This document shows, one piece after another, positions 1 to 38,574 of a stretch of DNA of 38,574 bases. The position numbers and the translations under genes are program-made. The notes beneath the pieces were generated by a model, which was not told the origin of the DNA, searched no databases, and worked only from the letters and a program-made list of their open reading frames with translations. The first letter of the stretch is position 1; every line of letters begins with the position of its first letter. Origin of the DNA: Natronomonas sp. (GTDB lineage Archaea > Halobacteriota > Halobacteria > Halobacteriales > Haloarculaceae); assembly GCF_028274965.1 (NCBI RefSeq), contig NZ_JAQCNO010000059.1, positions 1-38,574 on the forward strand. Direction: 5' to 3'.

Positions 1-839
1 GTCATCTCCTGGGGCAACACGAACGTCGTCGACTCGCCTTTGCCGATCTCTTCGAGCGTCTCCATGCCGCGTTCGATGATCGCGCGTTCGCCCATCGACT
101 CGGCGGATTTTGCGCGCAACACCGTCGAAATCGCGTCCCCCTGGGCCTCGAGGATCTGGCTCTGTTTTTCCCCCTGGGCGCGGATGATGTTCGACTGCTT
201 GTCGCCCTCGGCCTTCTCGATGGCCGAGCGGCGCTCGCCTTGGGCCTCGAGGATCATCGCCCGCCGCTTGCGCTCGGCGGAGGTCTGTTGCTCCATCGCC
301 TGTTGGACGTCCGGGCTGGGGTTGACCTCCCGGACCTCGACGCTCTCGACTCTGATCCCCCACTCGTCGGTCGGCTCGTCGAGTTCCTTCCGGATCTTCG
401 CGTTGATCTCGTTTCGCTTGTTCAGCGTGTCGTCGAGCTCCATGTCGCCGAGGACGGCCCGCAGCGTCGTCTGGGCCAGGTTCGACGTCGCCTTCTTGTA
501 GTCGTCGACCTCGAGAAACGCCTTCTTCGCGTCCATCACCTTGATGTAGACGACGGCGTCGGCGGTCACCGGCGAGTTGTCGCGGGTGATCGCCTCCTGT
601 CGGGGCACGTCGAGCGTCTGGGTCCGCATGTCGAAGGTGTAGGTGCGCGAGACGAACGGCGGGACGAAGCTGATCCCGGGCGCGAGCAGCTTCCGGTACT
701 CGCCGAACACCGTCAGCGCGCGCTTTTCGTACGCGTTGACGATCTCGACGGACTGGTACACCGCCACGGCGGCGATCGCGAGCAACAGGAGGGCGACGAT
801 CGGGAACACCGTCCCGCCGAACAGAAGCGGAGCGAACAT
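1..839 (-). CDS. SPFH/band-7 (stomatin-like) membrane protein, C-terminus off the left edge
   Basis: Reading the reverse strand from the ATG at 839 gives about 279 codons with no stop before the window edge, so the gene is partial. The N-terminus is one hydrophobic segment (about residues 3-25, VFPIVALLLLAIAAVAVYQS). It is followed by the band-7 domain with the typical phrases EKRALTVFGEYRKLLAPG and TRDNSPVTADAVVYIKV. A long charged helical region follows, containing RKRRAMILEAQGERRSAIEK and repeated EAQG/RAQG units, as in stomatin and prohibitin homologues. Family knowledge: these are membrane-anchored oligomeric scaffolds, often linked to membrane protease control. A NfeD partner is not visible here and might lie beyond the edge. 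The start is supported by a TATA-like box about 27 bases upstream. Confidence 0.9.
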   Translation of the reverse strand, partial: MFAPLLFGGTVFPIVALLLLAIAAVAVYQSVEIVNAYEKRALTVFGEYRKLLAPGISFVPPFVSRTYTFDMRTQTLDVPRQEAITRDNSPVTADAVVYIKVMDAKKAFLEVDDYKKATSNLAQTTLRAVLGDMELDDTLNKRNEINAKIRKELDEPTDEWGIRVESVEVREVNPSPDVQQAMEQQTSAERKRRAMILEAQGERRSAIEKAEGDKQSNIIRAQGEKQSQILEAQGDAISTVLRAKSAESMGERAIIERGMETLEEIGKGESTTFVLPQEM

Positions 840-860
840 ACCACATGTTCGGTCGACCCG

Positions 861-869
861 TGCATAAGC
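861..869 (-). promoter_or_regulatory. TATA-like box of the SPFH gene
   Basis: Reverse strand CGCTTATGC is centred about 26 bases before the ATG at 839. This spacing fits leaderless haloarchaeal transcription. Confidence 0.45.
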
Positions 870-900
870 GTTCGGCCGGCTGAGACGCCGCGCTCGGCGG

Positions 901-1668
901 TCATTCGAACCCGAATCTGACCCGCTCTCCGGCGCGGAGTCCGAACGCGTCGTCGCCCCGGCCCCGGTTGACCGCGCACTCGACGTTGCCGTGGCTGCCG
1001 ACGGTGACGACCGGCGTTCCGGGGTCGGCGTGGGCGTAGGAGGCGACGACCGCTCGGCGCGTCCCGTCGACCCGAACCGAATCGGACCCCTTGAGGGCCT
1101 CGCCCGGAAGGTTCGTGATGACGTTCCCGAACCCGTCGACCGCAAGGACCGTCGCCGTCGCGCCGTCGGCGTCGATCTCCGGGGTCGGGAACTCGGTGTC
1201 AACCGGGTCCGCCGCCGGCGAGAGAAACGGGAGTTCGGAGAGCTCGTCGGGGTCGGCGCCGTGGACGGCGGCGGCCGCGGGGGCGAACACGTCCCGGCCG
1301 TGAAACGTCGCGCTGCGGGGGTCCTCGACCCGGATCTCGTAGGCGGTGACGTTGCCGTCGCCGCCGTCGGACGCGAGCGCGCGGGCCGGCGGGTACAACA
1401 CGCCGTTGTCGGGGCCGACGAGGACGTGGTCGCCGGCCCGGACGACGAGGGCGGCCCGGTCGGTGCCGACGCCGGGGTCGACGACGACGAGATGCACCGC
1501 CGGCGGGAACTCGGGAAGGACTTCCCGGAGCCAGAAGGCGCTCGTCGGGACGTCCTGGCGGGGGAAATCGTGCGCGATGTCGACGAGGCGGGCGTCGCAG
1601 CGACCGAGGATGACGCCCTTCATCGCCGCGGGGTACGGCGTCCCGAAGTCGGATGCGAGCGTGATCAT
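901..1668 (-). CDS. SAM hydrolase (SAM hydroxide adenosyltransferase, DUF62 family)
   Basis: 255 residues, full length for the archaeal family that cleaves S-adenosylmethionine to adenosine and methionine. Visible landmarks are the N-terminal ITLASDFGT, VVVDPGVGTDR with D64 and R71, and TFHGRDVF with H123. The D-R-H spacing (7 and 52 residues) matches the Asp-Arg-His triad described for the Pyrococcus horikoshii enzyme. The C-terminal beta-barrel part carries GSHGNVECAVNRG. The gene begins 6 bases after the nadM stop, so the two are almost certainly co-transcribed, with nadM first. The halogenase relatives need a chloride- or fluoride-binding loop, and the intact hydrolase triad argues against that role. 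The in vivo purpose of SAM hydrolysis in archaea is unclear. Confidence 0.88.
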   Translation of the reverse strand: MITLASDFGTPYPAAMKGVILGRCDARLVDIAHDFPRQDVPTSAFWLREVLPEFPPAVHLVVVDPGVGTDRAALVVRAGDHVLVGPDNGVLYPPARALASDGGDGNVTAYEIRVEDPRSATFHGRDVFAPAAAAVHGADPDELSELPFLSPAADPVDTEFPTPEIDADGATATVLAVDGFGNVITNLPGEALKGSDSVRVDGTRRAVVASYAHADPGTPVVTVGSHGNVECAVNRGRGDDAFGLRAGERVRFGFE

Positions 1669-1674
1669 CTCCCT

Positions 1675-2214
1675 TTATTTGTCGATCAGGTCCTCGGTCG
1701 CGCCGTTGGCGTCCGTCTCGGCGATGCGGCGGATCCGTTCGACGCCCTCGATCTCGTCGACGACGTCGACGACGGCCTCGGGGACGAGCGCCTCCCAGTC
1801 GTCGCCGTCGGCCATGCGCTCGCGGACCTCGGTCCCCTCGAACTCGTCGCGGTGGTACATCGGCGACTGCCGGACCTCGATGCCGGCCTCCTCGAAGAGC
1901 CGGACGACGAGGGGGTTGTTCGAGTACGCGACGTCGAAGCGCGGGCTCATCGACTGGACGTGGCTCACCCACACCGAGTTGCGGTTCAGGTCCTCGATGG
2001 GCACCGCGTACGTCGTCATGTCGAACCGCGCGAGCGCCTTCGTGATCATCATGATCCGCTCGCCGGCGGTGTAGGGGTTCCGGACGGTGTGGGACTGGTC
2101 GGCGCTGCCGATGCCGACGACGAGTTCGTCGACCTCCTCGCGGATCCGGTCGATCATCGTGTGGTGGCCCTGGTGAAACGGTTGGAACCGTCCGATGTAG
2201 AACCCCCGCGTCAT
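1675..2214 (-). CDS. nadM: nicotinamide-nucleotide adenylyltransferase (archaeal NadM)
   Basis: 179 residues, the usual archaeal size. The nucleotidyltransferase signature GRFQPFHQGH lies at residues 8-17 (HxGH), and the second motif appears as EGTEVRERM around residues 126-134 (the ISSTxxR-type motif). NPYTAGERIMM at 46-56 is typical of the family. It transfers AMP from ATP to NMN, and may also accept nicotinate mononucleotide, to make NAD. It is first in a two-gene operon with the SAM hydrolase and is divergent from lonB. A TATA-like box lies 27 bases before the ATG, so the transcript is probably leaderless. Confidence 0.95.
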   Translation of the reverse strand: MTRGFYIGRFQPFHQGHHTMIDRIREEVDELVVGIGSADQSHTVRNPYTAGERIMMITKALARFDMTTYAVPIEDLNRNSVWVSHVQSMSPRFDVAYSNNPLVVRLFEEAGIEVRQSPMYHRDEFEGTEVRERMADGDDWEALVPEAVVDVVDEIEGVERIRRIAETDANGATEDLIDK

Positions 2215-2236
2215 ACACCACGCTCAGGCGGGTGGT

Positions 2237-2245
2237 TTGATAAAG
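2237..2245 (-). promoter_or_regulatory. TATA-like box of nadM
   Basis: Reverse strand CTTTATCAA is centred about 27 bases before the nadM ATG. It sits in the 171-base divergent region shared with lonB. Confidence 0.5.
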
Positions 2246-2338
2246 CCAGCGGGTCGGCTCCGCGGACGGGTCGAGTCGCGCTCGATACCGCCGCCTGCCT
2301 GCGGTTTCGTTCGGCGGCAGCGCGTGACACGGGGGGAA

Positions 2339-2347
2339 AGTATATCA
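2339..2347 (+). promoter_or_regulatory. TATA-like box of lonB
   Basis: AGTATATCA, followed by ATG 39 bases after its end. This implies a short leader of roughly 15-20 bases, unlike the leaderless divergent nadM. Confidence 0.5.
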
Positions 2348-2385
2348 GTCGATAACACGTCTTACCTGCTAACAGCAACGTTTCT

Positions 2386-4575
2386 ATGAGCAACGAAAAG
2401 GACGCAGAAGAGACCACGAATGACAGCGAACGCCGGGACCCGCAGGAAGGACGGGCGGGCGACTCCGAGGAGGCGTCGCCGAGCGACGACGAGCGTGGGC
2501 GGGACCGCGAGCCGGGGGCCGACCGCGGCGACGACAGAAACGGCGAACGGTCGCGAGCGAACGGTCCGTCGGCGCCCGATCCGCGCGGGGCGGACGAGGT
2601 GCTCGACGAGGACGAGGAGCTCCTTGATGGCTCGGACCTCGGAAGCGAGGTCCACGTCGACAGCGACGTCGAGATCGACGAGGACAACGAGGACGGCCTC
2701 CTGGGCGGGCTTCGGATCGGTTCGAGCAGCGACATCCAGGTTCCAGATCGGCTCGTCGATCAGGTCATCGGGCAGGACCACGCCCGCGACATCGTCCTGA
2801 AGGCGGCCAAACAGCGCCGCCACGTGATGATGATCGGCTCGCCGGGGACCGGCAAGTCGATGCTGGCGAAGGCGATGAGCCAGCTCCTCCCCAAGGAGGA
2901 ACTCCAAGACGTGCTCGTCTATCACAACCCCGACGACGGCAACGAGCCGAAGGTCCGGACGGTGCCGGCCGGCAAGGGCGATCAGATCGTCGACGCCCAC
3001 AAGGAGGAGGCCCGCAAGCGCAACCAGATGCGGAGCTTCCTGATGTGGATCATCATCGCCGTCGTGTTCGGCTACGCGATCCTCATCGCCCAACAGCTGC
3101 TTCTCGGGATCATCGCGGCGGGCGTCATCTACCTGGCGTTCAAGTACATGAGCCGCGGTTCGGACGCGATGGTGCCGAACCTGCTCGTGAACAACGCCGA
3201 CCAGCAGGTCGCGCCCTTCGAGGACGCGACGGGCGCACACGCCGGGGCGCTGCTCGGCGACGTCAGACACGACCCGTTCCAGTCCGGCGGCATGGAGACC
3301 CCCTCGCACGACCGCGTCGAGGCCGGGGCGATCCACAAGGCCAACAAGGGCGTGCTGTTCGTCGACGAGATCAACACCCTCGACATCCGCAGCCAACAGA
3401 AGCTGATGACCGCGATCCAGGAGGGCGAGTTCTCGATCACGGGCCAATCGGAGCGATCCTCCGGCGCGATGGTCCAGACCGAGCCCGTCCCGACGGACTT
3501 CGTCATGGTCGCGGCGGGCAACCTCGACGCGATGGAGAACATGCACCCCGCGCTCCGCTCGCGGATCAAGGGCTATGGGTACGAGGTGTACATGGACGAC
3601 ACCATCGAGGACACCCCGGAGATGCGGCGCAAGTACGCCCGCTTCGTCGCCCAGGAGGTCGCAAACGACGGTCGGCTGCCGCCGTTTACCGACGATGCGA
3701 TCGAGGAGATCATCCTCGAGGCCCGCCGCCGCGCCGGGCGGAAGGGACACCTCACCCTCGAGTTCCGGGACCTCGGCGGGCTCGTTCGCGTCTCGGGGGA
3801 CATCGCCCGCGCGGAGAACAGGGAGTACACCCAACGCGAGGACGTCCTCCAGGCGAAGGCGCGCTCGCGGTCGATCGAACAGCAGCTCGCCGACGACTAC
3901 ATCGAGCGCCGGAAGGACTACGAGCTCACGGTCAACGAGGGCGACGTGGTCGGCCGGGTCAACGGGCTCGCCGTCATGGGCGAGGACTCGGGGATCGTCC
4001 TGCCGGTGATGGCTGAGGTGACGCCGAGTCAGGGTCCCGGCGAGGTCATCGCAACGGGGCAGCTAAAGGAGATGGCCCAGGAGGCCGTCCAGAACGTCTC
4101 GGCGATCATCAAGAAGTTCTCCGACGAGGACATCTCCCAGAAGGACGTCCACATCCAGTTCGTCCAGGCCGGCGAGGGCGGCGTGGACGGCGATTCGGCG
4201 TCGATAACGGTCGCGACGGCCGTTATCTCGGCCCTCGAGGGAATCCCGATCCGCCAGGACATGGCGATGACCGGCTCGCTTTCGGTCCGCGGCGACGTGT
4301 TGCCGGTCGGCGGGGTGACCCACAAGATCGAGGCCGCCGCCAAGTCGGGGCTCGACACCGTCATCATCCCGAAGGCGAACGAGCAGGACGTGATGATCGA
4401 AGACGAGTACAAAGAGCGCATCGAGATCGTCCCGGTCTCGCACATCTCCGAGGTGCTCGACGTGGCGCTCGTCGGCGAACCGGAGAAGGACTCGCTCATC
4501 GATCGGCTCAAGAACATCACCGGGTCCGCGCTCGAACAGCGCGAGGTCGGGCCCTCGAGCCCGAGTCCCCAGTAG
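2386..4575 (+). CDS. lonB: membrane-anchored ATP-dependent protease LonB
   Basis: 729 residues. The first ~100 residues are a very acidic, Arg/Asp-rich low-complexity extension. The AAA+ domain carries Walker A GSPGTGKS (151-158) and Walker B GVLFVDEIN (D327, E328). Two adjacent membrane segments (about 218-254, FLMWIIIAVVFGYAILIAQQ and the next helix) interrupt the ATPase domain, as is diagnostic of archaeal LonB. The C-terminal protease domain has catalytic Ser604 in GDSASIT and Lys647 in GGVTHKIEAA, 43 residues apart. It degrades unfolded and regulatory membrane-associated proteins at the inner face of the membrane; LonB is essential in Haloferax volcanii. The next gene starts 7 bases after the stop, so the two are probably co-transcribed. 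Confidence 0.97.
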   Translation: MSNEKDAEETTNDSERRDPQEGRAGDSEEASPSDDERGRDREPGADRGDDRNGERSRANGPSAPDPRGADEVLDEDEELLDGSDLGSEVHVDSDVEIDEDNEDGLLGGLRIGSSSDIQVPDRLVDQVIGQDHARDIVLKAAKQRRHVMMIGSPGTGKSMLAKAMSQLLPKEELQDVLVYHNPDDGNEPKVRTVPAGKGDQIVDAHKEEARKRNQMRSFLMWIIIAVVFGYAILIAQQLLLGIIAAGVIYLAFKYMSRGSDAMVPNLLVNNADQQVAPFEDATGAHAGALLGDVRHDPFQSGGMETPSHDRVEAGAIHKANKGVLFVDEINTLDIRSQQKLMTAIQEGEFSITGQSERSSGAMVQTEPVPTDFVMVAAGNLDAMENMHPALRSRIKGYGYEVYMDDTIEDTPEMRRKYARFVAQEVANDGRLPPFTDDAIEEIILEARRRAGRKGHLTLEFRDLGGLVRVSGDIARAENREYTQREDVLQAKARSRSIEQQLADDYIERRKDYELTVNEGDVVGRVNGLAVMGEDSGIVLPVMAEVTPSQGPGEVIATGQLKEMAQEAVQNVSAIIKKFSDEDISQKDVHIQFVQAGEGGVDGDSASITVATAVISALEGIPIRQDMAMTGSLSVRGDVLPVGGVTHKIEAAAKSGLDTVIIPKANEQDVMIEDEYKERIEIVPVSHISEVLDVALVGEPEKDSLIDRLKNITGSALEQREVGPSSPSPQ

Positions 4576-4582
4576 CCGGGCG

Positions 4583-5353
4583 GTGACCCGGTGGGTCGCG
4601 TTCGCGGCACTCACCGGTCTCCTGACGGTCGTCGTACTGTTTTCGGCCCGCGCCTCCGCACAGCGGATCGACGAACTCGTCGAGCCAGCGGCAGCGGCGA
4701 AGCCGCTCGACGACGGGGCCGGTCACCTCGAGGGGATCGGCGCCGCCGAGTCGGCGTCGCCGGGCGTCCCGAGGACGGCGGTGCTCGCGAACGCCGCCGC
4801 CTCGCAGGGGCTCCTCGGGGCGGTGCTCGTACTCGGCGTCGTACTCGCCGACGTTCCGGCGAGCGCACTCGGCGTCGGTCCCGGGGCGCTTTCGGGGCGG
4901 AGCGCACTATTGGGGATCGCCGTCGGGGGCGCGCTGGCCGCGCTGAACGCCCTCGCCGGCGGGGTCGCCGACGCGTTCGGCGTCGACCCGAGCCGGGCGC
5001 TTCGGGAGCTGCTGTCGCCCGAGTCGCGCCGGGAGGGGGCGATGCTGTTCGGGCTCGTGTTGCCGGTCGTCGCGGGGTTCGAGGAGCTGCTGTTCCGGGG
5101 GATACTGGTCGGGGCCTTCGCCGTCGGCTCCGGTCTGCCCGCGTGGCTCCTCGCGGTCGGGTCCTCCGTTCTGTTCGCGGCCGGACACGGCGCGCAGGGC
5201 CGCGTCGGCATCGCGGCGACGGGGCTGCTCGGGCTCGCGCTCGCGGCGGTGTTCGTCTCGACCGGGAGCCTGCTCGTCGTGGTCGTCGCGCACTACCTCC
5301 TCAACGCCGCCGAGTTCGCCCTCGCCGAACTCGAGTCGGGGCCGTTCGAGTGA
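4583..5353 (+). CDS. CPBP-family intramembrane metalloprotease (CAAX protease/Abi type)
   Basis: 256 residues with a GTG start 7 bases after the lonB stop; no ATG in frame fits better. Several hydrophobic helices are visible. The family motifs are present: EELLFRG (E167, E168, R172), a histidine in FAAGHG (H202) and HYLLN (H237, N241). These residues form the predicted metal site inside the membrane. Family members cleave prenylated proteins, bacteriocin-related peptides or other membrane substrates; the substrate here is unknown. Coupling to lonB suggests a shared membrane quality-control transcript, which is an inference from spacing alone. Confidence 0.88.
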   Translation: MTRWVAFAALTGLLTVVVLFSARASAQRIDELVEPAAAAKPLDDGAGHLEGIGAAESASPGVPRTAVLANAAASQGLLGAVLVLGVVLADVPASALGVGPGALSGRSALLGIAVGGALAALNALAGGVADAFGVDPSRALRELLSPESRREGAMLFGLVLPVVAGFEELLFRGILVGAFAVGSGLPAWLLAVGSSVLFAAGHGAQGRVGIAATGLLGLALAAVFVSTGSLLVVVVAHYLLNAAEFALAELESGPFE

Positions 5354-5368
5354 CCCGAGCGTCGGCGG

Positions 5369-6070
5369 TTACCGGGCGTCGCCGGCGCCGTCGGCGTCGT
5401 CGGGCCCGCCCGGATCGACCGAGAGGCCGGCGTCGAGGAGGCCGCAAAACGGCGGCGCGCCGGTGTCGCGCGCCGGGCGGAACTCGTCGGGGATCGCTTC
5501 GGCGCTGCCGTAGAACTCGGATTCGGTCTCGGGGGTCAACAGCCGGCCGTCGCCGAGCCGGATGAGCGCCGGCGCGCTCGAGGACAACGCCCACTCCTCG
5601 CGCTCGACCCAATCGGGGCCGAACCGGAACAGGACGCCAAAGGAGAACTGCCCGGCCTTGACCGCGAGCGCCTTCGAGGGGAAGCGATCGGCCTCCTCGG
5701 CCTCGAACTCGGCGTCGGTCATCCACGCGATCGCGGCGCCCTCCTCAAACAACACGAGATAGACGTCCCAGGCCATGCTCGCGTCGAAGGTCGCCCATAC
5801 GCTCCGCGGGCCGACGGTCCCGAACTCGGCGCTGAACGCCGGCGTCGACCGTCCGCTCGTCCCGGAGGGCTCGTGGACGAACCGGCCGTCGTAGCTCGGG
5901 ACCTGAACGCCGCGGTGGTGATAGACGAGGCCCTCGATCTCCGTCTCGGAGTTGACGGCGTCCCAGAAATCGAGCGCGCCGTCGGCCTCGAGGCGGTCGA
6001 AGAACTCCGGGAACGTCTTGACCTCGCGTTCGAACTCGCCCTGCGGGGGGCGCTCGAAGCCGTCGGCCAT
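5369..6070 (-). CDS. conserved-looking hypothetical protein
   Basis: 233 residues, soluble and acidic, with no signal peptide or membrane segment. I do not recognise the family. The body reads as a compact globular protein, with many aromatic residues and phrases such as YHHRGVQVPSYDGRF and AWDVYLVLFEEGAAIAWMTD, and ends in an acidic Gly/Asp/Ala tail. The ATG is preceded at a good distance by GGGAGGTG, one of the few clear Shine-Dalgarno sequences in the window. A possible 30-codon ORF ends on its start codon (TGATG). It converges with the CPBP protease gene 15 bases away, leaving no room for a long terminator. Confidence 0.75.
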   Translation of the reverse strand: MADGFERPPQGEFEREVKTFPEFFDRLEADGALDFWDAVNSETEIEGLVYHHRGVQVPSYDGRFVHEPSGTSGRSTPAFSAEFGTVGPRSVWATFDASMAWDVYLVLFEEGAAIAWMTDAEFEAEEADRFPSKALAVKAGQFSFGVLFRFGPDWVEREEWALSSSAPALIRLGDGRLLTPETESEFYGSAEAIPDEFRPARDTGAPPFCGLLDAGLSVDPGGPDDADGAGDAR

Positions 6071-6162
6071 CAGCGCGACACCTCCCGGTCCCGGGGGCGA
6101 GCCGGCCGAGGCGGTCCGGACGGCCCGAACGGCCCGGACGACCGGTGGTTCGGATCGTGCAT
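6070..6162 (-). CDS. possible 30-residue leader ORF coupled to the downstream hypothetical gene
   Basis: The reverse-strand ATG at 6162 opens a 30-codon frame, rich in Pro, Gly and Arg. Its TGA shares one base with the ATG of the next gene (TGATG). The Shine-Dalgarno-like GGAGGTG of that gene lies inside it. This layout is typical of translational coupling, but the composition is also what random GC-rich DNA would give. No clear TATA box is seen upstream. Confidence 0.3.
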   Translation of the reverse strand: MHDPNHRSSGPFGPSGPPRPARPRDREVSR

Positions 6163-6279
6163 ACGCTAACGGGGGGTTCGACGCCGATGAGTGTTTTGTC
6201 CGCGACCGATCGTGCCCGAATCGGTCCGGGTCGACCTCCGGCGGCAGATTGACGGGAGCGCGCGCGAACAGTCAGACGA

Positions 6280-7311
6280 ATGGAGACCGGCAAAGTAACG
6301 CGGGCGTTCTTCGAGGAGCGGATCGCGACGCGGCTCGGGGCGAACCGGGCGGACGTGTCTCTCGGACCGAAACACGGCGTCGACTTCGGCGTCGTCTCGG
6401 TCGGCGACCGGGCGGTCGTGACGGCGACCGATCCGGTGTCGGTGCTGCCGGGACTCGGCTTCGAGCGCGCCGGCGCGTTCGCGATCGGGATCGTCCTCGC
6501 GGATGTCGCTGTCTCGGGGCTCGCGCCGACGCATCTCACGGTCTCGCTGTCGCTCCCGCCGTCGATGAGCGACGACGAGTTCGATCGGTTCTGGGGCGCG
6601 ATCGACGCCGAGTGCGAAGACCTCGGCGTCTCCGTCGTCACGGGGCATACGGCCCGCTACGCGGAGTGTTCGTTCCCGTGGGTCGGGGCCGCGACCGGGA
6701 TCGCCGTCGGGGACCCCGAGGCGATCGTCCGTCCGGACGGCGCCCGCCCCGGCGACGACGTCCTCGTCACGAAGGGCCCGGCCGTCGAGGCCGTCGGGCT
6801 GTTGACGACGCTGTTTCCGGACGCCGTCGGGCTCTCTGGGGCCGCACTCGAGACCGCACAGGCGAGACTCGACGACGTCGGGGCGGTCAGGGACGCCCTC
6901 GTCGCCGCGGCGAGCGGCGAGGTGACGGCGATGCACGACGCGACGGAGGGCGGACTCTTCGGGGCGTTCGCCGAAACGGCGGACAGCGCCGGGGTCGGGC
7001 TGTCGATCGAGCGCGACGCGGTGCCGTTACTCGACGGCGTCGAGAGCGCCTGTGAAACCCTTGGGATGGACCCCTGGCGGGCGACGACGTCCGGAACGCT
7101 CGTGATCGCGGTCGATCCGGCCGACACCGACGCGGTGATCGGGGCGCTCAGAGAGCGGGGCACGGTCGTCGAGCGGGTCGGCCGCGTCGAGGCCGGGACG
7201 GGCGTCGCGGTCGACGGCGAGCGCCTCGGTCCGTCGGAGGGGGACTCCTCGTGGGAGGTCTACGAGCGACTCCGCGACGCGACGGGCCGAGACGAGCGAT
7301 CCTCGGGGTGA
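6280..7311 (+). CDS. AIR synthase-related (PurM-fold, HypE-like) protein
   Basis: 343 residues with the PurM/HypE/ThiL/SelD fold pattern. The N-terminal half carries VVTATDPVSVLPG and IGIVLADVAVSGLAPTHL, the dimer-forming ATP-site strands. The C-terminal half carries GDDVLVTKGPAVEAVGLL, AMHDATEGGLFGAFAE and ATTSGTLVIAV. HypE matures NiFe hydrogenases and ends in a PRIC-type cysteine that is carbamoylated. This protein ends in TGRDERSSG with no such cysteine, and no hyp or hydrogenase genes are present. It is therefore better called an AIR-synthase-family ATP-using enzyme of unknown substrate. Thiamine-phosphate kinase is less likely, since the spacing and the GDDA motif do not match. It stands alone on its strand, 107 bases before the ABC operon. 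Confidence 0.82.
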   Translation: METGKVTRAFFEERIATRLGANRADVSLGPKHGVDFGVVSVGDRAVVTATDPVSVLPGLGFERAGAFAIGIVLADVAVSGLAPTHLTVSLSLPPSMSDDEFDRFWGAIDAECEDLGVSVVTGHTARYAECSFPWVGAATGIAVGDPEAIVRPDGARPGDDVLVTKGPAVEAVGLLTTLFPDAVGLSGAALETAQARLDDVGAVRDALVAAASGEVTAMHDATEGGLFGAFAETADSAGVGLSIERDAVPLLDGVESACETLGMDPWRATTSGTLVIAVDPADTDAVIGALRERGTVVERVGRVEAGTGVAVDGERLGPSEGDSSWEVYERLRDATGRDERSSG

Positions 7312-7372
7312 GCCCGCCGCGTCGCTCCGGCAGAACGGCTGCGGAGGCGCGCACGGATTGCCGCCGGGGGAC

Positions 7373-7400
7373 AGTTTTTCAACCGCTCGTGTGTTACGAG
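7373..7400 (+). promoter_or_regulatory. candidate promoter and operator of the ABC importer operon
   Basis: A T5 run (7375-7379) is followed by an inverted repeat CTCGT-5-ACGAG (7386-7400). A related TAACGAG follows just before the start region. This is the only AT-richer patch before the binding-protein gene and could combine a weak TATA element with a regulator site. Confidence 0.3.
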
Positions 7401-7418
7401 TTCTCTAACGAGACAGCG

Positions 7419-9308
7419 ATGACGGGGTCGAACACCGAACGGCAAGCGAGACTGTCGCGGCGACGGGCGATCGCCGCGCTCGGCGCGGGGGCGACCACCG
7501 CCTTAGCCGGGTGCGGCGGCAACGGCAACGGCGGCGGTGGCGGCGGCGGAACGCTCCTCACGCCGGAGGGCGATCAGGTCGTCCTCGACGTGTACCACAA
7601 CAGCGCCTCGGAGACACAACAGCTCGTCGCGGAGTTCATCGGACAGGAGCTGTCGGCGAACCTCGGGATCGAGGTCGAGATCGAGCCGATAGACGGGGTC
7701 CGGTTCAACGACGAGTACTGGACGGCGGAGGCCGAAGGGGGCTCCGACACGGTCGGCGGCGAGACCGTCGAGTGGAGCGAGCCGACGCCGAGAAACCCCG
7801 GGCCGCGTTCGGTCACGTCGAACGAGGCGTGGGACATGTCGCTCGTGATCGGGCTGAACACGTACCCGCTGAACCCCCAGACGAACCGGGTGTTTTTCGA
7901 CGGCGCGAACAGCCGGTACAACCCGGTCGGGTACTACCCCGAGTTCGACGCGGCGGGGCTGTTCGAGGAGGCCGGCGCGGCGACCACCGAATCGGAGATC
8001 GCGTCGGTCTTCGAGGAGATCTTCGTCAACATCGCCGCCGAACAGCCCTACATCATGCTGACGTTCACCGACAGCATCACCGGCTACAACCCCGAGCTCC
8101 GGGGGCCGGTCGAGGAGTTCTCGAACGGCTGGGACTTCGCGGGGTGGTTCACCGAGGCCGGGGGCGCCGACGAAAGCGCCGGGCTCCCCGAGGACATCGA
8201 GGAACCCCCCGCGGTCGAGGGCTCGTACAACAGCGTCAGCGGATCGGCGTTCAGCACGCTGAACCCGCTGTACAACACCGAAAGCGGCGCCGGAACGGCG
8301 ATCGACCGGGCGCTGGATCAGGGGTACACCTTCGACGAGAACCAGGAGTACTTCCCACTTTTGTACGACATGTCGACGGACCGCGGCGAGGTCTGGGTGT
8401 TCGAGGTCCGCGATGGCCTGCGGTTCAGCGATCCCTACGGCTCGGTCGACGCCGAGACGTTCGTCTACCTGATCGAGGAGCTGCATCAAAGCGAGTGGGC
8501 GAACACGGCGAACGCCATCGAGTGGAGCGGCGTCAACGTCGAGGTGACCGGCGACCTCGAGTTCCAGGCCGAGCTCCCGGAGCCGCGGCTGCTGTGGCCG
8601 GAGAGCTTCGATCCCCTCGAATACCCCATCCCGCGGGGGCTGCTCGAACCGTACGTCGAAAACGAGGACAGGGAGGGCCTCCAGCGCAACGAGGAACTGC
8701 TCGAGTTGGCGTTCACCGGCAACCTGGGGCCGTACGTGCTCGAGGAGTGGAACCGGGGCTCGGGGACGACCTACACGCGCAACGACGAGTACTACCTCCG
8801 GAACATCGAGGAGGGGCCGGCGCTGTTCGAGAACGCGCCCTACTTCGAGGAGTCGACGATCGAGGTCATCGAGTCGCAGGCCTCGCGGCTCGGCGCGCTC
8901 GAGACCGGGGAGGCGGACTCGGCGGGGATCCCGCCGGAGCGCTTCGAGGATTTCGACGAGAACCCCGACGTGAGCGTGTACCAGGTGCCACAGTCGTTCA
9001 ACCGCATCCTCTCGGTCAACATGCGGGACAACGGCTGGAGCGCCGGGCCGGGCAACCTCTTTCAGTTCGTCGAATTCCGGCGCGCGATGGCCAGCGCGAT
9101 CGGGAAGACGGAGCTCATCGAGGGCGTCTACCGGGGGCTCGCACAGCCACACTACACCTGGCAGCCGCGCTTCTCGGACTTTTACCCCGGCGACGACGTG
9201 GTCGAGACGTACGGCACGGGCGATCTCTACGGGCCGGACGTGGCGCGGGAGTTCGCCAGAGCGGCGATCGAACGCTCCGAGTTCGACTACCGCTACGCCG
9301 AGGAATGA
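7419..9308 (+). CDS. peptide/nickel-type ABC transporter substrate-binding lipoprotein, apparently circularly permuted
   Basis: 629 residues from the ATG at 7419; the frame is open further upstream, but this start places a Tat signal SRRRAIAALGAG and lipobox LAGC (Cys32) at the N-terminus. A Gly-rich linker follows. Residues about 265-629 read like the normal beginning and middle of a family-5 binding protein: FSTLNPLYNTES, RDGLRFSDPYGSVDAETFVY, LGPYVLEEWNRG, FVEFRRAMASAIGKTELIEG and AREFARAAIE. Residues about 45-245 read like its normal end: VLDVYHNSASETQQLVAEFI, LGIEVEIEPIDGVRFN, WDMSLVIGLNTYPLNP and EEIFVNIAAEQPYIML. The C-terminal part therefore comes first, joined through an acidic Pro/Glu linker (246-268). 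It should still fold into two lobes. It heads a five-gene importer operon; the substrate is not predictable. Confidence 0.9.
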   Translation: MTGSNTERQARLSRRRAIAALGAGATTALAGCGGNGNGGGGGGGTLLTPEGDQVVLDVYHNSASETQQLVAEFIGQELSANLGIEVEIEPIDGVRFNDEYWTAEAEGGSDTVGGETVEWSEPTPRNPGPRSVTSNEAWDMSLVIGLNTYPLNPQTNRVFFDGANSRYNPVGYYPEFDAAGLFEEAGAATTESEIASVFEEIFVNIAAEQPYIMLTFTDSITGYNPELRGPVEEFSNGWDFAGWFTEAGGADESAGLPEDIEEPPAVEGSYNSVSGSAFSTLNPLYNTESGAGTAIDRALDQGYTFDENQEYFPLLYDMSTDRGEVWVFEVRDGLRFSDPYGSVDAETFVYLIEELHQSEWANTANAIEWSGVNVEVTGDLEFQAELPEPRLLWPESFDPLEYPIPRGLLEPYVENEDREGLQRNEELLELAFTGNLGPYVLEEWNRGSGTTYTRNDEYYLRNIEEGPALFENAPYFEESTIEVIESQASRLGALETGEADSAGIPPERFEDFDENPDVSVYQVPQSFNRILSVNMRDNGWSAGPGNLFQFVEFRRAMASAIGKTELIEGVYRGLAQPHYTWQPRFSDFYPGDDVVETYGTGDLYGPDVAREFARAAIERSEFDYRYAEE

Positions 9309-9340
9309 ACCGAGCACACCCCCTGGAGGAGTGAGACGCG

Positions 9341-10315
9341 ATGGGACTGCCACGGTACGTCGCCGCGAGGGTCGTCTGGGCCGCGGTCGTGTCGCTCGTC
9401 ATCGTCACGATCACCTTCGGGCTGATGGCGGCGGCGCCGAACCCGGCGGTCCAGGAGGCCGCAACGCAGGCGGCACTCGAGGGCGGCGACCCCGAGGAGG
9501 CGGTCGAGCGCGAACGGGAGCTCCGCGGGCTCGACGAACCGCTGCACGTCAGATACGCCGATTTCCTCCGGGGCGTGTACACGCTCAACTGGGGGTGGTC
9601 GGACCTCCAGAACAGACCGGTCTCGGAGGCGCTCTCGGAGGCGCTGTTCTACACCGCGCAGTACTCGGTGCCCTGGACGGTGCTGACGCTTCTGATCGGA
9701 CCGCTCATCGGGGTGTACTCAGCGGCCAACATGTACAGCTGGCGGGACCACCTCGCGACCGGCGTCGCCTTCTTCGGGTACGCGATCCCGAACTTCTTTT
9801 TCGGGATCATCCTGCTGTTGCTGTTCGGCGTCTACCTGGAGTGGATCCCGGTCGTCTACAACACGGACGTCGCCGTCTTCAGCCTCGAGAACGCCAGACA
9901 GCTCGCGATCCCGGTGTTCGTTCTCGTGACGGGGTCGATCGGGGCGATCATGCGGGTGTCCAGAAACGAGTCCGCCGAGTTCCGGAACGCCGACTTCATG
10001 AAGACGGCCAAAGCCAAGGGCGTCTCGCCGCTTCGGGCCTACGCGTACCACGTCATGCGCCCGACGATGGTCCCGCTTTCGACGACGGTCGTCGGCCAGT
10101 TGCTCGCGATCTTTCTGGGCTCGTCGCTGCTCGTCGAGGTCGTGTTCGGGATCCCCGGGCTCGGGCGGCTGACCTTCGATGCGCTCATCGCACAGGACAC
10201 GAACCTCGTGTTGGGGACGACCCTGCTTTTCACCTTCGTCGCGGTGGTCGGAAACCTCATCGAGGACATCGTCTTCACCGTGTTGGACCCCCGCATCAGC
10301 TACGACGACAGATAA
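9341..10315 (+). CDS. ABC importer permease 1 (DppB/OppB type)
   Basis: 324 residues. An N-terminal helix (YVAARVVWAAVVSLVIVTIT) is followed by a long outside loop containing RERELRGLDEPLHVRYADFL, the DppB hallmark. Five more membrane helices follow. The cytoplasmic coupling segment is KTAKAKGVSPLRAYAYHVMR, close to the consensus for contacting the ATPase. It forms the pore with the next gene product. It lies 32 bases after the binding-protein stop, with a GGAGG-like sequence shortly before the ATG. Confidence 0.93.
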   Translation: MGLPRYVAARVVWAAVVSLVIVTITFGLMAAAPNPAVQEAATQAALEGGDPEEAVERERELRGLDEPLHVRYADFLRGVYTLNWGWSDLQNRPVSEALSEALFYTAQYSVPWTVLTLLIGPLIGVYSAANMYSWRDHLATGVAFFGYAIPNFFFGIILLLLFGVYLEWIPVVYNTDVAVFSLENARQLAIPVFVLVTGSIGAIMRVSRNESAEFRNADFMKTAKAKGVSPLRAYAYHVMRPTMVPLSTTVVGQLLAIFLGSSLLVEVVFGIPGLGRLTFDALIAQDTNLVLGTTLLFTFVAVVGNLIEDIVFTVLDPRISYDDR

Positions 10316-10319
10316 GCCA

Positions 10320-11507
10320 ATGACGAGTGAGAAACCGGACCGGTTCGATCGGGTCGATTGGTCGGCCTACGAGGGCTCGGGCGGCGTCGACCCCTCGGTC
10401 AACACCGTCGGAGCGATCGGAACGACGCTGCCGTTGGTCGCGCTTTTCGTCTACGACCGGCAGTTCGTCGGCGAGCGGGAGGCGACCTTCGGCGCGGTCG
10501 GGCTCGAGGCCGACTGGAGTGGCCTCGAGTACCTCTTCGCGTTCACCCTGATCCTGTTCGTGTGGTACGTGCTCGTTCCGCTGTACCAGAACCCCCGGAT
10601 GACGCGGTACTACTGGAGGGAGTTCACGCGGAACCGACCGGCGGTCGTCAGCCTCGGGTGGCTCCTCGTCGTGTTCGTCGGCGGGCTGCTCGGACCGCTC
10701 GTGGTGAGCGCGCCCGAACAGAGCGTCCTCGCCGGACACCAGCCCCCGGTGTATCTCTCGATCGATACGGCGAACGTCGCGCAGTGTCTCGGGGAGGTCC
10801 GCGGCGGGCGGTGTTACGGGACCTGGGAGTACCCGCTCGGAACGACCCGGGGCGGCAAGGGCGTGTTCAGGTCGATCGTGTACGGGATGAGGATAAGCGT
10901 CCAGATCGCCTTTATCACGACGACGATCGTCGCGACCATCGGGATCACGTTCGGAACAGTAAGCGCCTACGCCGGCGGGTGGGTCGACGAGGCAATGATG
11001 CGGTTCGTCGACGTCGTGTTGTCGTTTCCGACGCTTCTGATGTTCCTGTTGATCCTGTACATTTACGGGGCCGGCCTCGGCATGTTCATCGTCGTGTTCT
11101 CGCTTTTCGCCTGGGGCGGCACGGCGCGGTACGTCCGCAGCAAGTCGCTGTCGGTCTCGGAGGAGACGTACGTCAGCGCGGCCCGGATCAGCGGCGCGAG
11201 CACCACCCGGATCGTCCGACGCCACGTCGTCCCCAACACCGCCAGCAGCATCGTCACCCAGCTCACGCTTCTCGTCCCCGGGTTCTTGCTCGCCGAGGCA
11301 CAGCTCGCCTTCCTCGGGTTGGGCGATACGAGCCTCCCGTCGTGGGGACAGCTCATCGCCGCCGGGCGCAGCGACCTCGGGTTCGCGCCCTGGATCGTCG
11401 TAGCGCCCGGTATCGTGCTGTTTCTCACGATCCTCGCGTTCAACTTCCTCGGCGACGCGCTGTTGGACGCGTTGGACCCCGAGGCGGCGGCGGAGGTCGA
11501 GCGATGA
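10320..11507 (+). CDS. ABC importer permease 2 (DppC/OppC type)
   Basis: 395 residues from the ATG at 10320, 4 bases after the previous stop; a longer upstream frame only overlaps the first permease. The N-terminal ~130 residues add two membrane helices (about 35-46 and 70-85) and a third near 110-130, with linkers, before the permease domain. DppC proteins usually have a shorter N-terminus. The core includes GTTRGGKGVFRSIVYGMRIS, SLSVSEETYVSAARISGAST (the coupling helix region) and FLGLGDTSLPSWGQL, all typical of DppC. The stop overlaps the start of the first ATPase (ATGA), showing tight coupling. Confidence 0.93.
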   Translation: MTSEKPDRFDRVDWSAYEGSGGVDPSVNTVGAIGTTLPLVALFVYDRQFVGEREATFGAVGLEADWSGLEYLFAFTLILFVWYVLVPLYQNPRMTRYYWREFTRNRPAVVSLGWLLVVFVGGLLGPLVVSAPEQSVLAGHQPPVYLSIDTANVAQCLGEVRGGRCYGTWEYPLGTTRGGKGVFRSIVYGMRISVQIAFITTTIVATIGITFGTVSAYAGGWVDEAMMRFVDVVLSFPTLLMFLLILYIYGAGLGMFIVVFSLFAWGGTARYVRSKSLSVSEETYVSAARISGASTTRIVRRHVVPNTASSIVTQLTLLVPGFLLAEAQLAFLGLGDTSLPSWGQLIAAGRSDLGFAPWIVVAPGIVLFLTILAFNFLGDALLDALDPEAAAEVER

Positions 11508-12703
11508 GCGGGACCGACCGGGATCCGGAGGTGGAGGCGGAGGCGGATTTGGACGCCGAGACCGAAGCGACCGCGGAGGGAGGTGACGAGCCGCTTCTCG
11601 CCGTGGAGGGGCTCAGAACGACCTTCGAGACTGACGCCGGGACGCTCGTCGCCGTCGACGGGATCGACTTCACCGTCTCGGAGGGCGAGACGGTCTGTCT
11701 GGTCGGCGAGTCCGGGTCGGGCAAGACGGTCGCGACGGAGTCGATCACCCGCCTCGTGGACTCGCCGCCGGGACACATCGAGGGCCGCGTCCGGTTTCGG
11801 GGGCACGATCTCCTCGCGATGGACGCGGAGGCGATCCGGTCGGTTCGCGGCCCCGGGATCGCCCACGTGTTTCAGAACCCACAGGACGCGTTGAACCACT
11901 GTTACACGGTCGGGTGGCAGATCGTCGAGGCGATCCGGGTCCACGAGGACGTGAGCGAGGCGGCGGCCAGGGCCCGGGCGGTCGAGCTTCTCGATCGGGT
12001 CGGGATCGCAAACCCAAGCGCGCGCTTCGACGACTACCCCCACGAGTTCTCCGGCGGGCAGAAACAGCGGGTGATGATCGCGGTGGCGCTGGCCGGCGAT
12101 CCGGACCTGCTCGTCGCCGACGAGCCGACGACGGCGCTCGACGTGACGGTGCAGGCGCGGATACTCGAGCTCCTCTCGGAGCTGCAGGCGGAGTTCGGGA
12201 TGGGCGTCCTCTTCGTCACCCACGACCTCGGCGTCGTCGCGGAGATCGCCGACCGGGTCGTGGTGATGTACGCCGGGAAGGTCATGGAGCGCGGCAGCGT
12301 GCTCGACGTGTTCGAGCGGCCGAGTCACCCCTACACGCGGGCGCTGTTGTCGTGTCTGCCCGGGCGGGGAAACGAGGTGACCGGGATCGAGGGCTCGCTA
12401 CCGGACCCGACGGCGCCGCCGGAGGGCTGTCGGTTCGCGCCGCGGTGTGAGCACGCGATCGGGGCGTGTCGCCGCGGCGAACAGCCGCCCGAAACCGAAC
12501 TCACCGAGGGCCACGGCGTCTCCTGTGTGTTCTACCGGGACGGGCGGGATCCGTCGGTCGTCCGCGGGAACGGGAACGGGAACGGGAGCGGGGACGGAAG
12601 CGACGCCGAAACAAAGAGACGGGACGCGAGCCGGAACGGGAGCCGAAGCGCCGACGCGTCGACACCCGGTACCGGCGGCGCGGAGGGATCGGACGGTGGC
12701 TGA
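11504..12703 (+). CDS. ABC importer ATPase 1 (DppD/OppD type)
   Basis: 399 residues from the ATG at 11504, which overlaps the previous stop by 4 bases. An acidic 30-residue N-terminal tail precedes Walker A GESGSGKT (68-75). The Q-loop region [12 protein letters not shown], signature [12 protein letters not shown] and Walker [13 protein letters not shown] follow. The C-terminal oligopeptide domain has the cysteine cluster CRFAPRC...C...C expected for DppD. After it comes a low-complexity Gly/Asn/Ser/Arg tail encoded partly by GGGAAC repeats. It hydrolyses ATP on the cytoplasmic face to drive uptake. Confidence 0.94.
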
Positions 12704-14051
12704 CGGGGCGTCCCGGGCGGGGGCCGAACCCCTGTTGTCAGTCCGGGATCTGCGGAAGCACTACCCGATCACGGAGGGGCTCCTCTCGCGGGAGGTGGGG
12801 TCGACGAAGGCCGTCGACGGGGTCAGTTTCGACGTCTACCCCGGCGAGACGCTCGGGCTCGTCGGCGAGTCGGGCTGTGGGAAATCAACGGTGGCGAAGT
12901 CGATCGTCCGCCTCGAGGAGCCGACCGGCGGCGAGGTGCGGTTCAACGGGGCGAGCAGAGGCGAGACGGGGGCGGGCGGCGGCGACGGGCCGCACCCGAA
13001 CGACGTGACCCGGTTCGACCGCGCGGAGTTGAAGTCGTTCCGACGGGACGTCCAGATGGTGTTTCAGGACCCCACGTCGAGTTTCGATCCCCGGATGACC
13101 GTCGGCAGTTCCGTCGCCGAGATGCTTCTCGTCCACGGGATGACCGACGGCGAAACGCGGCGGGCGATCGTCGAGGACCTACTGGAGCGCGTCGGGCTCT
13201 CGGCGTCGGACTACGACCGGTATCCCCACGAGTTCTCCGGCGGGCAGAAACAGCGGATCGCCCTCGCCCGGGCGCTCGTGTTGAACCCCGAACTCGTGAT
13301 CGCCGACGAGCCGGTCTCGGCGCTCGACGTGTCGGTCCAGGCGAAGGTCCTCTCGTTGATCGACGAGTTGCAGTCGGCGTTCGGGCTGTCGCTGCTGTTT
13401 ATCAGCCACGACATGTCCGTCATCCGTCGGATCTGCGACCGCGTCGCGGTGATGTACCTCGGCGAGATCGTCGAGGTCGGCCCGGTCGCGGACGTGTTCG
13501 CCGACCCCCAACACCCCTACACCGAGGCGCTCCTGTCGGCGGTGCCGCGGCCGGACCCGCGGGCCGATCCCGACCGGATCGAACTGACCGGGACGGTTCC
13601 GGACCCCGCCGATCCGCCCTCGGGGTGTCGGTTTCACACGCGCTGTCACCGCGTGGTGCAGCCGGAGGGCGTCGACGTCGAGCAGTCGGCGTGGCGGCGG
13701 GTGCTCGATTTCCGCGAGCGGCTGCGGGACGGGGACCTCGAGGTCGACGCCGGCGCGGCGGACCGAACGGCGGCGTCCGGCGGTCCGAGCGCTGCGGGCG
13801 TCCGCGCCGAGTTCGACCTCCCGGAGCGGCTCGGCGACGAGCGGGCCGAGCGGGCCCTCGAGGCAGCGATCGAACGCCTCGTCGCCGGCGACGAGGCGGC
13901 GGCGATAGAGCGCCTCTCGGAGGTGTTCCGAACGCCGTGTGAGACGACCGTCCCCGAGTGGACCGACCACGGCGGCGGTCACGGGTCGGCGTGCATCCGT
14001 CACCGATCGGCGGAGCTATCGGACGACCTCGAGGGCATAGAGACCGACTGA
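12696..14051 (+). CDS. ABC importer ATPase 2 (DppF/OppF type) with long insert in its cysteine cluster
   Basis: 451 residues. The start is taken as GTG 12696, overlapping the previous gene by 8 bases; the frame is open upstream, but that part would lie inside the first ATPase. Walker A GESGCGKST (57-65), Q-loop MVFQDPTSSFDPRM, signature [15 protein letters not shown] and Walker B VIADEPVSALD are intact. In the C-terminal domain the first cysteines (C311, C317) are separated from the second pair (C415, C433) by about 97 mostly helical, acidic residues. From memory, a QPEG-type insert like this is common in haloarchaeal DppF. This is the last gene of the importer operon. Confidence 0.93.
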   Translation: MADGASRAGAEPLLSVRDLRKHYPITEGLLSREVGSTKAVDGVSFDVYPGETLGLVGESGCGKSTVAKSIVRLEEPTGGEVRFNGASRGETGAGGGDGPHPNDVTRFDRAELKSFRRDVQMVFQDPTSSFDPRMTVGSSVAEMLLVHGMTDGETRRAIVEDLLERVGLSASDYDRYPHEFSGGQKQRIALARALVLNPELVIADEPVSALDVSVQAKVLSLIDELQSAFGLSLLFISHDMSVIRRICDRVAVMYLGEIVEVGPVADVFADPQHPYTEALLSAVPRPDPRADPDRIELTGTVPDPADPPSGCRFHTRCHRVVQPEGVDVEQSAWRRVLDFRERLRDGDLEVDAGAADRTAASGGPSAAGVRAEFDLPERLGDERAERALEAAIERLVAGDEAAAIERLSEVFRTPCETTVPEWTDHGGGHGSACIRHRSAELSDDLEGIETD

Positions 14052-14158
14052 AGCACCCGCCGGATGCGGCCCGGGTGCCCGAAAGCCGGGCGGCGGAACG
14101 GCGGGACGAGAGCAGTCCACGCCTCCGGCGGGGCGGTAGTGTGGCCGCATCCGCGTGG

Positions 14159-14166
14159 TATTTTGC
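14159..14166 (+). promoter_or_regulatory. TATA-like box of sppA
   Basis: TATTTTGC ends 26 bases before the ATG at 14192. It is the AT-rich spot in an otherwise GC-rich 140-base gap after the ABC operon. Confidence 0.5.
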
Positions 14167-14191
14167 TGTGGAGGCTGTTACCTGGTATCGA

Positions 14192-15220
14192 ATGTCATCT
14201 AATCGTCTTACGGCCGCGGTCGACGCCGCCGACGCGTTCCTGCGCCGGTTGGGTCGGTCCTACGTGTTGGTCGTCGTCGTCGCACTCGTTGTCGGATCGC
14301 TGCTCGCGCCGGTCGTGTTCTTCGGCGTCGCGTCGGACCCGGCACAGGTCGCCGTCGTCCCCATCGCGGGCACCATCGACGGCCCGAACGAACAGCGCGT
14401 CGGACAGCAGCTCGAACGGGCCCAAGAGGACCCGAACGTCGAGGCGGTCGTGTTGGTGATAAACAGCGGCGGCGGGAGCGCGGCGGCCAGCGAGGAGCTC
14501 TATCTCGAGGTGAAACGGACGGCCGAGGTGATGCCGGTCGTGACCGCCGTCGACGCCGGCGCGCTGTCGGGGGCGTACTACGCCGCGGCCCCGAGCGACG
14601 AGATGTACGCCAAGCCGGCCTCGGCCGTCGGCAGCGTCGGCGTCATCACGACCGCGCCCTCGGATCTCGAACCGAACGACATCGTGTTGACGACCGGCCC
14701 CTCAAAGACCGCGCCCGACGACCTCCGGGAGTTCGCCTACCAGCGCCAGGAGATCAGCAACGCCTTCGCCAACGCCGTCCTCGAGCACCGCGGATCGGAC
14801 ATGGAGATCACGCGGGGCGAACTCACCGAGGCGAACACGTACACGGGGACGACCGCGAACGAACTCGGGTTGGTCGACCGGATCGGCGGCCGCGAGCGCG
14901 CCGTCGCGAGGGCCGCCGAACTGGCCGAACTCGACGAGTACGCCGTCACCGTTCTGCGGGGCGAGGGCACCGTCCGGTTCATCTCGCAGGCCAACTACGT
15001 CGCCGCCGACAGCCCGCAAAAAGAGACCGTCTCGCCGTCGTATCTCACCGGGCAGCGGACGGAGGCCTCGGGCGCGATCAACCACCTCGCGATCCCCGCG
15101 GAGTATGCGGTCTCGGAGGCGGCGCGTCCGAACCCGAACCCGAACCCGAGCGCGAACTCGGCGGACCCCCCGGATGAGGGCGCCGGTGGGGACCGAACGG
15201 AGGCGACGGCGGATGAGTGA
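14192..15220 (+). CDS. sppA: signal peptide peptidase SppA (S49 family)
   Basis: 342 residues from the ATG at 14192, supported by the TATA-like box. One membrane anchor (about 24-46) is followed by the ClpP-like S49 domain with PIAGTIDG, VLVINSGGGSAAASEELY and DAGALSGAYYAAAPSDEMYA. The likely nucleophile is Ser126 (ALSGAYY). The general base is probably Lys172 in TGPSKTAP, by analogy with the Ser/Lys pair of single-domain SppA enzymes. ASAVGSVGVI and LGLVDRIGG are also family signatures. It degrades signal peptides or other membrane peptides at the outer face. The tail is a Asn-Pro repeat coded by CCCGAA-type hexamers. Its stop overlaps the next gene. Confidence 0.92.
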   Translation: MSSNRLTAAVDAADAFLRRLGRSYVLVVVVALVVGSLLAPVVFFGVASDPAQVAVVPIAGTIDGPNEQRVGQQLERAQEDPNVEAVVLVINSGGGSAAASEELYLEVKRTAEVMPVVTAVDAGALSGAYYAAAPSDEMYAKPASAVGSVGVITTAPSDLEPNDIVLTTGPSKTAPDDLREFAYQRQEISNAFANAVLEHRGSDMEITRGELTEANTYTGTTANELGLVDRIGGRERAVARAAELAELDEYAVTVLRGEGTVRFISQANYVAADSPQKETVSPSYLTGQRTEASGAINHLAIPAEYAVSEAARPNPNPNPSANSADPPDEGAGGDRTEATADE

Positions 15221-16283
15221 GGATCCGCCCGAGGAGCCGAGCGAGCCCGCGGCCCGCTCCGACCCCGAACCCGAACCCGAACCAGAGCCCACGGACCGCA
15301 CGGTACGCGAACCGACGCGGCCGGGGACGGCCCCGGACGGCGCCGACGGGGGCGACGACTCCGGGATCGACTCGGGGCTGTACCAACGCCTCAAGATCGG
15401 GGGCGTACTCGTCGTTTCGGTGCTCGTTCTCGCGGCGATCGCCGGCGCGACCGTCGCCCCGACGCCGTCGACGCAGTCGGTCGACAACGCGCCGGATCCA
15501 GAGACGCCGCCGGAGGCCTTCGGGAGCGGCGTCGTCGTCGATCGGATCGACGCCGAGGGCGAGGTGGCCGTCGCGGAGGAACTCACCGTTGAGGGCGGAC
15601 AGCCACAACAGACCGTCCTCATCGAGGAGACGGGGACGTTCGATCAATCGGAGATCAGACAGCTCGTTCGCGCAACGACGGTCGCCGGCCACGAGGTCCG
15701 GTTCGGCGGCGACGAGAGCCTCAACGAGTCGCTGTCCGACGTCGACGCGTACGTACTCGTCGCGCCGCAGGAGGGGTTCACCGAGAGCGAACTCGAGGCG
15801 ATCACGTCCTTTACCGACCGCGGCGGCCGGCTGATCCTCCTGGGGAGCCCCGATCGGGTCCGCGTGAGCGCCTTCGGCGGAATCACGACCGTCGAGACCG
15901 ACATGCGGACCGTCGCGAGCGAGTACGGCATCGTCTTCGGGAACCGGTATCTCTACGACACCGTGGACAACGACGCCGGCTACCGCCAGGTCTTCGCGGA
16001 GCCGACGAACGAGACGTTCCCGACGGTCCCCGCACTCGAGGCCGATCGCGTCGTCCTCTCGACGGCGACCCGGGTCGAGTCCCGCGACGGGACGGTGTTG
16101 CTCCGGACGCCGGAAACGACGAAGCTCTCCGACGGGGGCACGGCCGGGCGCTATCCGGTCGCCGTGGTCGAGGGCAACGCCTTGGCGATCGGCGACACGG
16201 CGTTTCTGTCCGAGCAGAACCACAACGTCGCGGACAACGAGGAGCTCGTCGCGTACGTCGTCGAGTTCGCGCTCGGGGCGTAG
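15213..16283 (+). CDS. DUF4350-type membrane-anchored protein
   Basis: 356 residues. The start at 15213 overlaps the sppA stop by 8 bases (an upstream frame exists but lies inside sppA). An acidic N-terminal tail with a PEPEPEPEP run is followed by one membrane helix (about 63-80, GVLVVSVLVLAAIAGATVAP). The outside domain has the Rossmann-like pattern DAYVLVAPQEGFTESELEAI and TDRGGRLILLGSPDRVRVS, found in DUF4350 and GldG-like proteins. It ends with a strand/helix containing AIGDTAFLSEQNHNVADNEE. The function is unknown; overlap with sppA suggests joint expression and perhaps joint work at the membrane surface. Confidence 0.8.
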   Translation: MSEDPPEEPSEPAARSDPEPEPEPEPTDRTVREPTRPGTAPDGADGGDDSGIDSGLYQRLKIGGVLVVSVLVLAAIAGATVAPTPSTQSVDNAPDPETPPEAFGSGVVVDRIDAEGEVAVAEELTVEGGQPQQTVLIEETGTFDQSEIRQLVRATTVAGHEVRFGGDESLNESLSDVDAYVLVAPQEGFTESELEAITSFTDRGGRLILLGSPDRVRVSAFGGITTVETDMRTVASEYGIVFGNRYLYDTVDNDAGYRQVFAEPTNETFPTVPALEADRVVLSTATRVESRDGTVLLRTPETTKLSDGGTAGRYPVAVVEGNALAIGDTAFLSEQNHNVADNEELVAYVVEFALGA

Positions 16284-16293
16284 CCGGCGGGGC

Positions 16294-16770
16294 CTACCGG
16301 ATCCCTTCGAGCGATCGGAGCCGCTGTTCGACCGACGGCGGCGCGGCGCTCGGGCCGTCCGAGACGCGGTGGTCACCGATGACGAGCGGCGCCGGGTTCT
16401 CGGCGAGGGCCGTCCGGACGACGCCGCGGTCCTCGTCGGATTCGGGGTCGAGGCCGGCGGTCATCCGGGCGAGCGTCTCAACGGAGACGCCCTCCCCGTA
16501 TGGGACCGTCCGCAGGGACTCGAGCACCGAACGGTGATCGGTCGGCATCGTCATCGCGACGGACGCGTCCGCGAAGTCGTCCTCGACGCCCTCGAGGTAC
16601 GCCCGGATCCGCTCCAACAGCGGGTGCTCGCCGCCGGTGTCGGCGTTGGCGTCGGGGGTCTCCGGGAACGAGACCGACAGCACCCGGCCGCTCGCGGCGC
16701 CGAGTTGAACGTATCGCTGCAGGTAGGGCGACTCGAAGGCGTGGATCCCCCCGTTCGGGTTGGCGTCCAT
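16294..16770 (-). CDS. MGMT-family alkyltransferase-like protein lacking the catalytic cysteine
   Basis: 158 residues from the ATG at 16770, the usual length in haloarchaea. The DNA-binding domain of O6-alkylguanine alkyltransferases is recognisable: VPYGEGVSVETLARMTAGLD, then RTALAENPAPLVIGDHRVSDG. In active enzymes the last motif is PCHRV; here the position is Asp133 (GDHRV), so alkyl transfer to cysteine is not possible. R119 could be the helix-turn-helix arginine finger. This is the pattern of ATL proteins, which bind alkylated bases and flag them for excision repair. Converges with the DUF4350 gene 10 bases away and is divergent from hemB. Confidence 0.85.
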   Translation of the reverse strand: MDANPNGGIHAFESPYLQRYVQLGAASGRVLSVSFPETPDANADTGGEHPLLERIRAYLEGVEDDFADASVAMTMPTDHRSVLESLRTVPYGEGVSVETLARMTAGLDPESDEDRGVVRTALAENPAPLVIGDHRVSDGPSAAPPSVEQRLRSLEGIR

Positions 16771-16867
16771 GCCGGCGCTTCGGGCGGCGGCGGCTTGAAG
16801 ATGTGTGTCGGCGACGGCGATCGGTCGACAACGACGAGCCTTTTGCTCGCGCGCACCCAACGGTGGT

Positions 16868-17848
16868 ATGGACATCACCGATCGCCCGAGGCGACTCAGA
16901 ACCGACGGGGTTCGGGGGTTGGTCAGTGAGACCGACGTGCGGGCCGAGGACCTCATCGCGCCGATCTTCGTCGACGCGACGATCGACGACCGACTCGAGA
17001 TCGAGACGATGCCGGGCCACGAGCGGGTGCCGATCGACGAGAGCGTTGCGCGCACGCGTGAGGTTCTCGACACCGGGGTCGGGGCCGTCATGCTGTTCGG
17101 CATCCCGAACTCGAAGGACGCACGGGGGAGCCGGGCGTGGGCCGAGGACGGCGTCGTCCAGCGGGCCGTGCGGCGGATCACGGCCGAGACCGACGCCTAC
17201 GTCCTGACCGACATCTGTCTCTGTGAGTACACCGACCACGGCCACTGCGGGGTCATCGAGGAAAACGCCGCGACGGATCCGACGGTGACGGTGAAAAACG
17301 ACCCGACGCTCGAACTCATAGAGCGGATCGCCGTGTCCCACGCCGACGCCGGGGCCGAGATGGTCGCCCCCTCGGGGATGATGGACGGGATGGTCGGGGC
17401 GATACGGGGCGCGCTCGACGCGGCCGGTCACCGGAACGTCTCGATCATGTCCTACGGCGCGAAGTACAACTCCGGGTTCTACGGGCCGTTCCGGCACGCC
17501 GCCGACGGCGCGCCGGCCTTCGGCGACCGCCGGCACTACCAGATGGACCCCGCGAACGCCCGCGAGGCGGTTCGGGAGGTCCGCCTCGACGTCGAGCAGG
17601 GAGCCGACGTGCTGATGGTCAAGCCCGCGCTCGCGTACCTCGACATCGTCGCCGCGCTCCGCGGGGCGTTCGATCACCCCGTCGCCGCGTACAACGTCTC
17701 CGGGGAGTACGCGATGGTGCGGGCCGCCGCCGACAGGGGGTGGCTCTCGCTGGAGGAGGTCGCCTACGAGTCGCTGTTGTCGATCAAGCGGGCGGGCGCC
17801 GATCTGATCCTCACGTACTTCGCCGAGGACATCGCCGATCGCCTGTAG
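16868..17848 (+). CDS. hemB: porphobilinogen synthase (delta-aminolevulinic acid dehydratase)
   Basis: 326 residues from the ATG at 16868; an in-frame upstream start (16805) would add an unconserved 21 residues. It condenses two 5-aminolevulinate molecules to porphobilinogen in tetrapyrrole (heme, cobalamin) synthesis. The two Schiff-base lysines are K199 in IMSYGAKYNSGFYGPF and K252 in VLMVKPALAYLD. DICLCEYTDHGHCG gives C117, C119 and C127, the zinc-binding triad, so this is the zinc-dependent class. A CTTTTGC-like AT-rich spot about 26 bases before the ATG may be its promoter. The other tetrapyrrole gene, hemL, lies 2.6 kb downstream on the same strand, separated by amt and an Lrp gene. Confidence 0.96.
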   Translation: MDITDRPRRLRTDGVRGLVSETDVRAEDLIAPIFVDATIDDRLEIETMPGHERVPIDESVARTREVLDTGVGAVMLFGIPNSKDARGSRAWAEDGVVQRAVRRITAETDAYVLTDICLCEYTDHGHCGVIEENAATDPTVTVKNDPTLELIERIAVSHADAGAEMVAPSGMMDGMVGAIRGALDAAGHRNVSIMSYGAKYNSGFYGPFRHAADGAPAFGDRRHYQMDPANAREAVREVRLDVEQGADVLMVKPALAYLDIVAALRGAFDHPVAAYNVSGEYAMVRAAADRGWLSLEEVAYESLLSIKRAGADLILTYFAEDIADRL

Positions 17849-18168
17849 CTTGTAATTGTGACCCGACGCGCGCGAGCCGTTTCGGCCCCGCGTCCGGACA
17901 CAGCGGGGGATCCGGGGCGTACGAACGTCCAGAACCGCCGCCGAAACGCGCGGTACTTCCTGACGATAGACGTCCTTATATTACTATTATCGTTCACCAT
18001 ATCTGACGCCCGTACAATTAGGTCGTATTGAGAGGATCAATGTAAACTCCAACATTTATGTAGGGCTGTTCCATGAGGATATAACGTAATGCAAGCTACG
18101 AACGTAGCGGAAATCGGTCAAAGTATGGACGTTCATGGAAATACGCGTCGCGCGACGGAGGTGTCGGA
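17849..18168 (+). promoter_or_regulatory. 320-base AT-rich intergenic region before the ammonium transporter
   Basis: No convincing gene is seen. The second half is far richer in A/T than the rest of the window, with several TATA-like patches: TTATATTACTATTATC (17975-17990), ACATTTATGT (18052-18061, itself palindromic) and GGATATAACG (18077-18086). A 14-base palindrome follows at 18095. A GGAGGTG Shine-Dalgarno-like sequence sits just before the amt ATG. The region looks like a multi-site, tightly regulated promoter. Confidence 0.6.
18095..18108 (+). promoter_or_regulatory. palindromic candidate operator GCTACG-AA-CGTAGC
   Basis: Perfect 6+6 inverted repeat with a 2-base centre, lying where transcription would start if GGATATAACG is the TATA box. 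The adjacent Lrp-type regulator gene is an obvious candidate ligand. Inference only. Confidence 0.45.
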
Positions 18169-19887
18169 ATGATCGAGACGCTGCCGGTACAGGCCGGTGC
18201 CGAGGCGATGAACGCCGCGATCGAAGAGACGTGGATCCTGACGGTGACGTTCCTGATCTTCTTCATGCACGCCGGCTTCGCGATGCTGGAGGCGGGGCAG
18301 GTGCGCTCGAAGAACGTCGCAAACCAGCTCACGAAGAACATGCTGACGTGGGCCGTCGGCGTCACGGTGTTTTTCGTCATCGGAACCGGCATCGAGGCGG
18401 TCGCGTCCGGCGGTAGCTTCGGCGCGGGCATGGCGGCCGGCGGCGGCGATTACGTCAACTGGCTCTACGGCGCCGTCTTCGCGATGACCGCGGCGACGAT
18501 CGTCTCCGGGGCCGTCGCGGGGCGGGCAAAGCTTCGTGCGTACATCACCTACACGTTCCTCCTGGCGGCCGTGATCTACCCGGTTATAACGGCCTTCACC
18601 TGGAGTTCGGGCGTGTACCCCGTCGGCGTGGAGGCGGGGACGACGCCGGGCACGACCGGCCTCGTCGAGCGGCTCGTCGGCACCGCCTTCGCCGACTTCG
18701 CCGGCGGCATGATCGTCCACGCCATGGGCGGCATCGCCGGGCTCACCGCCGCGGCCATCCTGGGTCCGCGGATGGACCGCTACGACACCGACGGCTCGGT
18801 AAACATCATCCCCGGTCACTCGATGACGTTCGCGGTGCTCGGGACGCTCATGCTCTGTTTCGGCTGGTACGGGTTCAACGTCGGCACCGCGGGGGCCTTC
18901 GACATCGGCGGCGCGGGCGTGGACACGCTCGGACAGGTCGCCATGACCACGACGGTCGCGATGGGCATGGGCGCGATCGGCTCCGCGGCCGTCTCGCTTT
19001 TCAGGTCCGGGAAGGTCGACACGCTCTACACCGCAAACGGGATGCTCGCCGGGCTGGCCGCCATCACGGCGATCCCGAACTCGACGACCTGGTGGGGCGC
19101 GTTCGTCGTCGGCATCCTCGCGGGCGTCCAGTTGCCGATCGTGTTCAGCTTCGTCTCGAACCGGCTCCGGATCGACGACGTCTGTGCGGTCTTTCCCGTC
19201 CACGGTAGCGCGGGCATCCTCGGCGTGCTCCTGATGCCGTTCGTCGCGCTGCCCGGCGCGGTCGATTCGGTCGTCAACCAGTTCATCGCCCAGGTGGTCG
19301 GCGTCGTCATCATCGGCGGGTGGACGCTCACCGCGACCGCCGTCATCTGGTACGTGTTCAAGATGGCGGGACAGGCGCGCGTCTCCCCGGACCACGAGCG
19401 CGACGGGCTTGATGTCTCCGAGCACGGCGTCGACACGTACCCCGAGTTCGGCGACAGGGACGCCATCGCGACCGACGGCGGCCACGGCTCCACGTCGGAC
19501 GACGACGACATCATCCGCACCGACGGCGGCCGGCCGAACGGCGACGAGATCAGGATGGTGATGGCCTTCGTCCGCCCGGACAAGCTCTCGGAGATCAAGG
19601 AGGGCCTCGCCGAGATCGGCGCGCCATCGCTGACCGTCACGAACGTCTCCGGGCGCGGCTCACAGCCCGCCAAAACCGGACAGTGGCGCGGCGAGGAGTA
19701 CAGCGTCGACCTCCACCAGAAGGTCAAAATCGAGTGCGTCGTCAACGACATCCCGGCCGGCGACGTCGCCGAGGCGATAAGCGAGGCGGCGAAGACCGGC
19801 GAGCCGGGCGACGGGAAGGTGTTCGTCCTCCCGGTCGAGGAGGCATACCAGATCCGAACCGGCGAGGTCGGCCCCGACGCGGTCTGA
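18169..19887 (+). CDS. amt: ammonium transporter (Amt) fused to a P-II signal protein domain
   Basis: 572 residues. The ATG at 18169 follows GGAGGTG at ideal spacing. Residues 1-405 form an eleven-helix Amt: [11 protein letters not shown] near residue 40, the twin pore histidines H184 ([12 protein letters not shown]) and H345 (FPVHGSAGI), and the Amt cytoplasmic tail [11 protein letters not shown] (417-427). An acidic Gly/Asp/His linker (428-458) leads to a complete P-II (GlnB/GlnK) domain at 460-572. That domain has [19 protein letters not shown], the T-loop GRGSQ...QWRGEEYSV with Tyr511, and the C-terminal [17 protein letters not shown]. In most archaea GlnK is a separate protein that plugs Amt; here the regulator is tethered. 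Likely operon with the Lrp gene 1 base downstream. Confidence 0.94.
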
Positions 19888-19888
19888 G

Positions 19889-20341
19889 ATGTCGGCGACG
19901 AAGCCGATAGACGAACAGCTCGTCGCGGCGCTGTGTCGCGACGGTCGCGCCGATGTCCGCGACGTCGCGGCGACGGTCGACGCGGTCCCGACGACAGTGC
20001 AAAAACGCCTGCGGGCGCTGAGAGAGCGCGGGGTGATAGACGGGTACGCCCCGGCGATCGACTACGGCCGACTCGGGTACGAGACGGTCGTCTTCCGGCT
20101 GGAGGTCGGGCTCGGCGCGGTCGACGACGTGACGGCGCGGCTCCGCGAGCGGACGGCGTTCGTCACCGTCTACCAGATGAGCGACTCCGAGACCGTCTTC
20201 GCGATCGGGAAGTTCGGAACCGAAGGCGCCGTCGCGTCGTGTCTGTGCGACCTCCACGACGACGACGACGTTCAGGGGGTCGAAACGGACCGGGTGGTGT
20301 CGGTCCACTGCGAGAACCGATCGCCGCTCGTCGACGGCTGA
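19889..20341 (+). CDS. Lrp/AsnC family transcriptional regulator
   Basis: 150 residues, the usual size. The N-terminal winged helix-turn-helix reads LVAALCRDGRADVRDVAATV and TTVQKRLRALRERGVIDGY. The C-terminal half is a RAM-type ligand domain (AIDYGRLGYETVVFRLEVGL, VYQMSDSETVFAIGKFG). The ATG begins 1 base after the amt stop (TGAG-ATG), so it is co-transcribed with the transporter. It may control the amt promoter and its palindrome in response to an amino acid or nitrogen signal. Its ligand cannot be predicted. Confidence 0.9.
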   Translation: MSATKPIDEQLVAALCRDGRADVRDVAATVDAVPTTVQKRLRALRERGVIDGYAPAIDYGRLGYETVVFRLEVGLGAVDDVTARLRERTAFVTVYQMSDSETVFAIGKFGTEGAVASCLCDLHDDDDVQGVETDRVVSVHCENRSPLVDG

Positions 20342-20487
20342 GGCGGGGCGTCGACAACTGAGACGGGTGGAAACCGGGGGTCTGGGTTGGGGACGCACCC
20401 ACCGCACCCGCGCTGGGCGCGGATCGCCGGCTGTCGACGCCGGCGGGGACAACAACGCATTTGCGGGCGGAACGAGTACCGGAAGTC

Positions 20488-21828
20488 ATGAACCACGAAG
20501 CGTCACGCTCGCTGTACGACCGGGCGTTGTCCGTCATGCCTGGCGGCGTCAACTCCGCCGTCAGAGCCGCCCCTCAGCCGTATCCGGTGTTCGTCGAGCG
20601 CGGCGAGGGCGGACACGTCGTCGACGCCGACGGCAACCGCTACGTCGATTGGATCTGCGGGCTCGGACCGCTCTTGCTCGGTCACGACACCCCCGAAGAG
20701 GTCGCGGCCGCGGTCCAATCGCGGGCCGCCGAGGGGCCGATGTACGGGATGCCCTCCGAGATCGAGGTCGAACACGCCGAGTTCGTCAGCCGACACGTCC
20801 CGAGCGTCGAGATGATCCGGTTCGTCAACAGCGGCACCGAGGCGACGGTGTCGGCCTGCCGGCTGGCGCGCGCGGTCACCGGGCGGGACAAGGTCCTCGT
20901 CATGCAGGGCGGGTACCACGGCGCACAGGAGTCGACGCTCGTCGAGGGCGACGCCGAGGACGCGAGCCCCTCGAGCGCCGGGATCCCACAGAGCTTCGCC
21001 GAGCACACGGTTCCGGTGCCGTTCAACAACGTCGAGGCCGTCGAGACGGCCTTCGAGAAACACGGCGACGACATCGCCTGCGTCCTCGTCGAACCGGTGC
21101 AGGCGAACATGGGCATCGTCTACCCGGTCGAGGGGTACCACGACGCGCTGCGGGACCTCTGTGACGAGTACGGCTCGCTTTTGATCTTCGACGAGGTCAT
21201 CACCGGCTTCCGCGTCGGGGGGCTCGGCTGTGCGCAAAGCGAGTTCGGCGTCGAGCCGGACATCACGACCTTCGGGAAGATCATCGGCGGGGGGTTCCCG
21301 GTCGGCGCGATCGGCGGCAAGACGGAGTACATCGAGCAGTTCACGCCGACGGGCGAGGTGTTCCAGGCGGGGACGTTCTCCGGGCACCCGGTGACGATGG
21401 CCGCCGGGCTCGAGACGCTGAAGTACTGCGCGGAACACGACGTCTACGAGCACGTCAACGGGCTGGCCGAGCGCCTCCGCGAGGGGCTCTCGGAGATCGT
21501 CGCGGACCGCGCCCCGGGGTACACCGTCGTCGGCTCGGACTCGTTTTTCAAACTCGTCTTCACCCGCGCCGACGGACCGCCCCAAGGCGGGCCCTGTCGG
21601 AACGGCTGCCGGCAGGACCCGGGCTGTGAGCGATACGGGGAGTGTCCGAAACGCGGCACCGACCTCGACCGCGCCGAGACCGAGCGGTACGCGCGGCTGT
21701 TCCGCCCGGAGATGCGCGAGCGGGGGATACTGCTCTCACAGAACCAGTTCGAGTCGAACTTCGTCTCCTACGGCCACACCGAGGCGGACGTCGAGGAGAC
21801 GCTCGAGGCGTACAAACACGCGCTCTGA
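20488..21828 (+). CDS. hemL: glutamate-1-semialdehyde 2,1-aminomutase with cysteine-rich insert
   Basis: 446 residues from the ATG at 20488. PLP-dependent enzyme converting glutamate-1-semialdehyde to 5-aminolevulinate, the C5 entry of tetrapyrrole synthesis that feeds HemB. Landmarks are [43 protein letters not shown] and the PLP lysine K264 in [17 protein letters not shown]. Between residues about 361 and 397 there is an added segment with C370, C374, C380 and C386 (CRNGC...CERYGEC). The bacterial enzyme lacks it. I recall similar cysteine-rich segments in other haloarchaeal HemL proteins. It looks like a small metal site. AT-rich GCATTTGC about 30 bases upstream may be the promoter. Confidence 0.95.
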
Positions 21829-21842
21829 GGGATCGCTCGGGC

Positions 21843-22091
21843 TCAGGCTCCGTACGTCTCCTCGAGGAACGCGACGATGTCGTCGGACTCCGGCATCCCG
21901 TGGACGTCGTGTTCCTCGTCGATGATGACGGGCACGCCGGTCTGGCCGCTTACCTCCTCGACTTCGGTCCGCTCGCCGTGGGCGCGCGGCACCTCGATGC
22001 TGTCGTACTCGAGGCCGAGCTCGTCGAGTTTGTCGATGACCTTCGCGCAGTACGGGCAGCCGGGGAGTTCGTACAGTGTGATATTCGACAT
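21843..22091 (-). CDS. glutaredoxin-like protein with CPYC active site
   Basis: 82 residues from the ATG at 22091; an alternative ATG at 22100 adds three residues. The start at 22091 is favoured because a TATA-like CTTTAGG (22112-22118) then lies about 24-27 bases upstream. Small thioredoxin-fold protein: ITLYELPGCPYCAKVIDKL with C12-P-Y-C15, and the cis-proline motif TGVPVIIDE. It probably reduces disulfides or mixed disulfides with a low-molecular thiol (gamma-glutamylcysteine is the haloarchaeal thiol). It also resembles the N-terminal part of GST-like proteins. Confidence 0.9.
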   Translation of the reverse strand: MSNITLYELPGCPYCAKVIDKLDELGLEYDSIEVPRAHGERTEVEEVSGQTGVPVIIDEEHDVHGMPESDDIVAFLEETYGA

Positions 22092-22111
22092 CACCCCCAT
22101 GTAGGCGTGCG

Positions 22112-22118
22112 AACCTAA
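22112..22118 (-). promoter_or_regulatory. TATA-like box of the glutaredoxin gene
   Basis: Reverse strand CTTTAGG, about 24-27 bases before the ATG at 22091. It decides between the two possible start codons. Confidence 0.4.
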
Positions 22119-22148
22119 AGAGCGCGGCGGTGTCGTGTCCGGGCGGCG

Positions 22149-23600
22149 TCAACCCGACGCGTCGGCCGGGTCGGAGGCGGCCGCCACGCCCGAGGCGTCC
22201 GAGACGGCCGCGGGCCCGTACACGTCCCCGAGTGCGGCCTCCGTCGGGGCCTTGATCACCGTGACGGCGTTGTCCTCGCGCTCGATGCGGACGACGCCCC
22301 GGAATCGATCGGTGCGATCGAACGCCCAGACGGTGGCGTCGCCGCGGACGCGTCGCTCGCCGTTCCAGTGGGCGGCGACCTCGGCGTAGCCCTCGGCGAA
22401 GGCGGTCGCGTTCGCCCGGTCGTTGAACGTCACGTTCCAGACGTAGGCCGTCTCGCCGTCCCGCTCGTACGCGTGGAGGCGATCGCCGTACCAGCCGGTG
22501 GTGTACTCGACGTCGTAGGTGTACCGCCCCCGGGCGTCGGCGCGGAACTGCTCGCGTCCGATGACGCCCGGCGAGTCGCCGGCGTAGGCCGTGTAGGCGA
22601 ACATCGACGCCAGGCCGGCCTGACCGACCGTCGCGGCGTCGGCGCCCCCCTCAACGGTGACGCGTTCCCACCCCGGTCCGCTCCGGTCGTCGAGCGTCGC
22701 CTCGCCGTAGGCGTCGGTGCCGTAGGTCCCGGGCGCGATGATCGCCGCGCTCGAGGAGGGGACGTCGTCGTACGCCCGGTCGATGGCCGCCCACCCGCCC
22801 CGGTCGCGGTGGTACTCGACGAACCCCGGACCCTCCGCGTACGGGAAGAAGCCGAGGAAGTACACGCCCCAGTGGAACTCCGAGGGGAGCGCACTCCCGC
22901 CCGTTTCGGCGCCGAAACACTGCCACTCGCCGCGCCGGCAGTTCCGCCGGTAGGCGCGCTCGACGACGGTCGCGTCGCCCTCGATGAGGCCGTTGCGGGC
23001 GTTGATCGAATCGAGCGTCGAGGCGTCGGAGGCGAGCCCGAAACGCTGGTCTTGCAGCGCGTGGAGCAACTCGTGGGCGAGCGTGGTCTCGCCGTTCAGC
23101 GTCGCCGGATCGCTGCCGCTGACGACGACGATCCGATCCTCGGCGGGCTGATAGAAGCCGAGCACGACGCCGCCCCGGTTGGCCCGTCGCGCGTCGGCGG
23201 CGTCCTCGTCGGGGCCGACGAGAAACAGCGCCTCGTGTTGGGCGTTGTCGAGCGCGCGGCGGTCCGGACCCGGGGGGCTCCAGACGCCGTCGATCTCCTC
23301 GCGGAACGTCTCCCGGGAGACGACCTCAACTTCGACGTCGCTCTCGAAGCGGAGCCCCCGTAGCAGTTGGACGCGGGCCATCGCGCGGGAGACGACGGCC
23401 TCGGTCTCGGCGGCCGACAGCCCGTCCTCGGCGTCGATCGCGAAGGTGTCGTTGTGCCAGTACCCGTCGTAGTAGCCGAGCGGATCGCCCCCGGAGGGCG
23501 CCGATCGCTCGGGGGCGTCGGCGGGGCCGTAGCCGACCGTACAGCCGGCGAGCACGAGCACGGCGGCGAACGCGAGCGCCGCCGTCGGCCGTCGCGTCAT
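22149..23600 (-). CDS. Hvo_1808-type surface lipoprotein with gluzincin-like HExxH motif
   Basis: 483 residues from the ATG at 23600. An N-terminal hydrophobic segment ending in LAGC (Cys20) marks a lipoprotein. The middle carries TTLAHELLHALQDQRF (H176, E177, H180), followed 27 residues later by GLIEGDA (E207), the arrangement of a gluzincin zinc peptidase. The rest (HWGVYFLGFFPYAEGPGFVE, AAIIAPGTYGTDAYGEATLD) is unrecognised beyond resemblance, from memory, to the haloarchaeal Hvo_1808-type surface family. Its substrate is unknown. It probably acts outside the membrane. A TATA-like GCTTTTGTC lies 24-30 bases upstream. A longer upstream frame exists but is not supported. Confidence 0.82.
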   Translation of the reverse strand: MTRRPTAALAFAAVLVLAGCTVGYGPADAPERSAPSGGDPLGYYDGYWHNDTFAIDAEDGLSAAETEAVVSRAMARVQLLRGLRFESDVEVEVVSRETFREEIDGVWSPPGPDRRALDNAQHEALFLVGPDEDAADARRANRGGVVLGFYQPAEDRIVVVSGSDPATLNGETTLAHELLHALQDQRFGLASDASTLDSINARNGLIEGDATVVERAYRRNCRRGEWQCFGAETGGSALPSEFHWGVYFLGFFPYAEGPGFVEYHRDRGGWAAIDRAYDDVPSSSAAIIAPGTYGTDAYGEATLDDRSGPGWERVTVEGGADAATVGQAGLASMFAYTAYAGDSPGVIGREQFRADARGRYTYDVEYTTGWYGDRLHAYERDGETAYVWNVTFNDRANATAFAEGYAEVAAHWNGERRVRGDATVWAFDRTDRFRGVVRIEREDNAVTVIKAPTEAALGDVYGPAAVSDASGVAAASDPADASG

Positions 23601-23622
23601 TGGCGTCCGTGAGGGCCGCACC

Positions 23623-23631
23623 GACAAAAGC
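23623..23631 (-). promoter_or_regulatory. TATA-like box of the HExxH lipoprotein gene
   Basis: Reverse strand GCTTTTGTC, centred about 27 bases before the ATG at 23600. Confidence 0.4.
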
Positions 23632-23714
23632 ACACGGCACGCGCGGGCCGACGGGATTCTCCGGGGTCGGGACCGCGGCGCAAACGGTTTGATCGCCACG
23701 GCCGAACGCCCGGT

Positions 23715-24287
23715 ATGCGACTCGATCCGAACGACACCGCGGTCGTCGTCGTCGACATGCAGAACGGGTTCTGTCACCCCGAGGGATCGCTGTACGCGCC
23801 CGAGAGCGAGGCCGCGATCGGTCCCTGCGCGGAGGTCGTCGCCGACGCTCGGGAGGCCGGCGCGTCGGTCGTGTTCACCCGCGACGTCCACCCCCCGGAG
23901 CAGTTCGAGGACGCGCACTACTACGACGAGTTCGATCGGTGGGGCGAACACGTCCTCGAGGGCTCGTGGGAGGCGGCGTTAGTCGAGGAGCTCGACGTGC
24001 GCGAGTCGGATCTCGTCGTCGTCAAACACACCTACGACGCCTTCTACCGGACCGAACTGGAGGGGTACCTCGAGAGCCACGGGATCGACGACCTCGTGAT
24101 CTGCGGGACGCTCGCGAACGTCTGTGTGCTTCATACCGCCGGCTCGGCGGGGCTGCGGGACTACCGGCCGATCCTCCTCGAGGACGCCGTTGGGTCCATC
24201 GAGGACGGACACCGCGAGTACGCCCTCGAACACGCCGAGTGGCTCTTCGGCGAGACCGCGCCGCGCTCGGAGATCGAGTTCGCGTAG
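23715..24287 (+). CDS. isochorismatase-fold cysteine hydrolase, probable nicotinamidase
   Basis: 190 residues. The catalytic triad of the family is complete: D14 in VVVVDMQNGF, K104 in VVVKHTYDAF and C137 in GTLANVCVLHTA. TRDVHP (D57, H59) fits the metal-binding region of nicotinamidases, which turn nicotinamide into nicotinate for NAD salvage. A link to nadM in the same window is suggestive but the genes are 22 kb apart. Other amidase or isochorismatase activities of the fold cannot be excluded. It is a single gene, followed by aspS on the same strand after a 73-base gap. Confidence 0.85.
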   Translation: MRLDPNDTAVVVVDMQNGFCHPEGSLYAPESEAAIGPCAEVVADAREAGASVVFTRDVHPPEQFEDAHYYDEFDRWGEHVLEGSWEAALVEELDVRESDLVVVKHTYDAFYRTELEGYLESHGIDDLVICGTLANVCVLHTAGSAGLRDYRPILLEDAVGSIEDGHREYALEHAEWLFGETAPRSEIEFA

Positions 24288-24329
24288 GCGTCCGCGGGGG
24301 CGTCGGAGCGACTCCGCGCCGTTTCCCCG

Positions 24330-24337
24330 TATTTAAG
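24330..24337 (+). promoter_or_regulatory. TATA-like box of aspS
   Basis: TATTTAAG, centred 28 bases before the ATG at 24361. This is a near-consensus haloarchaeal box and implies a leaderless transcript. Confidence 0.65.
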
Positions 24338-24360
24338 TCCGCCCGACGAGAACCCGACGT

Positions 24361-25665
24361 ATGGACGATCGAACGTACACGGCAGACGCGGCGCCGGGCG
24401 GGACCGTCACCGTCGCCGGCTGGGTTCACGAGATCCGCGACCTCGGGGGGATCGCATTCGTTATCCTGCGCGATACGACCGGACGCATCCAGGTCAAATT
24501 CGAAAAAGAGGAGATGGACGACGACCTCGTCGAGACCGGTCTCGGCCTCTCGCGCGAGTCCGTCGTGTCGGTGACGGGCGACGTCGAGGAGGAACCACGC
24601 GCGCCGACCGGCGTCGAGATCACCCCCGAGTCCGTCGAGGTGCTGTCGGCGGCCGACACGGAACTCCCACTGGATCCGACCGGGAAGGTCGACGCCGAGT
24701 TGCCGACGCGGCTCGACAACCGGACGCTCGATCTCCGGCGCGAGGCGGGACAGGCGATCTTCTCGATCCGCGGCGAGATCCTCCGGGCGGTCCGGGAGGC
24801 GTTCCGGGAGGCGAACGCGACGGAGATCAACACCTCGAAGATCGTCGCGACCGGCACCGAGGGCGGAACGGAGCTGTTCCCGATCACGTACTTCGGCCGG
24901 GAGGCGTTCATGAACCAGAGCCCACAGCTGTTCAAGCAGCTCGCGGCGGGGTCGAACCTCGAGCGGGTCTTCGAGACCGGGCCGATCTTCCGGGCCGAGG
25001 AGCACAACACGCCTCGGCACCTCAACGAGGCTACCTCGATCGACTTCGAGGGGGCCTTCTGCGACGACGACGACGCGATGGAGATCTGTGAGTCGATCGT
25101 GGTCGCCGCCTACGAGGGCGTCGCCGAGAACTGCGCCGACGAGCTCGAGGCGCTCGGGATCGACGAGGAGTTTACGGTCCCGGAGAGGCCGTTCCCGCGG
25201 CTCAGCTACGAGGAGACGATCGAGCGGATCAACGCCCTCGGCGTGTTGGACGACCAGCTCGTGTGGGGCGACGACCTGCCGACGGAGGGCGAAACGGCGC
25301 TGGGCGCGGACGTCGGGCGGCACTACTTCATCACCGACTGGCCGGCCGAGGTCAAGCCCTTTTATATCATGGACCACGACGACGACGAGGCGCTGTCGAC
25401 GGGGTTCGACCTGATGCACCCCCGGATGGAACTCGTCTCCGGCGGCCAGCGCGAACACCGCTACGAGAAGCTCATCGAGGGCCTCGAGGCGCAGGGGCTC
25501 GACCCGGAGGCCTTCGAGTACTACACCCGGGCGTTCAGGTACGGGATGCCGCCCCACGCCGGGTGGGCCATCGGCGGCGAGCGGCTCATCATGACGATGC
25601 TGGAGCTCGACAACATCCGCGAGGCGGTGTTGTTCCCGCGGGACCGACAGCGTCTGAGCCCCTGA
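24361..25665 (+). CDS. aspS: aspartyl-tRNA synthetase, archaeal type, probably non-discriminating
   Basis: 434 residues, the archaeal/eukaryal class IIb form without the bacterial insert. The N-terminal OB fold binds the anticodon ([20 protein letters not shown]). Class II motifs follow: motif 2 region [20 protein letters not shown], and motif 3 [16 protein letters not shown] near the C-terminus. Specificity residues: H23 in [10 protein letters not shown] and P82 in RAPTGVEI, at positions held by Trp26 and Lys85 in the discriminating Thermococcus enzyme. The His/Pro pair is the signature of AspRS that also charges tRNA-Asn with Asp, feeding the GatCAB amidotransferase. This agrees with the known transamidation route to Asn-tRNA in Haloferax. 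Confidence 0.96.
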
Positions 25666-25975
25666 GAGGGCTCCGGGACCGAGCCGACCGTCCGCCGGAC
25701 GACGAAAGCGAGGGGGCGGGGCGGGCACGGACACCGCGATTTTCGCGTTCTGTACGCCGATCAGGGCTACCTCCAGGCCGCCTTCGAGCACCCAAAACCG
25801 GGCGAGCCGCATCGATCAGAGGCGACCGAACGCCACGGAGCGGCCGGTCGATGCCGGGGCGTCCTCGGTGTTCGCTGTCCGGTGTGCACTTTCCGTGGCA
25901 CTCGATGTAGCTCAATGGTATCAGACGGTTTTCAGCGACAATTTTATATACCCGTAGCGCGTTTGTTTAGTTACA
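25666..25975. other. 310-base gap between aspS and the phasin-like gene
   Basis: No gene is supported. Frames are open on both strands (for example a + frame running from about 25730 into the next gene), but none has a start signal or recognisable product. The last 75 bases hold a tRNA-like string (25905-25926, GATGTAGCTCAATGGTATCAG) and the promoter of the next gene. The tRNA-like part has the look of an acceptor plus D-arm. But the D-stem does not close and no anticodon or T-arm follows. Confidence 0.5.
25943..25950 (+). promoter_or_regulatory. strong TATA box of the phasin-like gene
   Basis: TTTATATA, centred about 29 bases before the ATG at 25976. It is the best TATA match in the window and predicts high expression from a leaderless or almost leaderless transcript. 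Confidence 0.7.
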
Positions 25976-26584
25976 ATGAGCGAATACAGTTCGCCGGTTA
26001 CGATGATGTTCGAGTTCCAGCGCAACGCGATCCAGGGGGCCCACGAGGCCGTCGAGAACAGCGTCGAGATGCAGAAGAACGCGAGCGAGACGTTCGTCGG
26101 CAACTTCGATCCCGCCCGCGACGTCTCCGAGCAGAGCACGAGCCTCGTCCGAACCGGCGTCGACACGTACTTCGACGCGGTCGAGTCCGCCGTCCCCGGC
26201 GGCAGCGGCCTCGACGAGGTCCGCACGATGCTGCACGACGGCCTCGACACCGTCGAGGAGAGCCAACTCGACGCGATCGACCAACTCGAGGCGAACGTCC
26301 GCGAGGGGACGGAATCGAGCGAGGAGCTTCTCGACGAGTTCCTCGCCGCCCTCGACGAGCAGGTCACGACGCTGCTCGAGACCCACGAGGACCTCGAGGC
26401 CCAGACCGTCGAGGGGCTCGAACAGATCGAGGAGGCCCTCGACGAGCTCCAAGGCGAGTTCGAGGCCCGCAGCGAGGAGATGCAGGGGCAGTTCGAATCC
26501 CAGGCCGAGGCCATCCAGGAACAGCTCGAGGACATGACCGAGAGCATGCAGGACGCCGCCGACACCGCCGACCTCACGGCCTGA
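25976..26584 (+). CDS. phasin-like acidic coiled-coil protein
   Basis: 202 residues, very rich in Glu, Asp, Gln and Ala, and almost entirely helical. The N-terminus (MMFEFQRNAIQGAHEAVENS, then QKNASETFVGNF and STSLVRTGVDTYFDAVESAV) resembles phasins, the coat proteins of polyhydroxyalkanoate granules. Residues about 75-195 form long heptad-like repeats (LEQIEEALDELQGEFEARSE). No polyester synthase gene lies nearby, so the granule link is an inference. Strong promoter upstream and a T-rich terminator downstream mark it as an independent, abundant transcript. It could instead be a general coiled-coil scaffold. Confidence 0.75.
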   Translation: MSEYSSPVTMMFEFQRNAIQGAHEAVENSVEMQKNASETFVGNFDPARDVSEQSTSLVRTGVDTYFDAVESAVPGGSGLDEVRTMLHDGLDTVEESQLDAIDQLEANVREGTESSEELLDEFLAALDEQVTTLLETHEDLEAQTVEGLEQIEEALDELQGEFEARSEEMQGQFESQAEAIQEQLEDMTESMQDAADTADLTA

Positions 26585-26604
26585 TCGCGGGCGCCGCGCG
26601 GAGC

Positions 26605-26631
26605 TTCTGTTCTGTTTTCTGTTTCGCTTTC
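26605..26631 (+). terminator. oligo-T terminator of the phasin-like gene
   Basis: Series of T-rich tracts (TTCTGTTCTGTTTTCTGTTT) begins about 20 bases after the stop codon. Archaeal termination depends on such U-rich runs. Confidence 0.6.
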
Positions 26632-26650
26632 GGCGACCGGGGACCGACGG

Positions 26651-26658
26651 GTACACAA
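26651..26658 (+). promoter_or_regulatory. possible TATA-like box of the Get3/ArsA gene
   Basis: TACACAAG lies 23-30 bases before the ATG at 26681. It is a weak match, placed by distance. Confidence 0.3.
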
Positions 26659-26680
26659 GCCGCCGCTCCCGAACCCCGGT

Positions 26681-27745
26681 ATGAGCGAACTCACCGTCGA
26701 GGCGGTCGAATCGATCGAGGAGGGCGACCTCCCGGTCGGCGTCGACGCCCCGGAGTACGTACTCTACGGCGGGAAAGGCGGCGTCGGGAAGACGACCTGC
26801 GCCGCCGCGACCGCGATCGCGAGCGCCCGCGGCGGCATCTCGACGCTCGTCGTCTCGACCGACCCGGCGCACTCGCTTTCGGACGCGCTCGGGACGGACA
26901 TCCCGGCCGAGCCGACGCGCATCCGGGAGGACGACCCGCTTTTCGCCGTCGAGATCGACCCCGAGGCCGCGGGCGTCGACGTCGGTGGGCCGTTCGCGCC
27001 GTCGGACGGCGCGGGAACGGAAACGGCGTGGGACGACGCAGACGCCGGCGCTGGCGGGATGGGCGCGCTTTTCGGCGGCGGCGGCGCGAACCCGCTTGCC
27101 GGCGCGATGCCCGGGGCCGACGAGGCGGCCGCGATGCAGTTGCTCCTCGAACACCTCGACGATCCGCGGTTCGACCGCGTCGTCGTCGATACGGCCCCGA
27201 CCGGTCACACGCTCCGCCTGCTCGAGTTGCCCGAGGCGATGGACTCGATGCTCGGACGGCTGCTCTCGTTCAAAGAGCGGCTCTCGGGGATGACAGAGGG
27301 GCTCGGCGGGCTCATCGGCGAGGGCACAGAGGAGGGGACGGCGGGACTGCGGGAGCTCTCGGCGCGGATCGAGCGGCTCCGGGCGGCGCTCGAGGACCCC
27401 GATCGGACCGACTTCCGCGTCGTCATGATCCCCGAAGAGATGAGCGTGACCGAAAGCGAGCGGCTCGTCGATCGCCTGGAGTCGTTCGGGATCCCCGTCC
27501 GGACGGTCGTCGTCAACCGCGTCAGCGAGGACCTCACCGCCGCCGCGGGGCTCGACGAGGAGTGGTTCGTCGCCCCCGACACCGAGCACTGCGAGTTCTG
27601 TCGCCGGCGCTGGGAGGTACAGCGGAACGCCCTCGAGCGGGCCCAAACGCTGTTCCGGGGGCGGGCGGTCAAGCGGGTGCCGCTGTTCGCCGAGGCGGTC
27701 AGAGGCGAGGCGATGCTCGGCGTCGTCGCGAGCTGTCTGGACTAA
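26681..27745 (+). CDS. ArsA/Get3 (TRC40) family ATPase
   Basis: 354 residues. Deviant Walker A GGKGGVGKTT (30-39), switch I STDPAHSLSDALG, switch II DTAPTGHTLRLLELP. C304 and C307 (HCEFC) form the CxxC pair that binds zinc at the dimer interface in Get3. This favours a Get3-type tail-anchored protein targeting role over arsenite pumping, which uses other cysteines and an ArsB partner not seen here. Between residues 123 and 148 there is a Gly/Ala/Met-rich loop (GGMGALFGGGGANPLAGAMP) placed where Get3 carries its client-binding subdomain. The gene converges with the glycerate kinase gene and the two overlap by 4 bases. Confidence 0.9.
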   Translation: MSELTVEAVESIEEGDLPVGVDAPEYVLYGGKGGVGKTTCAAATAIASARGGISTLVVSTDPAHSLSDALGTDIPAEPTRIREDDPLFAVEIDPEAAGVDVGGPFAPSDGAGTETAWDDADAGAGGMGALFGGGGANPLAGAMPGADEAAAMQLLLEHLDDPRFDRVVVDTAPTGHTLRLLELPEAMDSMLGRLLSFKERLSGMTEGLGGLIGEGTEEGTAGLRELSARIERLRAALEDPDRTDFRVVMIPEEMSVTESERLVDRLESFGIPVRTVVVNRVSEDLTAAAGLDEEWFVAPDTEHCEFCRRRWEVQRNALERAQTLFRGRAVKRVPLFAEAVRGEAMLGVVASCLD

Positions 27746-29067
27746 GCGCCGTCGGCGTCCGGCGCCGGAACGACGAGCACCCGGAGGTCGTTGACGTTCG
27801 TTCCGGTCGCCCCGGTCCGCAGGAGTCCGCCGGCGCGGTTCAAAAAGCCGTGGCTGTCGTTGTCCTCGAGCGCCGCGCGGGCGGCCGCCGCGTCGTCGAT
27901 CGCGGCCCCATCGAGCAGCGCGCCGGCGGCGTCGGTGCTCCCGTCGTGGCCGTCGGTGTCGACGGCCCCGAGAACGACCCGATCGGGGGCGGCCGCCGCG
28001 GCGGCGAGGACGAACTCCTGGTTCGGACCGCCATCGCCCGAGCCGCTCACCCTGACTGTCGTTTCGCCCCCCGAGAGGACGACCGCGGGCGGCTCTATCG
28101 GGTCGCCGCGGTCGGCCGACTCCGCCGCGATCGCGGCGTGAAACCGCCCCGACTCCGCCGCGTCGCCCTCGATCCGCGCCGAGAGGACACAGGCCCCGTA
28201 GCCGCGCTCGGTCGCCGTCCGGCGGGCGGCGTCGATCGCGTCGCGACCGGAGGCGACGACGTGGTTGTCGACCCCTGAGACGGCGGGGTCGCGGGGGTCG
28301 ACGCGCCGCAGGTGCGCCCGAACCGGCGCCGCCTCGACGCCGTAGCGATCGAGGACGCCGAGGGCGGCGGCGGGGTCCGTGGCCGTCGGTACCGTCGGGC
28401 CGCTCGCGATGACGGCCGGGGCGTCACCGACGACGTCGCTGACGAGGACCCCGACGACGGTCCCCGGGGCCGCCGTGGCGGCGAGGCCGCCGCCTTTGAT
28501 CTCCGAGCAGGCCCGCCGGACGGTGTTCGTCTCGTCGATCGGCGCGCCGGCGGACAGCAGACCGTCGGTGACCGCCCGGACGTCGCCGGCGGAGAGGTCG
28601 CCGGCGGGGGCACAAAGCAGCGCGCTGCCGCCGCCGGCGACCGTCGCGAGGACGAGCGTCCGTTCGTCCGCCGCGGCGGCGGCCTCGAGGACGGCCCGGG
28701 CACCCGCAACGCTTCCCGCCCCCGGCGTCGGGTGTTCGCCCTCGCGGACGGTTACCCGATCCGTGTCCGCGGACGCCGTTCGTTCGTTCGTGACGACGAC
28801 GCCGCCGGTGATCCGATCGCCCAAGAGCGTCTCGAGGGCCGCGGCCAGTTCGTCTGCGGCCTTTCCGCCGCCGAGCACCCGGACCGAGTCGTACGCCGAG
28901 AGGTCGTACTCGGCGTCCCGGACCGAGAGCGTCTCGCCGTCGAGGGCGCAGTGTCGTTCGACGGCCCGGGCGGGGTTTGCGGCCTCGATCCCGGCGGCGA
29001 GACACGACAGCGCGAGGTCGTGGGCGGGCGTCGCCGCTAGCCGGTCGCGGTCGGCGAAGGCGCTCAC
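27742..29067 (-). CDS. glycerate 2-kinase, MOFRL family
   Basis: 441 residues, full length for the DUF4147/MOFRL glycerate kinase family. N-terminal nucleotide-binding domain: VRVLGGGKAADELAAALE, then GGVVVTNE, TVREGEHPTPGAGSV, VAGGGSALLCAP and CSEIKGGGLA. The C-terminal MOFRL domain carries LSGGETTVRVSG, GGPNQEFVLAAA, DTDGHDGSTDAAGA and NDSHGFL. It makes 2-phosphoglycerate from glycerate and ATP, joining serine or sugar-acid breakdown to glycolysis. Its start overlaps the end of the SDR gene by 4 bases (ATGA), so both are on one transcript, SDR first. Confidence 0.93.
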   Translation of the reverse strand: MSAFADRDRLAATPAHDLALSCLAAGIEAANPARAVERHCALDGETLSVRDAEYDLSAYDSVRVLGGGKAADELAAALETLLGDRITGGVVVTNERTASADTDRVTVREGEHPTPGAGSVAGARAVLEAAAAADERTLVLATVAGGGSALLCAPAGDLSAGDVRAVTDGLLSAGAPIDETNTVRRACSEIKGGGLAATAAPGTVVGVLVSDVVGDAPAVIASGPTVPTATDPAAALGVLDRYGVEAAPVRAHLRRVDPRDPAVSGVDNHVVASGRDAIDAARRTATERGYGACVLSARIEGDAAESGRFHAAIAAESADRGDPIEPPAVVLSGGETTVRVSGSGDGGPNQEFVLAAAAAAPDRVVLGAVDTDGHDGSTDAAGALLDGAAIDDAAAARAALEDNDSHGFLNRAGGLLRTGATGTNVNDLRVLVVPAPDADGA

Positions 29068-29891
29068 GTGCTGAACCGCCGGATGGCCTCGAAGATCCGG
29101 TCTTCGATCCGGTCCGGGAGGTACCTCGCGTACGCGAGCAGTTGCGCCGCGCGCCCGACGACGTACCGCGGTTCGGGGTCGGGGGTGACGGCGGCCTCGA
29201 GGATCGCCTCGGCGACGGCCGCCGGGTGGACGGCGATCGGGCTGTCGGCGCCCAAGAGCGCCGCGTCCGTCTGGAACTCATAGAGGTCCGCGTAGGCGTC
29301 GGTCCGATCGAGGCGACCGAGTTCGTCCTCGACGCGGTCCCGGAAGTCCGTCTGAACCGGGCCGGGCTGGACGACGCTGACGTCGATCCCGAAGGCCTCG
29401 AGTTCGCGCCGCAGCGAGTCGCTGTACCCCTCGATGGCGTGTTTCGACGCCGAGTACGCGCCCATCCCCGGCGGGGCGATCCGCCCGGCCAGCGAGGAGA
29501 CGTTGACGATCGTCCCGTCGCCCCGCTCGCGCATATGCGGCAGCGCCGCCCGGACGAGCCGGTGGGGGCCGAACACGTTGACGTCGAACTGCGCCTCGAA
29601 GCGGTCGTCGTCGACGTCCTCCAGGGGGCCGTGTTGGCCGTAGCCGGCGTTGTTGACGACGGCGTCGATGCGGCCGTCCGTCTCGACGACGCGATCGATC
29701 ACGCGGGTCACGTCCTCCGGATCGCGGACGTCGAGGGTGCCGATCTCACAGCCGGCCTCGCCGAGCGTTTCGATGTCGGCGGGGTTCCGCGCCGTCGCGT
29801 AGACGCGCCACTCATCGTCCAAGAACGCGTACGCGGCCGCCCGGCCGATGCCGGACGAACAGCCACTGATGACGACCGTCCGAGTGCTCAT
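29064..29891 (-). CDS. short-chain dehydrogenase/reductase (SDR), classical type
   Basis: 275 residues. Cofactor motif SGCSSGIGRAAAYAF, NNAGYG at the Rossmann core, and catalytic YSASKH with the upstream Ser in VNVSSLAG. The sequence continues past the core with PAAVAEAILEAAVTPDPEPR and a C-terminal helix. The basic residue in TARN suggests NADP(H) preference. The substrate is unknown; the overlap with glycerate kinase suggests a role in a carbohydrate or hydroxy-acid pathway. A possible promoter (AACTACC-like) is about 25 bases upstream. Confidence 0.9.
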   Translation of the reverse strand: MSTRTVVISGCSSGIGRAAAYAFLDDEWRVYATARNPADIETLGEAGCEIGTLDVRDPEDVTRVIDRVVETDGRIDAVVNNAGYGQHGPLEDVDDDRFEAQFDVNVFGPHRLVRAALPHMRERGDGTIVNVSSLAGRIAPPGMGAYSASKHAIEGYSDSLRRELEAFGIDVSVVQPGPVQTDFRDRVEDELGRLDRTDAYADLYEFQTDAALLGADSPIAVHPAAVAEAILEAAVTPDPEPRYVVGRAAQLLAYARYLPDRIEDRIFEAIRRFST

Positions 29892-29979
29892 GGTGGCCCA
29901 TCGCGGTCGCGGTAGTTAGTGGTGTCCGTCTGCGGGCGATGCCGACAGGATGAATGTGCCGTCGGTCGAAGCGACGCCG

Positions 29980-30654
29980 ATGGCTGATCGGGAGTACGAC
30001 GGCCTGCTCTTGGACCACGACGGCGTCGTCGTGACGATCGAATCGGAGTCGACACTGCGGGACGCCGCGCGGGCAGCGTTCGCCGACGTGGGCGTCTCCG
30101 AGCCCCGACCGGAGGACGTCGACACCGTCTCGATCGACGTGTCTATCGCGGCGTTGAACGCCGTCGCCGACCGCTACGGCGTCGCCCCCGGGCGGCTCTG
30201 GCGGCGCCGCGAGGACCGGATCGAGGCGTCGCTCCGGGCGGCGGTCGAAAGCGGACGCAAAACCCCCTACGACGACGTATCACGCCTCGAGGTAGTCGAC
30301 GTTCCTCTCGGGGTCGCGAGCAACAACCAGGCCCGGATCGTCGAGTTCGTGCTGCGGAGCCACGGGCTCAGAGAGCACTTCGAAACGGTGCGGGCGAGGC
30401 CGCCGACCGTAGAGAGCCTGCGCCGAAAGAAGCCCGAGCCGACGTATCTCGAGGCGGCGGCGACCGATCTCGGCTGCGAGAACCCCCTCTATGTCGGCGA
30501 CAGCGAAAGCGATGTCGTCGCGGGACGGCGGGCGGGGATCGACACCGTCTTTCTCCGCCGGTCGCACAACGCCGCCCGCCGGCTGGACGCCGAACCGACC
30601 GCCGAGGTCGGCGGTCTCGGCGAGGTCGTCAGGATGTTGCGTCGGTCCGACTGA
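29980..30654 (+). CDS. HAD-superfamily hydrolase (phosphatase-like)
   Basis: 224 residues from the ATG at 29980. An earlier in-frame ATG at 29950 would add an unconserved ten residues. The four HAD motifs are present: LLLDHDGVV (nucleophile Asp and acid Asp), GVASNNQ, K in RRKKPEPTYLEAA, and YVGDSESDVVAG. The cap is small and helical. The order and spacing fit phosphoglycolate-phosphatase-like or nucleotidase members, but the substrate cannot be told. It is a single gene divergent from the SDR and converges with the endonuclease V gene after 40 bases. Confidence 0.88.
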   Translation: MADREYDGLLLDHDGVVVTIESESTLRDAARAAFADVGVSEPRPEDVDTVSIDVSIAALNAVADRYGVAPGRLWRRREDRIEASLRAAVESGRKTPYDDVSRLEVVDVPLGVASNNQARIVEFVLRSHGLREHFETVRARPPTVESLRRKKPEPTYLEAAATDLGCENPLYVGDSESDVVAGRRAGIDTVFLRRSHNAARRLDAEPTAEVGGLGEVVRMLRRSD

Positions 30655-30694
30655 TCCGTCCGACACGGATAAAAAACGGGTCGCGGCCGCCCGG

Positions 30695-31441
30695 TCACTC
30701 GGAGCGCTCCGAGCGGACCGTCTCGGCGTGTCTGTCGGCCAGCCGCGTCGGGCGCGGGAGCTTGTACTCGCCGCCGCAGGCGATCAGACACGCGAGCGCC
30801 GTCTCGGCCGACAGCCGGTGGCCGGGCGAGACGTAGACCGGGTTGATCCGCGTCGAGTCGGGGTACTGGCGGCTCTGGTAGGCGTGACCGACGACCGTCC
30901 CCGCCGGGGCCGTCATCGACTCGTCCGCCTCGATGGGGACCCGATCGCCGGCCGCGAGTTCGTCCGTCGGCGCCGCCGGACGGCCACAGAGGAGGCTCTT
31001 TGCGACCCCGAGGGCGGGCGTATCGAAGCAGACGCCGACGTGCGTTGCGATGCCGGCCTCGCGGTAGTGGATCCGCCCGCTGCCGTCGAAGACGAGCAGA
31101 TCCGGGTCGGTCTCGAGGGATTCGAGCGCCGGGACGATCGGCGGGCCCTCCCGAAACGAGAGGAGCCCCGGCACGTACGGCATCCGCAGTGGGGCGGTGG
31201 CGCTCGCGCGCTCGACGACCTCCCCGGCCCGGAGAACGACGACGGCCGACACCGCCCGGTCGTCGAGGAAGGCCTGATCGACGCCGGCGACGAGCGACTC
31301 CCCGCGCCGGATCGATCCGGGCGTGATCCCGGCGGCGTCCTCGAAGCGGGCCGCCGCCGCGAGTGCCCGCTGTGTCGCTTTCAGTTCCTCGTGGGCGTCG
31401 GCGGGATCGTCGGGCCGGAACCGCGGTTCCGCGACCCGCAT
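30695..31441 (-). CDS. nfi: endonuclease V (deoxyinosine 3' endonuclease)
   Basis: 248 residues. Initiates repair of deaminated adenine by nicking near inosine. Landmarks are VAGVDQAF (D55), the wedge motif MPYVPGLLSFREGP (E98), VFDGSGRIHYREAGIATHVG (D119) and SPGHRLS (H208). These are the metal-binding and product-recognition residues of the family, and the 21-residue E-to-D spacing matches the E. coli enzyme. The first codon directly follows the rhomboid stop, so the two form an operon with the protease first. Confidence 0.92.
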   Translation of the reverse strand: MRVAEPRFRPDDPADAHEELKATQRALAAAARFEDAAGITPGSIRRGESLVAGVDQAFLDDRAVSAVVVLRAGEVVERASATAPLRMPYVPGLLSFREGPPIVPALESLETDPDLLVFDGSGRIHYREAGIATHVGVCFDTPALGVAKSLLCGRPAAPTDELAAGDRVPIEADESMTAPAGTVVGHAYQSRQYPDSTRINPVYVSPGHRLSAETALACLIACGGEYKLPRPTRLADRHAETVRSERSE

Positions 31442-32371
31442 CTACGGGAACCGGCCGGGGCCGCCCGGACCGCCCGGACCGCCGCGACCGGGGCCGAGGT
31501 TCAGGCGCTTCGGGCCGCGGGTGATCCGATCTTTGATCCGGTTGCCGTACCACAGTCCGATCACTAAGCCGACGAGGTGTGCAAAGTGCGCGACGCCGTC
31601 GAGGATCCCGCCGTTGGAGACGAACGCGAAGATCGAAAACGCCGCAAAAAGCACCGTCAGCGTCCGGATCGACATCGGGATCACGAAGAAGACGAGCACC
31701 CGCAACTCGGGGGAGGTGATCGCCAACACGCCCATGATCGCCATGATCGCGCCCGACGCGCCGAGGACGGCGACCGCCTCGTTGGTCAGCAGGCCGACGC
31801 CGACCTGTCCGAGACCGGCGACGACGCCGCTTGCGAGAAACAGCGCCGCGAACTTCTTCGAGCCGACCTGTCGCTCGACGATCGGGCCGAAGAAGTACAG
31901 CGCGATGCCGTTGAAAAGCAGGTGCGCCGCGCTGCCGTGCGAGAAGACAGAAACGAGCCACGTCCAGACGTACTCCGGGTTCGCCGTGCTGAGCGTGAAT
32001 ATCGCGCGCCACGCGGTCCGATCGAGCGCGAGTAACGCGACGTTCTGGAGCGCGAAGACGACGACGGCGACGGCGAGAAACAGATACGAGAGGTTGTTCC
32101 TGAAATACGAGACGGGGCCGCCGGGGCCGAAGACGCCCGTCAGGCGCTCGAAGAGGCCCCTCGAGCCCCCGAGCGACGCCCCGGCCGAGTCGTCGCTGTC
32201 GATGGAGGCGTCGAAGCCGCTGTCGAAGACCCCCTCGGGGTCGTTCCAGTCCCGCAGGCTCGGGCAGTCGTGGTTCTCCGGGAGCCGGTGGTCCCCGCAG
32301 TAGGTGCCGCCGCAGTGCTGACAGTTGTACGGCATGTTCTCGTCGCTGCCACACGCGTCGCACTTCGCCAT
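31442..32371 (-). CDS. rhomboid intramembrane serine protease with N-terminal AN1 zinc finger (RhoII-like)
   Basis: 309 residues from the ATG at 32371, supported by a TATA-like GATTTTGC 24-31 bases upstream. A longer upstream frame runs through the tRNA-Ser gene and is rejected. Residues 4-36 form an AN1 finger with C4, C7, C17, C20, C25, H28, H34 and C36. An acidic linker leads to six membrane helices with HGSAAHLLFN (145-154), the nucleophile Ser206 in GASGAIMAIMG and His265 in HFAHLVG. It cleaves membrane proteins inside the bilayer. RhoII of Haloferax volcanii has the same AN1-rhomboid layout and affects glycosylation and surface proteins. It ends in a Gly/Pro-rich tail. Confidence 0.94.
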   Translation of the reverse strand: MAKCDACGSDENMPYNCQHCGGTYCGDHRLPENHDCPSLRDWNDPEGVFDSGFDASIDSDDSAGASLGGSRGLFERLTGVFGPGGPVSYFRNNLSYLFLAVAVVVFALQNVALLALDRTAWRAIFTLSTANPEYVWTWLVSVFSHGSAAHLLFNGIALYFFGPIVERQVGSKKFAALFLASGVVAGLGQVGVGLLTNEAVAVLGASGAIMAIMGVLAITSPELRVLVFFVIPMSIRTLTVLFAAFSIFAFVSNGGILDGVAHFAHLVGLVIGLWYGNRIKDRITRGPKRLNLGPGRGGPGGPGGPGRFP

Positions 32372-32394
32372 TACCGCCCGTAGTCGGCCCGCGA

Positions 32395-32402
32395 GCAAAA
32401 TC
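32395..32402 (-). promoter_or_regulatory. TATA-like box of the rhomboid gene
   Basis: Reverse strand GATTTTGC, 24-31 bases before the ATG at 32371. Confidence 0.45.
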
Positions 32403-32487
32403 GTTGGGATGTCCGGGTCCGAGACAGCCGTATCGGAGGCGTCGAGGTCGGCCGGCCGCATCGCTGTTGGTTCGGTACTCGGAGAGA

Positions 32488-32568
32488 CGCCGGGACAGGG
32501 ATTTGAACCCTGGATCCCTGAGGGAACACGCTTTCCAGGCGTGCGCCTTACCACTCGGCCATCCCGGC
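32488..32568 (-). tRNA. tRNA-Ser(GGA)
   Basis: The reverse strand starts GCCGGGATGGCCGAGTGG and ends TCCCGGC plus discriminator G. Acceptor GCCGGGA pairs with TCCCGGC. The D-arm is GCC-GAGTGGTAA-GGC. The anticodon stem CACGC/GCGTG holds the loop CTGGAAA with anticodon GGA. The long variable arm (TTCCCTCAGGGAT) is the class II feature of tRNA-Ser. The T-arm is CAGGG-TTCAAAT-CCCTG. No CCA is encoded, as is normal in haloarchaea. Confidence 0.96.
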
Positions 32569-32594
32569 TCGTAGGGACCTACCGCAGTCGGGTG

Positions 32595-32602
32595 GTTAAA
32601 AG
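32595..32602 (-). promoter_or_regulatory. TATA box of the tRNA-Ser gene
   Basis: Reverse strand CTTTTAAC, about 27-34 bases before the tRNA 5' end. Confidence 0.6.
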
Positions 32603-32641
32603 CTTCGCGTTGGGCGCCGGGAACGCTCTCGTCCCCGCTGA

Positions 32642-32842
32642 TCACCGGGCGAACAGCCCGAGTCGGCGCTCGGCGTAGCGGCTGAGAAGCGTCGAGGCTG
32701 CGAAGACGGCCGCGGCCACGCCCGCGATCGGCCCGACGCCGAGAAACGCGCCGCCCGAAAGGAGGTAGGCGCCGTAGCCGACGAGAAACGAGAGGGTCCC
32801 GACCGCGCCCCAAAGCAGCGCCGAGCGCCGCCGCGGCCTCAC
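32642..32842 (-). CDS. small two-helix membrane protein
   Basis: 66 residues. A basic N-terminus (RPRRRSALL) is followed by two hydrophobic helices, VGTLSFLVGYGAYLLSGG and GPIAGVAAAVFAASTLLS, and a basic tail. This is consistent with a membrane protein having both ends inside. Its start overlaps the ridA stop by 4 bases (ATGA), which argues that it is real and translated with ridA. The function is unknown. Confidence 0.78.
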   Translation of the reverse strand: MRPRRRSALLWGAVGTLSFLVGYGAYLLSGGAFLGVGPIAGVAAAVFAASTLLSRYAERRLGLFAR

Positions 32843-33222
32843 GACGTCGTCGCGACCGCTTCGATCTCGACGGCCATCCCGAGCGGGAGTCCGCCCGCCT
32901 GGACGGCCGATCGGGCCGGCGGATCGGACTCGAAGTACCCCGCGTACACCTCGTTCATCGCCTCGAAGTCGTCGATATCCGCCAGGTAGACCGTCGTCTT
33001 GAGCACGTCATCGAGGCTCGATCCGGCGGCCTCAAGGACCGCCTCGAGGTTCTCGAGGGCGCGTTCGGTCTGGACCTCGATCGGCTCCGAGGAGAGCGCC
33101 TCTCCCGCCGGCGTCAGCGCGATCTGTCCGGCGGTGAAGACGAGATCGCCGTCTGTCGTCGCCTGGCTGTACGCGCCCGCCGCGGGCGGGGCGTCGTCGG
33201 TGTGGACGGTCTCTTTGCTCAT
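32839..33222 (-). CDS. RidA family enamine/imine deaminase
   Basis: 127 residues, the standard length. PPAAGAYSQAT near the N-terminus, FTAGQIALTP, and the active-site region DPPARSAVQAGGLPLGMAVE with R104 and E119, matching R105/E120 of E. coli RidA. It hydrolyses reactive 2-aminoacrylate made by PLP enzymes and so protects transaminases. First gene of a two-gene operon. The reverse-strand CCTATATCC at 33246-33254, 28 bases before the ATG, is a good TATA box. Confidence 0.95.
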   Translation of the reverse strand: MSKETVHTDDAPPAAGAYSQATTDGDLVFTAGQIALTPAGEALSSEPIEVQTERALENLEAVLEAAGSSLDDVLKTTVYLADIDDFEAMNEVYAGYFESDPPARSAVQAGGLPLGMAVEIEAVATTS

Positions 33223-33245
33223 GCGTCTCAGAGGGGCGCGCGCAC

Positions 33246-33254
33246 GGATATAGG
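33246..33254 (-). promoter_or_regulatory. TATA box of ridA
   Basis: Reverse strand CCTATATCC, centred 28 bases before the ATG at 33222. Confidence 0.6.
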
Positions 33255-33316
33255 TTTACTCCGTCGGCTCGCGGAGGGTCCGAAACCAGCTCCGGGCGGC
33301 CTCCGGGTACGACGAC

Positions 33317-33904
33317 TCACCCGAGAAACGAGTACCCCTCGTCGGCGTCCGCCGCCGCGTCCCGTTCGGCCCGGGCGGCGTTGCGAACGTCGGTGACGAA
33401 CGCATCGACCTCCGCGATGGCGTCCTCGACGTCGCCGGTGAAGGCGACGACCTCGTCGGTGCGGAGTTCGACGGCGTCGTCGTCGACGTCGCCCGGAAGC
33501 ACCTCGTCGATCCCCCGGACGACGCCCTCCGGGACGGGATCCGAAAACGGGAACGCGACTTCGGGCCCGTCCTCGCGGCGCTCTATCGTCTCGTCGAACG
33601 GCAACCGGACGTCGGCGAGGGCGTCCATGAGTTCGGCCTCGAGGTCTGCGAGTTCCGCCTCAATCGCCTCGATCTCCTCGTGGAGTTCGTCGATCTCCCC
33701 GAGTTGACCGCCGCCGTCGCCGGCCCCCGCCTCGGAAAAGAGCGACCGGGCCCGCTCTTCGACGTCGGGGGAGTCGGCTCCGAACACGTCCGAGCGGAGC
33801 GCCGAGAGCGCCTCGTGTTTGTCCCGGAGTTGCTGTTTCTTCTCGTAGTACGTCGCCGCCGTCTCGGACAGGTCGGAGATCATCTTCGTGTTCCCCTCTG
33901 TCAT
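33317..33904 (-). CDS. hypothetical coiled-coil protein
   Basis: 195 residues from the ATG at 33904; a TTG further upstream (33916) is not needed. Acidic, with helical segments about 15-40 (ATYYEKKQQLRDKHEALSAL) and 75-105 (IDELHEEIEAIEAELADLEA), and a folded-looking second half without recognisable motifs. No signal or membrane segment is visible. I do not recognise the family. It is divergent from the downstream SDR gene, with 85 bases between the two starts. Confidence 0.78.
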   Translation of the reverse strand: MTEGNTKMISDLSETAATYYEKKQQLRDKHEALSALRSDVFGADSPDVEERARSLFSEAGAGDGGGQLGEIDELHEEIEAIEAELADLEAELMDALADVRLPFDETIERREDGPEVAFPFSDPVPEGVVRGIDEVLPGDVDDDAVELRTDEVVAFTGDVEDAIAEVDAFVTDVRNAARAERDAAADADEGYSFLG

Positions 33905-33958
33905 CCAAGGACTCAACTTTTGCTCCGCCCGCGCCGGGCGGTGGGGCCGACGATAACA

Positions 33959-33966
33959 AACTTAAC
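33959..33966 (+). promoter_or_regulatory. TATA-like box of the second SDR gene
   Basis: AACTTAAC, centred about 28 bases before the ATG at 33990. Confidence 0.5.
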
Positions 33967-33989
33967 GCCGCGCCGCGAGAGGGGACACG

Positions 33990-34757
33990 ATGACACTCGA
34001 TGCCTTCGGCCTGGACGGATCGGTGGCGCTTGTGACCGGCGGAAGCCGGGGGATCGGAGAGGCGATCGCCGTCGCGATGGCCGACGCCGGCGCGTCCGTC
34101 GTCCCCGTGGCCCGCTCGGAGGACGCGCTCGAAGAGACCGTCGAGCGGATCGAGACAAACGGCGGGTCAGCGGTCCCCTGTACCGTCGACGTGACCTCGG
34201 AGCGAGACGTCGAGGCGGCGTTCGACGCCGCCGAGGAGGCGTTCGGCGGCGTGGACGTCCTCGTGAACAACGCCGGCACGAACCCGTTTTTCGGGGACGC
34301 AACGGAACTGGACACCGAGACGTGGCGGAGGATCATGGACGTGAACGCCACGGGGACGTTCCGGTGCTCGCGGGAGTTCGCGACCCGCGTCGCCGACCGC
34401 GACGGGACCGGATCAATCGTCAACATCGCCAGCGTCGGCGGGGTGGTCGGGCTGCCCGCGCAAGCCCCCTACACCGCCTCAAAACACGCCATCGTCGGGA
34501 TGACGAAGACGCTCGCGGTCGATTGGGCCCCGGAGATCCGCGTGAACGCGCTCGCGCCGGGCTACGTCGTGACCGAGTTCACCGAGGGCGTCCGCGAAAA
34601 CGAGACGATCCGATCCGAGCTGCTGGACTCGATCCCGACCGATCGCTTCGCGGACCCCGAGGAGATCGCCGAGCCGGCGGTGTATCTCGCGAGCGACGCG
34701 GCCTCCTACGTGACCGGCGAGGTCCACGTCGCAGACGGCGGCATGGCCGCGAAGTGA
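33990..34757 (+). CDS. SDR-family oxidoreductase (FabG/glucose dehydrogenase-like)
   Basis: 255 residues. Cofactor loop TGGSRGIGEAIAVAMADAG, NNAGTNPFF, Ser in VNIASVGG and catalytic YTASKHA, then the FabG-like C-terminal pattern LAPGYVVTEFTEG and YLASDAASYVTGEVHVADGG. The length and the ADGG end fit 3-oxoacyl-reductase/glucose-dehydrogenase-like SDRs. The basic residue VARSED suggests NADPH use. The substrate is not predictable. No clear operon partner: the next gene is 66 bases on. Confidence 0.92.
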   Translation: MTLDAFGLDGSVALVTGGSRGIGEAIAVAMADAGASVVPVARSEDALEETVERIETNGGSAVPCTVDVTSERDVEAAFDAAEEAFGGVDVLVNNAGTNPFFGDATELDTETWRRIMDVNATGTFRCSREFATRVADRDGTGSIVNIASVGGVVGLPAQAPYTASKHAIVGMTKTLAVDWAPEIRVNALAPGYVVTEFTEGVRENETIRSELLDSIPTDRFADPEEIAEPAVYLASDAASYVTGEVHVADGGMAAK

Positions 34758-34823
34758 CGGCGGCGACGCCGCGTCGGCCGTCGGGGCCGAAACGCATACA
34801 CGCGTCTCGCCCGATCGTCGGGT

Positions 34824-35426
34824 ATGCGACGGCGACGGCTGCTGGCCGCGGCGGGGTGTTGTGTCGGCCTCTCCGCCGCGGGGTGTACCGGGGACGGACC
34901 GACGGCGGACGCAGAGAGCGCGGACCGAGACGACGCCGAGAGCCCGCAGGAACCGACGGAGGGGTCCGACGAGGGAGGGGCCGAGGATGCCTCCGAGGAG
35001 GACCTCGCGCCCGCGTGGCCGTCGGGGTCGTACGCCGGCTACGACACGACGCGGGTGTCGGTCGAGACGGCCGAGGGCGAGGCGCTCGGGACCCTCGAGG
35101 CGGCGGTGGCGCGGACGCCCGACGAGAAGTACCTCGGGCTCAGCGACGCCGAGTCCCTGCCTGAGAACGCCGGGATGCTGTTCGTGTACGCCGCCTCCGA
35201 TAGGCGGAGTTTCGTCATGCGCCGGATGGACTTCGGGATCGACATCGTCTACGCCGACGGGGACGGCGTCATCTCGACGATCCATCACGCCCCGGCACCG
35301 GGACCCGAGGAGGACGGCAACGACCAGGTGTACCCCGGGGAGGGCCGGTACGTCCTCGAGGTCCCCTACGACTGGACGACAGACCGCGGGGTCACAACCG
35401 GGGACGTCCTCGCCTTGGAGGTGTGA
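34824..35426 (+). CDS. DUF192 family lipoprotein
   Basis: 200 residues. The N-terminus RRRRLLAAAGCCVGLSAAGC has a twin-arginine-like start and a lipobox with Cys21. A long acidic linker (22-60) precedes the DUF192 beta-sandwich: AVARTPDEKYLGLSDAESLP, GMLFVYAASDRRSFVMRRMD, FGIDIVYADGDGVISTIHH. The function of DUF192 proteins is unknown; many are exported or lipid-anchored. The gene stands alone and converges with trkH. Confidence 0.9.
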   Translation: MRRRRLLAAAGCCVGLSAAGCTGDGPTADAESADRDDAESPQEPTEGSDEGGAEDASEEDLAPAWPSGSYAGYDTTRVSVETAEGEALGTLEAAVARTPDEKYLGLSDAESLPENAGMLFVYAASDRRSFVMRRMDFGIDIVYADGDGVISTIHHAPAPGPEEDGNDQVYPGEGRYVLEVPYDWTTDRGVTTGDVLALEV

Positions 35427-35544
35427 GCGCCGTCGGCGACCGCTCCGCGAGTCCGCACCACTCGGGGACGGTTCGCCGTACGCTGTGACGCGCCGTATCG
35501 GGGGACGAAAGCGGAGACGGGACCGGGAACTGAGACAGGGACGG

Positions 35545-35577
<33 letters not shown>

Positions 35578-35591
35578 CGACCGGACCCCGG

Positions 35592-37130
35592 CTAGTTGTT
35601 GCTGTCCACCGCGGAGATGAACACCGCCAACACCGGGACGATCTCCAGTCGACCGATCCACATCAGAAAGATCATCAGTAGCTTCGAGACGTCCGAAAAG
35701 AACCGATAATCACCGAACGGGCCCAGCCGACCGAACCCCGGTCCGATGTTCCCGATCGTCGCCAGCGAGGCGCTGATCGCCTCGAGCGTCGACAGTTGAA
35801 TGCCGATCCGGGCGGTGTCCAGAGAGATGAACACCGCCGCGAAGCCGAACAGGAGGACGTACAGCATCGTAAAGACCATGATGCCGCGGATCGCGCCCTC
35901 GTCGACGACGCTGCCGCTGAGCCGGACCGGCTTGACCGCGTCGGGGTGGGCCGCGGTGAAGAGTTCGCGCCGGATCGTCTTCAGTACGACCAGCCACCGG
36001 ACGATCTTGACGCCGCCGCCGGTCGATCCGGCGGACCCGCCGACGAACATCACGAACAGGAGGAAGATCTGCGCGTGAGAGTCCCACTGGGCGAAGTTCG
36101 ACGTCGCGTACCCGGTGGAGTTCATGAGCGACCCGATCTGGAACGCGGCCTGTCTGAGCGTGTTCTCCGTGAGCCCGTCGGTCGCCCCGCCCAACTCCAT
36201 GGTCGGGGCCGCGCCGCCGATCAAAAGAAGCGACAGACCAGCCGTCAGCACGGCGATCGCGCCCGCATAAAACCGAAACTCCGTGTTCCCGAGCATGATC
36301 TCCGCTTCGCCCTTGAGGACGTGCCAAAACAGCGCGAAGTTGACGCCGGCGATGATCATAAACGGGATGACGACCCACTGGACGACGGCCGAAAAGGCGG
36401 CGATGCTGTTCGCCTGCGGGGAGAACCCGCCGGTCGGCAGCGTCGTGAACCCGTGTGCGACGGCGTTAAACAGGTTCATCTTCGGCGCGAACCCGAGCCA
36501 GTGGAGCCCGTAGAGCAGACAGATGTAAAACAGCGTGAAACCGAAGTAGATCAACCAGAGGACGCGCGCGGTTTCGGCGATCTTCGGGGTGAGCTTCTGG
36601 AGGTCCGGCCCCGGCGCCTCCGAGGCCATCAGTTGGGCCCCGTTGACGGCGACCTCGGGCAGAATGGCGATCATCAGCACGATGATGCCCATCCCGCCCA
36701 GCCACTGGGTGAGCTGTCGCCACATCAGCAGGGCGTGGGAGTGTCGCTGTAGGCTGATCTCCTCCATGACCGTCGCGCCCGTCGTCGTGAAGCCGCTCAT
36801 CGATTCGAACAGCGCGTTGACCGGGTCGGCGAGCGCCGAGGCGGTGCCGTATCCGGCCAGGAGATAGGGGATCGTCCCGACCACGCCCGCCATGAGCCAC
36901 GCCAGGGAGACGAAAAGGAGCGCCTCGCGGGGGCCGAGGTCCGGTTCGGTGTCGATCTGTTCGAGCGCGAGGCCGGCCGCGGTGACGATCGCGATCGAGA
37001 GAGCGAAGACCCAGATGTCCTCGCTGTAGACGATGGCGACGAAAAGCGGGATGAGCATCGTGGCGGCGAGATACTTGAGCCCCGTGCCGAGAAGCGCGAC
37101 GCTCGCTTTCCAGTCCACGCGCCATACCAT
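35592..37130 (-). CDS. trkH: TrkH family potassium uptake membrane subunit
   Basis: 512 residues from the ATG at 37130; the frame is open upstream but that part looks unconserved. Four pore loops are visible with the selectivity-filter glycines: SGFTTTGATV, AHGFTTLPTGGFSPQ, NSTGYATSNFAQW and ATIGNIGPGFG, with helices around them. The N-terminus KASVALLGTGLKYLAATMLI starts the first helix. With a TrkA nucleotide-binding subunit it would import K+, the main compatible solute in haloarchaea. No trkA gene is in this window. The reverse-strand GTTTGATAC about 25-30 bases upstream is a TATA candidate. Confidence 0.93.
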   Translation of the reverse strand: MVWRVDWKASVALLGTGLKYLAATMLIPLFVAIVYSEDIWVFALSIAIVTAAGLALEQIDTEPDLGPREALLFVSLAWLMAGVVGTIPYLLAGYGTASALADPVNALFESMSGFTTTGATVMEEISLQRHSHALLMWRQLTQWLGGMGIIVLMIAILPEVAVNGAQLMASEAPGPDLQKLTPKIAETARVLWLIYFGFTLFYICLLYGLHWLGFAPKMNLFNAVAHGFTTLPTGGFSPQANSIAAFSAVVQWVVIPFMIIAGVNFALFWHVLKGEAEIMLGNTEFRFYAGAIAVLTAGLSLLLIGGAAPTMELGGATDGLTENTLRQAAFQIGSLMNSTGYATSNFAQWDSHAQIFLLFVMFVGGSAGSTGGGVKIVRWLVVLKTIRRELFTAAHPDAVKPVRLSGSVVDEGAIRGIMVFTMLYVLLFGFAAVFISLDTARIGIQLSTLEAISASLATIGNIGPGFGRLGPFGDYRFFSDVSKLLMIFLMWIGRLEIVPVLAVFISAVDSNN

Positions 37131-37153
37131 GGCGTTGGAGAGCCGCGTACGGA

Positions 37154-37163
37154 GTATCAAACT
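37154..37163 (-). promoter_or_regulatory. TATA-like box of trkH
   Basis: Reverse strand AGTTTGATAC, 24-33 bases before the ATG at 37130. It lies in the 193-base gap to the next gene, which holds nothing else recognisable. Confidence 0.4.
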
Positions 37164-37323
37164 GTCGGAACGAACGTCGGGGGCCGGTGAGATCGTCGAG
37201 GCTGCCGGCGTTTTCCAGCCCGAGACTGCTCGGAGCGGCACCTGTACGATCGAACCGGGGCCCCGGGTCCGACCGTTTCGACGGGCCGAACACGAGGGGT
37301 TCGTGGCTCCCTCTCGGCGGCGG

Positions 37324-38559
37324 TTACTCTCCGGTGAGTGCGTACACGCTGTTGTCGGCGCTTCCGACGTAGACGGTCCCATCGACGACCGCCGGCGACG
37401 AGTACACGCGATCCCCGGTCTGGAACGCCCACCGTTCGGTGCCGTCGGCGGTCGAGATCGCGTTCACGTTGCCGTTGGCGCCCCCGATATAGACGGTGTC
37501 TCCGGCGACCGCCGGCAACCCGTCCAAGGGGCGCTCAGTCTGGAAGGTCCGTTGTTCGGTGCCGTCTTCGGCCGAGATCGCGTGGAGGGTTCCGAAGGGG
37601 CCCCCAGCGTAGACGGTCCCGTCGACGACCGCCGGCGACGGGCGCATACCGGCCCCGGTCGTTACGTCGGACGCCCACCGTTCGGTGCCGTCGTCGGCCG
37701 AGATCGCGCGTATGCTGCTGTTGTCTCTGATGTAGACGGTGTCGTCGACGGCCACCGGCGACGACGAACCCAGGCTCAGTTCGGTCTGAAATGCCCATTG
37801 TTCGGTGCCGTCGGCGGCCGAGACCGCATACAGGTTCCTGTCGGCGCTTCCGATGTAGACGGTCCCGTCAGCGACTGCCGGCGACGACCACTGCACGAGG
37901 TCTTCGGTATCGAACGTCCACTGTTCGGTGCCGTCTTCGGCCGACAGCGCGTACAGACTACCGTCCTCGCTCCCGACGTAGACGGTCCCGTCGACGACTG
38001 TTGGGGACGAAACTACACTCCGTTGGGCCTGGAACGTCCACTGTTCGGTGCCGTCTTCGGCCGACAACGCGTACACGCTGTTGTCGAGGCTTCCGACGTA
38101 GACGGTTCCGTCGACGACTGTCGGTGACGAACCTACCCCGCCCTCGGTCTGGAAGGCCCACTGTTCGGTGCCGTCGTCGGCCGAGATCGCGTACACGTTG
38201 TTATCGGCGCTGCCGACGTAGACGGTCCCCTCAACGACCGCCGGCGAGGAAAGCACCACGTCGTCGGTCTGAAACGCCCATCGTTCGCTGATCGGCGCCT
38301 GCGGGCCGGTCGCGTCCGGGTTCGCCCCCGTGTTTGCGGCGTCGTATTGGAACGTAGGGACCCCGCCGTCGCCGGACGCGTCTTGTCCGTCAGATGTCGT
38401 TTCCCCGTCAGCGGACGTCTCTCCGCCGGATGTCGCGTTGTCGTTCGGCGTCGCGTTCCCGTCGGAGGAGCCTCCCTCAAGCGAACTGCAGCCGGCGATA
38501 CCACCGACACCGGCCGTACCGAGCAGGCACAGCCAGCGCCGTCTCGTCCACGTTGACAT
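37324..38559 (-). CDS. eight-repeat PQQ-type beta-propeller lipoprotein
   Basis: 411 residues from the ATG at 38559, favoured over the ATG at 38571 because it puts RRRWLCLLGTAGVGGIAGC (Tat-like signal and lipobox) at the N-terminus. After a Ser/Thr/Asp/Gly linker come eight repeats of about 40 residues with the core SSPAVVDGTVYVGSADNNVY and a DGTEQWAFQT end, the PQQ/YVTN-like propeller motif. Eight repeats can close an eight-bladed propeller. No quinoprotein catalytic module is seen, so it is more likely a surface binding or assembly protein (BamB-like fold) than a dehydrogenase. Each repeat is near-identical at the DNA level, with a period of about 120 bases. Confidence 0.92.
   Translation of the reverse strand: MSTWTRRRWLCLLGTAGVGGIAGCSSLEGGSSDGNATPNDNATSGGETSADGETTSDGQDASGDGGVPTFQYDAANTGANPDATGPQAPISERWAFQTDDVVLSSPAVVEGTVYVGSADNNVYAISADDGTEQWAFQTEGGVGSSPTVVDGTVYVGSLDNSVYALSAEDGTEQWTFQAQRSVVSSPTVVDGTVYVGSEDGSLYALSAEDGTEQWTFDTEDLVQWSSPAVADGTVYIGSADRNLYAVSAADGTEQWAFQTELSLGSSSPVAVDDTVYIRDNSSIRAISADDGTERWASDVTTGAGMRPSPAVVDGTVYAGGPFGTLHAISAEDGTEQRTFQTERPLDGLPAVAGDTVYIGGANGNVNAISTADGTERWAFQTGDRVYSSPAVVDGTVYVGSADNSVYALTGE
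37330..38300 (-). repeat. eight tandem ~120-base coding repeats
   Basis: The words GACGGTCCC and TTCGGTGCCGTC recur on the + strand about every 120 bases, marking the eight propeller units. They are protein-repeat DNA, not a CRISPR array. Confidence 0.85.
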
Positions 38560-38574
38560 GTACCACAACACGGG

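Follow-up and report, generated by a model that had tools for sequence, protein, structure and literature searches.

An open reading frame at positions 7419-9308 of the window (the whole 38,574-nucleotide stretch of Natronomonas DNA that was analysed) encodes a protein of 629 residues that, read from its sequence, is a circularly permuted family-5 (DppA/OppA-type) binding protein, in which the usual order of N-block, M-helix and C-block (N-M-C) has become C-block, N-block and M-helix (C-N-M). The gene very probably specifies the lipid-anchored binder of the adjacent Opp/Dpp-type importer, derived in situ, within the Natronomonas lineage, from an ordinary family-5 binder by circular permutation. 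The initial annotation had proposed a swap of two blocks in this protein, and the reading frame, signal, block boundaries and acidic linker hold as described there. The swap itself is borne out by a co-linear relative in Natronomonas aquatica, by split-profile matches and by HMMs of normal order, with the amendment that a third segment, the M helix (594-629), makes the order C-N-M rather than a two-block exchange. The parts of the gene are as follows:

7419-7514, + strand: signal peptide with a twin-arginine motif (RRR, residues 14-16) and a lipobox (LAGC) with lipid-attachment Cys32; Tat and lipobox assigned by motif
7515-7550, + strand: Gly-rich tether of 12 residues (33-44), at whose end lies the 5' junction of the permutation
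7551-8153, + strand: C-block, residues 45-245, which normally follows the M helix in a family-5 binder and here stands in front
8154-8201, + strand: acidic linker, residues 246-261, connecting the old C-terminus with the old N-terminus
8202-9197, + strand: N-block, residues 262-593, the beginning and middle of a normal family-5 binder
9198-9305, + strand: M segment, residues 594-629, a loop and helix ahead of the hairpin where the chain now ends
9306-9308, + strand: stop codon, immediately 3' of the hairpin strand (FDYRYAEE)

Membership in the PF00496 (SBP_bac_5) family is indicated by a score of 137.7 bits against a curated cut-off of 32.4, spread over two stretches. Residues 1-245, when cut out, match profile positions 287-331 (E 0.0024; 17.5 bits, which alone is under the cut-off), and the later piece of the protein alone matches positions 14-272 (E 1.3e-35). 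Profile HMMs of normal order, built solely from 29 co-linear haloarchaeal family-5 proteins, place the C part of the window protein (P0001) at residues 58-229 (E 2e-5), ahead of the N part at 317-583 (E 5e-23); none of 32 reversed sequences matched these HMMs at E 0.01. By block comparison, split profile and HMM, the protein does not follow the co-linear N-to-C order, and a whole-length co-linear alignment to normal binders, named earlier as the observation that would count against a swap, appeared in none of the Pfam, PDB, block and structure comparisons. Two Pfam families match the protein at E up to 1, with PF00496 alone over its cut-off, and neither is a cluster B (type I) sugar-binding domain. 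Visual inspection suggests that the window linker consists of the tail of the old C-terminus and, behind it, an old post-lipobox linker like that of the co-linear relative.

The AlphaFold model of the permuted chain is of high confidence (pLDDT 93.3, falling to 58-82 in the ten-residue blocks around the acidic linker); because the input homologues had been cut to the permuted order, this model depends on the alignment. The predicted structure has the two-lobed cluster-C fold, with the chain break in a beta-hairpin of the C-lobe and the mature chain beginning and ending in that lobe. A sequential structural alignment to DppA gave residues 1-345 for the window model versus 1-507 for the co-linear relative. 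The Foldseek comparison proposed in the initial annotation succeeded in part: Foldseek and VIA-align on the permuted model matched the N-block and M segment only, and the structural case for the moved block, which had no direct structural match, rests on the contrast with the model of the co-linear relative. No best stretch in the PDB (one per row, among the matches listed) crossed both blocks in permuted order. The co-linear model aligned end to end with 50 of the 50 solved chains among the matches listed, and co-linear order is for this reason taken as ancestral. Compared with DppA/OppA-type proteins (PF00496, cluster C; E. coli DppA, 1dpp), the window protein is alike in family, in operon type and, across the N-block and M segment, in predicted fold, but differs in its C-N-M order and in a mature chain that starts and ends in the C-lobe.

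The binder heads the standard five-gene importer operon that the initial annotation recognised, with two permeases and two oligo_HPY ATPases of Opp/Dpp type, as expected for a family-5 binder:

9341-10315, + strand: permease 1, DppB/OppB type (PF00528, PF19300)
10320-11507, + strand: permease 2, DppC/OppC type (PF00528, OppC_N); putative start at the first ATG of the frame
11504-12703, + strand: ATPase 1 (ABC_tran, oligo_HPY)
12447-14051, + strand: ATPase 2 (ABC_tran, oligo_HPY); N-terminal extent uncertain

The closest relative found is a co-linear Natronomonas aquatica protein that is 79% identical in N and 72% in C, the highest values of the rows compared, and that is the first gene of the same operon. 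In this protein the counterpart of window residues 255-626 comes first and that of residues 40-246 directly behind. A six-gene order (binding protein, permease, permease, ATPase, ATPase, S49 peptidase) is common to the two genomes. Alignment of the 70 bp 5' of the gene scored 30 (maximum of 1000 shuffles, 18), and the 3' flanks show no alignment beyond chance (score 11, shuffle maximum 16). An upstream AIR-synthase gene was rejected as a further shared neighbour, since all that N. aquatica shows of it are three short, interrupted matches some 6 kb upstream of its binder gene; these frame-changing matches (L218, 17821-18227, minus strand) to the window AIR-synthase-related protein (6280-7311) look like a broken remnant. 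Elsewhere in the window, positions 2386-4575 look by eye like the gene of a Lon-type protease.

A careful phylogeny of 44 close rows joins the window protein to the co-linear one from N. aquatica with support 100/99. N. aquatica is also the nearest row in trees from N only and C only (44 rows), starred in the C tree and unstarred in the N tree. AU tests, which were run on quick trees with groups picked after seeing a tree, rejected a single clade for 11 tested C-N-M rows (p 1.4e-5; 33 rows) and likewise for 10 distant C-N-M rows (p 0.0016; 33 rows). Because its nearest relative is co-linear and heads the same operon, and because the upstream region can be aligned, the swap most likely took place at this locus, within the Natronomonas lineage, as judged from these sequence comparisons. 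Among 146 genomes of the same family, 34 had a match, which was co-linear in 25, permuted in eight (this genome included) and confined to the N part in one; the window's own variant was found in this genome alone.

The swap would have begun when part of the gene was duplicated in frame; the first N+M copy and the last C copy would then have been lost, leaving promoter, signal, C, old linker, N and M. The old termini would lie near each other in the N-lobe, where a linker could join them, and the new termini in an exposed beta-hairpin of the C-lobe, which would be why the fold tolerates the swap. The permuted protein would still bind substrate between its two lobes and hand it over to the two permeases, with the membrane tether now leaving from the C-lobe where it formerly left from the N-lobe. 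None of 143 rows was flagged as a duplication intermediate with two C or two N matches; five later rows were flagged for doubled blocks (L194, L197-L200) and were interpreted as having a single C block divided by an insert.

Three other accounts of the gene itself were weighed. A gene that is truly co-linear, with its blocks exchanged by misassembly or misbinning, would fit an exact variant known from a single assembly of 73 contigs and 94% completeness. Such an artefact is extremely unlikely, however, since both junctions are in frame with a fitting signal and stop, the flanks are conserved, and permuted homologues occur in many assemblies, some of them single-contig (G245, G360, G437, G544), and in named strains such as Halorubrum lipolyticum DSM 21995; nor was a second copy found in the genome. 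We also regard it as very unlikely that the gene descends from an old permuted subfamily, with its closeness to N. aquatica due to tree error or transfer. Old permuted clades do exist, and one contains this genome's other family-5 gene, but the block identities to the co-linear N. aquatica protein, the support for that pair and the rejection of one C-N-M clade (11 of 33 rows) all speak for a recent event. Decay to a non-functional copy could be suspected from the tether, which at 12 residues is at the low end of the C-N-M range (median 26.5), and from dN/dS values against N. aquatica of 0.28 (N) and 0.44 (C). Both values are nevertheless below 1, dN/dS is low in other permuted pairs, frame and operon are intact, the predicted fold is confident and the genome contains no other close match of this kind, so that decay appears highly improbable. 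A co-linear pair of the same genus (L004/L005) gave 0.19 (N) and 0.31 (C) and the permuted pairs tried were also lower than the window's, so constraint on the window gene may be looser. Since both blocks, the lipobox and the operon are in place and dN/dS was low for those permuted pairs that were compared, the window protein most likely still works as an ordinary binder and importer subunit.

The initial annotation considered a permuted binder unusual, a view that the survey of other haloarchaea corrected. Complete listing of PF00496 matches in 22 haloarchaeal genomes gave 126, of which 36 are permuted, in 16 of the 22 genomes and including both matches of this genome. These figures come from checking all 38 short matches (one of them judged from a gene fragment and its co-linear match) and opening the 88 long ones in part. 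Two of the 38 (L315, L316) proved normal, so a short profile match alone is no proof of permutation; even so, PF00496 matches that stop near profile position 287 often conceal whole permuted proteins (36 of 38 in these genomes). Among the matches listed in a survey of 39 haloarchaeal genomes, PF00496 matches were either full or ended at or before position 298. All 30 short matches listed there have 226-334 residues between lipobox (or twin-arginine motif) and match, compared with 43-151 residues ahead of the match at 30 control loci, each the best full match of its genome, and 29 of the 30 short matches have at most 35 residues behind them, the exception (L289) running past a stop. The normal-order HMMs, whose 29 source proteins come from these control loci, placed C ahead of N in 32 of 32 proteins (the 30 short ones, the window protein and this genome's second gene) at E 2.1e-5 or below.

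The haloarchaeal search suggested earlier returned both co-linear and permuted forms. Sorted with block-specific HMMs (N, M and C), a first sample of 120 distinct proteins comprised 87 N-M-C, 20 C-N-M (the window protein and 19 others) and 13 M-C-N, five rows that lacked an M match being placed by N and C alone; an enlarged set of 148 gave 109, 26 and 13. An order-wide profile search (392 genomes, 140 matching) found at least 32 genomes with a full-length permuted match, 22 C-N-M and 10 M-C-N. The M-C-N rows come from five named Halorubrum strains, one uncultured archaeon and seven genomes of genus code g25, and form one clade (support 100/99; 44-row tree), separate from the window protein. 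These Halorubrum-type proteins (L032-L035, L040, L055 and others) share its family, operon type and permuted state, with blocks 61-71% identical at the six named loci, but their chain opens ahead of the M helix rather than after it, a shift of about 30 residues towards the N-block. Ends compared in 14 C-N-M proteins put the opening after the M helix, in the hairpin turn or just past its second strand. By pattern, a lipobox occurs in 26 of 26 C-N-M, 12 of 13 M-C-N and 99 of 104 N-M-C rows, and the motif N-[TS]-[YH]-P-x-x-P in 19 of 20, 12 of 13 and 71 of 87, respectively. The pattern check gave a twin-arginine signal but no lipobox for the co-linear relatives L109, L113 and L119, so not every member of the family has the anchor.

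Order changes were counted on trees without assigning a direction. The 148-row tree requires six changes, whether built from both blocks, N alone or C alone, of which supported branches force five (both blocks), five (N) and four (C). A family-wide tree of 132 rows (126 different; 76 permuted, 56 normal) requires 10, with eight forced by supported branches. The number of changes is approximate because these are quick trees with flagged long branches. A co-linear protein from a 52%-complete genome (L189, G106:C104) is nested inside a permuted clade, a placement that makes it likely that the protein went back to the old order or that another event took place.

Permuted forms also occur outside the haloarchaea. 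Among the matches listed from a sample of 117 genomes of the phylum, both short matches from outside the order are permuted and belong to one genus of another archaeal family (f21 g141), whose sequences we guess to be thermococcal. Eight genomes of this genus include three with C-N-M (G536, G544, G582), four with co-linear (G520, G532, G642, G669) and one without a match, with order checked by HMM in the three permuted genomes and in G520, G669 and G532; permuted and co-linear forms are 83-88% identical by block. Plasmids of Nitratireductor sp. OM-1 and Maritalea myrionectae encode C-N-M proteins adjoining ABC permease and ATPase genes. The best 24 plasmid matches to the Nitratireductor protein (self excluded) are single co-linear pieces, in haloarchaea and alphaproteobacteria.

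Within the family, the same isomer would have arisen several times over, with the break in this hairpin or next to it, so that chain order would be an evolutionarily labile and probably near-neutral character of the family-5 fold. A selective benefit, in which moving the tether from N-lobe to C-lobe alters docking, reach or membrane strain, is possible but doubtful. Repeated fixation in or next to one hairpin and the lipobox of nearly all permuted rows would suit it, and for the cluster-B protein TpMglB-2 its authors suggested an explanation based on tethering (PMC4990184). By eye, however, the permuted Nitratireductor and Maritalea proteins have a signal peptide without a lipobox, so tethering is not a general reason; related genomes, moreover, hold co-linear and permuted forms in the same kind of operon, and the co-linear L189 sits among permuted proteins. 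Haloarchaea use Tat for most of the proteins that they export. Export of folded proteins might permit permutation because folding order in secretion no longer matters, which would agree with how common the permuted form is in these mostly Tat-exporting organisms (36 of 126 matches). We consider this unlikely, as the C-N-M proteins of f21 archaea and alphaproteobacteria have Sec-looking signals by eye, and Tat was dropped as a general cause on that account.

Natural circular permutations are thought rare and mostly old events. A permuted binder is known from cluster B; the family-5 case appears to be new, and its recurrence is surprising. TpMglB-2 (Tp0684) of Treponema pallidum is described, in the portions of its report covered here, as a natural lipid-anchored permuted binder of an ABC importer ("Type Ic / Cluster Bc"), a cluster B glucose binder for which ligand binding and a conformational change upon binding are reported and whose last 100 residues share only 13% identity with the first 100 of E. 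coli MglB (PMC4990184). The window protein is, like it, a circularly permuted binding protein. Such low identity obscures the history of TpMglB-2, whereas the window blocks retain 72-79% identity to a co-linear relative. A literature search covering open-licence papers, with long result lists covered in part, found no report of a naturally permuted family-5 binder; PMC3688454 and PMC2588589 contain matching words, yet their covered parts describe no permuted binders. Both orders occur in the same kind of operon at high block identity in N. aquatica and the window, in f21 g141 and, as a third case, in Halorubrum. Such evolved matched pairs make the effects of chain order, folding order and anchor position directly testable, and the recurrent swap amounts to a natural experiment on the importance of chain order in a transport protein.

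The only other PF00496 match of this genome, on contig C58 (G000 26928-28700; L145, L222), is a divergent permuted binder whose first part matches profile positions 287-363 (E 0.0014, alone under the cut-off) and whose second part matches 3-283 (E 1e-33); 92 of 146 genomes of the order match it at E 1e-10, some partially. At four plasmid loci of this kind (Halobaculum, Haloarcula, Haloferax gibbonsii, Natronorubrum bangense), the gene directly behind is annotated as PAP2 phosphatase or phosphorylceramide synthase, and no permease gene lies in the stretches viewed; going by this context, the protein is perhaps not an importer subunit. In Halorubrum sp. CSM-61 (L035) and G426 (L063), the permuted frame begins past the signal region and a stop cuts the upstream part, so that the gene may be broken or misassembled. 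A co-linear copy in another genome (L082; G148:C1, about 410123-411838) has a stop between its N and C parts, and the other family-5 genes of that genome include permuted ones.
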